Position numbers and translations under genes: made by a program. A stretch of DNA of 64,000 bases from Methanoculleus sp. (lineage in GTDB: Archaea; Halobacteriota; Methanomicrobia; Methanomicrobiales; Methanoculleaceae): contig NZ_JAJGBK010000024.1 of the NCBI RefSeq assembly GCF_020696975.1, positions 1-64,000 on the forward strand, given 5' to 3'. Shown in pieces: positions 1 to 64,000 of the stretch (position 1 is the first letter of the stretch; every line of letters starts with the position of its first letter). The notes beneath the pieces are model-generated. The model made no database searches. It was not told the DNA's origin and worked only from the letters and a program-made list of their open reading frames with translations.

Positions 1-37
1 CCCCCCTCCCCTGTCCCCACCTTCCTGTATGGCGATA
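1..37. repeat. Half of a G/C-run repeat element, cut by the window edge
   Basis: A C-rich 20-mer is followed 10 bases later by GGCGATA. The same 20-mer, on the opposite strand and 9 bases from GGCGATA, recurs inside the palindromic element at 57808-57884. The rest of this copy, if any, lies left of the window. The remaining bases up to the first gene show nothing recognisable. Confidence 0.5.
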
Positions 38-158
38 GCCCATGGGAATTCGAGTCCGCGGATATGCGACAATAAATCAAAGAACAGGCACATCGTAAGG
101 CGCAAATCACTAAAAAATGAGCATCTCAAAAATCGAAGACCGAAGACCACCGCCGCTC

Positions 159-1286
159 TCACCCCGCCGGTTCCCACCCGGTGCAGACGTCCCGTCCGGG
201 GTCGAGGAGGACGTCGTGCGGGAGCCCGATGAGTGCGACCGCCGCAAGCGCCCCGATGACGCCGCGACCGCCGTGGAGATGTGCCCCGAACCGCTCGGCG
301 GTCGCCTCGGCTGCTTCGCGGGTGAGGAACGACTCCCTCGCACTCCTGCCGTAGGCCCGCAGCCCGCCGGGCACCCTGAACCCCTGCCGGACGGCGATGC
401 CCCATTCCGGGGATGCCGCCTCGTCGGCGACGAACCGCACGGCAGCCTCCTCGATCTGCGGCACAACGTCGGGCTCCACAGCGATCTCGATATAACTGCA
501 CGAGTTTCCGGCGGTCCGGGCCTCAAGCCGGGGATTGAGCATCGCCACCCGGTGCCCGATCGGCATGACACCGTCGAGTTTCGCGAGGTGCTGGAGGAGG
601 GCAAGGGCGAGGGCGAACGTCGCGCCCTCGGTCTCGGTATCGGTATCGTCGATCCCGATGGCGACGTAGGCGAGCGCCCGGGTGACCACCTCGCCCTCGA
701 CCACCTGCCCCTCGCGGCGGACAGTGACGTCGCAGACGCCCTCGGCAAGGGACATCATATCGGTAAGCGAGTATGCCGGGCCCCCGATGCACCGGATCTG
801 CTGACGGATGTAACCGCCATCGTGGGAGACGCCGACGATCCCGACCGCAGGAGCCGGGTCGAGCCCGACGGCGACCTCTCGCCGCCCGATGACCGCCCTC
901 TCCCGGAGCAGGGTCCCGTCCCGGCGGACCGATTGCAGGGCGCCGCCGGCTCGGGTGTGGTGGAACTCACAGAAGGCTGCGCACCCCCCGCTCATGCACT
1001 CGTGGTAGATCTCGACCTCGTCACCGTCGACGGTGGTGAAGACCCGCCTGCAGGCGCTCTCCGGGATCACGCTGCTTGCGGCATACCTGGCCGCGTGCCG
1101 TCCTCGCTGCTCCTCCGTGAGGACGACGCACCCCTCCTCGATGAGGCGGTTCACCCAGTCCTGGACGGTGCTCCGGGGGGTGTCGGTGGCCTCGGCGATA
1201 TCGACCACCGTAAAGGAGCCTCTCTCAAGCGTCGCCTGACGCATCAGCCGCAGGTACTCAATCCTTCGTTCAAGAACCCTGGACAT
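159..1286 (-). CDS. wHTH-GIDDTD domain protein (methanogenesis marker 11 / TiaS-like)
   Basis: A 375-residue protein. Residues 1-60 read as a winged-helix DNA-binding domain (VDIAEATDTPRSTVQDWVNR). The body contains GIDDTDTETEGATF near residue 208, the signature shared by the TiaS tRNA-modification family and methanogenesis marker protein 11, and several Cys/His residues (SGGCAAFCEFHHTRAGG) near residue 100. The C-terminal GGRGVIGALAAVALIG also fits the marker-11 type. The exact role is unknown; RNA or nucleotide binding is an inference from the motif. The start overlaps the end of the homoserine dehydrogenase gene by 17 bases, so the two are probably co-transcribed with the ACT gene. The N-terminal HTH suggests that a regulator has been fused to the enzyme-like domain. 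Confidence 0.6.
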   Translation of the reverse strand: MSRVLERRIEYLRLMRQATLERGSFTVVDIAEATDTPRSTVQDWVNRLIEEGCVVLTEEQRGRHAARYAASSVIPESACRRVFTTVDGDEVEIYHECMSGGCAAFCEFHHTRAGGALQSVRRDGTLLRERAVIGRREVAVGLDPAPAVGIVGVSHDGGYIRQQIRCIGGPAYSLTDMMSLAEGVCDVTVRREGQVVEGEVVTRALAYVAIGIDDTDTETEGATFALALALLQHLAKLDGVMPIGHRVAMLNPRLEARTAGNSCSYIEIAVEPDVVPQIEEAAVRFVADEAASPEWGIAVRQGFRVPGGLRAYGRSARESFLTREAAEATAERFGAHLHGGRGVIGALAAVALIGLPHDVLLDPGRDVCTGWEPAG

Positions 1287-2256
1287 GCCTGCTCTGGATA
1301 TAGAGGAGATCGCCGATCACAGCACTCGCGGTCTCCGTGGAGCCCGCACCCTTCCCGATGAACGTGAGCTCCCCGGCGAGGTCCGTCTCCACCGAGACGG
1401 CGTTGAGTGTTCCTTCGACGACGAGTGGGTGGACTTCCGGGATGAGCCGCGGTGAGACGCGGAGCGCCCCGGCCTCCGGGACGATCTCGCCGATGAGCCG
1501 GATGGTGCAGTCCTGGTCTTCTGCGAGTTGCAGGGCGTCGGGGGTCAGGAGGGTGATCCCCGTCCTCTCCACGTCAGCAAGCGTGGTCTGCATGCCAAGG
1601 ATGGTGTTTGCCAGGATGACCAGTTTGATTGCTGCATCGATCCCTTCGACATCGTAGGTCGGGTCCGCCTCGGCATACCCGAGTTCCCGGGCCTCGGCAA
1701 GGGCCTGCTCGTAGGTGAGGCCCTCCGCGGCCATCCGGGTGAGGATGTAGTTGCAGGTACCGTTGAAGACCCCGTACAGCCGGGAGATGGTGTTCCCTGC
1801 GAGCCCCTCCTGCAGGGCATGGATGAGCGGGATCGCCCCGCAGACCGTCGCCTCGTACTTCAGGAAGACGCCGTTTGCCTCTGCAAGAGCCCGGAGTTCG
1901 GGATAGGCGATGGCGATCGGGCCTTTGTTTGAGGTGACGACGTGTTTATGTCGCCTGAGGGCCTCCCGGATGTGTCCCAGTGCCGGCTCGGCGGTCTCGA
2001 CGTTCGTCGGGGTCACCTCAACGAGGACATCGTAGTCTGCCTTCGCCACCACGTCCGCGGGACTGGTGTCCGGGAGCCCGCAGGGGTCGCCGTTCCCCTT
2101 CCGGGCAAGCGCCGCCGCAAGGTCGATCCCGTCAGGATCGATGAGACCGCTTCGTGAGTCGGCAAGCCCGGTGACGGTGATACTGAGGTCTTTTGCAAGG
2201 ATCGCCCGGGCGATCCCCCGGCCGACGGAGCCGAATCCAAGGAGCGCAATCCGCAT
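1270..2256 (-). CDS. hom: Homoserine dehydrogenase
   Basis: NAD(P)-dependent reduction of aspartate semialdehyde to homoserine, on the threonine/methionine branch of the aspartate family. A Rossmann motif GFGSVGRG sits at residues 6-13; later come VVTSNKGPIA, the EATVCGAIPLI segment and NGTCNYILTRM, all typical of the family. The protein is 328 residues, the normal length for the form without an aspartokinase domain. The start is the ATG in a TAATG overlap with the upstream ACT gene; a longer open frame upstream is antisense-like and was rejected. The regulatory ACT domain, which many homoserine dehydrogenases carry at their C-terminus, is encoded here as a separate protein directly upstream. 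Confidence 0.93.
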   Translation of the reverse strand: MRIALLGFGSVGRGIARAILAKDLSITVTGLADSRSGLIDPDGIDLAAALARKGNGDPCGLPDTSPADVVAKADYDVLVEVTPTNVETAEPALGHIREALRRHKHVVTSNKGPIAIAYPELRALAEANGVFLKYEATVCGAIPLIHALQEGLAGNTISRLYGVFNGTCNYILTRMAAEGLTYEQALAEARELGYAEADPTYDVEGIDAAIKLVILANTILGMQTTLADVERTGITLLTPDALQLAEDQDCTIRLIGEIVPEAGALRVSPRLIPEVHPLVVEGTLNAVSVETDLAGELTFIGKGAGSTETASAVIGDLLYIQSRHVQGS

Positions 2257-2744
2257 TATGCATCCTCCAGTGGCTCGATGATGAGGAGGTCTTTTCGCTC
2301 CGCAACGCCGCGCAGGATCCCGATCGCCTTCTTTGCCTCTGCCCGGGTGGTCGAACGGATGGTGATACGGGCGGAAGAGGGGGAGTCGATCGCCGGCATG
2401 ACGAGGGAGAGTTCCGTCACCTCTGCCGAACCGGTCCTGTCGATCTGGTCGACTGTATCGGAGAGGTCCGTGTGCATCAAGTGGCCGATCATGATCAGCG
2501 TGCACTCGTAGAGGAGGCGTTCCTCGCCGATACGCACGACGCTGACGCCCTGTTCCCGGAACAGTTCAAGAAGGGTGTCAAGACGCCCTTCAGGGAGTTC
2601 CAGCACGATCTGGACGTCAAGAGTCTCTGCAGCCGCCGATGTCTCCCGCTGGTGGATGACCGCGATGATGTTTCCCCCGACGGCCGAGATCGGTTTGAGG
2701 GCCGCGACCAGCTGTCCGGGCTGATCCTTCATCTCGAGCTTCAT
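2256..2744 (-). CDS. ACT domain protein, likely amino-acid sensor for Hom
   Basis: A 162-residue protein made of ACT-like regions. The N-terminal region begins MKLEMKDQPGQLVAALKPIS, typical of an ACT effector-binding fold. The C-terminal half (ARITIRSTTRAEAKKAIGIL) looks like a second one. It ends in a TAATG overlap with homoserine dehydrogenase, so translation of the two is coupled. ACT domains bind amino acids and control biosynthetic enzymes, so feedback control of Hom by threonine or a related ligand is a reasonable inference, but the ligand is not visible in the sequence. The start was chosen at the conserved MKLEM because the preceding open frame has no plausible ribosome site and codes for nothing family-like. 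Confidence 0.8.
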   Translation of the reverse strand: MKLEMKDQPGQLVAALKPISAVGGNIIAVIHQRETSAAAETLDVQIVLELPEGRLDTLLELFREQGVSVVRIGEERLLYECTLIMIGHLMHTDLSDTVDQIDRTGSAEVTELSLVMPAIDSPSSARITIRSTTRAEAKKAIGILRGVAERKDLLIIEPLEDA

Positions 2745-2867
2745 GGATACCTGCAAAAAAAACCACCTGCTGAATAGTTGACCTGCCGGGAAGATAAGCC
2801 TTTTACCCTGCAATGGGCCTATCGACGGGGAGCGGGCCCCAAAAATGGCGGGGACCCGGCCCCGTCA

Positions 2868-3581
2868 CTACACCGACCCGGGCGCACCGGTGACGATCGA
2901 GAGGGCCCGGGCAAACTCCGGGAGGATCTCGGCAGGAATACCCATGACGAGCTCGCCATCCTCGATCCCGGAGAACCGGCGCGATCCGTCGCAGCCGAGA
3001 GAGTAGTTGATCCTGCCGGTAAGGTAGGGCTGTGCGGTCGCGTCCGCACAGACCGACTGGATCCCCGACATCGTGGACTCGATCCTGCCGCCAAGCTGGT
3101 AGAGCGTGGCCTGGGCGAGTTTCAGCATCGAGCGGGGTTCGGCGATGATGATGACGACGTGCGGGTCAAACGGGGTTTTTTCAAGCGGCGCATAGACCGT
3201 CGCGTAGGTCTCGAGTTCGGGGACGTGCGGCACCTGCTGGATAGTCCGCATGCAGGCGGCCCAGCTCTCGAACTTCCCGAGTTTGTAGTAGAACTCCCCG
3301 CTGCGGAGGCTCTGGGTGAGTTCCTTCAGCCCGAGGGCCCAGCCGCCCCCCATGCAGACGTGTTTATCGGCGGTCGCGTAGAAGATCTCGCCGCCCAATC
3401 GGGCCCTGCTGACCATCTGGCAGTGGCGGACCGTCTCCTCGATCGGCCCGACCCCTTCGGGGATGCCCTCAGGGTTTTTTGCAAATTTGACCGCGACCGG
3501 TGAGCCCCGCAGGTCGAGGGTGCTCTTCAGCGTCTCTGCAATCTCCGCGTAGGGGATCTTCGTGCGCATCTGGTCTTCCAT
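2868..3581 (-). CDS. DUF169 family protein
   Basis: About 237 residues with the hallmarks of DUF169: LRGSPVAVKFAKNPEGIPEG near the start, ETVRHCQMVSRARLGGEIF, a Cys-Gly run VCMGGGWALGL, and YSLGCDGSRR with GIPAEIL toward the end. The conserved cysteines suggest a redox or metal role, but the family has no settled function. It is common in methanogens and anaerobes. It stands alone between the ACT/hom operon and the NAD kinase operon, on the same strand. The start is uncertain: an in-frame ATG 45 bases farther upstream exists, but the conserved region begins shortly after the ATG chosen here. Confidence 0.8.
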   Translation of the reverse strand: MEDQMRTKIPYAEIAETLKSTLDLRGSPVAVKFAKNPEGIPEGVGPIEETVRHCQMVSRARLGGEIFYATADKHVCMGGGWALGLKELTQSLRSGEFYYKLGKFESWAACMRTIQQVPHVPELETYATVYAPLEKTPFDPHVVIIIAEPRSMLKLAQATLYQLGGRIESTMSGIQSVCADATAQPYLTGRINYSLGCDGSRRFSGIEDGELVMGIPAEILPEFARALSIVTGAPGSV

Positions 3582-3654
3582 ATCCGTGCTCACTCCTCTG
3601 TGGAGATAGTCCCCGCGGTCACTCATAAAATCTCTGTTTGAGGTATCGGCAGGG

Positions 3655-4467
3655 TCAGAGGTTGCGCAATTTGTGGTTCACCTTCTCAAAGAAAGGTTTG
3701 CCCGTATGGACGAATAGAGCCGGCTGGTCTGACCTTCTGACCGTAACGGTGGCCTTTTTTTCGAGTTCGAACGTGCTCTGGCCGTCGATGACAAGGTGAG
3801 CCGGTTTCTCGGTATCGAGGGTGATCTCAAGGTCCCTTCCGGTGCTGATGAGGTGGGGGCGGGACGAGAGCATATAGGGCGCGAGCGGTATGATCAGGAT
3901 CCCCTCGATCTGCGGGTCGATGATCGGTCCTCCCGCGCTCATGGCGTAGGCGGTCGACCCGGTCGGGGTCGATATGAGCAGGCCGTCGGCCCTGACCCTC
4001 TCGGCAGGTGTACCGTCGACGTAGACGGCGAACCGGAGCATCTTCGCCGGCCGGTCGGTGACGATGACCGCCTCGTTGAGGGCATCTCCAAACTGCTTCC
4101 CATCGACGGAGAGGCTGATCCGCATCCGGCGCTCGACCTGGAACTCATTCCGGTTTGCGGCGAAGAACGCGCGTGCCTCGTTGGGTTCCAGGTCCGCGAG
4201 GAACCCAACCTCGCCCCAGTTGATCCCGAGGACCGGAACCTGCTGCTTCATCTGGTGGACGGTGAGGAGGACCGACCCGTCGCCACCGACGACCACGACC
4301 AGGTCGCCGGCAATCTCCTCAAAGGGGATACCCTCCTGCCCGAGCTCTCTTGCCGTCCCCTCCTCAAGAACGATCTCGTGTCCCAGGCCCCCGAGATCCC
4401 GGGCAAGCTCCGCGGTGTAACGGAGCGCGTTCGTGTCGTCAATGCGTGATACCAGCACGATCTTCAT
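3655..4467 (-). CDS. nadK: NAD kinase
   Basis: ATP- or polyphosphate-dependent phosphorylation of NAD to NADP. The signature GGDGSVL lies at residues 61-67, followed by [20 protein letters not shown] and the [16 protein letters not shown] block that builds the NAD site. The length, about 270 residues, is normal. The ATG used here has GAGGT nine bases upstream; a GTG six bases earlier is possible but leaves too short a gap to that ribosome site. It follows the inositol monophosphatase-family gene by a few bases, so the two form an operon. In some archaea these two activities are fused in one polypeptide (NADP phosphatase/NAD kinase, as in Methanocaldococcus), which suggests that the pair controls the NADP pool. 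Confidence 0.93.
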
Positions 4468-4474
4468 ACGCACC

Positions 4475-5251
4475 TTACCTCAGATACTCGATGACCTTGT
4501 TATGCACGACGCTGTTCGTGGCGACGAGGCTCCGCCCGGCGGAGACCTCGTCGGGGAAGATCAGGGTGTTCCCCTCAGGGTCGGAGACCGTCCCGCCGGC
4601 CTCCTCGCAGATCAGCATCCCTGCCGCGGCGTCCGTGACGCGGAGCGTCCCCCGCACATCCACAAACCCGTCGAGGCGGCCGCACCCGACATAGCAGAGT
4701 TCAAGCGCCGATGCACCCAGGAGGCGCAACCGCCGGATCTTTCGGGCGATCCCGAACATGCGGGTCGGGTCGAACTTCCGGCCGTAGATGCTCATGGCGC
4801 TCTCTTCAAGGAGCGACGTTCTCGATACATGGATGGGGTGCCTATCAAGGCAGGCGCCCTGGCCCCGGATGGCGTGGAACGTCTCCCCCGTGGCGAGGTT
4901 CTGGACGTATCCTGCCTGGACGACCCCTTCTTCCGCGTACGCGATAGAGAGGGCATAAAACGGGATCCCGACCACGGCGTTGTGGGTGCCGTCGACCGGG
5001 TCGAGGTAGATGGTGCCCTTCTCTCCGCCCATCCTGGCGCACCCGAGTTCCTCGCTGATCAGGTGCCGGCAGAACGGATGACATGTAAAGTAATCGACGA
5101 CGATATCTTCTGCAACCTGGTCTATCTTCTTGGTGGGCGTGCCGTCCGCGCCCATCCTGACGTATTCCCCTGCTTCCGGCGTTCCGACCATGCCGGCCAC
5201 TGCATCTCTGACGCCCCCGGCCAGGTCGTCACATGCGCGGATGAACTCCAT
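4475..5251 (-). CDS. Inositol monophosphatase / FBPase-family phosphatase
   Basis: A 258-residue Mg-dependent sugar- or nucleotide-phosphatase of the IMPase/FBPase superfamily. Metal ligands are visible in ISEELG (residues 65-70), LDPVDGTHN (83-91) and VTDAAAG near residue 205. Archaeal members are often bifunctional fructose-1,6-bisphosphatase/inositol monophosphatase enzymes, and some dephosphorylate NADP. It lies immediately upstream of NAD kinase in one transcription unit, the same two domains that are fused in Methanocaldococcus, so NADP phosphatase activity is a fair hypothesis beside gluconeogenic FBPase. The start is the ATG that begins the conserved [11 protein letters not shown]. 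The gene diverges from the aIF5A gene. Confidence 0.88.
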
Positions 5252-5340
5252 AAAAACCCTCGTGCCCTTCCCTCGTTCTACGGTGTATTTATGTAATGTA
5301 ATCCAGATACATTAATCACGCGTTTATTGAGTGAGACAAT

Positions 5341-5718
5341 ATGAAGGAACAAACAGAAGTTGGGAAGCTGAAAGAGGGACGCTATGTCGTCGTCGAAGAT
5401 GAGCCTTGCAGGATTGTCTCCATCGCTATCTCCAAACCCGGGAAGCACGGGGCAGCAAAATCCAGGATCGACTGTATCGGCATCTTCGACGGTGTCAAGC
5501 GCTCGATCGTCCAGCCGGTCTCGGCAAAGACCTACGTTCCCGTCGTAGAGCGGAAGATGGCGCAGGTCATCTCGATCGCCGGCACAACCCTCCAGCTTAT
5601 GGACGTCAAGGACTTTGAGATGTTCGAACTTACGGTGAGTGAGGAGCAGGCCGGCAGTGTCGAACCCGGCCAGGAGATCGCCTACATCTCATCCCTGGGT
5701 AAGAAGAAACTTGAGTAA
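5341..5718 (+). CDS. eif5A: Translation initiation factor aIF5A
   Basis: A 125-residue archaeal homologue of eIF5A/EF-P that helps ribosomes pass stalling sequences. The hypusine site KPGKHG is present, with the modified lysine at residue 35. The KOW-like N-terminal domain and OB-fold C-terminal domain are of normal length. An AT-rich box (ATACATTAAT) lies about 26-34 bases upstream of the ATG and there is no clear ribosome site, so the mRNA may be leaderless. The next gene in the same direction is an agmatinase, an enzyme that archaea can use in making the polyamine part of hypusine. The two genes are 25 bases apart or, with an alternative TTG start of the agmatinase, overlapping. Confidence 0.95.
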   Translation: MKEQTEVGKLKEGRYVVVEDEPCRIVSIAISKPGKHGAAKSRIDCIGIFDGVKRSIVQPVSAKTYVPVVERKMAQVISIAGTTLQLMDVKDFEMFELTVSEEQAGSVEPGQEIAYISSLGKKKLE

Positions 5719-5743
5719 TCTGTTCTGGCTTGCAAAGACGGGC

Positions 5744-6595
5744 ATGCACGAACTTGCCCATCTCCATTTCGCGGATGCGGACGCGTCCTATGAGGACGCC
5801 CGCTACGCTGTCTTCGGCGTCCCCTATGACGGCACGACGTCGTATCGGCCGGGGACGCGGTTTGGACCCCGGGCGATCCGCGAGGTGTCGTTCAACTTCG
5901 AGTCCTATGAGCCGTCGACCGGGATAGACTTCTTTGAGGTTCCGGTCGCGGACCTTGGCGACCTTGAGGTCTCCCGGCTCCCGGAGGATCTGGTTGACCA
6001 GGTGGCGGACGTTGCGGGGGATATCGTTAGCGAAGGGAAGGTGCCGGTGATGCTTGGCGGCGAGCATACGGCCACAATCGGCGCGGTGAGAGCCGTCCAA
6101 CCGGAAGTCTACGTCGTCTGCGACGCGCACCTGGATCTCCGGGAGGAACTCGGCGGGACGCCCTACAGCCATGGGTGCGTCACCCGGCGCGTCCTCGATA
6201 CGGTCGAGGACGTCGTCATCATCGGCGCCCGGAGCGGCGACCGCGAGCAGTTCGAGATTGCAGCGGAGAGGACCCGGCTGTATACCGCCGACACGGTGCG
6301 CGATCTGGGCCTCAATGCCGTTCTCCGGGAAGTCCGGGAGCATGTTGGGGGGAGAAGAATCTACCTCTCGATCGATGCCGACGCGATCGACTGCTGCCTC
6401 ACCCCGGGCCTCGGGACGCCCGAGCCGTTCGGGATGACGCCGCTCGATATACGGGAGGTCGTGCGGACCCTTGCGCCGTACGCCGCCGGGTTCGATTACG
6501 TGGAGGTCGCGCCGTTCGATGCCGGGCAGACGGCGGCGGTGGCGGCGCAGGTCGTGCGGGAATTCATCGCCCGGCACTGGATCGCTGAGCAGTAA
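5744..6595 (+). CDS. speB: Agmatinase (arginase/ureohydrolase family)
   Basis: Hydrolyses agmatine, or an agmatine-derived adduct, to putrescine-type product plus urea. Mn ligands of the ureohydrolase family are visible: GGEHT, DAHLDLREE, SIDADAID, and the late EVAPFDAGQTA. The N-terminal region has VFGVPYDGTTSYRPGTRFGP, typical of agmatinases. The length is about 283 residues. The start is ambiguous: the ATG before HELAHLHF is used, but an in-frame TTG overlapping the stop of aIF5A would add 11 residues. Placement directly after aIF5A ties it to hypusine synthesis. In haloarchaea an agmatinase-like enzyme has been proposed to act on deoxyhypusine-pathway intermediates; whether that applies here is inference. 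Confidence 0.92.
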   Translation: MHELAHLHFADADASYEDARYAVFGVPYDGTTSYRPGTRFGPRAIREVSFNFESYEPSTGIDFFEVPVADLGDLEVSRLPEDLVDQVADVAGDIVSEGKVPVMLGGEHTATIGAVRAVQPEVYVVCDAHLDLREELGGTPYSHGCVTRRVLDTVEDVVIIGARSGDREQFEIAAERTRLYTADTVRDLGLNAVLREVREHVGGRRIYLSIDADAIDCCLTPGLGTPEPFGMTPLDIREVVRTLAPYAAGFDYVEVAPFDAGQTAAVAAQVVREFIARHWIAEQ

Positions 6596-6611
6596 CTGCC
6601 CATAAAATCGA

Positions 6612-7616
6612 TTACTTTCCTTTCTTTTTGATATTCTTCCTGAGCCGGTAGTAACTCAAGGGGTGGTTGACCCGCTCGCAGTCTTTGTTGCGGTTGGTGC
6701 AGAGCCCGAAGGTGCGCATTGTGGCGCATGACGGCGGTGTATACTCGGTCCCGCCGCGGCCGGATATATGCTCCACCTGGTACATCGTCATGTCCAGGTC
6801 GAAGTCGGGCGCGCGCGAAAAGATCTCCGCAATACCGGTGGTGTTCATCCCGATCGTATGGAGGAACGACGTGATGGCGAACCGGCCCATATGCGTCAGG
6901 TTTGTCCCTGCGGTGATCGCCTGGATGAGCGCACTGATACAGGGCGGGAACGCCTCCTCCTTGATCTCGCCGAACTGTTCGAGGACCTGCTGCTGCAGCA
7001 GCGCGGAGATCTCATCCGCTGTCTTGCGAAGGCGCTCGCAGATCGCGGGCGGGATCCGAAGCGGCAGTTGATCGACGAGGATGGCCCGGATCCGTTCCCG
7101 GATAAGTTCGTCGATATCGCCCGGCTCAAGGCGGACCGCACCCTGCCGCACGTCCCTGTTGACGAGCCGCCACCGTCGGTCGCGCATGCGGGAGACCAAT
7201 TCCACGTAATCAGTGACCGGCAGGGTCGTTGTTCCGGTACTGATCCCGATGCTCCAGGCGACGAACTGCCGGATCTCCGGGTCTTCGTTCTCCAGGAAGT
7301 ATGAAGCGCGTTCTGCTTCGTAGCGGGCAAGCCGGTCGATGAGGGATCGGTCACCAATGCAGGAGACCAGCATCCGGGCAAGGGCGTAACTTGCGATCTC
7401 AAACTCGGGCCTGATATTCTGTGTGGTCTCGTCTTGGAATTCTCTCTTTGAGGCCAGCGCAGCGATGACCCGTTCCTTTGCCCGTTCAAGTGCCATACTT
7501 CCCGGGCTGCTTGTAAGGAATTCTTCGAGCGACTCAACGTGCCGGCGGGCCAGTTGCTGTGACTCTTTTAAAAACGGGTATTTGATGAGTTCTTTCTGGT
7601 CCAGTACAACGTCCAT
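6612..7616 (-). CDS. priL: DNA primase large subunit PriL
   Basis: The regulatory iron-sulfur subunit of the archaeal/eukaryotic-type primase, which makes replication primers with the catalytic PriS. The helical N-terminal part is followed by a C-terminal 4Fe-4S domain whose cysteines are visible in FPPCISAL near residue 230, PSCATMRTFGLCTN and RNKDCERV, with the late HPLSYYR segment. The 334 residues match the family. The ATG sits in a TGATG overlap with the end of the PCNA gene, so the two are translationally coupled. A TTG one codon earlier is possible. The gene converges on the agmatinase gene with only 16 bases between them. PriS is not in this window. Confidence 0.93.
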   Translation of the reverse strand: MDVVLDQKELIKYPFLKESQQLARRHVESLEEFLTSSPGSMALERAKERVIAALASKREFQDETTQNIRPEFEIASYALARMLVSCIGDRSLIDRLARYEAERASYFLENEDPEIRQFVAWSIGISTGTTTLPVTDYVELVSRMRDRRWRLVNRDVRQGAVRLEPGDIDELIRERIRAILVDQLPLRIPPAICERLRKTADEISALLQQQVLEQFGEIKEEAFPPCISALIQAITAGTNLTHMGRFAITSFLHTIGMNTTGIAEIFSRAPDFDLDMTMYQVEHISGRGGTEYTPPSCATMRTFGLCTNRNKDCERVNHPLSYYRLRKNIKKKGK

Positions 7617-8359
7617 CAATCAGCCTCGATCCGAGGAGCAAGGAGGTACTCGACGCGGCCGTTGCCGCCCGCAATGTCAAAGGCAAACCGTACCGGGTGA
7701 TCGATGCCGAGGTAGACCTCCACCTCGTCCGCGCGTGCCATGACCCGGCCCATATCCTTCAGGTAATCGATCGAGAAGAGGGAGCGCGCCCGCACCGGGT
7801 TCAAGGCGACAAGTTCGTCTTCGCCGAGTGCAAGTTTGATATGGTCGCTGTCTCCCTCCGCCTCCATGTAGAAGGTCATACTATCCGGGTCGATCCCGAG
7901 CGCAATCTTGTCGGAGATGACGGCAGCCGCTTTGATGGCGTTGTTCAGCGCATCGCCCGAGAGGACCGCCTTACCGGGAAGTTCGATCCCCGGCGGGTTT
8001 GGATCTTTCCGGATGGTGTTGACATCAAGCAGCGTGACCGAGTAGCGGTAGCCGCCAAAACTCAGTTCAAGTTTCCGCTCCTCGTCGAGCAGGTTGAGCG
8101 TCAGCGCGTCGCTTTTCCCCATCATGCCGAGGATGTTCTTCATCTTTGCGATATCCAGACCCAGTTCTCCGGGTGTTGCCGAGAAGGAGTTGAACGCCGT
8201 GCTCCGGAGGTCCAGGGAGACCATGGCCACGTTTGCGGTATCGACGGCTCGTGTCCAGGTGTGGTCGTCGGCCGTGTGCAGCCGGCATTCCGTCACCAGT
8301 GCGGCGATCGCGTCGATGGATTCCCGAAATATATCTGCATCAATCGTTGCCTTTAACAT
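7616..8359 (-). CDS. pcn: DNA polymerase sliding clamp (PCNA)
   Basis: A 247-residue homotrimeric clamp that tethers the replicative polymerase and other DNA enzymes. Recognisable parts are the N-terminal MLKATIDADIFRESIDAI, the hydrophobic LDLRSTAFNSF segment, the interdomain region around NPPGIELPGKAVL, and the C-terminal DHPVRFAFDIAGGNGRVEYLLAPR that forms the partner-binding tail. It is the first gene of an operon with the primase large subunit, overlapping by TGATG. It faces the RlmE gene across about 200 bases of AT-richer DNA that must hold promoters for both directions. Confidence 0.96.
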   Translation of the reverse strand: MLKATIDADIFRESIDAIAALVTECRLHTADDHTWTRAVDTANVAMVSLDLRSTAFNSFSATPGELGLDIAKMKNILGMMGKSDALTLNLLDEERKLELSFGGYRYSVTLLDVNTIRKDPNPPGIELPGKAVLSGDALNNAIKAAAVISDKIALGIDPDSMTFYMEAEGDSDHIKLALGEDELVALNPVRARSLFSIDYLKDMGRVMARADEVEVYLGIDHPVRFAFDIAGGNGRVEYLLAPRIEAD

Positions 8360-8566
8360 TGTGACCCCTTATCAAAATCTCGTCTAGAGTATATAATCGC
8401 ACTATTCATTATAGTGCTTTACGATATGCGCCAATTGCTTTGTGCTCCGCGACCGGGCGGAACCATTGCTTTCATGATTAGCTGCATCATACATTATACA
8501 TAATCTTCCGATCATCTTGATGGTACAGACAACTGTCTGCCAGCCCAAAATGGGGGATATCTTTCG

Positions 8567-9178
8567 ATGGGTTCTCAATGGACAAAAGATAGCGTCTATA
8601 GAAAGGCGATGAAGGCCGGATACCGGGCGCGGGCCGCTTATAAACTGCTGGAGATCCAGCAGCGTAACGGGATCATCAGGCCAGACGACAACATCGTCGA
8701 CCTCGGGGCGGCGCCGGGGAGCTGGCTGCAGGTGCTCCGCGACCTGACGAAAGGGAAGATCATCGGCGTGGATCTCAACCCGATTGCTCCTATGGAAGGT
8801 GTCACCACCATCGTCGGGGACTTCACCGACCCACTTGTCCAGGAACGCATCCGCGAGGAGGTGGGCGGTGTCGTCAACGTCGTGGTCTCCGACGCCTCAC
8901 CGAAACTCTCAGGCCAGAAGAGCTACGACCAGGCCCGTGCGATCGGGCTTGGCGAGGATGCCCTGGCGTTTGCGTGCACGATCTTAAAGCCGGGCGGCAA
9001 CATGGTGATCAAGTCGTTCCAGGGCGAGCTCTTCGGGGAACTGATTGCCGAGGTAAGAAAACACTTCTATTCTGTTCGGGGGTATCGGACGAAGGCATCG
9101 CGGAGAGGGAGTGCCGAGACCTACATTATTGCAAAGAATTTCAAGGGAACATGTGATGGTGCTGAAGGACCCTTATAA
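8567..9178 (+). CDS. rlmE: 23S rRNA 2'-O-methyltransferase RlmE (FtsJ/RrmJ)
   Basis: S-adenosylmethionine-dependent ribose methylation of the 23S rRNA A-loop. A basic N-terminus (VYRKAMKAGYRARAAYKLLEI) precedes the SAM-binding motif DLGAAPGSWLQ, then VVSDASPKLSG and KSFQGE carry catalytic residues of the K-D-K-E tetrad. The 203 residues match archaeal RlmE. The last 23 bases overlap the start of moaA, so the pair is probably co-expressed, although the functions are unrelated. Confidence 0.93.
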   Translation: MGSQWTKDSVYRKAMKAGYRARAAYKLLEIQQRNGIIRPDDNIVDLGAAPGSWLQVLRDLTKGKIIGVDLNPIAPMEGVTTIVGDFTDPLVQERIREEVGGVVNVVVSDASPKLSGQKSYDQARAIGLGEDALAFACTILKPGGNMVIKSFQGELFGELIAEVRKHFYSVRGYRTKASRRGSAETYIIAKNFKGTCDGAEGPL

Positions 9179-10034
9179 CCGAACCGTGACCAACCTCCGG
9201 ATCAGCCTGACCTCCCGGTGCAACCTGCGGTGCATCTACTGCCACGCCGAGGGTGAGGTAAGCCCGAAGGAGCAGATGAGCGCTGAGGATATTGCCGAGT
9301 TGATGCGGGTGGGCGTACAGTTCGGCATCAAGAGCATCAAGTTCACCGGTGGTGAGCCCCTGCTTCGCCGTGATCTTGTAGAGATCATCCGCTCGGTGCC
9401 GCCGGGCGTCGAGTCCTCCCTGACGACGAACGGGACGCTGCTTGCGGCAAAGGCTGCCGAACTCAAAGAGGCCGGGCTTGCCCGGGTGAACGTCAGCCTC
9501 GATACCCTCCGTCCCGAACGCTACCGCCAGATCACGGGGAAGGACTGCCTCGCGGATGTCCTCGACGGGATCGACGCGGCGATCGAGGTCGGACTCACCC
9601 CGGTCAAACTCAACATGGTGCTCCTTGAGGGCATCAACGAGGACGAGGTGGACGACTTCATGGCGTTCGTCCGGGACAGGCGCGACCTCATCCTGCAGGT
9701 CATCGAGCTGATGGAGTTCAACGAGTGCAAGTTCCACGGGGACGTCGACAGCGTCGAGCAGGAGTTGAACGAGCGGGCAACCCAGGTCGTCACCCGCAGG
9801 ATGCACCACCGCAAAAAGTACTGCCTCGATGGTGCCGAGGTCGAGGTGGTCCGGCCCCTCCACAACACGGAGTTTTGCGCATTCTGCAACCGCCTGCGCG
9901 TGACATCGGACGGCAAACTCAAGCCCTGCCTCCTTCGGAGCGACAACCTGATCGATATCAGAGGAAAACACGGCAAAGATCTCGAGGACGCGTTCAGGGA
10001 AGCCGTCAGCAGGCGTAAGCCGTTCTTCACGTGA
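9156..10034 (+). CDS. moaA: GTP 3',8-cyclase MoaA (molybdenum/tungsten cofactor)
   Basis: Radical SAM enzyme for the first step of molybdopterin biosynthesis, needed for formylmethanofuran and formate dehydrogenases. The N-terminal cluster motif CNLRCIYC lies near residue 20, followed by FTGGEPLLR. The C-terminal second cluster is visible as CAFCNRLRVTSDGKLKPCL, and LRVTSDGKLKPCLL is diagnostic for MoaA. It is somewhat short, about 292 residues, because the C-terminal GG tail of bacterial MoaA is absent (the protein ends RRKPFFT). The ATG, directly after a possible GTG, lies inside the end of the rlmE gene, so no space remains for a separate promoter. Confidence 0.9.
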   Translation: MVLKDPYNRTVTNLRISLTSRCNLRCIYCHAEGEVSPKEQMSAEDIAELMRVGVQFGIKSIKFTGGEPLLRRDLVEIIRSVPPGVESSLTTNGTLLAAKAAELKEAGLARVNVSLDTLRPERYRQITGKDCLADVLDGIDAAIEVGLTPVKLNMVLLEGINEDEVDDFMAFVRDRRDLILQVIELMEFNECKFHGDVDSVEQELNERATQVVTRRMHHRKKYCLDGAEVEVVRPLHNTEFCAFCNRLRVTSDGKLKPCLLRSDNLIDIRGKHGKDLEDAFREAVSRRKPFFT

Positions 10035-10364
10035 CAGAACGCGGCACCCCGGGCTAACGAAGCCTGCGAAGACCCAGAACGCTCTTGAAGTGCGACCGGC
10101 TGATGGGTGCGATGACCCGAAGAGTCGGAGCATGGGCACCGTGAGGCTGCGAGTCTGGAGCGTGATAAGCTGCCAGACTCCGAATGGACGCGCCCCGAAG
10201 CGGCAGGCGGAGATCAAGGTCCTGTGAGTCCAGGTCCGGACAACACCAGAACCCCATCTTGCAGGCAGGCAGCGGGTGTCTCCATGCCCCTTGCCCGAGA
10301 TTTCCGCTCCCATCCCTGCATTGAAGGAGTACTTTTTGTACCACTCTCCCCAATAGGAGAGAGT
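10035..10364. other. Intergenic stretch with clustered hairpins; possible ncRNA or leader
   Basis: No credible gene on either strand. Two strong inverted repeats stand close together. GGTGC...GCACC at 10106-10140 encloses CCGA-AGAG-TCGG. GAGTCTGG...CCAGACTC, an 8-bp perfect stem, spans 10151-10180. A GC-rich stretch with GGTCC/GGACC-type complementarity follows to about 10245. This could be a small structured RNA or the leader of the next gene. I compared it by memory with SRP RNA and RNase P RNA and could not place their conserved motifs. Confidence 0.35.
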
Positions 10365-10874
10365 ATGCTGGAAATGAACGAGTATGCTCGCGTCATGCAG
10401 AAACTGTACGGTAAATCGCTGATCCTGGAGAATCCCGCAGAGTTTCACCCGGTCCTGTACTTTTACTTCACTGATGCCCTTGCCCACATCGATTTCACCC
10501 TCAGCATTCTCGCCTATAACTACATGTCACCCAGAAACATCATGAGCATGGAGTATATGCGATGGCGTGTGGACGAGGCGAAGATCGGCGAGCGGGCATA
10601 CTTCCCCGAGTTCGTCAACTGGCTCAAAGCGGAGCACCCGGAGACGTTCGAGGAACTCCCGATGCTCTGGTCGGGCATCTACGACCGCGACGACCCTGCC
10701 CAGTACCGGAGTTTCCGCATCGTGCTCAATCCCGACGACAAGAAGGCGATCCCGGCCGAGTACCTCTCGATGTTCGTTGACGAGTTCTTCGACCCGAAGT
10801 TCGTCAAACAACTCTATAAGACCTCAGCACTCGCCCGCCTCTTTGATGAGTTTGCAAAGAGTAGATCTGCGTAA
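10365..10874 (+). CDS. Unknown protein, mostly helical, 169 residues
   Basis: I do not recognise this family. The ATG has AGGAGAG four to ten bases upstream, a strong ribosome site, and 140 residues of upstream open frame can be ignored. The sequence is soluble, rich in Tyr, Phe and acidic residues (AHIDFTLSILAYNYMSPRNI, DEFFDPKFVKQLYK) and has no Cys cluster or nucleotide-binding motif. It sits 11 bases before the M20 peptidase on the same strand, so the two are probably one operon, behind a 330-base stretch with strong hairpins. Confidence 0.8.
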   Translation: MLEMNEYARVMQKLYGKSLILENPAEFHPVLYFYFTDALAHIDFTLSILAYNYMSPRNIMSMEYMRWRVDEAKIGERAYFPEFVNWLKAEHPETFEELPMLWSGIYDRDDPAQYRSFRIVLNPDDKKAIPAEYLSMFVDEFFDPKFVKQLYKTSALARLFDEFAKSRSA

Positions 10875-10885
10875 GGAGACTGCCT

Positions 10886-12055
10886 ATGGATGTCGCCCGT
10901 CTCACCTCATCGCTCGTCCGGATCCGGAGTGAGAACCCGCCGGGAAGCACGGCTGACATCGTCGCGTTCATCGGGGAGTTCCTTGATGCGCTCGGGGTGA
11001 AGAACCGCATCGTCTCGCACCCGGGCGGGCGTGACGACATCATCACGACCGAACCGGACCCCCGGCTCCTCCTCTGCGGCCACGTCGACGTGGTCCCCGC
11101 CATCCCCGACGACTGGACGCACGACCCCTGGAGCGGGGAGGTCGCCGACGGCTACGTCTGGGGACGGGGTGCGACCGATATGAAAGGAGGGTGCGCCGCC
11201 CTTCTTGCCGCTTACCGCGACCTCATCGAGAGGGGGGTGGAGCCGAAGGTGCAGTTCGCCTTCGTCTGCGACGAAGAGACCGGCGGGGAGCACGGGATCC
11301 GGTCGCTGCTTGCTCAGGATCTGCTCGAACCCCGCGACTGCCTGATCGCCGAACCGACTCCGGTCCTGAGCCCGGCGATTGGACAGAAAGGCCTCTACCG
11401 GGTCGACCTCTCCTTCCGTGGCAGACCCGGCCACAGTTCGCTCTACCCGATCGTCGGGAAGAGTGCCGTCATGGCGGCGTTTGATCTCATAGGCTACTTG
11501 CGGGAGGTCCACGCGCACCCGTTCCCCCCCGGAAGAGACCTGGAGCCTCTCATCGCCCAGTCTGCCCGGGTCTTTCGCGACGTCTTCGGCATCGAGGGAG
11601 GAGACGAGATCCTCACAAGGGTGATGTTCAACCCGGGGCGTATCGAGGGCGGGGAGAAGGCGAATATCGTGGCGGAGCAGTGCCGGATGGAGCTCGATAT
11701 CCGGGTGCCGTGGGGCTGCTCACTTGAGAGCCTCCGGAGAGGCATCGCCGAACACGCACCGGACGCGACGATCCGCGAGACGGATGTGGCCGAACCGACC
11801 CTGACGCCCCCGGATGCCCGGATTGTCCGGACCGTCTGCCAGGAGGTGGAGCGGGTCTATGGGACACCGGCGGTCCCGTTCCTCCAGTGGGCTGCAAGCG
11901 ACGCGAAGTACCTCCGCGATAAGGGGTTCGACGTATTAGAGTACGGGCCGGGGGAGATCCCGACGCTGCACGCTGTGGACGAGCGGGTCGGGATAAGGCA
12001 GCTTGAGAAGGCGGTGGATGTGTATAGGGGGGTTATTCGGGCTTACTCTGGATGA
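10886..12055 (+). CDS. M20 metallopeptidase (ArgE/DapE/ACY1 family)
   Basis: Zinc-dependent deacylase or peptidase. The metal-site blocks are intact: LLCGHVDVVP, GRGATDMKGG, DEETGGEHG and AEPTP, with the dimerisation (lid) domain starting at YRVDLSFRGRPGHSS. The 389 residues suit the ArgE/DapE group. The substrate cannot be read from the sequence: candidates are N-succinyl-diaminopimelate, N-acetyl-ornithine or small peptides. It follows the unknown 169-residue protein by 11 bases. The 3' end converges on the flippase-like gene. Confidence 0.9.
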   Translation: MDVARLTSSLVRIRSENPPGSTADIVAFIGEFLDALGVKNRIVSHPGGRDDIITTEPDPRLLLCGHVDVVPAIPDDWTHDPWSGEVADGYVWGRGATDMKGGCAALLAAYRDLIERGVEPKVQFAFVCDEETGGEHGIRSLLAQDLLEPRDCLIAEPTPVLSPAIGQKGLYRVDLSFRGRPGHSSLYPIVGKSAVMAAFDLIGYLREVHAHPFPPGRDLEPLIAQSARVFRDVFGIEGGDEILTRVMFNPGRIEGGEKANIVAEQCRMELDIRVPWGCSLESLRRGIAEHAPDATIRETDVAEPTLTPPDARIVRTVCQEVERVYGTPAVPFLQWAASDAKYLRDKGFDVLEYGPGEIPTLHAVDERVGIRQLEKAVDVYRGVIRAYSG

Positions 12056-12159
12056 AGAGCGACGTCCTTGTGATGCAGAGTCCAAACGTAACCGTCTGAG
12101 TTTCCTGACACGCCCTAACTTTTTGTATGATATCCGCTTCGATCCCTGCCGTGCCTCTC

Positions 12160-13110
12160 TCAGGTTACGGCGTCTTTCAGTGCGTCTAAAGAGAACTTCG
12201 AGAAGATAAAGCCAAGTACCAGAGCAAAATACATCGAGATCGTGCGGTCGACGAGGACGATGGCAATCGCCGTCACCGAAGGAACTCCCATGGATGCGAC
12301 AAAATAGTTCAGGGACCCCTCCATAGCCCCTACACCGAGAGGGATCTGCGAAACGAGACCGATGATGAAGGCAAGGCTCATGAATATCGATAGTTGGATC
12401 GGGTTTAAGAGGAAGCCGAACGCCAGCGCTACAACCCAGAGCCGAACAAATTCTAGGACTAATGAAATGACTGTGATCAGAAAGACCACAGTGATGTTAA
12501 GAAATGGCATCTTACGTATGCGCAGGTCGCGGCCCGGATCTATCTTTTCGGTCGGCAACTTCACCAGAACTCTCTGTGCTAGTCCTATGAAGAAGTCTGC
12601 CTTATAGTAAAAGACCAGCAACAGGAAGAGTACGAGCAGGGTGAACTCCAGTGCAATTACGGTTATGGCCCTGAGCTGGATCATGGCAATCCCGGCAGCA
12701 ACCAGAAATAGGATGGTTAGCTCAAAGAAGCGCTCGTAAAAGATCATGGATACCCCATCCAGGAACTGCACACCATATCTGCGTTTCATGAAGTAAGCTT
12801 TATACAGATCGCCAATCTTCCCGGGTGTGATATTTGCGAAGAACAGGCTTGATACACTTACGAGAGAAGCATCGTGCCATGAGATCTCCCGGTAATAATA
12901 GTTGCTGAGGTACTTCCAGCGGTAGACTTTTGATCCGATGTTTGCGAGAGAGAGCCCAAACGCCAGGATCAACAGGGGAATATCAACTGTTGTGATTATC
13001 CAGAGGTTATCGATAATGCCTGATTGTGAGATGAAGTGGGCCAGGATACTGAGACCAATCGAGAGTAGCAGGAACTGGATGAATCCCTGACAGGTTACGC
13101 GAAGTTTCAT
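12160..13110 (-). CDS. LPG-synthase-TM/UPF0104-family membrane protein
   Basis: An integral membrane protein of about 316 residues with seven or eight hydrophobic segments, related to the membrane part of lysylphosphatidylglycerol synthases (flippase-like family). Typical features are KVYRWKYLSNYY after the second segment, the ITPGKIGDLYKAYFMKRRYG loop, and a C-terminal IPLGVGAMEGSLNYF. Members often sit with glycosyltransferases and are thought to move lipids or lipid-linked sugars. Here it diverges from a GT2 gene, which supports a role in surface glycan or lipid assembly. The ATG used has GAGG about six bases upstream; another ATG 54 bases earlier has no such site. The patch is AT-richer than its surroundings. 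Confidence 0.85.
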   Translation of the reverse strand: MKLRVTCQGFIQFLLLSIGLSILAHFISQSGIIDNLWIITTVDIPLLILAFGLSLANIGSKVYRWKYLSNYYYREISWHDASLVSVSSLFFANITPGKIGDLYKAYFMKRRYGVQFLDGVSMIFYERFFELTILFLVAAGIAMIQLRAITVIALEFTLLVLFLLLVFYYKADFFIGLAQRVLVKLPTEKIDPGRDLRIRKMPFLNITVVFLITVISLVLEFVRLWVVALAFGFLLNPIQLSIFMSLAFIIGLVSQIPLGVGAMEGSLNYFVASMGVPSVTAIAIVLVDRTISMYFALVLGFIFSKFSLDALKDAVT

Positions 13111-13330
13111 TCTATCCTCAGCACTATCGGAGATGTGGGGCAATTTAATGAAAGTGACGCTCATCTGGTAAGCGCTTTACGGGAGACCAAACCTGCCTAA
13201 ATGTTTGTTGCAGACCTCGTTTTCGATATACAACAGTATTCTTCCACGTGGAGCCGGTTTAGCCGCCTGATCTTTCTCATTAACTCTGGATGCGATGGTA
13301 ATTTATCCTGGGATTTCATGGTGGTGTCTG

Positions 13331-14062
13331 ATGATCTCCATAGTCATTCCACTCTATAACGAGAGGGAAAATATACTGACTTATAGGGAGGAACTATTTC
13401 CGGAGATCGATAGGATTGCTGCAACTACGGGGGAATCTTTTCAATATATCCTGGTTGATGATGGAAGTCAGGATGATACTTATTCCCTGCTCCAGAACCT
13501 CGCCCGTGAGAGGACTGACGTTATCGCATTGACAAACAGGAAAAACAAGGGCATGGGCGCGGCGATAAAGCATGGCCTGCAGCATTGTGAGGGAGATCTT
13601 ATTATAACAATGGACTCGGACCTTACGTTTCGCCCTGAGGATGTCAGGGGCCTGATTGATGCCTATCGGAGATCACACCCTGCTTGCGTCTCGGGATCGC
13701 CGTATCTTGAACGGGGATTGATGGAAGAGGTCACCTTCTTCCGGTATCTGCTCAGTAAAACAGTAAACAGTTTGTATCGTGTCCTGCTTGGTGCGAATAT
13801 CACATGCGTAAGCCCTATCTTCCGGCTCTACGAAAAGAATGCCCTTGATGGAATGCGCATTCGGAGTGATAATTTTGAGATCAACGCTGAGATCCTGGCA
13901 AAGTTAATCCTGAACGGCAAATCGGTTGTAGAGATCCCGGTCAAACTCCATACCCGCCGGCACGGCGAGTCAAAGATTGATGTTAAAAAGGAAATAAAGA
14001 ACCATATGCGACTGTTGACTAATATCTCTAAAATCCGAATTCTCAAAGGGAATTGGGGTTGA
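13331..14062 (+). CDS. GT2 family glycosyltransferase (dolichol-phosphate sugar type)
   Basis: A 243-residue GT-A fold glycosyltransferase similar to dolichyl-phosphate mannose/glucose synthases. Key blocks are IVIPLYNERENI at the start, LVDDGSQDDT, and the metal-binding TMDSDLTF, followed by the conserved KLHTRRHGESK near the end. It lacks C-terminal membrane segments, so it would act at the inner face of the membrane, loading a sugar onto a lipid carrier. It is divergently oriented to the flippase-like gene. The start at MISIVIPLYN has GGTGGTG upstream and removes 12 non-homologous residues. Confidence 0.88.
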   Translation: MISIVIPLYNERENILTYREELFPEIDRIAATTGESFQYILVDDGSQDDTYSLLQNLARERTDVIALTNRKNKGMGAAIKHGLQHCEGDLIITMDSDLTFRPEDVRGLIDAYRRSHPACVSGSPYLERGLMEEVTFFRYLLSKTVNSLYRVLLGANITCVSPIFRLYEKNALDGMRIRSDNFEINAEILAKLILNGKSVVEIPVKLHTRRHGESKIDVKKEIKNHMRLLTNISKIRILKGNWG

Positions 14063-14268
14063 TCGGGACATTTTTGTGAATTTGTTTATGCAGGATCATG
14101 ACTTGCTAAAGGTGCCAGTTTATACGCATGGTTGTGGTTCCTGAAATCGGCCCGGATGTTGTCAGGTGTATCTGCCATCCGTTACTGTGAGGGGCGATAT
14201 TAAGGTCACTTCACTGTTCATGCTGGTCAGAATTACTTGTACAAACCGATGTAGCCATTATGCCCTCT

Positions 14269-15864
14269 TCAGGCTGACCTGAAGAGATGTATCCCCATGC
14301 GCTGTCCGGCAAACTGCGTATTCTCATTGAGCCAACCTAACGCGTCCCCGGTGGGATCCACGGCGAGAATATCCCAGGTCACCACATAAAACGTCCGGTT
14401 TCCGGGATGGCTGTTCCTGATTGCCTCAAGGTCGTTGCCTGTAGTTGCCCCGAGTTCGATTGTCCCGTCGGTCGCGTTGCTATAGTAGTAGTCGAGCGGC
14501 AGCGCCATGTAGGATGGTAACAAGACGATGAGATCGCCTTCCCCGGTCATCCCACTGAGTTCCGCGGAGAACCCCCGCCAGTCGTTCTTCTGGGGGGTCG
14601 TGTAGTAGGTTGCAAGGAAGGGAGTGCTGATGAGAAACGCCGCCGCGACAGCGATGTAGACTGCTCTCTTGTCCTTGACAAGAGCGTAGAGTCCGGGATA
14701 TGCAGACGCGATCCCGATGAAGTAGAGCGGGAGGAGGAAAATCAGGTGGCGTGGGATCATCGGCATCCTCGAAGAGAGGATAAGGCTTCCTGCCAGAGGG
14801 AGGATCATCATGAAGACGAGGAGGAGCGCTCCGTTCCGGTCCTCACGCCAGGTGCAGGCGACGCCGAGCACGAAGAGGATGAGGAACGGCACGAGGATGA
14901 GGTCACTGAACCCCGAGATCTGGAGGAGGGTCTGGTAAATGACATCAAGCCCCTGCATCCCGAAGGTCGGGGCGGCCGATGTCCTCGCGAGGAAGAGGTT
15001 GACCGTGACGATGAGCAGGGGGAGGGTTGTGATGATGAAGGCAATAAGTGCGAGGGCCGGTGCTCTCACGTTCCGGATGTCGCTTCGGATCTCCCCGACC
15101 CGGATGATGAGGGCGTGGAGGATGAGGACGGCGACCGGGACGATCGCGTAGAAGTGCATCCAGAAGGCGACTGCGGAGAAGATGCCGAAGAGGGCCCAGG
15201 AGCGGACCTCATTGGATCTATTGGCCCGCACGTAGAAGAGCAGTGCGAGGGAGAAGAAGAAGAGCATCGGGGCGTATGCCCGGGCTTCCTGGGAGTAGTA
15301 TATATGGAAGGGTGAGAACGCAAGGAGGGCGGCGGCAATGAGCCCGACGTTTCTGTCCCGGAACTCCTTCCCGATGAGATATACTATCGGGATCGTCAGA
15401 ACGCCAAGGAGTGCGGGGAGGAACCGGAGCACGGACTCACTCTCCCCGAAGAAGAGCATCCCGTGCTCCAGCCAGTAGAAGAGCGGCGGGTTGAACTCTC
15501 CTCCGGCGACAATCTCCCAGATGCCGACGATTGAATGCCGGGAGAACGAGAGGGTTGCGGCCTCGTCGAGCCAGAGCGAGTTCCCGGCGAGGTTATAAAG
15601 CCGTAGTAAAGCGCCGATGCCGGTCAGACCGATGAGGATCAGGAGATGCCCACTATAATCCTGGGGCGCTGGGTCGTTTACTGAAGTAACCTGCCTGGTG
15701 TTCGCGCTTTCATCAAGATTGGTGCTGCCATCTTGAATAGGTAAGCCAGAGTCAATTGGTTTTCTCTCCCTCCCTTCCAGTATTGTCATCAACCTAGCGA
15801 TAGAGATACAAATGGCTGATAAAAAGGTTCCTATGCTGTGCAGGATTTCGAAAATGTACGGCAA
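14269..15864 (-). CDS. GT39-type membrane glycosyltransferase (ArnT/PMT-like)
   Basis: A 531-residue membrane protein with about ten to twelve hydrophobic segments. The first outer loop shows SLWLDEAATLSFSR and FNPPLFYWLEH, with the acidic residues typical of lipid-phosphate-sugar-dependent glycosyltransferases, then YYSQEARAYAPMLFFF. A C-terminal extracytoplasmic domain follows the last helices. It would transfer a sugar from a polyprenyl-phosphate donor to protein or lipid outside the cell, possibly using donors made by the nearby GT2. The start codon is uncertain: the frame opens with TTG, and an ATG 25 codons later lacks a good ribosome site. About 200 bases without a gene separate its end from the GT2 gene. 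Confidence 0.87.
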   Translation of the reverse strand: MPYIFEILHSIGTFLSAICISIARLMTILEGRERKPIDSGLPIQDGSTNLDESANTRQVTSVNDPAPQDYSGHLLILIGLTGIGALLRLYNLAGNSLWLDEAATLSFSRHSIVGIWEIVAGGEFNPPLFYWLEHGMLFFGESESVLRFLPALLGVLTIPIVYLIGKEFRDRNVGLIAAALLAFSPFHIYYSQEARAYAPMLFFFSLALLFYVRANRSNEVRSWALFGIFSAVAFWMHFYAIVPVAVLILHALIIRVGEIRSDIRNVRAPALALIAFIITTLPLLIVTVNLFLARTSAAPTFGMQGLDVIYQTLLQISGFSDLILVPFLILFVLGVACTWREDRNGALLLVFMMILPLAGSLILSSRMPMIPRHLIFLLPLYFIGIASAYPGLYALVKDKRAVYIAVAAAFLISTPFLATYYTTPQKNDWRGFSAELSGMTGEGDLIVLLPSYMALPLDYYYSNATDGTIELGATTGNDLEAIRNSHPGNRTFYVVTWDILAVDPTGDALGWLNENTQFAGQRMGIHLFRSA

Positions 15865-16058
15865 ACCTCTCTTGGCAGTGTCTCGTGGAGCCTCCGGTTC
15901 TTAATCGATCTATGTTTTTCTAAAAAGTATGCCGCGAAGACAGGTTTGATTCTAATTATATTTCTGCCGGGTAATATCTATTGCATATAATATTTCTTCA
16001 TGAATTCGAGAGTAAAAACATAAATACCCCTTCGCATAATCCCACTACGGTGACCAGG

Positions 16059-16694
16059 GTGTATAAATCATTCTTTGTAGTTGCAGTGATGGTTCTGGCA
16101 CTTGCATCCGCCGGGTGCGCGGAGCTGCCGCCGGGCGGTGAATCCGGCTGGTCCGGCCTCCTTTCGGGAGAGGCGCCGCAGGAGACCCCGGGCGCGCCGG
16201 GTCCCGACCCGGGATACCTGATCCCGGCTACCCCATATCCCACCGCAACGGGCGGTGTGGCCGGCCCCACGCTCAGCAGGCCGCCGGAGACTGCGCCGAC
16301 ACCGGATCCCTACGTGATCATATACAACCGGACAACACAGTTTAATCTCAGTCATACGGTTGACGCCTTTGCCTTCAACCTGGCCATGCCTCCGCTCATC
16401 ATTGACTTTAAGGTGGAGCCGAAGATGATCACGCGTGAGAAACTCGGCACCAGCGACTACGGGAAGAAGGCTGATGGGGTCTTCAAGCAAACCTATCCGA
16501 GCGAAGATTCCTGGTTTGAGGTGACGGTCAGGGACCGCGAGTCCGGTGAGATTGCGGCTCAGGACGGGTTCGGAAAACGCTACAGTGCGGATACCCATAA
16601 ACGGGTCTCCGTGCGCCGGCTGGGAGATTACCTGATCCAGCTCTCCGGGAATGATGTGAAGGTGCATGTGGTGATGCGCGCAGGAGGCGTGTAG
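16059..16694 (+). CDS. Secreted lipoprotein of unknown function
   Basis: A 211-residue protein with a clear lipoprotein signal: a short basic start, a hydrophobic stretch FFVVAVMVLALASAGC and a lipobox ASAGC. After a Pro/Gly-rich linker (TPGAPGPDPGYLIPATPYP) comes a compact domain with one or two possible N-glycosylation sites (YNRTTQFNLSHT). I recognise no family. The GTG start with GGTGA upstream puts the signal at the N-terminus; the longer open frame adds residues that would spoil it. It stands alone between the GT39 gene and tRNA-Arg. Confidence 0.75.
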   Translation: MYKSFFVVAVMVLALASAGCAELPPGGESGWSGLLSGEAPQETPGAPGPDPGYLIPATPYPTATGGVAGPTLSRPPETAPTPDPYVIIYNRTTQFNLSHTVDAFAFNLAMPPLIIDFKVEPKMITREKLGTSDYGKKADGVFKQTYPSEDSWFEVTVRDRESGEIAAQDGFGKRYSADTHKRVSVRRLGDYLIQLSGNDVKVHVVMRAGGV

Positions 16695-16879
16695 GCCCGC
16701 GGCTCCCCTCTCTCCCCGGGAATCTCCCCTGGGGCATGCCCGATATCGGCTTTCAGCCCGGTTGGAGCACTGATGGGTGTCGGATCCTCAAGCCCTCTCC
16801 GGAGAGCGCTCTCCCTCCCGGGGGCAATCCTTTTTAACCCGAACAGCATAGTAATTAGGGGTAAGACACTTATTCTCGT

Positions 16880-16951
16880 GTCCCGGTAGGGTAGTGGATA
16901 TCCTAGAAGCCTGCGGAGCTTTTGACCCGGGTTCAAATCCCGGCCGGGGCG
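16880..16951 (+). tRNA. tRNA-Arg (anticodon GCG)
   Basis: A complete cloverleaf: acceptor GTCCCGG/CCGGGGC, D stem GGGT/ATCC, anticodon stem GAAGC/GCTTT with loop CTGCGGA giving anticodon GCG, and T arm CCGGG-TTCAAAT-CCCGG. The discriminator base is G and no intron is present. It differs from the second tRNA-Arg of this window at only a few positions besides the anticodon. Confidence 0.95.
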
Positions 16952-17350
16952 TTTTCGATTTTGCATTTTGGTTTTTCATTCATTCCACGATCGTAGATCA
17001 GCTCATCGCCGGCCCCGCTTGACGGTGACGGCGTACTCGTGGCAGCCGGCCCGCCGGATGTTTATCATCCGGACTGCCCGGCGGTGGCGGCATGAGCCCC
17101 GGAGCGCGGCCGATGGAAAGAGAACCGTATTCTGCCCCTGGAAAACAGACGTGTGTCATGGATAAAGAGACGGAAAAGAGCGCCTGGAGGGCATGCATTC
17201 CTTGTTTTTTCATCGAAGCCCCGGACGACGAGATAGGCGCCCGAATCCCGCCAGATTCGTGATTGCAGAAAGATCTCCCGGATAACAAGGAAGTTCTCTC
17301 TATTCTCCAAGTAAAGGAATGCTTAAAGATTATACGGGAATATTTTTACT
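16952..17350. other. Gene-free stretch after tRNA-Arg
   Basis: No convincing gene. A 34-codon open frame starting at 17159 (MDKETEKSAW...) lacks a clear ribosome site. The inverted repeat CCGGATG-TTTAT-CATCCGG lies near 17055-17075. The AT-rich tail before 17350 probably carries the promoter of the C39-like gene. Confidence 0.4.
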
Positions 17351-18052
17351 ATGGATACCCGCATCATTGCTTCTTTTCTCATCGGAGCACTCATATCCGG
17401 CGGTGCCGTCTACCTCGCGATCGCACCCCCGTCTCCTGAGGAGCCGACCATCCTCGCCGGAGTTCCTGACGTCCGTCAGGCGGAGTACTACTCCTGCGGC
17501 GCATCATCGATGCAGGCGGTGCTCAACTACTGGGGCCTCGACGCCTTCGAGACGGATCTCCGCGCCTATCTCAACACGACCCCCGTCCACGGGACCTACC
17601 CCTGGGACATGGTCCGGGTCGCCAGATCCCTCGGCTTTGAGGCGGAGTGGAAGGATAACCTCACCATCGCCGACCTCGAGGCCTCGATTCGCGACGGCGT
17701 CCCGGTCATCATCGACGGCCAGCGCTTCAAGGAGGCGAACAAGACCTGGGAGGAATCCTGGGCGACGGGCCACTACATGGTCGTGATCGGGGTGGACGAC
17801 CGCTCCGTCTACCTCGAAGACCCCGCCATCCTCGGGACGAGGGTCGTCATGGACCGCGACGAGTTCGTGCAGTCCTGGCACGACTACGAGGCCGAGCTCC
17901 CCGTCGGACCGGAGTCGCCGAAGTACTACGGCATCGGGGTCTTCATCCGGGGCGAAGCGCCGGCAGAGCGCCCGGCGTTCGTCACCTGGGACGTGCCGCC
18001 GGCCTGGGTGCCGGCGGTAGAAACGCTCGTGCCGCCGGTAGAACTGCCCTGA
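17351..18052 (+). CDS. Membrane-anchored C39-like cysteine peptidase
   Basis: A 233-residue protein with one N-terminal membrane segment (IIASFLIGALISGGAVYLAI) and an exported papain-like domain of the C39 type. The catalytic cysteine is in YYSCGASSMQ (Cys49), the histidine in TGHYMVVIGV (His141), and the acid in VYLEDP (about Asp157). C39 enzymes cut double-glycine leader peptides, but stand-alone forms such as this one have no known substrate and may act on cell-surface peptides. There is no ABC transporter beside it, so bacteriocin export is unlikely. A Pro-rich tail ends the protein. Confidence 0.82.
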   Translation: MDTRIIASFLIGALISGGAVYLAIAPPSPEEPTILAGVPDVRQAEYYSCGASSMQAVLNYWGLDAFETDLRAYLNTTPVHGTYPWDMVRVARSLGFEAEWKDNLTIADLEASIRDGVPVIIDGQRFKEANKTWEESWATGHYMVVIGVDDRSVYLEDPAILGTRVVMDRDEFVQSWHDYEAELPVGPESPKYYGIGVFIRGEAPAERPAFVTWDVPPAWVPAVETLVPPVELP

Positions 18053-18097
18053 GCCAAGGCCGGCTCCCTTTTTTCCGGCGAATCCCGGCCATATTCT

Positions 18098-18427
18098 TCA
18101 CGTGTCCGAGCAGAACCGCAGCCCCACGATCCCCGCCACGATCAGAAAAATACAGAGGAGGCGGGCAACGCTCCGTGACTCGTCGAAGAGAACGATCCCG
18201 GCGATGACCGTCCCGACCGCCCCGATCCCCGTCCAGACGGCATACGCCGTCCCGAGCGGGAGGCCGGAGAGTGAACGCGAGAGGAGGTAGATGCTGCCCC
18301 CCATCAGAACGAGGGTCGCCACCGACGGCCCGACCTTGGTGAACCCTTCGGTATACTTCAGTCCGAGCGCCCAGCCGGCCTCCAGAAGCCCTGCGAAGAA
18401 GAGAGTTATCCAGGCCGTATTCTGCAT
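18098..18427 (-). CDS. sugE: SMR family exporter, SugE/Gdx type
   Basis: A 109-residue protein with four membrane helices. The proton/substrate glutamate lies in [16 protein letters not shown] (Glu16), and the GLKYTEGF pattern is that of guanidinium exporters (Gdx/SugE), unlike the quaternary-ammonium EmrE pumps. It would work as an antiparallel dimer, exchanging guanidinium-like cations for protons. No guanidine riboswitch was recognised upstream. It converges on the C39-like gene and diverges from the ferredoxin gene. Confidence 0.9.
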
Positions 18428-18554
18428 GAGTCCTCTTATATCTGGTCGGTCGGGTGTTATACCTTGCCTCCAGAGCGTCTGGATGACCCCACTTCCGTCA
18501 CGTTTAACATGGAAGAGCGCCCTTCCGGGTCACGTCAACGTGGAGGTATGGAGC

Positions 18555-18782
18555 GTGGTGAAGGTTACCATCGACAGGCCAGGATGCATCAGCTGCGAGA
18601 ACTGCTGGACGCTCTGCCCTGATATCTTCGAACAGAATCCTGACGACGGCCTATCAGAGGTTGCAGAGCAGTACCGGGTCGACGGCAACCCTGCGGAGGG
18701 CGAGGTCCCCGAGGACTTTGCCGATTGCACCGTGGAGGCTGCCGACTCGTGCCCGGTTACGGTCATCTTTGTCGAGGAGTGA
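18555..18782 (+). CDS. Ferredoxin, single 4Fe-4S cluster
   Basis: A small acidic ferredoxin of 75 residues. The cluster motif GCISCENCWTLCPDIF begins near residue 10, and the distal cysteine is in DSCPVTVI near the end, the arrangement of monocluster ferredoxins. It carries electrons in the cytoplasm, with no partner gene next to it. The GTG start has GGAGGT seven bases upstream; a second GTG follows immediately. The longer open frame upstream runs antisense through the SMR gene region and is not real. Confidence 0.88.
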   Translation: MVKVTIDRPGCISCENCWTLCPDIFEQNPDDGLSEVAEQYRVDGNPAEGEVPEDFADCTVEAADSCPVTVIFVEE

Positions 18783-18899
18783 GATGATTGGAGTGATTTG
18801 TTCGGAATAGAGCCAAAATTATAGTTATTCTCATGGCTGGATAAAATCTATATTCTCTCAGATCCAGAGGGAAGTTTGCCTGGGATAGGGATCAGTGCG

Positions 18900-19046
18900 A
18901 AGGTGCATCGGCATGATGCAGCAGTCCGCAGGCCAAGGCGGTTAAGGCCTGTGAACACCAAAAATAGACTGCATCCATGGACTGGAATGCGCCCGGGTAA
19001 CGGCCCGTCTCCCGGGCACATCTTTTCACCGGCGGGTCCCCCGCCA
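18900..19046. ncRNA. Four consecutive hairpins in a gene-free stretch; candidate RNA
   Basis: Within 485 gene-free bases there are four stems in a row: TGCATC/GATGCA (18904-18920), CGCAGGCC/GGCCTGTG (18927-18953), GCCCGGG/CCCGGGC (18991-19017) and GGCGGG/CCCGCC with a 3-base loop (19031-19045). Such a run is hard to explain by chance and fits a structured RNA. The strand cannot be told, and I cannot match it to a known class. The rest of the stretch up to 19267 shows no gene. Confidence 0.4.
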
Positions 19047-19267
19047 CATTGGTAAGTGTTCTCTATCATCGTCCCGCACAGAAGCATTCGTCGACGAGAG
19101 TGTCCGTCTCCCTTGAGGTGCGGCCGGAAAGGGTCACGCGGGCGAAGATGCCATGATCAGGACCCGGAAGGTGGGTTCACCAGAGGCGCTATCCGTTACT
19201 CATACCTCCGCAGTGCTCAGGGAGTGGTATGGCGTTTATCTGCAGGACTTATAGAGGGAAAAAGATT

Positions 19268-20305
19268 TTAGAGTGCGGGCCGGCTCTTCAGCGCCTCGAC
19301 GAGGAGCCGGATCCCGGCCTCGATATCGACGGTGTCGACCACCTCGACCGGCGAGTGGATGTAACGGGCCGGGATCGAGAGCGGGATGCTGGGGATGCCG
19401 CCCCTCTCGAGGTGGATGATCGTCGCGTCGGTGTTGCCGCCGGTCCCGACCTCGAGCTGGCAGGGAATATCGTTCTTCTCGGCAGTCTCCCGGAGCCACG
19501 CGGTCATTCTTGGATCAGCCATGAGCCCCCGGCCGCTCGCGCTGACGATGACGAGGACCGGTCCCTTGCCCATCTCGACGCTCGCGTCCTTCTTCTCGAT
19601 CCCCGGGTGGTCGCCAGGGATGGTGACGTCGGTCGCGATCGCGCAGTCGGGGTTTAAGGAGTAGGCGCTCACCTTCGCGCCCTTCAGCCCCAGCTCCTCC
19701 TGGACCGTGAATACACCGTAGATCGTGTGGGGTGAGTCCGTCTGCTGGAGGGCCCGGATGAGCATCACGACACCGACCCGGTTGTCGAATGCCTTCCCGG
19801 TGATCCGGGTGCCGGCGAGCTCCGCGAACTCGCGGTCGATGGTGATCGGGGTGCCGATCTCGATCCCGAGGTTCTTCACTTCCTCCTCGCTTGTTGCCCC
19901 CACGTCGACGAACATATTCTCGATCTTGATCTCCTTCTTGCGCTCCTCCTCCTTCATGACGTGAGGGGGCTTTGCGCCGAGGACGCCCATGACCGGCCCG
20001 TTCTTCCCGTGCAGGACTACCCGCTGGCAGTAGAGCACCGGCCCATACCACCCGCCGATGGGGACGACCCGTATGAAACCCCTCTCGTCGATATACTGGA
20101 CCATCAGGCCGATCTCGTCCATGTGGGCGGCGAGCATGATGGAGAAGTCGTCGCCACGCTTGACGGCGATCAGGTTCCCCATCGTGTCCTCGCGGATCTC
20201 GTCGACGACCCCTTCAAGTTCGGCCCGGATGATCTCCCGAATGCTTCCTTCGCCGCTCGAGACGCCGTGGGCGTCCGAGAGCCTTCTGAGTAACTCTTTC
20301 ACCAT
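19268..20305 (-). CDS. M42 family metallo-aminopeptidase
   Basis: A 345-residue glutamyl-aminopeptidase/endoglucanase-like enzyme of the M42 family, which forms tetrahedral dodecamers (TET) in archaea and trims peptides released by the proteasome. Metal and catalytic blocks are visible: LAAHMDEIGL, GKAFDNRVGVVML, VQEELGLKGA, and AIATDVTIPGDHPG. The C-terminal HSPVEVVDTVDIE is characteristic. It starts six bases after the aminotransferase stop and shares its operon with the aminotransferase and hexuloisomerase. Confidence 0.92.
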   Translation of the reverse strand: MVKELLRRLSDAHGVSSGEGSIREIIRAELEGVVDEIREDTMGNLIAVKRGDDFSIMLAAHMDEIGLMVQYIDERGFIRVVPIGGWYGPVLYCQRVVLHGKNGPVMGVLGAKPPHVMKEEERKKEIKIENMFVDVGATSEEEVKNLGIEIGTPITIDREFAELAGTRITGKAFDNRVGVVMLIRALQQTDSPHTIYGVFTVQEELGLKGAKVSAYSLNPDCAIATDVTIPGDHPGIEKKDASVEMGKGPVLVIVSASGRGLMADPRMTAWLRETAEKNDIPCQLEVGTGGNTDATIIHLERGGIPSIPLSIPARYIHSPVEVVDTVDIEAGIRLLVEALKSRPAL

Positions 20306-20311
20306 ATCTTC

Positions 20312-21418
20312 TCACTCCATCAATGCCTTGAGCCTCGCGATTGCCCGCGAGAGGTTCTCGCGTGAGGTCGCGTAGCTGAAACGTGCGTGGTCAGGTGCCC
20401 GTGAGCCGAAGGCTCCGCCCGGCACGATGATGACACCCGCATCGACGGCCCTCTGGATAAGGGCTTGCCCCATTGGGACAAACATGTAGAACGCGCCTTC
20501 CGGCCGGGGGAAGTTGAGCCCCAGATCGGTGAGCCCCGCATAAAGGAGATCCCGCCGGGCGCGGTACTCCTGGCGCATCTGCTCAACCGGCCTCTGGTCG
20601 CCGGTGTACGCGGCGAGCGCGGCATACTGTGATATCGATGTCGCGCACGCCTGGGCGTACTGGTGGACCTTGAGGAACTCGGGGATGTAGTCTTCGGGTG
20701 CCGCGAGGTAGCCGACCCGCCAGCCGGTCATGGCGTAGGTCTTGCTTGCGGCGTTGACGGTGATGACGTCCTCGCCGAAACGGGCTGCGCTGACATGTTC
20801 TTTCTCGTAGACGAAGTGCTCGTAGACCTCGTCGGAGATGACGGTGACCTTTTGGTCGTTTGCATACTCGACGAGGGCGCGGATCGACTCCTCGCTCTCG
20901 ACGGCTCCCGTCGGGTTTGCGGGGGAGTTCAGAACGAAGATCCGCGCTCCGTCCATCTGCTCCTTCGCTTGCTCGACGTCGATGTGCAGGGTCGCATCGA
21001 GCGGGACACCTTCGGGCCGCCCGCCGGCGAACGCCGCAAGCGCGGCGTAGGAGACGAATCCCGGGTCGGTGAAGAGGACGCGGTCGCCCGGGTCCACGAG
21101 GGCTTCCATCGCGAGATGGAGCGCCTCGCTCCCCCCTGCCGTGACCAGGATCTGCTCCGGCCGGTAGGCGAGACTGTTCTCCCGCGCAAACTTCTCGCAG
21201 ATCGCCTCCCGGAGTTCGGGAATGCCGGCGTTCGGAGTGTAGCCGGTCTTGCCCTCCTCGATCGCCGTGATCGCGGCCATCTTGATGTGGTCCGGCGTAT
21301 CGAAGTCCGGCTGCCCGATGCCGAGGTTGATCGCGTCCGGTCCCCCGGCCTCGAAGAGCTTCCGAATCCCCGACATCTCCACCCCGCGGACCCGGGCGGC
21401 GTACCTGTGCTCGTTCAT
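20312..21418 (-). CDS. PLP-dependent class I/II aminotransferase
   Basis: A 368-residue fold-type I aminotransferase of the aspartate aminotransferase group. Seen are GIGQPDFDTPDHI, LVTAGGSEALHLAMEAL (phosphate cup), FVLNSPANPTGAV, VISDEVYEHFVY and the PLP-lysine segment NAASKTYAMTGWRVGYL. Archaeal members handle aspartate, alanine or aromatic acids; the specificity cannot be read. It is the middle gene of a tight three-gene cluster (hexuloisomerase, aminotransferase, M42 peptidase), which could link peptide breakdown to amino-acid metabolism. Confidence 0.92.
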   Translation of the reverse strand: MNEHRYAARVRGVEMSGIRKLFEAGGPDAINLGIGQPDFDTPDHIKMAAITAIEEGKTGYTPNAGIPELREAICEKFARENSLAYRPEQILVTAGGSEALHLAMEALVDPGDRVLFTDPGFVSYAALAAFAGGRPEGVPLDATLHIDVEQAKEQMDGARIFVLNSPANPTGAVESEESIRALVEYANDQKVTVISDEVYEHFVYEKEHVSAARFGEDVITVNAASKTYAMTGWRVGYLAAPEDYIPEFLKVHQYAQACATSISQYAALAAYTGDQRPVEQMRQEYRARRDLLYAGLTDLGLNFPRPEGAFYMFVPMGQALIQRAVDAGVIIVPGGAFGSRAPDHARFSYATSRENLSRAIARLKALME

Positions 21419-21427
21419 GGCTATCTC

Positions 21428-22027
21428 TCACTCGATGTTTGCGTGCCGGCACTGGAGGTCTTCAGGCCTGCACTGGGTGATCTCCATCAGCCGGGAGATG
21501 ATCGCGTCCGCAAAGACCATGGCCGTCGTCTCGAAGATGGTGCCGAGCGGTGCAAACGACTTGTGCTCGCCCATCATCTGCCGGATCTCGAACTCCGCCG
21601 ATTCGTCGGCAACTTTGTCCCGCTGGCTCTCGATGATGACGATGCAGTCGGCGATCCGGCCGATCCTCGACTCCTTCTTTGAGGTGATGAGACAGACTCT
21701 CCCGCCGATCTCCTTTGCGGTCTCGGAGATATCCGCAACTGTCTTGGTCGCGCCGGAACCGGAGAAGACGATAATGACGTCTCCCGGCTTCATGGCCGGG
21801 GTCACTGTCTCCCCGACGACGAAGGCGGTGAGGCCGAGGTGCATCAGGCGCATGGCAAATGATTTTGCAACCAGTCCAGAGCGCCCGGCGCCCATGGTGT
21901 AGATGCGGTTGGCGTTCAGGATCTCGCTCAATAACGAGTCGATCTGGTCGTCGGACATCACGTCCGCAATGGTCCGGATCTTGGTCGCCATCAGTCGCAT
22001 CATATTTTTAACCGGGTGATTTGTCAT
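21428..22027 (-). CDS. hxlB: 6-phospho-3-hexuloisomerase (SIS domain)
   Basis: A 199-residue sugar isomerase that interconverts hexulose-6-phosphate and fructose-6-phosphate, used by archaea to make ribose-5-phosphate by the reverse ribulose-monophosphate route. The SIS-domain phosphate site is visible as GAGRSGLVAKSFAMRLMHLG and VFSGSGATKTV, with the glutamate-containing C-terminal part AMVFADAIIS. The ATG has GAGGAAC six bases upstream; the longer frame begins in unrelated sequence. The partner hexulose-phosphate synthase is not in this window. Confidence 0.9.
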   Translation of the reverse strand: MTNHPVKNMMRLMATKIRTIADVMSDDQIDSLLSEILNANRIYTMGAGRSGLVAKSFAMRLMHLGLTAFVVGETVTPAMKPGDVIIVFSGSGATKTVADISETAKEIGGRVCLITSKKESRIGRIADCIVIIESQRDKVADESAEFEIRQMMGEHKSFAPLGTIFETTAMVFADAIISRLMEITQCRPEDLQCRHANIE

Positions 22028-22555
22028 CGTAGTTCCTCTGGTACATTTCACGAGATCATACATTAGAATATCTCAAACGCGCTCATATGTGACGCAATTC
22101 ACGAGGCTCCCGGATCAGCCGGAATCCGGCGTAAGAGGATGGCGAAAAGTCCGGTGCAATCGTTCTCGCCCGGGGGAGGGGCTGCCTGTGCGGTCGATTT
22201 CTGCCGGGATCCACATTCGGTGCAATTATCGTCCAAATGTTGAATTGGTAGCGCAACGTCGGAAATTATTGTCCTGACCTTCTGCCTAATCGCTCTTTGC
22301 GGCAAAAAGAATATTTATAATTGCAGCAGAATATATTCAAATTTCAGTGCGGGGTTCCTGGCGCACCTGACGGAGAATTGCGGTTAATGTCGAAAATTAA
22401 AGCATTATTTTCATCATACATCACCGGATTGGTCCGATGTTGATAAATTCCCCCTATCGGAGGGCGGAACAGGGATGACGTGGGACTGCCGCTCTCTGCA
22501 TCGCAATGCGGGACGGCGCACGAGGATACTCAGGGATAACAGCAGGTGAAGGAAG
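22028..22555. other. Divergent intergenic region with AT-rich promoter boxes
   Basis: This gene-free stretch lies between the hexuloisomerase operon and the Lhr helicase. Two TATA-like boxes, AATATTTATAA (22310-22320) and AATATATTCAA (22330-22340), stand about 220 bases before the helicase start, which implies a long leader. A GCCGG-AAT-CCGGC inverted repeat lies near 22120. Short open frames in it lack coding character. Confidence 0.45.
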
Positions 22556-25183
22556 ATGGAGAAACGATCGGCGAAGCAGGAAGGGCATTCGGACAAGGAG
22601 ATCCTCGGACTCCTCGATGAGAGCGTACGGGGATGGTGCATACGAAGATTGGAGGGACGGTTCACGCCGCCGCAGAGGATGGCGGTCCCGCTCATCCACG
22701 AGAGAAATAACGTCCTCATCTGCTCACCGACCGGGTCCGGAAAAACCCTTGCGGCGTTCCTTGCTATCATCGACGATCTCTTCGTCCGGGCGCAAAACGA
22801 AGGGCTCCAGGACAGCGTCTACTGCCTCTATATATCGCCGCTCAAGTCGCTCGCAAACGACATCCACAAGAATCTCAGCGTGCCGCTCGATGGGATAGAG
22901 GAGATCGCCCGCGAGCGCGGGGTCGAACACACCCCCATCCGGCATGCCATCCGTCACGGCGATGTCTCGCGGGCCGATAAGGCGAAGATGGCGCGACGGC
23001 CGCCACATATCCTCAACATCACCCCTGAGACCCTCGGGATCCTCTTGAACTCCCCGAAGTTCCGCGAAAGCCTCCGGACCGTCCGGTGGGTTGTCGTTGA
23101 CGAGATCCACTCCCTTGCAGGCTCCAAACGCGGCGTCCACCTCTCGGTGAGCCTCGAGCGCCTGGAGGATCTGGTGAAGGAGGCCGGGGGCGGCTTTACG
23201 CGGATCGGGTGCTCGGCGACGATCGAGCCTCTCGCGGAGGTCGGCCGGTTCCTCGTCGGCGCCGGGCGCGAGATTGAGATCGTCGATACCCGGTTCGCGC
23301 GGGAGTTCGACTTGCAACTCCTCTGCCCGGTCCCCGACCTCATTGAGACCACCCCTGAAGACCTCTCGCGGCATCTCTACGCAACGATCCACCGCCTCGT
23401 GGAGGAGCACAGGAACACGCTCATCTTCACGAATACGAGAAACGGTGCCGAGCGGATCCTCCAGAACCTCCGGGTCCGTTATCCCGGGCACTATACGGAG
23501 GAGAACACGGGATGCCATCACGGCTCGATGGGGACGGAGGGAAGGCTCCTCGTCGAGGAGAGACTCAAAGCCGGCAGGGTGAAGGTGGTGACGACCTCAA
23601 CGTCGCTCGAGCTCGGGGTCGATATGCCCTATGTCGACCTCGTCCTCCAGGTGGGGTCCCCGAAGTCTGTCGCAGCGCTCCTCCAGCGGGTCGGGCGTGC
23701 CGGCCACCGTCTTGGCGAGGTGGTGAAAGGCCGGATCGTCGTCCTCGACCGCGACGAGCTCGTGGAGTGCGCGGTGATGCTCCGCGAGGGGCAGAACGGG
23801 TTCGTGGACCGGATCCACATACCGGAGAACTGTCTTGACGTCCTCGCGCAGCACGTCCTGGGGATGGCGCTTCTCGGGCCGCAGCAGGTCGACGGGATAC
23901 TCGAGGTCGTCCGCCGGTCCCACTGTTACCGAAACCTCGATGAGGAAGACCTCATGAGTGTCATCCGCTACCTTGCCGGTGAGTACGCGGGGCTTGAGGA
24001 GCGGCATATCTACGCGAAGATCTGGCACGACCCGGCGACCGGGACGATCCAGAAGCGGGGACGGAACGCCCGGATGATCTACTTCTTAAACTCCGGGACG
24101 ATTCCGGACGAGTTCTCCTGCGACGTCCTCACCCGGGACGGGACGTTTGCCGGCAACCTGGACGAGAAGTACCTTGAGCGGATGAACAAGGGCGATGTCT
24201 TCGTCCTCGGCGGGCGCCGCTACAAGTTCGCCTACCGCCGGGGCGGGAAACTCTACGTTGACAGGACGACTGACCGGCCGACGATCCCGAGCTGGTTCTC
24301 GGAGAAACTCCCGCTCTCGTTTGACATCGGGCTGCACGTCCTCAGGTTCAAGGAGAGGATGCTTCACGCGATGCAGACGATGGGGGCGGAGGAGATTGTC
24401 GATGCGCTCCTTGCCCGGTACCCGATCGACGAGAACAGTGCCCGGAGCATCTGTGCTATCTTCGAGCAGCAGGTGCGCTACCTGGGCGGCGAGGCCATCC
24501 CGACGCCGGGCCGAATCGTTGTCGAGGAGCAGGTCGACCAGGAGAATCACCGGCGGCTCTACTTCTTCATGACCAACTATGGGCTGCGGTTCAACGATGG
24601 GTTCTCCCGGATCGTCGCCTATATGATTGCACGCGACGTGACAGTTAACGTCTCGGTCGGGATCAGCGATACCGGGTTTCTGGTCTCGATTCCCCTCGAG
24701 AAACAGGCTGACCCCGTCCGGATCCTCCAGGGCATCCGGGCTGACGAGTGCGGGGAGGTCCTCAGGGAGGCCGTCGGGAATACCCAGCTCGAAAAGAGGG
24801 TCTTCCGGATCAATGCGGCCCGGTCGTTCATGATTCTCAGAAACTACATGGGGCGAAAGAGGAGTGCGCGCCGCCAGCAGGTGAGCGCCGATATGCTGAT
24901 CTCGTTCGCAAAACGACTTGATGGGTTCGCGGTGATGCGGGAGACCTACCGCGAGGTGATCGAGGACCGGTTCGAGGCGGAGAATATCAGGCGGATCGTC
25001 GACGGGATTGGCACAGGCGCTATCGAGGTTGTCCTGACCCGCGCCGCGTCCCCAAGCCCGCTCGCGTTCGGGATCGCGACGCTCGGGGTCTCCGATGCGG
25101 TCTACGTCCAGGACCGGCTCTCGATGCTTCGCGAGTTCCAGCGCCGGGTGATGGACAGCATCGGGGACGGGGCGGTGGCATGA
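22556..25183 (+). CDS. lhr: Lhr-type ATP-dependent DNA/RNA helicase
   Basis: An 875-residue superfamily 2 helicase of the Lhr-Core kind. Helicase motifs are present in order: LICSPTGSGKTLAAFL (Walker A, near residue 58), ISPLKSLANDI, ITPETLGILL, VVDEIHSLAGSKRGVHL, GCSATIEPL, TSTSLELGVDMP and LQRVGRAGHRLGE. Winged-helix and Lhr-specific C-terminal regions fill the second half. Lhr proteins translocate 3' to 5' on single strands and are linked to DNA repair. The ATG has GGTGAAGGAAG upstream. The stop overlaps the start of a metallophosphoesterase gene, the same partnership known from bacterial Lhr operons. Confidence 0.93.
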   Translation: MEKRSAKQEGHSDKEILGLLDESVRGWCIRRLEGRFTPPQRMAVPLIHERNNVLICSPTGSGKTLAAFLAIIDDLFVRAQNEGLQDSVYCLYISPLKSLANDIHKNLSVPLDGIEEIARERGVEHTPIRHAIRHGDVSRADKAKMARRPPHILNITPETLGILLNSPKFRESLRTVRWVVVDEIHSLAGSKRGVHLSVSLERLEDLVKEAGGGFTRIGCSATIEPLAEVGRFLVGAGREIEIVDTRFAREFDLQLLCPVPDLIETTPEDLSRHLYATIHRLVEEHRNTLIFTNTRNGAERILQNLRVRYPGHYTEENTGCHHGSMGTEGRLLVEERLKAGRVKVVTTSTSLELGVDMPYVDLVLQVGSPKSVAALLQRVGRAGHRLGEVVKGRIVVLDRDELVECAVMLREGQNGFVDRIHIPENCLDVLAQHVLGMALLGPQQVDGILEVVRRSHCYRNLDEEDLMSVIRYLAGEYAGLEERHIYAKIWHDPATGTIQKRGRNARMIYFLNSGTIPDEFSCDVLTRDGTFAGNLDEKYLERMNKGDVFVLGGRRYKFAYRRGGKLYVDRTTDRPTIPSWFSEKLPLSFDIGLHVLRFKERMLHAMQTMGAEEIVDALLARYPIDENSARSICAIFEQQVRYLGGEAIPTPGRIVVEEQVDQENHRRLYFFMTNYGLRFNDGFSRIVAYMIARDVTVNVSVGISDTGFLVSIPLEKQADPVRILQGIRADECGEVLREAVGNTQLEKRVFRINAARSFMILRNYMGRKRSARRQQVSADMLISFAKRLDGFAVMRETYREVIEDRFEAENIRRIVDGIGTGAIEVVLTRAASPSPLAFGIATLGVSDAVYVQDRLSMLREFQRRVMDSIGDGAVA

Positions 25184-25893
25184 CCGCAGTCAGTGAGGCC
25201 GACCTCCTCAGCCGATTCGGGTTCTATAAGGGCGCCCTCCACATTCGGGCCCTCTCCCTCTGCGTCGTCTCCGACGTCCACATCGGGCTTGCGGAGACCC
25301 TCTACCGGCAGGGGCTTCACTTCCCCCTCCATGAAGGGGAGACGCTGCTCGAACGGTTCGAGGCTATCCTCGACCGATTCCGGCCCGCGATCTTTGTCCT
25401 CGACGGAGATATCTTCCACGCCTTCGACCGGGTGAGCCGGGACGTAAAGGAGACGTTCTCGGCGATCCTTGCGACCCTCCGGGCCGAATGCGAGGTCGTC
25501 CTTGTGCGTGGGTCGCACGATACCATGCTTCCTCTGGTTGCTGGGACGGTCGACCGTTACGACCACGGCGGCTACACGGTAGTCCACGGCGATAGGGAGG
25601 TCGATGACCACGGGACGCTCGTCATCGGCCACGACCACCCGGCGATCGAGATCGATCTCGCCCGGTTCCCCTGCTTCCTCTACGGGCGGGGCGTGGTTTC
25701 CGGGCAAGACCTCGTCGTGATGCCGGCCTATAACCCCCTCTCGCCCGGCGTCATGATCAACTATGCGCGGGGCCGAGACTTCCTCTCGCCCATCCTCCGC
25801 CGCGTGGACGTGGGTGCTCTGCAGCCGGTGGTGGAGGTCGACGGCGAGGCGGTGGTCCTTCCGCCGCTTGCCGGCATCCGGCGGTTTGCGTGA
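25180..25893 (+). CDS. Lhr-associated metallophosphoesterase
   Basis: A 237-residue calcineurin-like phosphoesterase. The metal-binding blocks are VVSDVHIGL, VLDGDIFHAF, VRGSHDTML, VVHGDREV and VIGHDHPAIEI. In the third block the usual GNHD has become GSHD, a substitution seen in the Lhr-linked subfamily. In bacteria the enzyme encoded beside Lhr is a DNA-repair nuclease or phosphodiesterase, so a nuclease role beside the helicase is likely. The gene overlaps the Lhr stop by four bases (ATGA), so the two are made together. Confidence 0.9.
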   Translation: MTAVSEADLLSRFGFYKGALHIRALSLCVVSDVHIGLAETLYRQGLHFPLHEGETLLERFEAILDRFRPAIFVLDGDIFHAFDRVSRDVKETFSAILATLRAECEVVLVRGSHDTMLPLVAGTVDRYDHGGYTVVHGDREVDDHGTLVIGHDHPAIEIDLARFPCFLYGRGVVSGQDLVVMPAYNPLSPGVMINYARGRDFLSPILRRVDVGALQPVVEVDGEAVVLPPLAGIRRFA

Positions 25894-25984
25894 GAGCGCA
25901 TGATGCGACGAGCGCGGTGTGTACCGTGGATGTTCTGGACCGTCCTCGTTTCTGGGCGCGCTTCAAAAAAGATTGTGGTAGTAT

Positions 25985-27058
25985 TTACTCTTCGATCACA
26001 ACGACAGGCTTGATGAGGTCGCGCGGCTTGTCCTTCATCAGGAGCAGAGCCTTCTCGAGGTTCTCAAAGCCCTTGAACCTGTGAGTCAGCATCGGAGAGA
26101 GGTTGAGCTTGCCGGTCTCAACGAGGCTTGCGAGTTTCTCCATCCGCAGCCTGCCGCCGGGCATCAGACCGCAGTGGATGAACTTGTGGCTCATACCGCA
26201 GCCCCACTCGACACGCGGAACAAGGACGTTCTCGCCCGAGCCGAGGTAGTTGACGTTTCCGATCTTTCCGCCGGGCTTGACCATGCGGACCGCCTCGCCC
26301 ATGGTCTTCACGTCGCCGCCGGCGATACAGACCTTGTCGACGCCCTTGCCGTCGGTCTTCTCGAGAACCTGCTCGACGATGTCACCGTTCTTGTAGTTGA
26401 TGATATCGGTCGCGCCGTAGCCTCGTGCTGCGGTTGCACAGTCCGGCCTGCTGCCGACCGCAAGGATGTGGGACGCACCCATCAGGTTTGCACCGGCAAC
26501 ACTCATCAGTCCGACAGGGCCGATACCGATACAGCAGACGGTGTCGCCGAGTTTGATGTCAGCAAGTTCTGCTGCGTGGAACCCGGTCGGAACCATGTCG
26601 GTGATCATGGTCGCTTCTGCTACCGGGATGGAGTCCGGGAGCTTCGCGAGGTTTCCATCCGCCTCGTTGACGTGGAAGAGCTCGCCAAAGACACCGTCCT
26701 TGAAGTTCGAGAACTTCCAGCCGGCAAGCATGCCACCGGAGTGCGTCGCGAATCCTGCCTGCGCTTCAATGGTCATCCAGTCGGGAGTGATTGCCGGGAC
26801 GATAACGCGGTCGCCGGGTTTGAAGTCTTTCACCATTGAACCGACTTCAACGACTTCTCCGACGGCTTCATGGCCCAGAATCATGTCAGTGCGTTCCCCG
26901 ATTGCTCCCTCCCACACGGTGTGGATATCAGAGCTGCACGGTGCAGCTGCAAGCGGCTTAACCAGTGCATCCAGCGGACCGCACTTGGGTGCTTCCTTCT
27001 CGATCCATCCGATCTCGCCGATCTTGCGCATCGCAAGTCCTTTAATTGTTTTTGCCAT
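25985..27058 (-). CDS. NADP-type secondary alcohol dehydrogenase (zinc MDR)
   Basis: A 357-residue zinc alcohol dehydrogenase closely resembling the Thermoanaerobacter isopropanol dehydrogenase. The catalytic zinc ligands are in AAPCSSDIH, LGHEAVGEVVEVG and TDMVPTGFH. The four-cysteine structural zinc lobe is absent, as in that group. The Rossmann turn GIGPVGL is followed by VGSRPDC and a later YGATDIINYKNG, the Ser-Arg...Tyr set that favours NADPH. It would oxidise secondary alcohols such as 2-propanol for hydrogenase-free methanogenesis, a trait known in several Methanomicrobiales. The start at MAKTIKGLAM is preferred over an ATG five codons earlier. Its mRNA has a leader of about 135 bases with three hairpins. 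Confidence 0.93.
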   Translation of the reverse strand: MAKTIKGLAMRKIGEIGWIEKEAPKCGPLDALVKPLAAAPCSSDIHTVWEGAIGERTDMILGHEAVGEVVEVGSMVKDFKPGDRVIVPAITPDWMTIEAQAGFATHSGGMLAGWKFSNFKDGVFGELFHVNEADGNLAKLPDSIPVAEATMITDMVPTGFHAAELADIKLGDTVCCIGIGPVGLMSVAGANLMGASHILAVGSRPDCATAARGYGATDIINYKNGDIVEQVLEKTDGKGVDKVCIAGGDVKTMGEAVRMVKPGGKIGNVNYLGSGENVLVPRVEWGCGMSHKFIHCGLMPGGRLRMEKLASLVETGKLNLSPMLTHRFKGFENLEKALLLMKDKPRDLIKPVVVIEE

Positions 27059-27082
27059 GGTATGTCCATCCATTTGTCTGTC

Positions 27083-27155
27083 CGTGAGCCTCTGGCTCAC
27101 GCGGGCCTCATGAGCGTTGCTCATGGACCTGTGCCGATCGGTACGCTTCCGATCG
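27083..27155 (-). promoter_or_regulatory. Triple-hairpin leader of the alcohol dehydrogenase gene
   Basis: Three perfect stems stand in tandem. From the 5' side of the mRNA they are CGATCGG/CCGATCG with a 7-base loop (27135-27155), CATGAGC/GCTCATG with a 3-base loop (27109-27125), and CGTGAGCC/GGCTCACG with a 3-base loop (27083-27101). They occupy most of the untranslated leader between the TATA box and the start codon. This may be an RNA stabiliser, an attenuator or a ligand-binding leader. It is not a riboswitch class I know. Confidence 0.5.
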
Positions 27156-27213
27156 ACAACTGAACCACGACCGGATGTACAACCGACATGATAGTCCAAT
27201 ATCCGGCCCACCC

Positions 27214-27222
27214 ATATATAAT
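27214..27222 (-). promoter_or_regulatory. TATA box of the alcohol dehydrogenase gene
   Basis: An AATTATATATGG-like element read on the minus strand, in otherwise GC-rich DNA. It places transcription start near 27192, about 135 bases before the ATG of the dehydrogenase. Confidence 0.5.
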
Positions 27223-27439
27223 TTCTTATTTGGAGTATACTGATTTCACCCGAAGCATTCTGGTGCTTTTGCACAATAACCGCTCAATGATTCTCTATTT
27301 TCGTATGGGGCGGTGCCTGATGTGAAACCAGGTTCCCGATATGTTAGGGAATATATTTTTCATTTTGCCGGCAGATGATGGAACTGCCAGTGCAGAAGGG
27401 GAACATCTATTTAAAATATAATCCCTAAAAACCCCTGGT

Positions 27440-28903
27440 ATGGAAGAGTGGGTCCGTGCGTGGCTGAAAGAGCAGCGGCGGAAGGGTGCGAAATGTCTTG
27501 AGATCAAGGAGATCCAGGGTAAACCCTACGTTTACCGTTCGACGAGCGTCTACGACCGGACGACCCGATCCCCGAAGAAGGTGAGCACCTACCTCGGGCG
27601 GCTCACGAGAGAGCACGGCTTCATCGCCAAAGGGAGAAAAACATCAAGTTCCCTGATACCGCCCCGCAACGTGTACGAGTACGGGAATGCCGCCCTGATG
27701 GCGGAGGAGTTCAACGAGGTGCTTCCCGTGCTCAAACAGGCATTCCCCACCTGCTGGCAGGAGATTGTCGCACTCGTCTTTACCCGGATTGCCGGGTTTA
27801 CCCCGCTCTCCCGGGTCGAAGACGCCTGGGGGAAACTCGACAACATCCTCACGCTTGCCCCGGACTGTGACCCTGGCACCCTCTCCGGGGTGCTCGCTAC
27901 GGTCGGCAGCGACCCTGCCGCCCAGCAGGCAGTCTTCCAGCACCTCCCATCGCCGGAACACCAGTTCATCTACGACCTCTCGTTCCACTTCTCCCACTCC
28001 GACACCCTCAACATTGCCGACTTTGCCGAGAATACCGATAACGTCTGGATGCGGCAGGTCATCATCATGCTCTCCTGTGGGAAAGAGACCGGCCTTCCTG
28101 TGATGGTCCGGGCACTGCCGGGCTCCGTCCAGGATGTCGCCGCCCTCATAGGGTCCCTCGCCGGGATGGATACCGCGAGGACGACCCTCATCCTCGACCG
28201 GAGGTTCATCACGGAGGCGAACGAGGCCCTCCTCCGCGAGGCGAAGATCCCGTTCGTTGCTCTCCAGCGCCGCAACAGCGCCCGGTATACAACCCGGATC
28301 CACCTCACCGATCACTTCTTCTACCACAAACAGCTCATCCGTGCCGGGAGACGCGAGGTTGACGGGCTGATGCTCTATCTCTATGAGGACGCCGACCTTG
28401 CCGTGGAAGAGAAGAAGACCCTCTACCGCCTGCTGGAGAAGGGCCAGATCGACAGGGAGACCCTCAACCAGCGCATAAAGCGTGCCGGCAGGATCCTGCT
28501 CCTCTCCTCGATCACGGCGCGGCCGCAGGAGATCTACGAGTTGTACAAGTCGCGGAACGCTATCGAGGATCATTTCGCCGTATTCAAGAACCTGATCCTG
28601 GAGGACAAGCCCTACCTCCGCGACACAACGGCGGTCCTGGGCCACGTCTTCGTCGGGTTCCTCTGCTTCTACCTCTATTGCCGCATCCAAAACAGGATCC
28701 GGCAGGCCGGCCTTTCCGCATACCTCTCGCCGCATGGGCTTCTCCTGAAGCTCTCGGAGGTCTACTCCGTGGTCCACGGGGACGAGAAAGAGATAACCGA
28801 GGTGCCGGAGCAGGTGCGCGGAATTGCCGGGAAACTTAACCTGGATGTAGCATCCCCCGGGATGTGGCGGGCCGCAACACCCAGGCAGGTGCCGGATGTA
28901 TGA
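27440..28903 (+). CDS. IS1634/IS4-like DDE transposase
   Basis: A 487-residue intact transposase. The N-terminal GKPYVYRSTSVYDRTTRSPKK with STYLGRL is typical of IS1634-type enzymes. Catalytic residues fit FIYDLSFHFS (first Asp, near 178), LILDRRFI (second Asp, near 253) and SRNAIEDHFAVFKN (Glu, near 376), the last being the YREZ-like block. I found no matching terminal inverted repeats in the flanks, nor a target-site duplication, so the element may be immobile or its ends lie outside my recognition. The frame is uninterrupted and GC-rich like the host. An AT-rich promoter region lies just upstream. Confidence 0.88.
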   Translation: MEEWVRAWLKEQRRKGAKCLEIKEIQGKPYVYRSTSVYDRTTRSPKKVSTYLGRLTREHGFIAKGRKTSSSLIPPRNVYEYGNAALMAEEFNEVLPVLKQAFPTCWQEIVALVFTRIAGFTPLSRVEDAWGKLDNILTLAPDCDPGTLSGVLATVGSDPAAQQAVFQHLPSPEHQFIYDLSFHFSHSDTLNIADFAENTDNVWMRQVIIMLSCGKETGLPVMVRALPGSVQDVAALIGSLAGMDTARTTLILDRRFITEANEALLREAKIPFVALQRRNSARYTTRIHLTDHFFYHKQLIRAGRREVDGLMLYLYEDADLAVEEKKTLYRLLEKGQIDRETLNQRIKRAGRILLLSSITARPQEIYELYKSRNAIEDHFAVFKNLILEDKPYLRDTTAVLGHVFVGFLCFYLYCRIQNRIRQAGLSAYLSPHGLLLKLSEVYSVVHGDEKEITEVPEQVRGIAGKLNLDVASPGMWRAATPRQVPDV

Positions 28904-28909
28904 TCCGGC
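28891..28909. terminator. Hairpin at the transposase stop
   Basis: GCCGGAT/ATCCGGC with a 5-base loop spans the stop codon of the transposase. It lies between two converging genes, so it could stop transcription from both sides. No U-run follows on the plus strand. Confidence 0.35.
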
Positions 28910-28937
28910 GGAAAGAAAGTGAAGGGATACCCACCAT

Positions 28938-29225
28938 CTAGGTGAGTTTCTGGTACAGGGCGATGTCCAGCGGACCGTCAAATAGCGGTCCGGCTTTCTC
29001 CACAAAACCTAGGAAGTGGGGGGTGTTGTTGTGGAACTCGATCGCGGCCTGGTCTTTCCAGACCTCGATGAACGTGAACTTTGCGGGGTTCCCGATGTCT
29101 GTATAAAAGTCGTAGGAGACGTTTCCCGTCTCGCTTCTGCTGGCCTGGACCAGGTCCCGGGCATGGTTCACGAGTTCGTCTGCCTTGCCCGGTTGTGCAG
29201 TGCATTTGGCAACAATGGTTATCAT
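28938..29225 (-). CDS. Antibiotic biosynthesis monooxygenase (ABM) domain protein
   Basis: A 95-residue dimeric alpha-beta barrel protein of the ABM/YgiN type: MITIVAKCTAQPGKADEL at the start, then YDFYTD, FTFIEVWKDQAAIEFHNNTPHF. These enzymes oxidise quinols or related small molecules with oxygen, or simply bind them; the role in an anaerobe is unclear. The ATG has GGGAG upstream, while the TTG five codons earlier overlaps that site. It converges on the transposase and seems monocistronic. Confidence 0.85.
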   Translation of the reverse strand: MITIVAKCTAQPGKADELVNHARDLVQASRSETGNVSYDFYTDIGNPAKFTFIEVWKDQAAIEFHNNTPHFLGFVEKAGPLFDGPLDIALYQKLT

Positions 29226-29470
29226 CCGATTATCTCCCAATGCCGGTCGGCAACACGTGTGAATCGTCCGGGAGAGTTGATAAACTTACGCATCCGTCCG
29301 GGTGGCTTTCTGCGGGCGCCGGGACCGCCACGGCCCCGTCAAGCAGCGCGGACGATCAGGCGCGACCGGCCCCGGCGGCAGGATCGGTGCTGTGCGGGTG
29401 GGACAGCCTGCGCGCCCGGAGAGCACCGGAAGAGTATAGCGTCCAGGAGCCGACATGATCCCGGCAGATT

Positions 29471-29788
29471 ATGTGGATTGCAAACCTCCTTGCCGGAGTG
29501 GTCACACTCTTCCTCGGCATCATCATCCGGGCCTTCAACGCGAGCTGCCTCATTGCGGGTTACAATACCGCACCCCTCAAGGAACGGGCAAAATACGATG
29601 AAGTAGCGCTGACCCGGTTCGTGGGAAACCTCCTGGTTGTTGCATCCGCAGTCCTCCTCGCCGGCGGGCTGCTCCCAACAGTTGCAGGTGCACCGGACGA
29701 ACTGGCCGGCGTATCGTGGATCCTCTTTGCGGTGGTCATCGTCGGAGGGATTGCCTATATGAACACCGGGGAGCGGTTCAGGCGGTGA
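29471..29788 (+). CDS. DUF3784-like small membrane protein
   Basis: A 105-residue protein with three hydrophobic segments (LLAGVVTLFLGIIIR, VGNLLVVASAVLLAGGLL, WILFAVVIVGGIAYM) and the central motif CLIAGYNTAPLKERAKYD that marks DUF3784. Its function is unknown. It precedes the PQQ-type dehydrogenase gene on the same strand with 75 bases between, including a promoter-like stretch (GCCTATATACGC), so it is probably a separate unit. Confidence 0.8.
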   Translation: MWIANLLAGVVTLFLGIIIRAFNASCLIAGYNTAPLKERAKYDEVALTRFVGNLLVVASAVLLAGGLLPTVAGAPDELAGVSWILFAVVIVGGIAYMNTGERFRR

Positions 29789-29863
29789 AGGGCGGGGTCG
29801 GGTGATACCTGCAGAGTAATGCCTATATACGCTCCCGGCCATCCCGGGCTCCGGAGATGACCT

Positions 29864-31018
29864 GTGTCACGCCGGACTGTTATCATTCTTGCCGCCGTTG
29901 CGGTGTTCGCCCTTCTCGGTATTGTCGTTGCCGTCGTGCTGCCGCCGGGTGGGGGCGCCGGCCCCCTGCCGCTCGATACAATCACCCTGCCTGCAGGGTT
30001 TGAGATCGATCTCTATGCAGGGAACGTCACCGGGGCACGGTCGATGACCATATCACCGAACGGGACGCTCTTTGTCGGGAGCCGCGGCCCCGGGAACGTC
30101 TACGCCATCCCCGACCGCGACGGCGACGGAAGGGGCGATGCGGTGATCGTGGTTGCGAGTGGCCTTGACTCCCCGAACGGTGTCGCGTTCCACAACGGCT
30201 CCCTCTATGTCGCCGAGATCGGGCGCGTCCTGCGCTACGATGATATCGAGGCGAACCTGGAGGATCCACCGGAACCAGCGGTCGTGAGCACCGCCTTCCC
30301 GGGTGATGCGCTGCACGGCTGGAAGTTCATCGCTTTCGGGCCCGACGGGAAGCTCTATGTCCCGGTAGGCGTGCCCTGCAACGTCTGCGACCCCGAAGAC
30401 GAGCGGTTCGGCACCATCCTCCGGATGAACCCTGACGGGACCGATCTCGAGGTCTACGCCCGGGGCATCCGGAACACGGTGGGATTCGACTGGCATCCGG
30501 AGACCGATGAACTCTGGTTCACGGACAACGGCCGGGACTGGCTCGGCAATGACGTCCCGCCGGATGAACTGAACCGGGCGCCGGAGAGCGGGATGCACTT
30601 TGGGTTCCCCTTCTGCCACGGACGGTCGATCCACGACCCCGAGTTCGGAGCGGGGCAGGCGTGCGCAAACTTCACGCCCCCGGAGCAGGAACTCGGGCCG
30701 CACGTTGCCGCGCTCGGCATGCGGTTCTATGATGGCGACCAGTTCCCGGAGGAGTACCGTGGCCGGATCTTCATCGCCGAGCACGGGTCCTGGAACCGGC
30801 TGGAGCCGATCGGGTACCGGGTGACGATGGTCAGCCTTGAGAACGGCACGCCTGCCTCTTACGAAGTCTTCACGGAGGGCTGGCTCCAGGGCCGGGCGGC
30901 GTGGGGCCGGCCTGTGGATGTCGAGGCGGCAAACGATGGGTCGCTCCTCGTCTCGGACGACCGGGCGAACGCCGTCTACCAGATAACCTACCCCGGGGTC
31001 ACTTCCCCTTCCGGATGA
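29864..31018 (+). CDS. Membrane-anchored PQQ-type sugar dehydrogenase-like protein
   Basis: A 384-residue protein with one N-terminal membrane segment ([21 protein letters not shown]) and an outside six-bladed beta-propeller of the soluble glucose/sorbosone dehydrogenase family. Recurrent blade motifs are [42 protein letters not shown] and [23 protein letters not shown], with [10 protein letters not shown] near the end. Bacterial relatives oxidise aldose sugars with PQQ. No PQQ-synthesis genes are in view, so cofactor and substrate are uncertain. The GTG start has GGAGATGACC upstream. The 3' end overlaps the converging UPF0316 gene by 20 bases. Confidence 0.83.
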
Positions 31019-31598
31019 CTCTCTTGAAAGGGAACGGGGTCGGGCCCGGCACAACGACCGGGAACGTCCCCTCTGCTGCCCGCCGGACATCCTCGATCGA
31101 GTAGAACGCCTTGGGGTTGAACTCGTGGATGGCGTTCTCCACGTCCTTGATGTTCTTTCTCTTGACCACGGAGAAGATGACCTTGCCGGGGCCTACTTTC
31201 CCCTGCGCGTCCAGGACCGTCACACCGTAACCGGCGGCGCGGAGGTAGTCGATGAGGTTGGTCGCGTCCCGCTGAGTGATTATCCGGATGATGGCAAGCC
31301 CCATCGCCAGCCGTTCCTCAACGAGCATCCCGACATAGTTCCCCGTGGCGAACCCGGCCGCATAGGCGAAGTAGTTGAGGGGGTTTGTGAGGTTCTGGAA
31401 GATCTGGCCGACAGCGATGATCCAGATGAAGACCTCGACGAACCCGAGGGCCGGAGCGACCATCTTCATCCCCCGCGAGACGAAGATGATCCGCATCGTC
31501 CCGATGGTAACGTCGCAGATCCGCGCAAAGAAGATAAATGCCGGGACGATGACCAGAGAGAACGCCTCCGGGCCGATATCCGGGACGATGCTGAGCAT
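30999..31598 (-). CDS. UPF0316/DUF2179 membrane protein
   Basis: A 199-residue protein with about three membrane segments in the first 90 residues ([24 protein letters not shown] is the family signature) and a cytoplasmic DUF2179-like domain ([43 protein letters not shown]). Its function is unknown; DUF2179 domains also occur in YitT-type membrane proteins and are thought to bind small ligands. It overlaps the 3' end of the sugar dehydrogenase gene by 20 bases in convergent orientation. Confidence 0.85.
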
Positions 31599-31726
31599 AG
31601 ATCATAGTTGATAGATTGGTGGGATATACCTATCGATCTAGAAAAAACTCTGATAGCCTATTTTACAGGATTTCTACTGTAGGGTGATTGGAGAAATAAT
31701 TTAGATACACGCAGGGGCTCCGGTTT

Positions 31727-31876
31727 TTAATCAGGGCGCTCTGCAGATCTAACGGACAGGATACACTCCTCTATGTGAATGAGCGAGTATCGCCCCGTTT
31801 CCCGCCCCCTCTCGCGCAGGAACTCTCTGGCGTGGTCAATCTCCTCGCCCGTACCACCTTTTGGGCTGCACTCCAT
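31727..31876 (-). CDS. Possible small protein, 49 residues
   Basis: In a 424-base gap an open frame encodes MECSPKGGTGEEIDHAREFL then a charged helix ending SLIHIEECILSVRSAERPD. The composition is protein-like, but no strong ribosome site or relative is known to me. An in-frame start 31 codons earlier exists. Nothing else is evident in the gap between 31599 and 32022 beyond AT-rich promoter-like sequence. Confidence 0.3.
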   Translation of the reverse strand: MECSPKGGTGEEIDHAREFLRERGRETGRYSLIHIEECILSVRSAERPD

Positions 31877-32022
31877 GTGTTCCGGAAAATAGCCCGAAGG
31901 GGTTGATATCCGGGTATCGGGCCCCGTGACCCAATGGTATATGTTGGGTTTATCGGACTGGAGGTTCATCTTGGCCGGGTTCGATCTTCTGATCCGTGAC
32001 GAGTTAAAAGGGGGTGCAGGGG

Positions 32023-33534
32023 ATGCGGCACATTCTGCTTGAAAAATTCAAAGAGTCAGTACAATCAGTCCTCCCGATCTGCGGCATCGTCTTTCTGCTC
32101 CATCTTACCCTGACTCCCCTGCCTCTCGGCACGCTGGCGCTCTTCGCAACAGGCGCCGTTCTGCTTATCGTGGGCATGAGTGTCTTCACACTCGGTGCCG
32201 ATACGGCCGTTATGCCGATGGGGGAGTTGATAGGTTCAAAACTGACCGAATCGCGGAATCTCCGGCTGATCGTCCTCACCAGTTTTGTGCTGGGCGCGGC
32301 CTTAACGGCAGCGGAGCCCGACCTGCAGGTGCTGACCCGGCAGGTTCCTGCCGTGCCCGATCCAGTCTTTGTGGCTACAGTCGCCTTTGGTGTGGGTGTC
32401 TTTCTGGTCCTTGCCGTGCTCCGGATCCTCTTCCGGATTCGGCTTTCCCATATGTTTATCGTCCTGTATTCCCTGGCCTTTATCCTGGCTGCGTTTACCG
32501 GGCTGGATTATCTGGCTGTGGCCTTCGATTCGAGCGGTGTTACAACGGGCTCCATCACGGTGCCCTTTATCCTTGCATTGGGTGCCGGCATCTCGGCGGT
32601 CCGCGGGGAGAAGAGGTCTGAGGACAGTTTCGGGCTCACCGCCATCTGCTCGATAGGGCCGATTCTCGCGGTCCTGATTATGGGGTTGCTCTTTGACCCC
32701 GCAGGCACTGGCTACGCCTCCGAGCCTACCACCACGGTGAGCAGCACGGCAGAACTCGCGAGACTGTATGCTGAAGGGCTGCTCCAGTTCTTCAGGGAAG
32801 TCTCACTCATTCTGCTGCCCATTGTGGTGATCTTCGGGATATATCAGGTGATAAACTTAAAACTCTCCAGAACCCGGCTGATCCGGATCGGCGTGGGGAT
32901 CATCTATATCCTCGTTGGACTCACGGTCTTTCTGACTGGGGTGAACATAGGCTTTGTGCCTGCCGGGACGTATCTCGGCCATGCCCTCACGTCTTTGCCG
33001 TACAACTGGATTCTAATCCCGCTCGGTGCCGTCATCGGCTTTTTCATTGTTGCCGCGGAGCCTGCCGTGCAGATCCTCGTTACCCAGATCGACGAGATCA
33101 CCCGCGGCGCAATCTCACGCCGGGCCATGATGCTGAGCCTCTCCGTAAGCGTAGGAATAGCGCTGGCGCTTGTCATGGTCCGCATCCTGACGGGCATTGA
33201 GATCTGGCTCTTCCTGCTGCCTGGCTACGCTGTTGCTCTGGCATTGACGTTTTTTTCGCCCCAGCTCTTTACTGCAATCGCGTTTGACTCCGGCGGCATT
33301 GCCGCAGGCACCATGGCGGCAGCATTCCTGCTCCCGCTCACCATGGGGGTCTCCGAAGCTCTGGGCGGCAACATACTGACAGACGCTTTCGGGATCATCG
33401 CCATGGTGGCCATGATGCCGCTGATCACCGTACAGATCATAGGATTATTCTACAGGATGAAGGTACGACGGGCCAGGGCCACGGCAAGGAGAGTAACCTT
33501 TGACAAGGATGATGTAGAGATAATCGACCTGTAA
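32023..33534 (+). CDS. DUF1538 family membrane transporter, internally duplicated
   Basis: A 503-residue membrane protein with about twelve to fourteen hydrophobic segments and a clear internal repeat. LAVAFDSSGVTTGSITVPF in the first half matches TAIAFDSGGIAAGTMAAAF in the second. LIVGMSVFTLGADTAVMPMG matches ILVGLTVFLTGVNIGFVPAG. The repeated Asp-Ser-Gly sites inside membrane helices suggest a substrate or ion path. Substrate unknown. The ATG has AGGGGG upstream. The next gene, 16 bases downstream, encodes a tandem P-II-like protein, so the transporter is probably gated by a nucleotide- or metabolite-sensing regulator, as Amt is by GlnK. Confidence 0.88.
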   Translation: MRHILLEKFKESVQSVLPICGIVFLLHLTLTPLPLGTLALFATGAVLLIVGMSVFTLGADTAVMPMGELIGSKLTESRNLRLIVLTSFVLGAALTAAEPDLQVLTRQVPAVPDPVFVATVAFGVGVFLVLAVLRILFRIRLSHMFIVLYSLAFILAAFTGLDYLAVAFDSSGVTTGSITVPFILALGAGISAVRGEKRSEDSFGLTAICSIGPILAVLIMGLLFDPAGTGYASEPTTTVSSTAELARLYAEGLLQFFREVSLILLPIVVIFGIYQVINLKLSRTRLIRIGVGIIYILVGLTVFLTGVNIGFVPAGTYLGHALTSLPYNWILIPLGAVIGFFIVAAEPAVQILVTQIDEITRGAISRRAMMLSLSVSVGIALALVMVRILTGIEIWLFLLPGYAVALALTFFSPQLFTAIAFDSGGIAAGTMAAAFLLPLTMGVSEALGGNILTDAFGIIAMVAMMPLITVQIIGLFYRMKVRRARATARRVTFDKDDVEIIDL

Positions 33535-33550
33535 GGTGCGAGGGGTAAGG

Positions 33551-34243
33551 ATGCTGGACGAGACATCCGGAGGTGGGCCGCTGGTGGTTATGATCGCCAT
33601 CTTTGACCGGGGGCAGGATGAAACGGTGATGAGCCTCGTTACGGGTGAGGGTGTGACGTTCAACCTCCTGACCCGGGGAAAAGGCACAGCGGACTCGAAG
33701 ATCCTGAACTATCTGGGGTTGGGCGAGACCGAGAAGACAATCCTTATCAGCACGATGGCCCTGGAGCCGTCAAACGTCCTGCTCGATAAGATGCGCAACG
33801 GACTGATCCCGGGCAAATTCGGTCGTGGCATCGTCTTTACGCTGCCTGTGGGGAGCGTGTGCGGGGCAAGAACGGTGGATTACCTGATAGGTTCGTCAGA
33901 GAAAGAGGATGGAGAACGTCGTATGGAACAGGATATGGGTCACGATCTGATTATAGCGGTTGCAAACCGGGGTTTCTCGGATGTTGTGATGGAGGCGGCA
34001 AAGAGTGCAAAGGCCACGGGGGGAACCGTCATCCCGGCGCGGGGCACCGATTTCGATGGCATGGAGAAGTTCTTTGGGGTGACCATCCTGCCCGAGAAGG
34101 ACCTGATCCTGATCCTCACAACGAACGAGTTCAAGTGCGGCATCATGGAAGCGATCGCCACCCGGGCGGGGCCCCAAACCGATGCCGGAACCCTTGTCTT
34201 CTCCCTCCCGGTAAACGGAGTTAGCGGATTGCCTCCGGAATAA
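33551..34243 (+). CDS. Tandem P-II-like regulatory protein
   Basis: A 230-residue protein holding two P-II-like (GlnB fold) domains. The first covers about residues 5-105 (VTFNLLTRGKGTADSKILNYL, RNGLIPGKFGRGIVFTLPV). The second covers about 120-228 (SDVVMEAAKSAKATGGTVI, GVTILPEKDLILILTTNE, AGTLVFSLPVNGVSG). The GTVIPARGT piece in domain two corresponds to the start of the T-loop, but the loop is short and the uridylylated tyrosine of GlnB is missing. It follows the DUF1538 transporter by 16 bases in one operon, so it most likely controls that transporter. The effector (ATP/ADP, 2-oxoglutarate or another) is not known. Confidence 0.82.
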   Translation: MLDETSGGGPLVVMIAIFDRGQDETVMSLVTGEGVTFNLLTRGKGTADSKILNYLGLGETEKTILISTMALEPSNVLLDKMRNGLIPGKFGRGIVFTLPVGSVCGARTVDYLIGSSEKEDGERRMEQDMGHDLIIAVANRGFSDVVMEAAKSAKATGGTVIPARGTDFDGMEKFFGVTILPEKDLILILTTNEFKCGIMEAIATRAGPQTDAGTLVFSLPVNGVSGLPPE

Positions 34244-34291
34244 GGGGGCCGGAACCGTCATCACAGCGACAGCGATCAGGGGCGGACGGAC

Positions 34292-34606
34292 TCATTTCCC
34301 GCCCTTCTTCACCTCTTCGATCATCTCCTCGACCTCCTCGTAACCGTGCCGGTAAAACTCCTCCTCAGCGGGCTCAATCTCCCGCAGGAGACGCAGGAAC
34401 TCTCCCGCATGCTCCCTCTCTTCGTCCGCGATATCCCGCATCACCTTCTGGACCAGCGGATCGTCGGTCGACTCAGCGATCTGGACGTAGAACTGTATCG
34501 CCTCGTACTCGGCGGCGATCGAGAACCGGATCGTCCGGATGAGTTCTCCGTGATCCAGTTTCCGCTCCATGTGGTTCCCGGAGAACGGTTGCGCAAATTC
34601 GGGCAT
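34292..34606 (-). CDS. EncFtn-like ferritin (encapsulated-ferritin family)
   Basis: A 104-residue two-helix protein of the rubrerythrin/encapsulated-ferritin type. It begins MPEFAQPFSGNHMERKL, and its iron ligands fall in SIAAEYEAIQFY and DIADEEREHAGEFLRLL, the E...ExxH pattern in which two subunits form one diiron ferroxidase site. The acidic C-terminal tail (YEEVEEMIEEVKKG) is of the length that carries an encapsulin-targeting peptide in bacteria, but I see no clear targeting motif. No encapsulin shell gene is in the window. Iron oxidation and storage or oxygen-stress protection is the likely role. GGAGGT lies upstream of the chosen ATG. Confidence 0.82.
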   Translation of the reverse strand: MPEFAQPFSGNHMERKLDHGELIRTIRFSIAAEYEAIQFYVQIAESTDDPLVQKVMRDIADEEREHAGEFLRLLREIEPAEEEFYRHGYEEVEEMIEEVKKGGK

Positions 34607-34702
34607 GTCGAATGACCTCCGGGGGCTCATGCGACGGGGCGTTATTTATAGGTTGGGCCGGTTGCTGCCCGGGCGGGCTGCCTGCGAACAGGCAACCCAT
34701 TT

Positions 34703-36406
34703 TTATCCGGCCACTGTGATCCTCCCTTCCGCCTTCACATCCACCGGCTCCGAAAAGGCTTCCATATATGCGACCAGTGCATCGACATCGAGCGGGCCGT
34801 TGACGATATTTGTCCCTTTTGTGAAGACGGTATACCCGTCACCGCCGGTCGCGAGGAAGTCGACCATGGCTGCCGTGTACTCCGCGTCCGGGTCAAGCGC
34901 GACGCCGCCCACCCGGACTTCGGTAACCTTGCCGCCCGCGGGCTTTCTCTCGTCGAAGACATACGACAACCCGGAGACGGCGAGGTTGTGGGGCGGCAGC
35001 GGGGTCTCCCACTGCTGTTCCAGGACGTCCCTGACCTGGCCTCCCGTCATGGTCATCGAGAGGACGGTCGAAGAGAACGGCTGTACCGCGTAAAGGTCGC
35101 CCCATGTGATGTTGCCCTCCGCTATATCCGCCCGGAGCGAGCCGGTGGTGATAAACCCGATATCGGCGCCCATCGCCGCCTGCTGGGCGTCGGCGACGAG
35201 GTTGCCGAGTGCTGATTCGCCGGCATCGGTCTTTTCGCGCGTAATATCTGCCGATGCGGTCGCGACGACCCGGTTCGCCAGCGGCCCGACCGCTTCCTCG
35301 CTCATCCGGAGTAACGACGAGACCTCGGGATCGGGATCGATACCCGGCGGTCTGCCCCTGTATGCCGGGACGATCCGTGCCGATGTATGGGTGACCTCGC
35401 CGGTGACGGGATCGACGACGAGGTCGACGTCGGCAAACGCCCTGCTGTAACTGTATGCCTGCGTCACCAGCACCGGGTTTCCGCCGGCGTTCTCCAGGTA
35501 GGCGTTCGTGAATGCGTGGGTGTGGCCCGAGAGGACGATATCCACATCCGCATCGAGCCCGGCGACGATCCCGGCGACCCTGCCCGTCACGTTGCCCTCT
35601 TCGCGGGTCGGGCCGTCGTAGGGGTCCTGCTCGCCGCCCTCGTGGAGGAGGACGACGATCGCATGTACCCCCTTCTGTTGGATCTCCGGGATGTAACTGT
35701 TGATCGACTCGATCTCGTCTCTGAAGGTGAATTCTTCGACGTTGACCGGCCTCTGGATCGAGGGGGTCTTCACTGTAGTGGCACCGATGAACGCGATATC
35801 GACGCCGCCGGCGTCCCGGATGGTATAGGGGGCGGCAAGGAGGGTGCCGTTCGTCTTCCAGACCACGTTCGAGGAGATGTATTCAGCCCTTGCACCCGGG
35901 TAGGGATCCTCCAGGTGGGTGATGTTTGTCGCGCCGTTCCCGCCGTGGATCGTCCGCAAGAGTTCATCCGTGCCCCGGTCGAACTCGTGGTTGCCGAAGG
36001 TTGCGATCACCTCCGGACCGTCGTCCACGAGGCTGTTGAAGAAGAGCAGGGTGGGCTCGTCCAGCAGCAACCCGGACTCCGGCGGCGACGCGCCGACGAC
36101 GTCCCCCGGGAGCGCGATGAACGTGGCTGCCTCACCGGCATCCGCAGTCGCGCACTTGAGATACGACGCAAGCACCGGTGCGCTTCCGGCCGGTTCGCCG
36201 TCGAGTTTCTGCCCGGCGGGCAGTTGTCCGTGGAAGTCGTTGACCGCGAGGATCCTGACGTGGACCGGTTCTGTTGCCGGAGACGGTGCAGGGGAGGGGT
36301 AACCCGAGAGTGCAATAGGGACAACAATGACGATCAGGAGTACGCATAAGCCGACGAACGCCTGTTGCCGTGACGATCTGCCGCCTGTGGATGAACCGGC
36401 TGCCAT
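34703..36406 (-). CDS. Membrane-anchored 5'-nucleotidase (UshA-like)
   Basis: A 567-residue exported phosphoesterase. An N-terminal membrane anchor (FVGLCVLLIVIVVPIALSG) precedes a calcineurin-like domain with metal blocks VNDFHGQLP, GDVVGASPPE, TFGNHEFDRG, VVLLHEGG and VLSGHTHAF. The 5'-nucleotidase C-terminal domain follows, with ESALGNLVADAQ, FITTGSLRADI and TGGDGYTVF for substrate binding. It would dephosphorylate nucleotides outside the cell for phosphate and nucleoside uptake. Parts of its C-terminal domain reappear in a pseudogene about 2 kb away, evidence of a past duplication. Confidence 0.92.
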   Translation of the reverse strand: MAAGSSTGGRSSRQQAFVGLCVLLIVIVVPIALSGYPSPAPSPATEPVHVRILAVNDFHGQLPAGQKLDGEPAGSAPVLASYLKCATADAGEAATFIALPGDVVGASPPESGLLLDEPTLLFFNSLVDDGPEVIATFGNHEFDRGTDELLRTIHGGNGATNITHLEDPYPGARAEYISSNVVWKTNGTLLAAPYTIRDAGGVDIAFIGATTVKTPSIQRPVNVEEFTFRDEIESINSYIPEIQQKGVHAIVVLLHEGGEQDPYDGPTREEGNVTGRVAGIVAGLDADVDIVLSGHTHAFTNAYLENAGGNPVLVTQAYSYSRAFADVDLVVDPVTGEVTHTSARIVPAYRGRPPGIDPDPEVSSLLRMSEEAVGPLANRVVATASADITREKTDAGESALGNLVADAQQAAMGADIGFITTGSLRADIAEGNITWGDLYAVQPFSSTVLSMTMTGGQVRDVLEQQWETPLPPHNLAVSGLSYVFDERKPAGGKVTEVRVGGVALDPDAEYTAAMVDFLATGGDGYTVFTKGTNIVNGPLDVDALVAYMEAFSEPVDVKAEGRITVAG

Positions 36407-36520
36407 GAGAAGAGGTCTCCTCGGGCGGGATAAATACCAGCCGGAATAGTTCCGGACGGGGAAGGGAGAACGGGGCGTTTAGCCGGCGGATGCGGGATGA
36501 CGCCCACTCTGGCGCGGGAT

Positions 36521-36958
36521 TTATGCGTCCCGGGGGAGGATTGCCGCGACGGTGATCGTGTAGGTGATCGTCTCTCCCGCGAGCGGATGGTTCGCGTCGA
36601 CGGTGATCCTCTTCTCGTCCACGTCGACGACGGTCACCCGGCAGGGTTTGCCCATCACCTCGACCTTCAGAAACTCGCCGGTGACCGGCTCGTGGTCGAG
36701 GTTCAGTTTCGTGCGCTTTATCGTGACGACGAGTTTTCTGTGGAACTTCCCGTAGGCCTTCTCCGGGGGCAGCACCACGGTCACCGTCTCGCCCGGCTCT
36801 CTCCCCATCAGCGCCTCCTCAAAGAGGGGGTTGATCTGCTTCGCTCCGAGGGTGACCCGGACTGGCTCTCCTGACCGGGTATCCTCAAAGATCTCGCCGT
36901 CGGGGCGGGTGCTGGTGAAGTGCAGGAGGAGGGTGTCTCCGTCTGTTACGGGTGCCAT
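36521..36958 (-). CDS. FKBP-type peptidyl-prolyl isomerase (SlyD-like)
   Basis: A 145-residue prolyl isomerase of the SlyD/archaeal FKBP type: DGDTLLLHFTSTRPDGEIFEDT, PLFEEALMGREPGETVTVVLPPEKAYG and the insert-in-flap domain with NHPLAGETITYTITV. It assists folding of proline-rich proteins in the cytoplasm. The start is the ATG of MAPVTDGD; farther upstream codons are open but not conserved, and no good ribosome site is visible. It precedes the 5'-nucleotidase gene on the same strand with 114 bases between. Its N-terminal part is repeated in the adjacent pseudogene. Confidence 0.9.
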   Translation of the reverse strand: MAPVTDGDTLLLHFTSTRPDGEIFEDTRSGEPVRVTLGAKQINPLFEEALMGREPGETVTVVLPPEKAYGKFHRKLVVTIKRTKLNLDHEPVTGEFLKVEVMGKPCRVTVVDVDEKRITVDANHPLAGETITYTITVAAILPRDA

Positions 36959-37374
36959 GGGTGCATGATTGGTTTGTCGGGGCAGTGCTTTAACCATCAC
37001 GATGTCGGGGCGGATGGGTTGGGGGCGTGGGTTGCGCAACCCTTCCAGGATCCAACGGGTGCCTGGCCGCCGGTGCGGGTGGGCGGATGACGGTTGCTCA
37101 TCCCTGCTTTCTCAATCGTAGAAGGCCCTTCTCTTCTCACAGAGTAGAACCCATGAGTTTCTTCTTCGTAACCCCTGCCCCCAGAGGGCGGGGGCAGCGC
37201 GTAGTAATATGCGGCGAACAGAACGTTCGGAGCAGAAGCATCGACCGGTGCGCAGCCCGGTGGAAAGCCGTGCACGAGTTATAACATCAGAAGCGCGCAG
37301 CCCCGGGGTGGCGGTTCTGTCTCATCCTCCCTGGGCTCTGCGGTTTCAGTTACGCCGTGCAGGCTGACAAGTGG
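36959..37374. other. Gene-free stretch with a 14-bp perfect palindrome
   Basis: No gene is seen. GGGTTGCGCAACCC, a perfect palindrome, lies at 37029-37042 about 70 bases upstream of the FKBP start and could be an operator. GCCCCC...GGGGGC forms another stem near 37178-37196. The remainder may be decayed sequence from the duplication that produced the adjacent pseudogene. Confidence 0.4.
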
Positions 37375-37838
37375 GGAATACTCAAGCGGCAGCCGGGGTT
37401 CGTCCACCTGGACCTCGAAGATCCTGCTGCCCGCGGGCTTTCTCTCGTCGAAGGTATACGAAGGCTCGGATACGGGTAAGGGGGCCTCTCATTCCTGCTC
37501 CAGCACGCCCCGGACCTGGCCTCCCACTATGGTCATCGAGAGGACAGTCGAAGAGAACGGTTGCACCGCATAAAGGTCGCCCCACGTGGCGCTCTCCTCC
37601 GCTATCTCCACCCGGAGTGAAGCGATGGTGACGAACGCGATCCCGGCATGCACCGTCGCCCGCTGGCCGTCGGCGACGAGGCTGCCAGACACGTAGTTTC
37701 CAGAGATGGGGTCGTAATGGCCCGGCTTGCCCGACCGGGCATACGCAAAAGCCTCGGTATCGGGGCCGGTGCTGGTCAAGTGCAGGAGGAGGGTGTCGCC
37801 GTCTTGTACGGGTGCCACAGGTGCCTGATCGGTTTGTC
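37375..37838 (-). pseudogene. Chimeric remnant: FKBP start fused to 5'-nucleotidase end
   Basis: Read on the minus strand, the first 30 codons copy the neighbouring FKBP (APVQDGDTLLLHLTSTGP against APVTDGDTLLLHFTSTRP), with GTG in place of ATG. After a short unrelated bridge the frame continues as the C-terminal domain of the neighbouring 5'-nucleotidase (TWGDLYAVQPFSSTVLSM is identical in both). A stop then interrupts it, and the homology goes on in another frame (FDERKPAG). The gene order matches the intact pair, so a tandem copy of FKBP plus nucleotidase lost its middle. The open frame of 109 codons is probably not functional. Confidence 0.8.
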
Positions 37839-37924
37839 TGGCAGGGCCCCCATTTCACTGTAAATGTGATGGAGTTCCAGAGCATGCCTCTAAATGAGCC
37901 CGTTGAAAATCTTATTTGTAGAGG

Positions 37925-38272
37925 TCATTTATCCCAACCAGTGAGAATATCTCCAATTTGCCGATGCAAAACAGGTATTTCCACAGTTGCCAGAGTCCAG
38001 ACATAGTTTAGATTCACGCCTGGATAGTCATGAATCAGCCTATCCCGAAGTCCTGAGATTTTTCTCCATGGAATGTCCGGATATTCACCCCGGAAGTCAT
38101 CCGGAACATGTTTTGCAGCTTCGCCAATAATTTCGAAAAATCTGATGACACCCGCGTTATACAGTGAATCTCCAAGAAATTCCTCGTAACTCATTCGTTC
38201 GGTTGCCTTCATGATATTCTCAGATTGCTCATAAATATCTGTAAGATAGCATCGCAACCGCAACTCTCTCAT
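37925..38272 (-). CDS. hepT: HepT-like toxin (DUF86)
   Basis: A 115-residue helical HEPN protein. The RNase motif R-x4-H-x-Y is intact in LRDRLIHDYPGVN, with the preceding DIPWRKISG typical of DUF86. It overlaps the upstream nucleotidyltransferase gene by ATGA. In characterised HepT/MntA pairs the HEPN RNase is the toxin and the nucleotidyltransferase inactivates it by attaching AMP to the tyrosine of this motif, so the tyrosine seen here would be the target. The pair is typical of mobile or defence-rich regions. Confidence 0.88.
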   Translation of the reverse strand: MRELRLRCYLTDIYEQSENIMKATERMSYEEFLGDSLYNAGVIRFFEIIGEAAKHVPDDFRGEYPDIPWRKISGLRDRLIHDYPGVNLNYVWTLATVEIPVLHRQIGDILTGWDK

Positions 38273-38601
38273 GCTGCGTCCCTCTCACGCGTGCAGAAAA
38301 TAGCCTCCATCATCACGCATGTACGGAATCTCTCACTCATCCACTCAACGGAAACCAGATCCACTCTTCTTTGAAGTAGATCCTCGAGAAAGTCCCCTAA
38401 GTCCAGTAGATTTTCATAAGTGTCCATCTCCGGATGAAACGAGTATACAATGTCCACGTCCGATCTTGGCGTGTCCTCCTCGCGCGATACGGAACCGAAA
38501 ATACCGATTGTTTCAACACCATACTTCTCCCGGAGGGTCGGGAGCTCACGCTCAAGAAGGGCCAGGACCTTGGGCTTGACGGATTGATATCCTTTTATCA
38601 T
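38269..38601 (-). CDS. mntA: MntA-like nucleotidyltransferase antitoxin
   Basis: A 110-residue minimal nucleotidyltransferase. The active site reads GIFGSVSREEDTPRSDVDIV: GS followed by the D-x-D pair that binds metal and ATP. It is the first gene of a two-gene unit with HepT. Known MntA proteins AMPylate the HEPN toxin. An AT-rich promoter (ATTTAAGCATATTTG on the minus strand) lies about 90 bases upstream. The genes next to it are unrelated. Confidence 0.88.
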   Translation of the reverse strand: MIKGYQSVKPKVLALLERELPTLREKYGVETIGIFGSVSREEDTPRSDVDIVYSFHPEMDTYENLLDLGDFLEDLLQRRVDLVSVEWMSERFRTCVMMEAIFCTRERDAA

Positions 38602-38734
38602 CGATCGCCCCCGGGATTTACTGATGATATCTCTTTGCCACCACGAGATATGAGGTTTTGCCAGTAGAGAGGAGGTCCTCTCCGCGACAAATATGCTTAA
38701 ATTGGTCCTTAACTTTGAAAAGAAGTAATATCCA

Positions 38735-38807
<73 letters not shown>

Positions 38808-38835
38808 GTGACGCACCAATTATGTTGGAGTTTTT

Positions 38836-38847
38836 CCTTATAAAAGG
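38836..38847 (-). promoter_or_regulatory. TATA box of tRNA-Thr
   Basis: The near-palindrome CCTTATAAAAGG stands about 30 bases upstream of the tRNA 5' end, the normal place for an archaeal TATA box. Confidence 0.6.
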
Positions 38848-38887
38848 TTACGGCTGATCCCGGGGGATGGACCGGGTCTGACCAACT

Positions 38888-39619
38888 TTATTCGCCCCGC
38901 GCGGCAGCATTGATCGCTTCCAGCGCGCCGATGCTGGCGGTCACCCCGTCGAGAGTCTCCACCTCGACGATGGGGATGACGTTGTTCCTTCGCACAGCCT
39001 CCATCACGGCGGCAAAATCAATCGTTCCGGCCCCGACCGGGGAGTGCGTGTCTTCGTCACCACTGTTGTCGTGCAGGTGGTAGTGCGCTGTTGGGTGGGC
39101 AAGGAAGCAGTCCAGGGATCCGTTGAGATTCGCGTGGCCGACGTCGAGCGCAAACCCGATCCCGTCGATGAGCGCCAGATCCTCGCAGGAGCGCAGGAAG
39201 AAGTACTCCCAGTTGCCCATGTTCTCCACAAAGAACGTCACCGAGAGGTCCTCGGCCGCTGCCGTCAGTTCGTCGAGCGATTGCCGGAACCTCTCCAGCG
39301 CCCGGTCCCGCTCCTCGACCCACGCGTAGTAGCCCGGGTGGATGACCACGTCCGCCCCGACCTCCGCGGCGATGGCGAACGTCTGCGTCAGGACCTCGAC
39401 ACTCCCCCGCCGGATGGGTTCCAGGATGCTTGCGATGTTGACCCCCCGGGCCGGCGCGTGGATGAAGTAGAGGTACGAGTAACTCTCCAGCGGTTCTGCG
39501 CTCTCAAGGTGGTGCAGCCCCTCATCCATCACTTCCACACAGCTGGTTATGGGGGCAAGTCTTTCGAGTGCCACCGCGAGCGGCTCGTGATGAAGACAGT
39601 AAGTGGAGACGCCGAACAT
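38888..39619 (-). CDS. Sugar phosphate isomerase/epimerase-like TIM barrel protein
   Basis: About 243 residues of the xylose-isomerase-like TIM barrel superfamily. Barrel strands with metal-type ligands are visible: VEVMDEGLHHL, VVIHPGYYAW, FFVENMGNWEYF, FALDVGHANLNG, YHLHDNSGDEDTHSPVGAGTID and PIVEVE. Activity could be sugar isomerase, epimerase or AP-endonuclease-like; the substrate is open. The ATG at MFGVSTYCL lies about 28 bases after a TATA-like TCTATATCATC, suggesting a leaderless mRNA. A longer frame upstream adds 35 non-homologous residues. It diverges from the unknown helical-repeat gene. Confidence 0.82.
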   Translation of the reverse strand: MFGVSTYCLHHEPLAVALERLAPITSCVEVMDEGLHHLESAEPLESYSYLYFIHAPARGVNIASILEPIRRGSVEVLTQTFAIAAEVGADVVIHPGYYAWVEERDRALERFRQSLDELTAAAEDLSVTFFVENMGNWEYFFLRSCEDLALIDGIGFALDVGHANLNGSLDCFLAHPTAHYHLHDNSGDEDTHSPVGAGTIDFAAVMEAVRRNNVIPIVEVETLDGVTASIGALEAINAAARGE

Positions 39620-39764
39620 ACAGAATGTTCCGACCCGGAGATGATATAGATTCGGAACAGGGACCTCCAGGTCGCACGGCTCGTATCCCTGCCCGGGCAC
39701 TTCTCCGGCGGCGGGAAAGATCATTTCGCATGGTTTATGCTACCGGCGCCACATACAGGTATCC

Positions 39765-40943
39765 ATGGCTGATGGCTTCGTCCCGGAGGTTGTTGTCTCG
39801 AACCGGCTTGAGAAAGCGAAGGCCGAGATCTTCTCCTACATCGAGTCCAATGCCGAAGCCATCGACGAGAACTTCGCCTCTTTCTTCGGCAACGTCGTCA
39901 CGATCCTCGACCGTGCTGGCGTCCCTATCACCAATCAGGTGTATGACGAGTTTATCGATGCAATCGTCTACCGGGTCTTTACCGTCAGCAAACGGGCCGG
40001 GGACGTGAGGTTTCTCAACCGCGCCTGCGACATCGCCTGTGGGATGAAGCGGAAGAAAGAGCGGAAGGCCGGCGTCCACCTTGCGGCGGCTGCCAAGTTA
40101 ATGAAGATCGGTATGCCGCTTGCGGCGGCGGCCTACCTCCAGCCGTACCGCAAGCATGACACTGCTGTGGGGTGCTGGTACGCCTACTGTCACTACATCC
40201 TCTATAAAGATGGCTCGAACGAGCCCGGTTACTCGGTCGCGGAACGGTGGAACTACCTAAAGTCCGCGCGCCAGTACATGGAGGAACTCGGGCAGCTGCG
40301 GCCGGGGCTCCAGCGGCTGGCGAGAGGGGAACTCGAGCAGGACCCGTGGCTTGCCGAGCCGTTCTGGATGATGATCTTCCTTGCGACCGAATGGATGCCC
40401 GACAACCGCTGGTACCTGGAAATCGGAATTCTGCGGGCCAAACAGGAGAACAACACCGTGGCGCTGGTGAAGATGCTGCAGATCGGCCTCATTCGGTTCC
40501 CCGGCGATATCCTCTTCTACCGGGAGGCCTACCACCTCAAGTTCGAGCAGGGCGACCTTGGCGATGCCCTGGGCCTCATCCGCGACATGCTCCAGAAGTT
40601 CCCCGACGACCCCGAGCCGGTCTACTACGGTCTCCGGACCGCTCTCTACCTCCCCCGCGAGGCAGAGTTCAACGAGTTCCGGCGGCTTGCCGATGAGAGG
40701 AAGATGCCGGGCCATGTCCTCTGCCTCATCGACTACGCATATGCCTTCCTCCGGGGGAGACGAGGGCAGGCAGCCCTCTGTCTTGAGGAGTTCCGCAGAA
40801 AATACCCCTCGCTGAACTACTACTCCGACCTGCTCGGGTTCGCCACCGCCGAGACCACAGTGCGTCCGGACGGCGTCAACCGGGCGATCTTCACCTCGAT
40901 CGACCACTTCTGCAAGAGGATGCTCAAGATCGGAGAGACGTGA
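39765..40943 (+). CDS. Unknown helical-repeat protein, 392 residues
   Basis: I recognise no family. The protein is almost entirely helical with TPR-like spacing in its second half (ALVKMLQIGLIRFPGDILFY, LGDALGLIRDMLQKFPDDPE, QAALCLEEFRRKYPSL), so it is probably an alpha-solenoid scaffold. The first 80 residues are charged (IFSYIESNAEAIDENFASFF). No signal peptide or membrane segment. The ATG is the first in frame, and a TATA-like box is not obvious. It is followed after 53 bases by the radical SAM gene. It could be specific to this order of methanogens; that was not tested. Confidence 0.8.
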   Translation: MADGFVPEVVVSNRLEKAKAEIFSYIESNAEAIDENFASFFGNVVTILDRAGVPITNQVYDEFIDAIVYRVFTVSKRAGDVRFLNRACDIACGMKRKKERKAGVHLAAAAKLMKIGMPLAAAAYLQPYRKHDTAVGCWYAYCHYILYKDGSNEPGYSVAERWNYLKSARQYMEELGQLRPGLQRLARGELEQDPWLAEPFWMMIFLATEWMPDNRWYLEIGILRAKQENNTVALVKMLQIGLIRFPGDILFYREAYHLKFEQGDLGDALGLIRDMLQKFPDDPEPVYYGLRTALYLPREAEFNEFRRLADERKMPGHVLCLIDYAYAFLRGRRGQAALCLEEFRRKYPSLNYYSDLLGFATAETTVRPDGVNRAIFTSIDHFCKRMLKIGET

Positions 40944-40996
40944 GGGTGCCGCGAAGAGAACCCTGATGCCCCCTCGCTCCAGACGGTACCTCGTCT

Positions 40997-41923
40997 ATGG
41001 CATACCGCTACCTCTTCGGCCCGGTCCCTTCCCGGCGCCTGGGCATCTCGCTCGGGATCGACCTGGTGCCGCAGAAGACCTGCGCCTACAACTGCGTCTA
41101 CTGTGAGTGCGGGCGGACGACCAATCTCACCTGCGAGCGGCGCGAGTACGTCCCGACCGACCGGGTCATCACGGAGGTCGACACCTTCCTTGCGACGGCG
41201 CCGGACCTCGACTACGTCACGTTTGCCGGCTCGGGAGAGCCGACGCTTCATACCGGGATTGGCGAGATCATCGCCTTCATTAAAGACCGCTACCCCCGTT
41301 ACCGGGTCGCGGTCCTGACGGGGAGCGCGCTCCTTCCCGACCCCGATGTTCGTGCCGCCCTCATGCGGGCGGACCTTGTGGTGCCGTCGCTTGATGCGGT
41401 CTCCGAAGAGGTCTTTACACGGATCAACCGCCCCTGTCCCGGCCTTACCGCCGGAAGGGTGCTCGCAGGAATTGTGGCCTTTGCCCGGGAGTTTCCCGGC
41501 GAGGTCTGGCTCGAGATCTTCATCGTTCCCGGTCTCAATGATACAGAGGAAGAACTCTCTCGTCTGAGGGACGCGGTTGACGCCATCGCTCCCGACCGCG
41601 TCCAGGTGAACACCCTCGATCGACCCGGCGCCGATATCCGGGTTCGGCCGGCGTCGCCCCTGAACCTCGAACGGATCGCGTCGTTGCTCGGCGGGGAGGT
41701 GATCGGGGAGGCGTGCACGAGCCGGGTGTCGCCGCCAGAGGCCGAGAATGCCGGTGAGGTCATCCTTGCGACCATCCGGCGCCGGCCCTGCACCTCCGCC
41801 GATATTGCCGCCCTGACGGCCCTCCGCCCGGCTGAGGTCGCGAAGCACCTCCGCGCCCTCGAGGCCCGCGGGCTGGTCGAGCCCGTGCAGAAGGAGAGAG
41901 GGATATTTTACCGGGTGAGGTAA
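40997..41923 (+). CDS. Radical SAM protein with C-terminal winged helix
   Basis: A 308-residue protein of the COG0731-type radical SAM group. It starts YLFGPVPSRRLGISLGIDL and carries the cluster motif CAYNCVYC with the unusual downstream CEC, then FAGSGEPTLH. About 60 C-terminal residues (TSADIAALTALRPAEVAKHLRALEARGLV) form a winged helix, an extra domain that could read DNA or act as a protein contact. The product is unknown; relatives are annotated loosely as wyosine-base-like or AmmeMemoRadiSam-type. It precedes hypD on the same strand. Confidence 0.85.
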   Translation: MAYRYLFGPVPSRRLGISLGIDLVPQKTCAYNCVYCECGRTTNLTCERREYVPTDRVITEVDTFLATAPDLDYVTFAGSGEPTLHTGIGEIIAFIKDRYPRYRVAVLTGSALLPDPDVRAALMRADLVVPSLDAVSEEVFTRINRPCPGLTAGRVLAGIVAFAREFPGEVWLEIFIVPGLNDTEEELSRLRDAVDAIAPDRVQVNTLDRPGADIRVRPASPLNLERIASLLGGEVIGEACTSRVSPPEAENAGEVILATIRRRPCTSADIAALTALRPAEVAKHLRALEARGLVEPVQKERGIFYRVR

Positions 41924-41986
41924 ATCCGCCCGGTATCGCCACCGGCATGAATATGCCCTACCGGCGAGAGATCTGTATGAGGATCC

Positions 41987-43018
41987 ATGGCGGTCGGTAA
42001 GGATATACTCAAGACGCTGCACGCTCTCGTTGACCGGGACATCACGCTCATGCACATCTGCGGCACCCACGAGGCGGCGATCGCGCGCGCCGGGCTCCGG
42101 AGCGTCCTCCCTGAGAGGCTGAAGATCGTGATGGGGCCGGGCTGCCCCGTCTGCATCACGCCACAGGGCGAGATCGATGCCGCGCTCGACCTTGTGGAGA
42201 AGGGCTGCACCATCGCTACCTACGGTGACCTGCTGCGCGTCCCGGGGACGAAGGGCTCGCTCGAGTCGAGCGGCGGGGACGTCCGGGTGGTGCAGGGCGT
42301 CCACAAGGCGGTCGAGATCGCGCAGAAAGAGCCTGACCGGGAGGTCGTCTTCATATCGGTCGGGTTCGAGACCACCGCGCCGACAGTCGCCGCCACGATC
42401 CTCTCCCGCCCGCCGGAGAACTTCTCGATCCTCTCGTGCCACCGGCTTGTTCCGCCCGCGATGTCATGGCTCCTTGGTCAGGGAGAGGCATCGCTTGACG
42501 GGTTCATACTTCCCGGGCACGTCTGCGCGGTGATGGGCTACGAGGAGTACGAGCGTTTCCCCGTCCCGCAGGTCGTCGCGGGGTTCGAGCCGGAGGATAT
42601 TCTCCTCGGCCTTCTGATGGCGGTGCAGCAGGTCCGCGAGGGCGCGCACCGGGTGGAGAACGCCTACCCGCGCGTGGTCTCGCGGGAGGGGAACGTCAAG
42701 GCGAAGCGCCTGATGTACGAGGTCTTTGAACCGTTCGACGTCGAGTGGCGCGGGTTCCCCGTGATCCCGGCCTCGGGCCTCCGTTTGAAGCCGGAGTTCG
42801 AGGGCTACGACGCGCAGAAGAAGTTCGATATCACGATCCGGCACGTGGACAAGCATTCCGCCTGCATCTGCGACAAAGTGCTGCGCGGCGTCGCCCGGCC
42901 CTCCGACTGCAGACTCTTCTCGAAGGTCTGCACCCCGCGCACCCCCGTCGGTCCCTGCATGGTCAGCCACGAAGGAGCCTGCAAGATCTGGCATCTCTAT
43001 GAATCACGGAGGGCCTGA
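41987..43018 (+). CDS. hypD: Hydrogenase maturation factor HypD
   Basis: A 343-residue scaffold protein that, with HypC, assembles the Fe(CN)2CO group of NiFe hydrogenases. Family motifs are complete: HICGTHEAAI near the start, GPGCPVCITP, VGFETTAPTVAA, PGHVCAVMGYEEYE and the C-terminal iron-sulfur cysteines in HSACICDKVLRGVARPSDC and FSKVCTPRTPVGPCMVS. HypC, HypE and the other maturation genes are elsewhere. It follows the radical SAM gene by 63 bases and precedes tRNA-Arg(CCG). Confidence 0.96.
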   Translation: MAVGKDILKTLHALVDRDITLMHICGTHEAAIARAGLRSVLPERLKIVMGPGCPVCITPQGEIDAALDLVEKGCTIATYGDLLRVPGTKGSLESSGGDVRVVQGVHKAVEIAQKEPDREVVFISVGFETTAPTVAATILSRPPENFSILSCHRLVPPAMSWLLGQGEASLDGFILPGHVCAVMGYEEYERFPVPQVVAGFEPEDILLGLLMAVQQVREGAHRVENAYPRVVSREGNVKAKRLMYEVFEPFDVEWRGFPVIPASGLRLKPEFEGYDAQKKFDITIRHVDKHSACICDKVLRGVARPSDCRLFSKVCTPRTPVGPCMVSHEGACKIWHLYESRRA

Positions 43019-43038
43019 ACCCCTTCTCTCCGCTGACC

Positions 43039-43050
43039 TTTTATACTATA
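43039..43050 (+). promoter_or_regulatory. TATA box of tRNA-Arg(CCG)
   Basis: TTTTATACTATA lies 21-32 bases upstream of the tRNA 5' end and is the only AT-rich run between hypD and the tRNA. Confidence 0.6.
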
Positions 43051-43070
43051 GGAAACAATATAATATGGCA

Positions 43071-43142
43071 GTCTCGGTAGGGTAGTGGATATCCTGAAAG
43101 CCTCCGGAGCTTTCGACCCGGGTTCGAATCCCGGCCGGGGCG
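43071..43142 (+). tRNA. tRNA-Arg (anticodon CCG)
   Basis: Cloverleaf with acceptor GTCTCGG/CCGGGGC (two G-U pairs), anticodon stem GAAAGC/GCTTTC with loop CTCCGGA giving anticodon CCG, and T arm CCGGG-TTCGAAT-CCCGG. Discriminator G. It is nearly the same as the tRNA-Arg(GCG) of this window outside the anticodon arm. Confidence 0.95.
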
Positions 43143-43295
43143 TCCCAATTTTCAATTTAAGTCTGATTTGTGATTGATTTCCTGGTACGATACCGCAGGT
43201 CAGCGTTTCAGCCCCCCTGTTCGATCGCCCGCACGAGAGGTGCGCTGATGCCGTCCGACCATACTCTTATCACCTCCGCGGGAATCGATACGCGT

Positions 43296-43769
43296 ATGAC
43301 CGAGCAGAGTCGACCCCCGTTACCGCCGTTCACGTACGAGACTGCGGTACAGAAAGTTCGCATGGCCGAGGACGCCTGGAACTCCCGTGATCCGGAGAGG
43401 GTTTCGCTTGCGTACAGCCCTGACAGCGTCTGGCGCAACAGAGCGGAGTTTGTGAACGGTCGCGAGGAGATTGTCAGGTTCCTGCAGCGGAAGTGGGCGA
43501 AGGAGCTTGACTACCGCCTGATCAAGGAGGTCTGGGCGTTTCACGAGGCCCGTATCGCCGTTCGGTTCGCATACGAGTGGCACGATGATTCAGGGAACTG
43601 GTTCCGCTCCTATGGAAACGAGAACTGGGAGTTCGATGAGCATGGGCTGATGCGCCGCCGCTATGCCAGCATCAATGACCTGCCGATCGCCGAGGGGGAG
43701 CGGAAGTATCACTGGCCGCCGGGACGGCGCCCCGACGATCATCCGGGCCTCTCCGACCTGGGGTTGTAA
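43296..43769 (+). CDS. DUF1348 / NTF2-like protein
   Basis: A 157-residue SnoaL/NTF2-fold protein of DUF1348. Signature pieces are [26 protein letters not shown] split around residues 8-30, [46 protein letters not shown] and [12 protein letters not shown]. The function is unknown; the cone-shaped fold often binds small molecules. An ATG 16 codons upstream has a better ribosome site (AGAGGTG), while the ATG used here fits the family N-terminus, so the start is open. Confidence 0.82.
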
Positions 43770-43984
43770 TCCTCCCCGGTTCCCCGGACCTCAAGGTGCA
43801 TCCGGCAGCGTGGCGCCGCTCACTCACGGCTTCGTGACCCTGATCCCGGTAGTGCGCAGGCGGTCTGCATCCCTGGTGCTGATCAGAATGGGTTCACGGC
43901 CCCGTCAGCGATGAAACGATATCCCGAATTTAAAACGGCGAATGACCGGTTCATTCTTCACCCCTCGCCCCCATACCCTCTCCA

Positions 43985-44683
43985 ATGCCCGACGACAGGG
44001 AGATCATCAGTGCGGCTCTCCGGAGAGCGCGTGAACTCGGGGCGGATGTGGCGGGTGCGGTTCCTGCGAAGAGGCTCATCGCCTGTCCTTCCGCAGTCGC
44101 GGACGGCTACCGGGGATCGCAGACGGACCGGGGGACCTACATCATCCTCGGTCTCTACCACGACCCGGCGCACCCCGAACTCGATCTCTGGGAAGCGGGC
44201 CGGGGGACGCCCGGGGACCGGATTCTCAGAGACATCGGGAGAGTACTCGGGCGCTGGCTGCATGAGACCTACGGGGTCAGGGCCCGGGTCGTCCCCTACC
44301 AGCTCGAGGACGGCGGGATCTATCTCAAAGATGCAGCCTCTCTGGCGGGCGTCGGGCGGATCGGAAAGAACAACCTCGTCCTCGTCCCGGGCTACGGGCC
44401 GAGGGTTCGGTTCCGGGCGGTCTGGGTGGATCTGGAATGCCTCGAGCCGGCGCTCCCGGAGCAAACCCTTCCCTGTGCCGGCTGTGAAGGCTGCTGCATC
44501 CATGCCTGCCCGATGGACGCATTCAGCACCGGCAGGTACAGCCGGGAGCGGTGCCTGGCGCGGATGAACGCCGATAAAACTTCAGGGAGAGGACGGATCG
44601 ATCACTGCCGTGCCTGCGAACTTGCCTGCCCTGCCCGGGATGAGGGGCGGAGCGGTCAGCCGTATCAACCGATAGAACGGTGA
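43985..44683 (+). CDS. QueG-like ferredoxin-type protein, short form
   Basis: A 232-residue protein related to epoxyqueuosine reductase and reductive dehalogenases. The N-terminal part (AVPAKRLIACPSAVADGYRG) and KDAASLAGVGRIGKNNLVL match the corrinoid-binding fold region. Two 4Fe-4S motifs follow: CAGCEGCCIHACPMDAF and CRACELACPARD. It is far shorter than QueG (about 380) because the HEAT-like C-terminus is missing. Archaea make archaeosine rather than queuosine, so tRNA queuosine is not the target; an electron-transfer or corrinoid role is inference. A small acidic protein gene follows seven bases after its stop. Confidence 0.82.
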   Translation: MPDDREIISAALRRARELGADVAGAVPAKRLIACPSAVADGYRGSQTDRGTYIILGLYHDPAHPELDLWEAGRGTPGDRILRDIGRVLGRWLHETYGVRARVVPYQLEDGGIYLKDAASLAGVGRIGKNNLVLVPGYGPRVRFRAVWVDLECLEPALPEQTLPCAGCEGCCIHACPMDAFSTGRYSRERCLARMNADKTSGRGRIDHCRACELACPARDEGRSGQPYQPIER

Positions 44684-44690
44684 CACCACC

Positions 44691-44852
44691 ATGAAAGTGC
44701 TCGTGAGAACCCCGGAGAGGGTTGAAGAAATCAGGGAATTCGATTCCGACTGGGTGATCCCCGGCGACGTCCTGGACGACGGTTCGGTCGTCCTCGAACT
44801 CTGGGACGAACTCTCGGACGACGATTACCTGGCGATGGGGTTTTACGACTGA
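44691..44852 (+). CDS. Small acidic protein, 53 residues
   Basis: A 53-residue protein beginning MKVLVRTPERVEEI and ending DDDYLAMGFYD. It starts eight bases after the QueG-like gene on the same strand, and codon use is GC3-rich like its neighbours, so it is very likely translated. It is strongly acidic, with no cysteine and no membrane segment. I recognise no family; the position suggests an accessory protein for the upstream iron-sulfur protein. Confidence 0.65.
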   Translation: MKVLVRTPERVEEIREFDSDWVIPGDVLDDGSVVLELWDELSDDDYLAMGFYD

Positions 44853-44888
44853 GCGGAGAGTCCGGGAAACCGGAGGCCACCCCGGCCG

Positions 44889-47800
44889 TCAGATCTTCCC
44901 TTCTTCAATTCTCTTGACCGCACGGGCGATCTCGGCAAAGACCCGCTCTTCGTCCACGTCGACCTCCACCCAGCTATCGGCATCGACGAAGTAGAGGTAG
45001 GGAACGACCGGCTCGCCGAGGATCTGCCTGGCCGCGTGACGGTAGATCGTCATCTGGACCGCATACTCGTCGACGCTCCCACCAGCCCCGGTCTTGTAGT
45101 CGATGAGCACCCAGACGCCGTCCGGCCGCTGTATCAGCCGGTCGATGGCTCCCTGGAACGTAAACCCATTCACCCGCGCCAAAAACGGCACCTCGCGGTG
45201 GTCGCTGACGACGTCCTGCATCAGGGGTGATGCAAGGAACTGGTCGTAGAGCACCCGGTACTCCCCTGCCCGGCCGGGATCCATGCCGTAGCGCCGTAGC
45301 ACCGCGGCAGGGTCCCGGCCGCGGAAGACCTCGTGGACGACGAGGCCGCGGATCAGGGTGTCCTCGCCGGCGGCGAACCCTGTCGGCCGTACCTCACCCG
45401 TGCCGCAGAGGTACTCCTCGACCTCGCTTGCCGAGTAGACGCACTCCTCATCGGCGGTCGGGAGAGCGCGCGCCGGAACAGCCGCCACGGTGACATCGTC
45501 CGGCAACGGGAGGTAGACCGGGGCGGTCTCCTGCATGTCGACGGGAATCGCCGCGGGGTCCAGGGTGATCGGGATGGAGAGCGCCCTGCCATCAGGGAGG
45601 GCGAGCACGGTCTCGCCCCGGGTGCAGGCCTCCTCGGAGAGGCCGAGGCAGAGCGCGAGCCAGGCCATCCGGGTCTTCCCGTCCGCGAGGGTCTTCGGGA
45701 CGGCGGCCGGCATCTCCCCGCAGAGGAGGAGGTGGTCTTTTGCCCGGGTGACTGCGACGTAGAAGAGGCGTTTGCGCTCCGCCTCCTCCTTCTGCCGGTG
45801 GTTGTCCTTGAGGATCTGGAGGATGGGCGTCTCCTCGCGTTTGTGATCGTTTGCCTGGTTCGGGATCGAGACCCCGAGCAGCAGCCCGTCCTCTACCATG
45901 ATCGTGCTCCCATCAGACCGCGGCGTCTCTCCGAGGTCGGGGAGGACGATGATCGGGAACTCGAGGCCCTTTGCGGCGTGGACCGTCATGATCGAGACGG
46001 CGTCGGCAGATGCGATCTCGAGGTGGGCGTCCCCCTCCCGCTGCGCGTCGTCGATAGAGCGCCCGAGTTCCGTGACAAAGTCCGGGAGCCCGGGCCCATC
46101 GGCCTCCCTCGCGATGGCGATCAGTTTCTCGATGTTTGCCGCGGCCTGCTCGCCCCCGGCCATCCCGCCGAAGACGACGAAGATGCCTGACTCATCGACG
46201 ATCCGGCGGAGGAGACGGGCGGGCGGGAGCCTGCGGGAGAGTGAGAGCCAGCCATTGAGGGTTGCCGCCGCAGGTTCCGCCGCGGTCTGCAGCCGCTCCC
46301 AGAGGGAAGTCCCCGGCGCCCGCGCGATATGGTAAAGCCGGGTGTCGGAGAACCCGAAATAGGGTGACCGCAAGAGGCCGTAGAGCGCCGCATCGTCCAG
46401 TTCGTTTACGAGGAACCGGAGGATGTTGTAGATGTCGTAGACCTCCTGGCGCTCGTAAAACCCGAGGCCCGCGTGGACGTGGTAGGGGACGCCGTAGCGC
46501 TCGAGCGCCCACTCGTAGTAGGCGAGGTTCGTCCGCCGTTCGAGGAGGATGGCGACGTCGCCGTACCCGGCCGGCCGGGATTCTCCATTCTCATAAACCC
46601 GCTTCTCCCCCCGCTCGACGACGGCGCGGATCTTTCTTGCCGCCATCTCCGCTTCCGCCCGGCGGCCAGCTGCCCGCTCTTTGATCCTCGGGCAGAGGAG
46701 GAGTTCGACCGAGCCGGTATCATCGCGCCGGTTCGCGGATAGCGGCTCATACAGAAACTCCCACGGGTATTCGGGCTCCGCCATCAGTGCGCCGAAGATG
46801 GCGTTCGTGAACCCGACGATCTCGGGCGTGCTGCGGAAGTTGACGTCGAGCGCGATCGTTTCCCCGCCGAGATCCTGCTCGATCAGGTCGCGGGTATACG
46901 AAAACTGCGTCACGTCGGCCTCCCGGAAGAGGTAGATGGACTGTTTCGGGTCGCCGACGACAAAGAGATTCGCGGGATCCCGGTCGGGGTCGCCGAGGAC
47001 GGCGCGGAGGATGGCGATCTGGACGGGATCGGTGTCCTGGAACTCATCGACAAGGACGAAGCGGAATCGGTCCCGGAAGTGCGCCGTGAGGATATCCTCG
47101 CGGTCACGGAAGAGTCGATGGGTCCGATTCACCAGGTCGTCGAAGTCGAGGGCATTTCGCCGCCTCTTCTCCGCCTCCACCGCTTCCAGGAAGGCCCTGA
47201 AGACCGCCCCCAGGTCGCGGAGGAAGTCGAGCGTCGCCCGGGTGAAGGGGTCCGCCGGGTCGATGGCGAGCGTACAGGCTCCGGCGCGGTCTTTGATGCA
47301 CCCATCGAGGTTCCGGTAGGCCGCCCGGAGGCGCTCAAGGTCGTCCCCAACCCAGTTCGCCTTCCGTCCCATGTTCGCCCGGAATCGCGGGTCTTTGTGG
47401 ACCTCGGCAATCGCGGCGACCGTTCCGGCAAGGCAGGGCTCGATCGCGCGGAGGTAGGCCCCTGCCGGGTCACGCTCTCCGGGGTAGCGGGCGGCAAGGT
47501 CCTGGAGCGTCTCAAGCGAGGGGGCGGCACGGTTGAGGAAGGCCACAAGGGCTTCCGCCCGGTGCTGCTCCACGGCCGTCCGCCAGGCGTCGAGCACTTC
47601 TTCCTCGTTCTCTTTGAGAGCGGCAAAGAACGCCTCCGCAGCCTCCCGGCGCGAGTACAACCGTTCGAGATAGGTCTTGAGTTCGTAAGGCCCGACCGCC
47701 CGGAGGGCGCCGATCACCGCGTCCCGGCACGTTGCGGGCGGGTTGCCGTGGATGAGGTTCTCTATCACCTCCTCCCTGAGCCGGAATGCCTCCTGTTCGT

Positions 47801-48152
47801 CGAGGACGGCGAAGGCCGGTCCTACATTGGCCTCAATGGGAAACTCGCGGAGGACGGAGGCGCAGAAGGAGTGGAAGGTCGATATCTTCGCCCACAAGAA
47901 CTCGTCGCGGATCGTGTCCCACCGTTCGCCCTCCTTCTCCGCGATAGCCTGGCGGACCCGTACCTTCATCTCGCCGGCCGCCTTCTCGGTGAAGGTCAGA
48001 GCGAGGATCTTCCCGACATCGACGCGGGCCTCGAGCAGGTTGAGGTACTTCTGCACAAGGACGTGCGTCTTTCCCGTCCCCGCCCCTGCCGTGACACATT
48101 TGCTCACCGAGTGGTCGAGCGCTGCCTGTCGCTGGCGTTCAGTCAGTCCCAT
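44889..48152 (-). CDS. addA: AddA-like helicase-nuclease
   Basis: A 1087-residue UvrD/Rep-type superfamily 1 helicase with a RecB-like nuclease domain. Q-motif LTERQRQAAL, Walker A TAGAGTGKTHVL (near residue 22-33), ALTFTEKAAGEMK, STFHSF, VLVDEFQDTDPVQ, VGDPKQSIYLFREAD, SIMTVHAAKGLEFP and FYVAVTRAKDHL are all intact. At the C-terminus the PD-(D/E)XK nuclease shows GAIDRL, LIDYKTG and a later QMTIYRHA. It unwinds and trims double-strand ends for recombination. The start overlaps the AddB-like gene by 14 bases. AddAB is a bacterial system; archaea normally use Mre11-Rad50-HerA-NurA, so acquisition from bacteria is likely. Confidence 0.9.
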   Translation of the reverse strand: MGLTERQRQAALDHSVSKCVTAGAGTGKTHVLVQKYLNLLEARVDVGKILALTFTEKAAGEMKVRVRQAIAEKEGERWDTIRDEFLWAKISTFHSFCASVLREFPIEANVGPAFAVLDEQEAFRLREEVIENLIHGNPPATCRDAVIGALRAVGPYELKTYLERLYSRREAAEAFFAALKENEEEVLDAWRTAVEQHRAEALVAFLNRAAPSLETLQDLAARYPGERDPAGAYLRAIEPCLAGTVAAIAEVHKDPRFRANMGRKANWVGDDLERLRAAYRNLDGCIKDRAGACTLAIDPADPFTRATLDFLRDLGAVFRAFLEAVEAEKRRRNALDFDDLVNRTHRLFRDREDILTAHFRDRFRFVLVDEFQDTDPVQIAILRAVLGDPDRDPANLFVVGDPKQSIYLFREADVTQFSYTRDLIEQDLGGETIALDVNFRSTPEIVGFTNAIFGALMAEPEYPWEFLYEPLSANRRDDTGSVELLLCPRIKERAAGRRAEAEMAARKIRAVVERGEKRVYENGESRPAGYGDVAILLERRTNLAYYEWALERYGVPYHVHAGLGFYERQEVYDIYNILRFLVNELDDAALYGLLRSPYFGFSDTRLYHIARAPGTSLWERLQTAAEPAAATLNGWLSLSRRLPPARLLRRIVDESGIFVVFGGMAGGEQAAANIEKLIAIAREADGPGLPDFVTELGRSIDDAQREGDAHLEIASADAVSIMTVHAAKGLEFPIIVLPDLGETPRSDGSTIMVEDGLLLGVSIPNQANDHKREETPILQILKDNHRQKEEAERKRLFYVAVTRAKDHLLLCGEMPAAVPKTLADGKTRMAWLALCLGLSEEACTRGETVLALPDGRALSIPITLDPAAIPVDMQETAPVYLPLPDDVTVAAVPARALPTADEECVYSASEVEEYLCGTGEVRPTGFAAGEDTLIRGLVVHEVFRGRDPAAVLRRYGMDPGRAGEYRVLYDQFLASPLMQDVVSDHREVPFLARVNGFTFQGAIDRLIQRPDGVWVLIDYKTGAGGSVDEYAVQMTIYRHAARQILGEPVVPYLYFVDADSWVEVDVDEERVFAEIARAVKRIEEGKI

Positions 48153-51100
48153 CGGGCATCACCCCCTCGGCCGCGGCAAGCAGCCGTAAGGCGTCGAACC
48201 GGCAGATTGTCTTATAGCCGCAGTAGGCCGGGCAGGGGCCTGCATCCGACCGGGGCGGGAAGCATCCACTGCGTATCCCGGCGAGGTAGTCCTGCACCCG
48301 GGAGAGAGTGATCCTGACCAGATCCTGGACGTCCTCGACGCTGTTTCTCTGCGAACCCGGGAAGCAGGCGAAGCAGTCCTTTAGCCCCGAGTCCCAGAAG
48401 ACCGGCTGGTTCCGGACCTCCCCGCGCCGGAGGGTGTAGTAGGTACCTCCAACGCCCTCCATCCCGGTCAGGGTCTCGACCGCCCTGAGATAGAGAGGGA
48501 GCTGGAGCGCTCTCCCCGCCACAATATCCTTGAGTTTGTGGTGAGAGGTGCCTGTCTTGTAATCGGTGATCATGAACCGCCCGTCAGGCATGACGTCGAC
48601 CCGGTCGACCCTGCCCCGCAGGCGCAGGATCCCGTCACCGAGCGGAATCGCGACCGCGTCGGGTATCGAGACGGGGTCGACCTCCCCTGGCACCACCGGG
48701 AGGCCGAACGAGACCTCGAAGGCCTGCGGGACGAAGCGGGAAGCCGCGTTCTCCGCCTCATGCCGGAGGAACCGCTCAAGGAGGCCCCTGCCCGCCGCGG
48801 GCGACCCGAGGAGGTGCTCCTTATCCGCGACCCATGCCGGGCTCTCGAAGCCGAACCGGTCTGCCTCCTCCCGGCCGCCGTCGAGGATCCGCCGGAGGGC
48901 GTCCGGGTAGCACGCCTCGGTGACCGGGCCGTTGCCGTCGCCCTTCCAGGCGGCGTAGAACCGGTAGGCGATCCTGTGGACGAGAGCCCCCCGCTCCTGT
49001 GCCGTCAGGTCGGGATCGGGCTCGGGGAGCGGCGCAAGCCCGAGGACCCGTTCCAGGTAGAACCGGAACGGGCAGTCAGCGTAGGTCTCGAGCGCCGTCG
49101 GGGAGAAGACGGCCCCTTCGCCGAACTGTTCTGCGAGCGCCGCAGCGATTGCCGGGTCGCCGTCGAGCATGCTGTCATACGGGGAGTTGTAGCCGCCCTT
49201 CCGGTGGTAGTTCTCGATGTTGAGCCGGTGGATGGCCTCGCGGACCGTGAGTCCCGGCGGCATCCCGGCCGGCACTTCACCGCAGGCGAGGAGGGCGCCG
49301 GCCCGCCGGGCGGAAGCGACCTTCGAGGCCGAAAAGTCTTCGCTCCCCCACACAGCCGGGGAGAAGGTCCCCTGGACGGCGTCGACGAACCCGGAACGGA
49401 CCAGTGGTGCCGCACCGTCGGCCGTGGGGTAACTCAGGTAGAGCCGTCTCCGGCCGGCAAGGAGGGCCGCGACGAAATGGTAGCGCTCCTCTCTGAGAAT
49501 CTCCTCTTTCGATCGCGTCGGAAGGCGCCGGGTCTCGGCATCGGTGGTGAACGGGAGACGGGTGGTGAGCCGGGGCATCGCGCCCTCGATGAGGCCGCCG
49601 ATGAAGAGGTAGGGGACAGCGAGGTGTGCAATCTTACGGATGCCGACCACCCGGACGGCGTTAGCCTGCCGTCGCCGTCCGGTCCTGGTCCCGGTGAGGA
49701 GGAGCGCGAGAAGGGAGGAGAACTCCGCAAGCGGCATCCTCTCATCCGGGAGCAGCGGGGCGAGGCGGTCGAGAGCTGCGAGGGTCTCCGTAAACCCCCG
49801 GAGGTCACGGGCCTCGTCCTCGAGAAGTTCGGGATCGCCTTCCGTCGGTATTGCCGGGGCCTGCCACGTGTCAAGAAGCAAGCGGTAGGCCGCGAGGTGC
49901 TCCCGGATCGTTCTGGTTCCCTCGAGCGCCGAGAGATCAGCAATGACCTCCCTGACCCTGTCCCGCGTCGCCTCGACGGCGGCGATCTTTGCTATCAGCC
50001 GGGCTCTCGCGGCTTCCGGCGTATCCGGCCTTGCCCTCTCCTCTTCGAGGGTGCGGGCGAGCGCCGTGAACCGCTCGTCCCAGGCAGCCGCCCCGGCGGT
50101 GATCCGGGCATCACGGGAGAGGATATCAATCTCGCAGCCCCCGACGTTCAACAGGTACGGAGAGGTCGTGAGGGCGACGACGTCCTCCCGTCGGTAGCCG
50201 CGGGCCGGGACGGTGAGGGCCGAGAGAAGTGTCTGGACGAGCGGCGATGCGGAGAGCGGCCGGCCGACGGATGCAACATACGGGATCCCGAAGTCGGGAA
50301 AGACCTCCTCCACATAGGGCGCCGCCGTATCGGGGTCGGGGAACGCGACCGCGATCTCGTCCGGCCGGACTCCGGCGACAAACAGGTCGTGGATCTCCTG
50401 GGCGATCGCCCGGACCTCGTCGAGCCGGTCCCGCCGTTCTGCGATGCGGATGAACTCCCCGCAGTCCACGGGCTCCCGATGGGCGAAAAGCCCGGCAAGC
50501 CGTGAAGGACGGTCGTCTGCCGCACCCCCGGAGATGACCGTATCCGGGTGCAGCCATTCACCGTCGTCCGAGAAGACCGCAGGGTTCGGGGCATACGGCA
50601 TCGAGTAGTGGAACTCTTCCGCCCCATCCCGCAGGGCAAGGAGCAGGTCCCGCTCAAGCGGCATCGGCTCGAAGAGCCCGTAAACATAGACCGTCCGGAA
50701 CCCCCCGCCCGCGTCGGCGAGCAGCCGGACTGCCCGGGCAACGAGCGTGCTCTCGTCGACAAGACCATGCCCGTCGAGGAACCGGAGGTAGGTATCGAGG
50801 AGATGGGCGATCTCGGCGCTTTTTTCGCTTGCAAGGTCGCCGAGGGCGGCCGGGTAGTTGACCTTCCGCATAATGAGGACGGAAAAGAGCGTCGCAAGTT
50901 CCTCGACGGTCCCGGGACCGTCAAGGAGCGGGTACCGGCCGGCGGCAAGCAGCCGGGTGAGGATGAGCCGGGACTCTGTCCCGGAGATCAGCGTCTCCGA
51001 AACCGCATAATCGTCAAAGACCTTCCTGGCGAACCCCTGGAGGGTCGTGATCGTGTCGCCGACGATGGCGACACTCCCCTCGCCGAGACGGCGGACGACC

Positions 51101-51234
51101 CACCGGGCGAGGTGGGAGGTCGGGACGATGAGGAGGGTACCGAACGGGTCGCAGGCAGCGGCTTTCTGAAACTTTGTGACGAACGCATCGAGACCCTCTC
51201 CGGGCAACTGGCGGTATAAAACGGCGGGGGACAT
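48139..51234 (-). CDS. addB: AddB-like nuclease with iron-sulfur cysteines
   Basis: A 1031-residue partner of the AddA-like helicase. The N-terminal half follows the SF1 helicase fold but lacks Walker A (LLIVPTSHLARWVVRR in its place), as in AddB. The C-terminal nuclease has GRVDRVD, FMITDYKTG and LQLPLYLRAVE. The iron-sulfur staple of this family is visible: one cysteine in TYADCPFRFYLERVLGL and three in GPCPAYCGYKTICRFD. It would form the DNA-end processing complex with the downstream gene, which it overlaps. No second AddA-like ORF or Chi-like factor is in view. Confidence 0.87.
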   Translation of the reverse strand: MSPAVLYRQLPGEGLDAFVTKFQKAAACDPFGTLLIVPTSHLARWVVRRLGEGSVAIVGDTITTLQGFARKVFDDYAVSETLISGTESRLILTRLLAAGRYPLLDGPGTVEELATLFSVLIMRKVNYPAALGDLASEKSAEIAHLLDTYLRFLDGHGLVDESTLVARAVRLLADAGGGFRTVYVYGLFEPMPLERDLLLALRDGAEEFHYSMPYAPNPAVFSDDGEWLHPDTVISGGAADDRPSRLAGLFAHREPVDCGEFIRIAERRDRLDEVRAIAQEIHDLFVAGVRPDEIAVAFPDPDTAAPYVEEVFPDFGIPYVASVGRPLSASPLVQTLLSALTVPARGYRREDVVALTTSPYLLNVGGCEIDILSRDARITAGAAAWDERFTALARTLEEERARPDTPEAARARLIAKIAAVEATRDRVREVIADLSALEGTRTIREHLAAYRLLLDTWQAPAIPTEGDPELLEDEARDLRGFTETLAALDRLAPLLPDERMPLAEFSSLLALLLTGTRTGRRRQANAVRVVGIRKIAHLAVPYLFIGGLIEGAMPRLTTRLPFTTDAETRRLPTRSKEEILREERYHFVAALLAGRRRLYLSYPTADGAAPLVRSGFVDAVQGTFSPAVWGSEDFSASKVASARRAGALLACGEVPAGMPPGLTVREAIHRLNIENYHRKGGYNSPYDSMLDGDPAIAAALAEQFGEGAVFSPTALETYADCPFRFYLERVLGLAPLPEPDPDLTAQERGALVHRIAYRFYAAWKGDGNGPVTEACYPDALRRILDGGREEADRFGFESPAWVADKEHLLGSPAAGRGLLERFLRHEAENAASRFVPQAFEVSFGLPVVPGEVDPVSIPDAVAIPLGDGILRLRGRVDRVDVMPDGRFMITDYKTGTSHHKLKDIVAGRALQLPLYLRAVETLTGMEGVGGTYYTLRRGEVRNQPVFWDSGLKDCFACFPGSQRNSVEDVQDLVRITLSRVQDYLAGIRSGCFPPRSDAGPCPAYCGYKTICRFDALRLLAAAEGVMPDGTD

Positions 51235-51343
51235 CCGGCAATCTCTCCTGGTGAGAGATTGGTGATGGAGGAGGGATGAGGGTTGTTATTTGGATCGGCA
51301 CAAACCGGAACTGTCTTCGCCGAAGGCTGCCTGAAAGAACACC

Positions 51344-52276
51344 ATGGAAAGGATCGAGCGCTACCGCGGCTGCCTGCTCGGCCTCGCCGCCGGCGACGCG
51401 CTCGGGACACCAGTCGAGTTCCGGCCGCCCGGGACGTTTGCGCCCGTCACCGGGATGGTCGGCGGCGGATACCATAACCTCAAGCCCGGAGAGTGGACCG
51501 ACGACACGTCCCTCGCCCTCTGCCTCGCCGAGAGCCTGATCGAGAAGAAGGGGTTTGACCCCGTCGATCAGCTGGAGCGCTACGTGCGCTGGTACAGGGA
51601 GGGACACCTCTCGAGCACGGGGACCTGCTTTGATATCGGGACGACGACCAGGAGTGCGCTCGAGCGGTTCATGCTCTCCCGGGAGCCCTTCCCGGGGCTG
51701 ACCGACGAGCGATCGGCGGGCAACGGGTCCCTGATGCGGCTCTGCCCGGTCCCGATGTTCTACGCCGCCGATCCCGCCCGGGCAATCGAGATCTCCGGGG
51801 AGAGTTCGCGGACGACGCACGCACTCCGGGTGGTCGTCGATGCCTGCCGGTTCTTCGGGGGGCTGATCGTCGGAGCCCTTGCCGGTGCGCCGAGAGAGGT
51901 GCTGCTTTCGGAACGCTACTCCCCGCTCCCGGGCTACTGGGAGGAGCACCCGCTCGCCGGCGAGGTTGATGCGGTCGCGGCGGGGTCCTACCTCCACAAA
52001 GAACCGCCCGAGATTCGGGGGCGGGGCTACGCCGTTGCCTCGCTTGAGGCGGCGCTCTGGGCGTTCAGCAGGAGCAGCACGTTTGAAGAAGGATGCCTTC
52101 TCGCGGTGAACCTCGGGGAGGACGCCGATACCACCGCGGCGATCTACGGGCAGCTTGCCGGGGCGTATTACGGGGCGTCCGCGATACCGCAGGCGTGGCT
52201 GGACTGTCTTGCAGAGCGGGCCCTCATCGAGTCGTATGCCGGGGGGCTGATACGCTGTAGTGACGTCTGCGTGTGA
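51344..52276 (+). CDS. ADP-ribosylglycohydrolase (DraG family)
   Basis: A 310-residue all-helical hydrolase with a dimetal site. Ligands are visible in [36 protein letters not shown] and the C-terminal [22 protein letters not shown]. It removes ADP-ribose from proteins or small molecules. No ADP-ribosyltransferase (DraT-like) or nitrogenase gene is adjacent, so the target is unclear. It is divergent from the AddB-like gene with about 110 bases between them, so co-regulation with DNA repair is possible but unsupported. Confidence 0.9.
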
Positions 52277-52385
52277 ATGATGAAGAGACCGCCGTGATGC
52301 TCGACCAATCAGGGGCGCACGGGTTCCTCATCACAGCCCTGGACGTCGAGGCACATCTCCGCGACCGCCAGCCCGAAACGTCGTC

Positions 52386-54470
52386 CTACACCAGTTCGTG
52401 CCGCCGGAGGAACTTCCGGATCTTCCTTGACTCGATCCAGCCCTGATCGAGCTGCCGGATGTACTCGTTGATCCGCCGGACCTCCTCCTGGATCACTCCG
52501 GTCCCCTTCTCGTCCTCGAGCAGGCACGTCATCCCGAGGATCACCTGGAGCGGCTGGCGGATGTGGTCGCTGAGGATCGCGAACTGTTCGATATTCTGTT
52601 CGATGCGGTCGAACGCCTCCTGCCGGATCTGCTCGAACTCTCGCTGCCGGGTGACATCGCGGGATATGATCGCCACCCGGCGGGTATCCTCCCGCCCGCC
52701 GGAGATCGGGAAGACGATGTTCTCAAGGACCATTCCCACACGTTCATCGACACACTGAAGAGGCTTACCCGTGGTGAGGACCTGTTCGACCGCGTCCCGC
52801 CGGACCGCTGCCAGTTCCGGGGGGAGGAGATCGTATATGCACGCCCCGAGGAGTTCGCCAACGCTTTTGTTGAACCGTGCCGCCATAACCTCGTTCAGGG
52901 CAAGGATGGTCCCGCCGTGGTCGATGAGCAGGGCCGCGTCTGGCGTGGCGTCCAGGAGCGCCCGGAACTGCTCCTCGGCCCGCCGGCGTTCGGTGACGTC
53001 GTGGATGATGGAATGCAGAAGCGCCCGGTCGTGAATGACCACCCGGCCGCTGAAGACATCCACGTCGCGGACCTGACCGTCCGCCAGCCGGTGCCGGAAC
53101 GAGAAGTGCCGTTCCCCGCCGTCCGTGGCCTTTCGGATCTCGCGGAGCACCTCATCCGGTTCGAGGGTGTTGATATCGGTGATCCGCATCGCGGTGAGGG
53201 TATCGAGCGGGTAACCGTAGTAGGCGCTCGCCGCAGGGTTCGCGTCGACGATGGCGCCGGTCTTGGGATCGATGATCAGCATGACCGCGTGGCTCGTGGA
53301 GAAGATGCTCCGGAATCGCTCCTCGCTCTCTGCAAGGGCAGCTTCGGCTCTGACACGGTCGGTGATATCGGTGATGTAGCCCTCGGCCACCGCGACCCCG
53401 CCCCGGGGACCGGGAACCCCCCGTCCCTGCTCCCAGACCCATCTCTCCTCGCCGGACGCGGTGATGAGCCGGTAGGTCATCTGGAATGGCTTGCCCACCG
53501 CGATCCCGGCGGTGACCTTCTGCCAGACCCGCTCCCGGTCGTCGGGGTGGATGAGGTCGCCATAAGCGACCCGGCGGTTGCCGACGAGGTCCCCCGGGGC
53601 GTAACCGGTGATCCTCTTCGCCCCCTCGCTGACGAACTCCATCGTCCAGCCGCGGTCTATCCAGCATCGATAGGCCATACCCCGGAGGTTGCTCATCAGG
53701 GTTGCGAGCTGCCGTTCACTCGTTGCGAGCGCCTCGATCGCCCGCCGTCGGTCGGTGACATCGAGCAGGACCCCCCAGATGCCGTATATCCCTCCATCGC
53801 TGTCCCGCATCGGCATAAGCGTCAGTTCGAGGGTGCGGACGGCCCCGTTGACGGTGAGGGGCAGTTCCCCCTTCATGATCTTCCCGGTCTCGAGGACGCG
53901 GCGTTTGAGTCCGGTCAGCCGTGCGGCTTCCTCCGGGCAGAAGATATCAGCATCTGTCTTGCCGGGAGCGAAATCCGGAAGGAGGGCGGGCCCTTCCGGA
54001 TTGCAGACGCGGAGGTAACGGAGGTCACGGTCCTGGGCAAAGATGGCCATGGAGGACTCCCCGTGGGTGCTCCGGGCAGGGTCAGCATACCCCTCGCCGG
54101 TGTCGTGGAAGACGAGGAGCCGGAGGGCGAGAGTGGCTGTCTCAACCGTGCTCGCCGTGACGGATACCCGCCGGACGCCGGGCCCCGGGATGAGGAGATC
54201 GAGGGTGAGCGGCGGGCACGGACCGTCCTCCAGGAGGGCAACAATCTGCCCGGGTGCCCCATCCTCCGGCAGCAGCGGCGCAAGATGCCGTTGCACCACC
54301 CGGGAGGCGTCTGCTCCGCGAAGTTCCTCCGGCGTCATACGTAGAAGGCTCTGCATTGGCAGGTTGGCCTGCACGATCGTCAGGTCGGCGTCGACGATGA
54401 GGATGCCGTCGCCCTCCGCCAGGGTTGATGGCAATGTCTTATGCCCACCTGCAGGTGTCGTCGGTGTCAT
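52386..54470 (-). CDS. Multi-PAS sensor protein with ATPase-less histidine-box
   Basis: A protein of about 694 residues with several PAS domains: near residues 10-120, 145-250 (GIWGVLLDVTDRR), 265-385 (RITGYAPGDLVGNRR), 390-510 and 520-630. The C-terminus has a HisKA-like helix pair containing LSDHIRQPLQVILG but no HATPase_c domain. It therefore cannot be a normal kinase; such proteins in methanogens probably signal by protein contact or get phosphate from another kinase. No response regulator is adjacent. The ATG in VSLMTPTTPAGG is used; a GTG 48 bases earlier with a GGGAGGGAG site is a fair alternative. Confidence 0.78.
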   Translation of the reverse strand: MTPTTPAGGHKTLPSTLAEGDGILIVDADLTIVQANLPMQSLLRMTPEELRGADASRVVQRHLAPLLPEDGAPGQIVALLEDGPCPPLTLDLLIPGPGVRRVSVTASTVETATLALRLLVFHDTGEGYADPARSTHGESSMAIFAQDRDLRYLRVCNPEGPALLPDFAPGKTDADIFCPEEAARLTGLKRRVLETGKIMKGELPLTVNGAVRTLELTLMPMRDSDGGIYGIWGVLLDVTDRRRAIEALATSERQLATLMSNLRGMAYRCWIDRGWTMEFVSEGAKRITGYAPGDLVGNRRVAYGDLIHPDDRERVWQKVTAGIAVGKPFQMTYRLITASGEERWVWEQGRGVPGPRGGVAVAEGYITDITDRVRAEAALAESEERFRSIFSTSHAVMLIIDPKTGAIVDANPAASAYYGYPLDTLTAMRITDINTLEPDEVLREIRKATDGGERHFSFRHRLADGQVRDVDVFSGRVVIHDRALLHSIIHDVTERRRAEEQFRALLDATPDAALLIDHGGTILALNEVMAARFNKSVGELLGACIYDLLPPELAAVRRDAVEQVLTTGKPLQCVDERVGMVLENIVFPISGGREDTRRVAIISRDVTRQREFEQIRQEAFDRIEQNIEQFAILSDHIRQPLQVILGMTCLLEDEKGTGVIQEEVRRINEYIRQLDQGWIESRKIRKFLRRHELV

Positions 54471-54595
54471 GAGAGATACAACTCTGTCTAACTTGACCGG
54501 GGGATCCTGGCCGCACAACTCCCTCCCGGCTCATAGCGTGCTGCCCCTCCGGCACAACCCCGGTTCCGGATGCAGGGGTAGCCCGCCACTCCCGG

Positions 54596-54769
54596 TCACC
54601 GCAGCCTGCAGGACTCTTCGTAGGATTTCTTGCAGTCGGGACAGAGCGTCCGGGCCTTCTCCAGGTCGGGGTAGTTCTCTTCGGTGATCTCGTCGCAGGC
54701 CGCGCCGCAGATCTCGCACCAGTATTCCTTCGTCTCCTCTTTCTCGTCGCCTTTCAGTTTGCGTTTCAT
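54596..54769 (-). CDS. Zinc-ribbon microprotein, 57 residues
   Basis: A short gene encoding a Lys/Glu-rich protein with two CxxC pairs, YWCEICGAAC and TLCPDCKKSY, a zinc ribbon or rubredoxin-like knuckle, plus a further Cys near the end. GGAGGGAG lies six bases upstream of the ATG, so translation is well supported. Zinc-ribbon microproteins of this kind often bind RNA, ribosomes or regulators. It lies between the PAS protein and the SDR gene on the same strand. Confidence 0.75.
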   Translation of the reverse strand: MKRKLKGDEKEETKEYWCEICGAACDEITEENYPDLEKARTLCPDCKKSYEESCRLR

Positions 54770-54850
54770 GTGGTTCTCCCTCCAGGTGCTCGATTGCCCG
54801 GATACCCGGGCGGGTTACCGCTCTCCTTCATCCGTTATCATGCTTTCGCG

Positions 54851-55675
54851 TCACCACCGCTCTATCCCGACAAGGTCGAGCCCCATCTCCCAGAACCGCT
54901 CCTGAATTCCGGGATCGAGGGTGAGGGACGACGGCCGGGTCCACCGGGTCTCCTCGAAGTACCTGCCGTTCACCTCTCCGGCATCCGGGGAGAGGGCAAG
55001 ATGCGCCTCCACCTCTGCTCCCTGCTCCGGCGGGGCGCCGCCGTCCCGGCCGTGGGTATAGGCCCGGAGGAGCTTCGTGTCGATCACCCCCGGGTGGAGG
55101 CAGTTCGCCGTCACTCCCGTCCCTTCGAGAGTCCGGGCTAACCGGGCGGTGAAAGCGATGACCCCGACCTTCGATGTGGCGTATGCGTCGTAGGGATCGT
55201 AGTCCGGGAACCCGGGGAGGTTCTCCCAGTCGACCGATCGCACGCTCCGGTGGGCGATCGACGCGACGTTCACGACCCTCGCCGACGGGCTCCCGGTGAG
55301 GAGGGGGAGGAGTTCGTGGGTGAGCAGGATCTGCGCGAGGAAGTTCACGGCAAATGTCATCTCAACCCCGCCGGGCGCGACCTCCCGCTCCGGCTGGAAG
55401 ATCCCGGCGTTGTTGATGAGGACGTCAAGCCGATCGTACGCCCCGGTGACCTCTTTCGCAAGACCCCGGACCTGTTCCTGGACCGAGAGGTCCGCGATGA
55501 AGAGGCTCAGTCGGTCCGAGCCGGTGGCCTCCTCCAGTTCCGCGAGGACTCTTTGGCCCTTATCCTGGTTCCTGCCGTGGAGCAGCACGCGATGACCCTG
55601 CTCGGCCAGGGTGCGTGCGGTCGCCTTCCCGATGCCGTCCGTCGAACCCGTAATGAGGATAGTCTGTTCTGCCAT
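54851..55675 (-). CDS. Short-chain dehydrogenase/reductase (SDR)
   Basis: A 274-residue NAD(P)-dependent oxidoreductase similar to retinol/WWOX-type SDRs. Cofactor motif TGSTDGIGKATA near the N-terminus, NNAGIF, VNVASIAHR for the catalytic serine and DAYATSKVGVIAF for the YxxxK pair. R and N residues after the first strand (LLHGRNQDKGQ) favour NADP. The substrate cannot be read. It diverges from the RHH-acyl-CoA synthetase gene. Confidence 0.9.
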   Translation of the reverse strand: MAEQTILITGSTDGIGKATARTLAEQGHRVLLHGRNQDKGQRVLAELEEATGSDRLSLFIADLSVQEQVRGLAKEVTGAYDRLDVLINNAGIFQPEREVAPGGVEMTFAVNFLAQILLTHELLPLLTGSPSARVVNVASIAHRSVRSVDWENLPGFPDYDPYDAYATSKVGVIAFTARLARTLEGTGVTANCLHPGVIDTKLLRAYTHGRDGGAPPEQGAEVEAHLALSPDAGEVNGRYFEETRWTRPSSLTLDPGIQERFWEMGLDLVGIERW

Positions 55676-55804
55676 ATGCGGCCCGGATCTGCACCATCCC
55701 TATTTGAACGTGGTGGTGAGTTGCCGGTGCGCTCCTCCGCCCGGCCGGACCATCTCCCGGCTCGTGCAGGGGCCGAATGCACCAGACCGATCACGATTCA
55801 CGGG

Positions 55805-55862
55805 GATGTGATGCACATCAAATCAAAAAGATGATATTCTGCACCACAAATGTGTATACATG
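55805..55862 (+). promoter_or_regulatory. Promoter and possible operator of the RHH-acyl-CoA synthetase gene
   Basis: GATGTG-ATG-CACATC is a perfect inverted repeat at 55805-55819. An AT-rich box (AGATGATATTC) lies about 27 bases before the ATG, so the mRNA may be leaderless. TGCACC at 55840-55845 and the palindrome TGTATACA just before the ATG lie between box and start. The encoded protein has its own DNA-binding domain, so autoregulation is a natural guess. Confidence 0.35.
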
Positions 55863-57698
55863 GTGCGATATTCGGTCACGATGGACGACAACCTCGTGAA
55901 GGCGATCGACAGGATGCGCGAATTCCGCGGGATGTCGCGGTCAGAATGGCTCAACGAACTCTGCATGACCCATCTTGATGGTGCATCCGGGAACGGCGTG
56001 CAGACCGCGGTCCCCGTGGGGGCACCGCCGGGAAGTGTTCTGGGGCCGAACATGACCGATTACGAGGCCGCCTGCGCCAACTTCAAGATCGACGTCCCCG
56101 AGCACTTTAACTTCGGCTACGACGTGATCGACCGGTGGGCCGAGACCGACCGGAACAAACTTGCCATGATCTGGGTGGACCAGGAGGGAAATGAGCGGAA
56201 GTACTCCTTCCGGGACCTCAGATACCTCTCGAACGGCGCCGCGAACATCCTCCTCAAATACGGCATCAAGAAGGGCGACCGGGTGATGCTGATGCTCCCG
56301 AGGATCCCGGAATGGTGGATCTTTGTCATCGCGCTCATCAAGCTCGGGGCTGTCTTCTGCCCCTGCCCGACGATGCTGACCCCGAAGGATATCAAATACC
56401 GTGTGCAGGCCGGAAAGTTCCGGATGATCATCACCAACAGTGAGAACGCCGGGAAGGTCGACGAGGTCGCGAACTCCTGCCCGCTCCTCGACACCCTCTT
56501 CCTCGCGGATGGAGAGCGGGAGGGATGGGCGAGTTACCCGCACGAGCTCGAGTACCCTGCACCGGTATCGCACCACACGGTCAGCATGCCGGTCGCGAAG
56601 AAGACGAAAGCGACCGACCCGATGCTGATCTACTTCACCTCCGGCACCACGGGGGAGGCCAAGATGGTGCTCCACAACCAGAGTTACCCGCTCGGGCATA
56701 TCATCACCGCCTCGCTCTGGCAGGACATCACGGCAAACGACCTCCACCTGACTTTCTCGGATACCGGGTGGGCGAAGTGCGCCTGGGGCAAGATCTTCGG
56801 CCAGTGGATCGCCGGAGCCTGCATCTTCGTCTACGACATCCGGGGGAAGTTCGGTGCGACCGAGCTCCTCCCGCTGATCGAGGAGTACGAGGTGACCACG
56901 TTCTGCGCACCGCCGACGGTCTACCGGATGCTGATCCTCGCCGACCTCGACAAGTTCGACTTCCGCTACCTCCGGCACTGCTGCAGTGCCGGGGAGCCGC
57001 TCAATCCCGAGGTGATCCGCGTCTGGGAGGACGGCACCGGCCAGCCCATCTACGAGGGTTACGGCCAGACGGAGACCGTCTGCTGCATCGCCACGTTCCC
57101 CTGCATGAAGCACAAGCCCGGCTCCATGGGAAAACCCGTCCCCGGCTGGCATATCGAGCTCCACGACGATGACGGCAACCCGGTCGGCGTCGGCGAAGAA
57201 GGGCGGATCGCCGTCAAACTCGATCCCCGGCCGGTCGGGCTCTTTGTGGAGTACCTGGACAACCCCGAGGCGAACCGCGAGTCGTTCCAGAACGGGTTCT
57301 ACTACACCGGCGACAAGGCATGCATGGACGAGGACGGCTACTTCTGGTTCATCGGGAGGAGCGACGACGTCATCAAGTCGTCCGGGTACCGGATCGGGCC
57401 GTTCGAGGTCGAGAGCGCGCTCATGGAGCACCCGGCCGTCCAGGAGGCAGCGGTCGTCGGGTCGCCTGACCTCATCCGGGGGATGGTCGTCAAGGCCTTT
57501 ATCGTCCTGAAACCCGGCTACCAGCCATCCGAGTCGCTGGTCAAGGAACTCCAGGCCCACGTCCGGAACACCACCGCCCCGTATAAGTATCCCAGAGCAA
57601 TCGAGTTCGTCCAGGAACTCCCAAAGACCATCTCCGGTAAGATCCAGAGGAACGTCCTGCGGGACCAGGAACTACAGAAGAGCAACAACGGGAACTGA
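55860..57698 (+). CDS. RHH domain fused to AMP-forming acyl-CoA synthetase
   Basis: A 612-residue protein. Residues 1-42 (RYSVTMDDNLVKAIDRMR then RGMSRSEWLNELC) are a ribbon-helix-helix domain like those of CopG/NikR-type repressors. From about residue 65 a complete medium-chain-type acyl-CoA synthetase follows: FTSGTTGEAKMV near 260 for ATP, YEGYGQTETVC near 400, YTGDKACMDEDGYFWFIGRSDD near 482 and the catalytic lysine in KTISGKIQRN near 593. Reaction: acid + ATP + CoA to acyl-CoA + AMP + PPi. Methanomicrobiales need acetate or branched acids, which it may activate. The frame is continuous through the linker. DNA binding by the N-terminal domain is inference. Confidence 0.88.
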   Translation: MVRYSVTMDDNLVKAIDRMREFRGMSRSEWLNELCMTHLDGASGNGVQTAVPVGAPPGSVLGPNMTDYEAACANFKIDVPEHFNFGYDVIDRWAETDRNKLAMIWVDQEGNERKYSFRDLRYLSNGAANILLKYGIKKGDRVMLMLPRIPEWWIFVIALIKLGAVFCPCPTMLTPKDIKYRVQAGKFRMIITNSENAGKVDEVANSCPLLDTLFLADGEREGWASYPHELEYPAPVSHHTVSMPVAKKTKATDPMLIYFTSGTTGEAKMVLHNQSYPLGHIITASLWQDITANDLHLTFSDTGWAKCAWGKIFGQWIAGACIFVYDIRGKFGATELLPLIEEYEVTTFCAPPTVYRMLILADLDKFDFRYLRHCCSAGEPLNPEVIRVWEDGTGQPIYEGYGQTETVCCIATFPCMKHKPGSMGKPVPGWHIELHDDDGNPVGVGEEGRIAVKLDPRPVGLFVEYLDNPEANRESFQNGFYYTGDKACMDEDGYFWFIGRSDDVIKSSGYRIGPFEVESALMEHPAVQEAAVVGSPDLIRGMVVKAFIVLKPGYQPSESLVKELQAHVRNTTAPYKYPRAIEFVQELPKTISGKIQRNVLRDQELQKSNNGN

Positions 57699-57807
57699 GC
57701 GGGGTTCCCCCTATTTTCTTTTTTGGACACTTCGACGGTGCGCAACTGCCGTCTGGCGGTGCTTGAATCTCGTTTGGCTACATGTCCGTGTACGGATTTT
57801 GTGGGGG

Positions 57808-57884
57808 TATCGCCGTGAGGGGGGTGGGGACAGGGGAGGGGGGAGTATCCCTCCTCCCCGTCAGCCCCTCCCCAAATGGCGATA
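57808..57884. repeat. Palindromic G/C-run element with TATCGCC/GGCGATA ends
   Basis: TATCGCC at one end and GGCGATA at the other enclose an imperfect palindrome of G- and C-runs including GGGGAGG...CCTCCCC. The same core 20-mer and end motif are found at the left edge of the window. The gene-free stretch 57699-58098 around it otherwise contains only AT-rich sequence and a hairpin. Confidence 0.5.
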
Positions 57885-58029
57885 GCCACCTGAAAGCCGT
57901 GTTAGCGATGCGATCTCCACAGCAAACCTAAGATTATCAAACCTTGGCCCCCCCGTTCGCTGCACCACTCCCTCAAAAAACGCACCGCCCCAAAGGACTA
58001 AGAAACCGGGAGCTAGGCCCCCCTCGCTC

Positions 58030-58046
58030 GAAGAATTTTGTTCTTC
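58030..58046 (-). terminator. Hairpin downstream of hisH
   Basis: GAAGAA/TTCTTC with a TTTTG loop lies about 55 bases after the hisH stop on the minus strand and may stop transcription. No long U-run follows. Confidence 0.3.
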
Positions 58047-58098
58047 TCACGCTCCCGGCGCGAAGGCCTTCGGCTGGTCGCGTTCAGGAGGTCTCCGG

Positions 58099-58707
58099 TC
58101 AGCAGACCCGCTCGATAAAGTTCTCAAGAATCGTAAGACCGACCGCACCACTCTTCTCGGGGTGGAACTGGACACCGTAGGTGAGCCCGTTATTGACCGC
58201 GGATGCGAAGGGATGGATGTAGGCGGTGCTCGTGAGGGTATGCTCCGGTGCGGCGGCCGCGTAGTAGGAGTGGACGAAGTAGACGTACTCCTCCTCGCGG
58301 AGCCCGTCAAAGAGCGGTGTCTCCTGCTCGATCCTGATGGTGTTCCAGCCCATGTGGGGGACCTTCTCCCCGGTGGCCGGGGCGAACCGCTTCACGTCCC
58401 CCGGCACGAGGCCGAGCCCCTGGTGGATGCCGTGCTCCTCGCTCCTGTCCATGAGCATCTGCATCCCGAGGCAGATCCCGAGGAGCGGGGTATCGGCCGA
58501 GGCGGTAAGGACGGTCTGCTTCAGGCCGCCGAGCATCTCCATCCCCTCGCGGAACGCCCCCACACCGGGGAGGACGATACCGTCGGCCGCCGCGATCACC
58601 TCCGGATCGGCCGTGATCGTCGCCGCCGCTCCTGCCTTCTCAAGGCCCCGCAGCACGCTCCGCAGGTTCCCAAGACCGTAATCAATTATAACTATCCTCT
58701 TCTTCAT
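58099..58707 (-). CDS. hisH: Imidazole glycerol phosphate synthase subunit HisH
   Basis: A 202-residue class I glutamine amidotransferase that supplies ammonia to HisF for histidine synthesis. Start IVIIDYGLGNLRSVLRGLEKA, oxyanion strand VLPGVGAFREGM, nucleophile GICLGMQML and YGVQFHPEKSG with the His-Glu pair. The second ATG of MRMKK is used because GGGAG lies six bases before it. The start overlaps the end of the upstream PAPS-reductase-family gene by 26 bases. HisF is not in the window. Confidence 0.94.
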   Translation of the reverse strand: MKKRIVIIDYGLGNLRSVLRGLEKAGAAATITADPEVIAAADGIVLPGVGAFREGMEMLGGLKQTVLTASADTPLLGICLGMQMLMDRSEEHGIHQGLGLVPGDVKRFAPATGEKVPHMGWNTIRIEQETPLFDGLREEEYVYFVHSYYAAAAPEHTLTSTAYIHPFASAVNNGLTYGVQFHPEKSGAVGLTILENFIERVC

Positions 58708-60097
58708 CCGCATCTCCCTGTTTTCGCCACAATCCTCGTTCGATCCAGTCAGGGGAGAGGCCCTGCTTCTCCCGCCACCCGGCAAGTCTCCCGGTCCACA
58801 TCTCCCAGAGGTCCGGGCAGGAGTTCCTGATGATCTCAAACGTCGCAAGGTCGCTTGAGGGGCACATGAAACACCCGATACGGTCGAGCCCCCGCTCGTA
58901 GAGGCGGTTGTAGGGCGCCTTCTCACGGAAGATGTAGAGCCAGACGTGCATCGCCGTCCACTGCTGGATGGGGGCCGCCGAGATCTGTTGCGGAACATGG
59001 GCGTTCCGCCAGACTCGCCTGCTCTGCATCCGCTTTACCGACTCGTACTTCCGCTGGCCGATGAACGAGAGGCACTCACCCCAGTTCTCGCTGATCAGGC
59101 GGCCGACGGGGTGGAGTTTGCAGACCCTGCAGCACCAGCGGTTGTCGACGGCCGGCGGGCCGTTCTTCTCAAACTCCTCCCAGAAGGTCTCTTCATCGGA
59201 GATCCGGTGGACGGTAAGTTTGTAGCGCTCTGCCACTGCGTCCACGTTCTCGCAGGTCTCAGGGAACTCAAGCCCCGTGTCGGCAAAGAGGAGCGGGACC
59301 GGGCCGAGGGCTTTTAAGACGACGAGCAGGGTTGCGAGGCTGTCTTTTCCTCCCGAATAGGAGACCGTGGGCTGCTTGAGGTTCTGTTCCGCGACCTCCC
59401 GGACGAACCGGACGCTTGCGGCCTCGTACTCAGCGAGGACATGCTCGTTTGCCCGGACAGCATCATCCCACGTCGCCTCGCCCGGCACACAGACCGACTG
59501 GATGTTCTTACGGGTCCGGACGACAAGCCCCCGCTCCATCGTCGCGGCGGTGGCGGCGTCGACCTTTGCCCTCCCGACCCCGATGCACTCACCGGCCTTC
59601 GTCAGGATGAAGACCTCGTCGCCCTCGCGGACGGCGGAGTCGATCGAGACGAGCCCCGGCGCGAGGACGCTTGCCCCCCCGTCACGGATGGACGGGATCG
59701 CACCGTCGTCGATGACGACGTAGTGTCTCGTCGGCCGCAGGTAGGCCGCGGCGGCAGGCCGCGGGAGGGGCTCCCAGCGGCGCTCCTCGGGGAGGTAGCG
59801 GATCGCTCCCACGACCGCGCCGCCGAGGACGATCTCGTCCATGCGGTCCTCGGAGGGGACCTTGTTTAAGAGTGCGACATGGCCTTCCGGTATCAGCGGT
59901 GCTCCGAAATGTTCGGAGAATATGCGGTTGACCCGCTCGACGTCGTCGGGGAACGCAGGCCGGGCGTCTCCCGGCGGCGTCACGGCTACCGGGCGGGTCG
60001 GGGCGCCGCAGGCGCAGACCCCGGCGAGCACGGGAGCATGGCAGGCGTCGCACCAGCGAAGCAGGATCTTTCCGAGGTAAAGACGAGGCATTCTCAT
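58682..60097 (-). CDS. PAPS reductase/PP-loop family protein with PUA-like domain
   Basis: A 471-residue archaeal protein of the phosphoadenosine phosphosulfate reductase superfamily. An N-terminal zinc-ribbon-like CDACHAPVLAGVCACG is followed by a PUA-type region (about 150-210: DDGAIPSIRDGGASVLAPG, EGDEVFILTKAGECIGVGRA). The PP-loop VSYSGGKDSLATLLV lies near 255, with FADTGLEFPETCENV and cysteine clusters RWCCRVCKLHPVG and GCFMCPSSD. A PUA domain suggests an RNA substrate, so a tRNA sulfur-transfer or thiolation role is plausible; the family lacks a settled function. The ATG follows a TATA-like ATATTTATCC by about 25 bases, suggesting a leaderless mRNA. It overlaps hisH at its end. Confidence 0.85.
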   Translation of the reverse strand: MRMPRLYLGKILLRWCDACHAPVLAGVCACGAPTRPVAVTPPGDARPAFPDDVERVNRIFSEHFGAPLIPEGHVALLNKVPSEDRMDEIVLGGAVVGAIRYLPEERRWEPLPRPAAAAYLRPTRHYVVIDDGAIPSIRDGGASVLAPGLVSIDSAVREGDEVFILTKAGECIGVGRAKVDAATAATMERGLVVRTRKNIQSVCVPGEATWDDAVRANEHVLAEYEAASVRFVREVAEQNLKQPTVSYSGGKDSLATLLVVLKALGPVPLLFADTGLEFPETCENVDAVAERYKLTVHRISDEETFWEEFEKNGPPAVDNRWCCRVCKLHPVGRLISENWGECLSFIGQRKYESVKRMQSRRVWRNAHVPQQISAAPIQQWTAMHVWLYIFREKAPYNRLYERGLDRIGCFMCPSSDLATFEIIRNSCPDLWEMWTGRLAGWREKQGLSPDWIERGLWRKQGDADEEEDSYN

Positions 60098-60127
60098 ATT
60101 CGTTGGGGGGAAACGGATAAATATCTT

Positions 60128-60341
60128 GGTGCATATGAGATTCATTCTGCAAAATTCTCCCGAAAGCAGGAATTCTTTGCAGGAGAGATCCCTCACGTCG
60201 GCATGAGCGGGGAAAACCCCGGGCGCGTACCCGGTTTCCCGGATATCTGACCCTCCCGGTGCATCGGAGGGCAGGGTGCATACCATTAAATATATCCTTT
60301 GCACCATAGTATTATCATGGTCAATCATGTAGAATTGCACC
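60128..60341. promoter_or_regulatory. Cluster of five GGTGCA sites around a TATA-like box
   Basis: In the 430-base gene-free stretch the hexamer GGTGCA (or TGCACC) occurs at 60128, 60258, 60275, 60300 and 60336. Two of them, facing each other, flank TTAAATATATCC near 60286. The arrangement looks like operator sites around a plus-strand promoter. TGCACC also stands in the promoter of the RHH-acyl-CoA synthetase gene. Only short open frames exist here. Confidence 0.35.
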
Positions 60342-60527
60342 CCCTGCTCCGGCATCGGCACGTCAACGATTCTACGATGATAAAGGGAGAGACACCGTAT
60401 GTACCGGGTGATTCCGTGATTCCCCGTCAACCGGCCAAAGATACCGGCGTAGCATGGAGCTTTCCTGTCGGGGTCGGTTCGAGGACCATAGCCGCCTCCC
60501 CGGGACGAGAGAGGGAGGGTGAGAGGT

Positions 60528-60986
60528 ATGCATGAGAGCAGGCTGGTCTCCGCAGCCATTGGAACCGTCTTCGCCCTGGTTGTCGCCTTTTATGCGATGC
60601 ACGGCACTCCGGCACCCGGTGGACTGCTTCTCGGAGGTATGGCGATTCTGGTCGGGGTTGCCCTGCCGTTCTTCACCCCGGGTGCAAAGGCGCCATCGAT
60701 ACAGGTTGCGGGAAGACCAATCCGGAAGACCGAGATCCTGGGGCTGCTCATCTTCATCCTCATGGCGGTCGTGATGCTTGTGGTCGGCACCGCGCTCTTC
60801 TGGGACTGGCTCGCCGAACCGGCCTCGGCACCCGTGGGGACGCCGATCGACCTCGGACCGGTATCGGGCGGTCTCCGGGTTGCCGGGTCGATCCCGGCCA
60901 TGGCCCTCGTGATAGGCGTCGAGGTGATCGGGGGAATCTCCCTGATTGCGCTCTACATGCTCTCCAGTCTCAGGCGCGGGGCGTAA
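60528..60986 (+). CDS. Small membrane protein with four helices, possibly MnhB-like
   Basis: A 152-residue membrane protein with four hydrophobic segments (SAAIGTVFALVVAFYAM; GGLLLGGMAILVGVALPFF; ILGLLIFILMAVVMLVVGTAL; MALVIGVEVIGGISLIALYML). The C-terminal half, with GPVSGGLRVAG before the last helix, resembles the MnhB-type subunit region of cation/proton antiporters, but the match is weak and no other Mnh or Mbh genes are nearby. GAGGGAGGG is the ribosome site. Unknown function is the safe call. Confidence 0.65.
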   Translation: MHESRLVSAAIGTVFALVVAFYAMHGTPAPGGLLLGGMAILVGVALPFFTPGAKAPSIQVAGRPIRKTEILGLLIFILMAVVMLVVGTALFWDWLAEPASAPVGTPIDLGPVSGGLRVAGSIPAMALVIGVEVIGGISLIALYMLSSLRRGA

Positions 60987-61191
60987 GGTGCCCTGCGCCG
61001 GCACCCGATTTTCCCGATCTCGCACGGCAACGGCCCCCCGGTGCGATCCCCGCTCCATCCGCGGCCGGGGAGTCCTAAAAACGCGTAATTTCCCCCTTAA
61101 TTCTGAAGAACCCGGCCGGGGGAGCATAAAATATATATCCGGACTGGTTGATATCAGATATATCCCACCTCGGGAGGGAGGTGTGTCATTT

Positions 61192-61260
61192 ATGGCAAAG
61201 GATAAAAAGTCCCAGGATAAGAAGCAGGATAAGGCTTCAGAGAAGGCAAAGAAGAACTAA
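61192..61260 (+). CDS. Lysine-rich microprotein, 22 residues
   Basis: An ORF of 22 residues (MAKDKKSQDK... ending EKAKKN), about half lysine and acidic residues. GGGAGGGAGGTG lies 9-20 bases upstream and a TATA box (ATAAAATATATATCC) lies 52-66 bases upstream of the ATG, so both transcription and translation signals are strong. With its alternating charges it is probably disordered and could bind RNA, DNA or membranes. No family is known to me. Confidence 0.6.
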   Translation: MAKDKKSQDKKQDKASEKAKKN

Positions 61261-61389
61261 ACCTTCCAACCTAATATCCTCTTTTTCCTGGCCGGACCTC
61301 CGGTTCAGTATCAATCTCTTCTGTATGTGTCACGCGTTCGACGCGTGGCGGCGGTCCCGGATTGGTGCAGGGCTCTTAATGCCTGCAGA

Positions 61390-62901
61390 TTACAGCCTCC
61401 GTCCCGCCCCGGCCACCAGGGCAATGACGGGCACGATCTCCAGCCTCCCCGCCCACATGACAAGGATGAAGAGCCACTTCGCTACCGGGGAGATCCCGGG
61501 GTTCACGAACCCGGTGGTGATCCCGACGTTCGATGCCGCTGAGACGACCTCAAAGATGACATCGGCGGAGTCGAATCCTCCCTGCGGCGCAAGGTGGAGC
61601 AGGAGAAGGGTGGCGACAGCGACCATCAGGAGATAGAGCACGACGACGAGCATGCTCTTTGAGACCTCGTACTCCGGGAGGTGGTCGAGGATCGGCCGCC
61701 CGTCGTGCCGGAGCGGGGTGATCGTTCTCCAGCCGGAGTAAAGCCTTCGGAGCCACCACCCGAGCACCTCAAGGCTGAGGATAACCCGGCTGAGTTTGAT
61801 GCCGCCGGCGGTGCTCCCCGCCGCTCCGCCGACGAGCATCAGCGCGGTAAGGACCATCACGGTCGTGGCATACCAGGTTCCGGGGTTTGCGTTCTGAAAC
61901 CCGGTGCAGGTGATGCCGCTCACGGTCATGAAGAGGGCCTCCCGGAGGGCCTCGGCGGGGCTGAGGGATGAGAAGAGTATGAGGTCGGAGGTGACGACGG
62001 CGCACCCGGCCAGGATGAGCGCAAAGAGGAGGATCGCCTGCCGGTCCGCGAGGAGCCCGAACTTCTTTTTGTAGTAGAGGAGGAAGTAGATCTTGAACGG
62101 CAGGGCGCCGGCGATCATAACCGGGACGACAAGCATCTCAAGGAGCGGGCTCTCGTAGTAGAGGATGCCGGCCGTATGCACTGCAAACCCGCCGGTCGAT
62201 ATCGCCGTCATGACGATGTTGACGGCGTCCCAGAGGGGGATGCCCGAGAGAAGGACGAGTCCGACCCCGAGAACCGTGAGCACCAGGTAGATCCGCCACA
62301 TCTCAAAGCCCGTGGCGACGACGCTCGGCATGAACGTCTCTGATCGTCCTTCCGAGCGGTAGAGCCGGAACCGGGTCAGACCCGACCTGCCCGAGAGAGC
62401 GACGGTGAACGCGACGATCCCGAGTCCGCCCATCCACTGCGTCAGCGACCGCCAGAAGAGGATCATCCTTGGAGTGGTATCGACCGACGGGAGGAGGGAA
62501 TACCCCGTGCCGGTCCATCCCGACATTGCCTCAAAGACGCTGTCGGTATAGGAGGTGCCGAGACCGAGAGCGTACGGCAATGCACCGATCAGGGCGACGG
62601 CGAGCCAGATCAGAGCGACCGCCGAGAGCGCGACCGAGAGGCGGGCTTCCCCTTCAGCCTTCGGAATACTGGCAAGCAGGAACCCGAGGATACCGAACCC
62701 CGCCGGCGCCGAGGCCATCGGGAGGAGGAACTCTATCTCACCGTACCAGAAACCGACCAGGAACGGTGTGCAGGAGACCACCGCAATGAAGAGGAAGATG
62801 AGCCCGAGGTCAGGAGCTATGAGCGCAAACTGGCCGTTTGTCGTCGGCAATAGTCTTTTGCCGGGAAATGCCGGGGGAAAATGGTTTCTGTGAAGGTCCA
62901 T
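61390..62901 (-). CDS. trkH: TrkH/KtrB-type potassium transporter membrane subunit
   Basis: About 503 residues with the fourfold M1-P-M2 architecture of Trk/Ktr potassium channels. The four filter loops can be found: AMSGWTGTGYSLLP, TAISTGGFAVHTAG, TVSGITCTGFQNANP, and SAASNVGITTGFVNPG. The gating loop region with GGAAGSTAGGIK is also present. It needs a TrkA-type RCK regulator, which is not in this window. The start at MDLHRNHFPP is favoured over an ATG 16 codons earlier, though neither has a ribosome site. It lies opposite the microprotein gene. Confidence 0.92.
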   Translation of the reverse strand: MDLHRNHFPPAFPGKRLLPTTNGQFALIAPDLGLIFLFIAVVSCTPFLVGFWYGEIEFLLPMASAPAGFGILGFLLASIPKAEGEARLSVALSAVALIWLAVALIGALPYALGLGTSYTDSVFEAMSGWTGTGYSLLPSVDTTPRMILFWRSLTQWMGGLGIVAFTVALSGRSGLTRFRLYRSEGRSETFMPSVVATGFEMWRIYLVLTVLGVGLVLLSGIPLWDAVNIVMTAISTGGFAVHTAGILYYESPLLEMLVVPVMIAGALPFKIYFLLYYKKKFGLLADRQAILLFALILAGCAVVTSDLILFSSLSPAEALREALFMTVSGITCTGFQNANPGTWYATTVMVLTALMLVGGAAGSTAGGIKLSRVILSLEVLGWWLRRLYSGWRTITPLRHDGRPILDHLPEYEVSKSMLVVVLYLLMVAVATLLLLHLAPQGGFDSADVIFEVVSAASNVGITTGFVNPGISPVAKWLFILVMWAGRLEIVPVIALVAGAGRRL

Positions 62902-63401
62902 TAACGCGCCCGATGCGGATCTCCAGCCGCACCGTGAGCATACCCGCATCGGTTATCTACTTTGTGATCACCCGCTTACGGTCGCGCCGGACGGCGCGGG
63001 CCGGCATCACCTTCGGGCTCGAGGGTCTGTCGGGGCTGCAGGATCCGGCAACCCATCTTGCCTTTGGGAAGGCAACCCGGGTGCCAACCAATTTTATCTG
63101 ATCAGAATTATACTTGTATTGGTTTTATCCGTTCCCACGGATGTCATTTCACCATCGCATACCATGCCTGCAGAACTGTCCATGAAACGCTGGCTGCCCG
63201 ATAGGCTCGACTCGAATGCCGGAACCCACCCGAGAGAGTGCCGCCTTACGTCCCTCCCGATGGTCGGCGGCGAGAAGACCGAAGCAGTGACTGCTCCGTC
63301 TACTCCAGGACCGGAAGGACCCGTCTCGCCTCCTCTGTTGCATGCTCGCAGGAGCAAGCGAAGATATGCGGATGCAGCAACACCGGGAAGAGAGGTGATG
63401 T
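62902..63401. other. Gene-free stretch with AT-rich inverted repeat near the PAS gene
   Basis: No gene could be supported. AACCAAT at 63086-63092 and ATTGGTT at 63118-63124 form a spaced inverted repeat around CTGATCAG and AATTATAC, an AT island in GC-rich DNA that may be promoter plus operator. The long leader up to 63401 has only unconvincing open frames. Confidence 0.4.
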
Positions 63402-64000
63402 ATGGATAACCTGCAGAGCGAGCCGCCAGCCGGCCTCCTGGAACTGGTGCAGGACGCCGCCTCCACTCTCGATCGCCGGTCGCAGGAGAGGCTCAAAGCA
63501 GGCATCGAGACTCTGGTCGCCGAGAACCGGGATCTTGCCGCCCGGGTAAAGCGGGAGCATGAGACGCTCCTTGCCGCCATCGGCAGGCAGGGGATCGTCT
63601 ACGGCGCCGACGGCGGGGTGATCGCGGTGAGGCCGGACGACGAGAACCGGGTCGTCCGGGCCCTCCTGGGAACACAGGAAACGGACGTATCGATCTGCTA
63701 TCCCGACGGCAGACCGGTCGGGCCGGAGGACCTTCCCGGACGCCGGGCGCTCAGGGGTGAGAGGCTCGAGTCCTGCCGGTTCGCCCTCCGCGGCTGCCCG
63801 GACAGGGAAGTTTACATCGCCGTAACCGCCTCGCCCGTCGAAACCGGGGAGGCGATCTCCGGCGCCGTCGTCACCTGGCGGGATGTCACCCGGGAGGAGC
63901 AGGCCAGACGGCAGATGGCCGAGGCGAACACTCTGCTTGAGGGGCTCTTCGAGAGTCTCGGCGACATCGTCGGCGTCCAGCTGCCGGATCACACAATCCT
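63402..64000 (+). CDS. PAS-domain sensor protein (partial, cut by window end)
   Basis: The first 199 codons of a signalling protein. A short N-terminal coiled segment (DRRSQERLKAGIETLVAENRD split around residues 25-45) leads to one PAS-like domain (GIVYGADGGVIAV, YPDGRPVGPEDLPGR, TASPVETGEAISGAVVTWRDVT) and the start of another (LLEGLFESLGDIVGVQLPDH). Domain content beyond the window is unknown, so kinase activity cannot be judged. GAGGTGATGT sits upstream of the ATG. Confidence 0.8.
   Translation, partial: MDNLQSEPPAGLLELVQDAASTLDRRSQERLKAGIETLVAENRDLAARVKREHETLLAAIGRQGIVYGADGGVIAVRPDDENRVVRALLGTQETDVSICYPDGRPVGPEDLPGRRALRGERLESCRFALRGCPDREVYIAVTASPVETGEAISGAVVTWRDVTREEQARRQMAEANTLLEGLFESLGDIVGVQLPDHTI

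Follow-up and report, generated by a model that had tools for sequence, protein, structure and literature searches.

The DNA analysed here, 64,000 nucleotides from Methanoculleus sp. and referred to below as the window, carries the gene of an NADP-type (zinc) secondary alcohol dehydrogenase, and upstream of it a promoter and a predicted leader with several hairpins (Table 1). The nearest solved proteins were T. brockii-type NADP-dependent isopropanol/secondary alcohol dehydrogenases which, together with the orthologues, upheld the enzyme identity given in a sequence-only reading of the same DNA. When 232 Methanomicrobiales genomes were searched, a close orthologue (at least 85% protein identity) was found in seven Methanoculleus genomes, its own included. 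The relatives within the genus include named Methanoculleus, and the Methanocorpusculum parvum orthologue was 87% identical to the window dehydrogenase. The gene neighbourhoods of the seven Methanoculleus orthologues were of at least three different kinds: some had helicase/phosphoesterase neighbours and a divergent transposase, as in the window, and the remaining ones were accompanied by a different transposase (one), a transporter (one) or npdG (one). In Methanocorpusculum and in Methanoculleus genome G065, npdG was located after the dehydrogenase gene, an arrangement that fits a transfer of NADPH, produced by the dehydrogenase, to F420, the functions being those expected of the protein families. 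The divergent DDE transposase of the window (PF01609, 27440-28903) has its intergenic region in common with the dehydrogenase gene, and this pair was kept in three other Methanoculleus genomes; a small ABM-domain protein (PF03992, 28938-29240) is encoded near the transposase.

Table 1. Features of the dehydrogenase gene and its predicted leader, in window positions
Feature	Position	Strand	Remark
TATA box TTATATATG	27213..27221	-	3' end 23-24 nt before start of conserved block
Predicted transcription start	27187..27193	-	from TATA spacing and onset of conservation
Possible upstream ORF, 22 codons, MSVVHPVVVQLSIGSVPIGTGP	27121..27189	-	start at or near predicted +1
P1 5' arm TGTCGGTTGT	27179..27188	-	partner 27132-27141
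P2 5' arm TCCGGTCG	27168..27175	-	partner 27148-27155
P2 3' arm CGATCGGA	27148..27155	-	doubles as H1 5' arm
P1 3' arm CCGATCGGCA	27132..27141	-	doubles as H1 3' arm
Hairpin H2, GGTC CATGAGC (AAC) GCTCATG A GGCC	27104..27129	-	compensatory changes within Methanoculleus
Hairpin H3, CGTGAGCC (AGA) GGCTCACG	27083..27101	-	compensatory changes at two pairs, 5 cells
Conserved GGATGGACA just 5' of start codon	27063..27071	-	likely ribosome-binding region (putative SD role)
NADP-type (zinc) secondary alcohol dehydrogenase gene	25985..27058	-	357 aa, ATG at 27058; from ORF and orthologues

The Methanoculleus relatives had a TATA box in the matching place, 21-24 nt before the conserved block, and the conserved sequence set in where transcription is predicted to start, about 21-24 nt past this box. 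Most primary transcripts of Methanolobus have 19-22 nt between the TATA box and the transcription start site (PMC5378194). The predicted leader between this start and the ATG is about 130 nt long and contains the hairpins, which had been placed between the TATA box and the ATG from the sequence alone. The motif GGATGGACA was kept in most Methanoculleus copies, and its Methanocorpusculum counterpart was GGATGTGACA. A search of the minus strand for an intrinsic terminator or attenuator revealed no T run after any leader stem. Reading the dehydrogenase ORF further upstream, in frame into the leader, was rejected because this frame was closed in several relatives.

The three perfect inverted repeats that had been described between 27083 and 27155 are present on the minus strand, both in the sequence and on RNA folding: CGATCGG/CCGATCG (H1, with a 7-nt loop and a stem extendable to 9-10 bp), CATGAGC-AAC-GCTCATG (in H2) and CGTGAGCC-AGA-GGCTCACG (H3). 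The predicted RNA fold of 27080-27160 consisted of exactly three hairpins, with an energy of -43.5 kcal/mol (z = -5.1, reached in 0 of 200 shuffles). The further claim that such a row is not due to chance was also borne out. Counting three non-overlapping perfect hairpins (stem at least 7, loop 3-8) inside 80 nt as a triple, this was the only one in the 64-kb window, and 60 Markov-shuffled windows gave one (about 0.02 expected). By raw folding energy the segment was among the top 0.4% of 81-nt windows, a rank matched by windows richer in G+C (16/4736). Among all 81-nt RNA folds, the one at 57808-57888 was the most stable in the window (-60.5 kcal/mol); it is located shortly after the ORF at 55860-57698, and the repeat finder detected no simple inverted repeat of at least 12 nt in it.

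Conservation in relatives of the gene had been named beforehand as one of the points on which the interpretation depended, and the leader was found with all seven close Methanoculleus orthologues. The stems had a mean pairwise identity of 85.6%, compared to 56% for loops and linkers, 65% for fourfold sites in the gene and 44% for the DNA upstream of the promoter. As the stems were conserved while the loops drifted, it is the stems that are under selection and not the loops. An eighth, diverged copy of the leader was found in Methanoculleus G068 (L125, G068:C153) directly before npdG (TIGR01915; F420:NADP oxidoreductase); the dehydrogenase gene was not found in this genome, its start having decayed from ATG to AAG. 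Dehydrogenase paralogues at 62% identity were without the leader, and distant orthologues (L014-L016; families f4 and f5) had single hairpins near the start with model scores at noise level.

Which of the stems are maintained as pairs was examined by covariation. Pairs 77-93, 78-92, 102-118 and 106-114 (alignment A1) of H2 and H3 carried double changes. When the whole leader was folded with RNAalifold, H2 and H3 stayed, whereas H1 gave way to a longer P1 (TGTCGGTTGA/TCGATCGGCA) and P2 (TCCGGTCG/CGATCGGR). The Methanocorpusculum leader for the same enzyme opens with the P1-P2 design too (GUUGAUUGGU/AUCAAUCGAC and UUUGAUCA/UGAUUGAA). In the joint alignment of the two genera, 94.7% of the P1-P2 cells were paired, with 12 double-change cells, compared to 83.3% for the local H1. 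Significance was evaluated against a tree-aware null, a simple scheme devised for this analysis in which the observed substitutions were moved to random branches of the gene tree. With only 7-12 sequences and partly hand-trimmed alignments, H2 and H3 together exceeded this null for cells paired (p = 0.006) and double changes (p = 0.002), as did P1-P2 across both genera (p = 0.010 and 0.002) and H3 alone (p = 0.035 and 0/1000). No significance was reached by H2 alone (p = 0.24), by P1-P2 within Methanoculleus only (p = 0.20) or by the local H1 (p = 0.096). Many of the changes in P1-P2 were one-sided (G-C/G-U), and template-switch repair is another process that can maintain perfect palindromes in G+C-rich DNA. 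The compensatory pairing expected of a structured cis-acting 5' UTR RNA was thus found in the orthologue leaders for H2 plus H3 and for P1-P2, and the leader structure is fairly well supported by this comparison. Two of the three stems originally drawn, H2 and H3, kept their pairing; the first was probably misdrawn, because P1-P2 was kept in two families and the local H1 was not, and it more probably forms one half of a longer hairpin at the 5' end, P1-P2, which begins at 27188. A long-range GTGTC/GACAC pairing suspected in Methanocorpusculum was dropped, as its 5' half precedes the predicted start.

A covariance model of P1-P2 (R2) detected 13 strong sites in the 232 Methanomicrobiales genomes, eight in Methanoculleus and five in Methanocorpusculum. 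Twelve were directly upstream of the dehydrogenase gene; the remaining one preceded npdG, at a locus whose dehydrogenase start has decayed. One of the 13, the site of Methanocorpusculum genome G043, was outside the training set of the model and scored 55.7 bits. In this genome (L214) the dehydrogenase gene is split into two pieces in different frames, and the leader hairpin is intact. The next R2 match in the order was inside the coding region of a cobalamin gene and was taken as chance. No further family emerged from a phylum-wide scan of 393 genomes, which gave one weak match (G529, E = 4e-4), and neither a DNA search nor the P1-P2 model revealed a convincing second copy of the leader in its own genome. 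Judged by these searches, P1-P2 is a gene-specific cis element and not a regulon or a known riboswitch. One contig filed under 'Bacilli bacterium STD2_52' (L044) was nearly identical to Methanocorpusculum parvum upstream of the dehydrogenase gene and is therefore probably a binning error.

The Methanocorpusculum dehydrogenase leader has no H2 and H3, and this half of the leader, at least, is therefore not essential. A second model, R1, also matched many sites in Methanocorpusculum, which were copies of an interspersed palindromic repeat of two tandem hairpins. This dispersed repeat (GTCCACGAGC..GCTCGTGAGACGTCTCAAGAGCC..GGCTCTTGGAC) was present in up to 12 copies per genome (L126, L127, L140-L142, L144-L147, L128, L129), and a variant at L231 had the same tandem-hairpin design in a different sequence. 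The repeat resembles H2-H3 in its two tandem hairpins, overall inverted symmetry and similar sequence, and the two have a common pairing with many double changes. Their alignment score was 23, compared to 18 for the best of 20000 random double hairpins, a probability weakened by the search over many genomes. The repeats differ from H2-H3 in being multicopy, dispersed and not before the dehydrogenase gene, whereas H2-H3 of Methanoculleus is one copy in the leader; the related repeat was multicopy in Methanocorpusculum only. The several copies in one genome that mark a mobile REP/MITE-like element were not seen for H2-H3, which occurs once in its own genome. The simplest account would be a capture of such a repeat element by Methanoculleus, as H2-H3, between P1 and the ribosome site, although convergence on GAGC/GCTC stems could account for the similarity instead. 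If the link is true, it would provide a concrete example of a leader recruiting a mobile hairpin. The same similarity is what speaks for H2-H3 being a fixed, functionless relic of a palindromic repeat, with its compensatory changes produced by DNA-level quasi-palindrome repair. To such a relic we give little credence, since H2-H3 is single-copy and at the same position in eight Methanoculleus species, its stems are conserved far above loops and flanks, and its G-U pairs remain uncorrected.

Control by alternative structures was considered for the 5' half. The arms of H1 are exactly one P1 arm and one P2 arm, and therefore the two Methanoculleus folds S1 (H1, H2, H3 and P0, in which ATCATCC pairs with the GGATGG ribosome-binding region) and S2 (P1-P2, H2 and H3, with the ribosome site free) would be mutually exclusive. 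ATCATCC and GGATGG were conserved in most Methanoculleus copies. The predicted energies of S1 and S2 differed by no more than about 4 kcal/mol in six of the seven species which, given the overlapping arms, makes a switch under metabolite, protein or temperature control formally possible. We nevertheless regard such a switch as rather unlikely: the covariation of H1 and of the RBS-closing helix P0 (p = 0.52) did not go beyond the tree-aware null, and RBS accessibility varied between species and was not consistently low. On these two grounds, P0 and accessibility, RBS masking was rejected as a conserved feature. Like the riboswitches of Rfam 15, the element is a structured leader of a metabolic gene, but it has no conserved unpaired core; loops and linkers lacked aptamer-like conservation and were less conserved than fourfold sites. 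A gathering-threshold scan with Rfam 15 returned tRNAs only and no riboswitch family, in agreement with the earlier statement that no known class fits. The accompanying suggestion of a ligand-binding RNA regulator found no support, as loops and linkers change no more slowly than expected under neutrality.

The earlier reading had also proposed operators for a protein, that is, inverted repeats bound by a transcription factor shortly after the promoter. The palindromes are indeed near the predicted start, and the P1 arms share a CGATCGG-like sequence in two families. However, the arms change compensatorily and through G-U pairs, which would spoil a DNA dyad and which preserve pairing rather than sequence. 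In addition, the P1 arms are about 38 bp apart, and the conserved dyad recurring at co-regulated genes was not seen, as the genome of the window had a single strong site. Operators are accordingly very improbable. An upstream ORF, possibly leaderless and overlapping the hairpins, could act as a leader peptide through attenuation or reinitiation. Its ATG was found at the predicted +1 in all eight Methanoculleus copies and its stop at the same place in six of them. The insertion in the window is of 3 nt, AS2H carries two compensating indels, and the frame-0 similarity score was above column shuffles (p = 0.031). Against it, the synonymous excess was not significant (p = 0.18), the frame was broken in M. 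thermohydrogenotrophicum with the stems intact, the P2 loop, which lies within the ORF, drifts freely, and Methanocorpusculum lacks an ATG at the corresponding place; we assign this ORF a small probability only.

The explanation that we prefer, and to which we give about an even chance, is that the secondary-alcohol-dehydrogenase mRNA has a structured, untranslated 5' leader specific to this gene, predicted to protect the message and to tune its translation. Taken more broadly, the leader is very probably a genuine RNA element for control or protection. Computation shows its position, its conservation, the covariation of its base pairs and its gene specificity; we infer that it is transcribed and that it works through stability or translation. 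Transcription would start about 25 nt past the TATA box, so the mRNA would open almost directly with a two-tier hairpin of P1, an internal loop of 2 x 4-6 nt and P2. In Methanoculleus, the short hairpins H2 and H3 would follow, and then the ribosome-binding region. The base-paired 5' end may make the transcript less prone to 5' end-dependent decay, and the linker that precedes the start codon may be held in a set conformation by the row of hairpins, such that the life of the message and the translation of this catabolic enzyme would be tuned by the leader. A structural role is proposed because the stems are conserved and the loops free, P1 lies at the 5' end, and neither a U run nor conserved RBS masking was found; unconserved loops are expected of a structural and not of a ligand-binding element.

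To our knowledge, few cis-acting leader RNAs have been described in methanogens, and none for secondary-alcohol use was found in Rfam or in the literature searched. In a cold-adaptive methanogen, long mtaA/mtaC 5' UTRs contribute to transcript stability (Cao et al. 2014, as cited in PMC5378194). As far as that citation describes them, these leaders share with the dehydrogenase leader a methanogen host, a catabolic gene, their length and a proposed role in transcript life. They differ in gene, order and sequence, and the evidence there is experimental whereas it is comparative and structural here. Archaeal L7Ae is regulated translationally through a 5'-leader k-turn, the leader being reportedly unstructured until the protein binds and the RBS then being occluded (PMC6298567). 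Both are archaeal leaders with RNA structure near the ribosome site, but the dehydrogenase leader has strong stems, its RBS occlusion is not conserved, and no k-turn was seen by eye. A more far-reaching version, a new archaeal regulatory leader RNA in which the secondary-alcohol catabolism of Methanomicrobiales is governed by an ancestral two-tier hairpin at the 5' end through its alternation with an RBS-masking fold, and into which Methanoculleus took up a mobile H2-H3 repeat, seems distinctly unlikely to hold as a whole. The dehydrogenase leader is compact, specific to one gene and kept in two families; should it determine how long the message lasts or how it is translated, it would offer a way to learn how isopropanol oxidation is turned on in methanogens.
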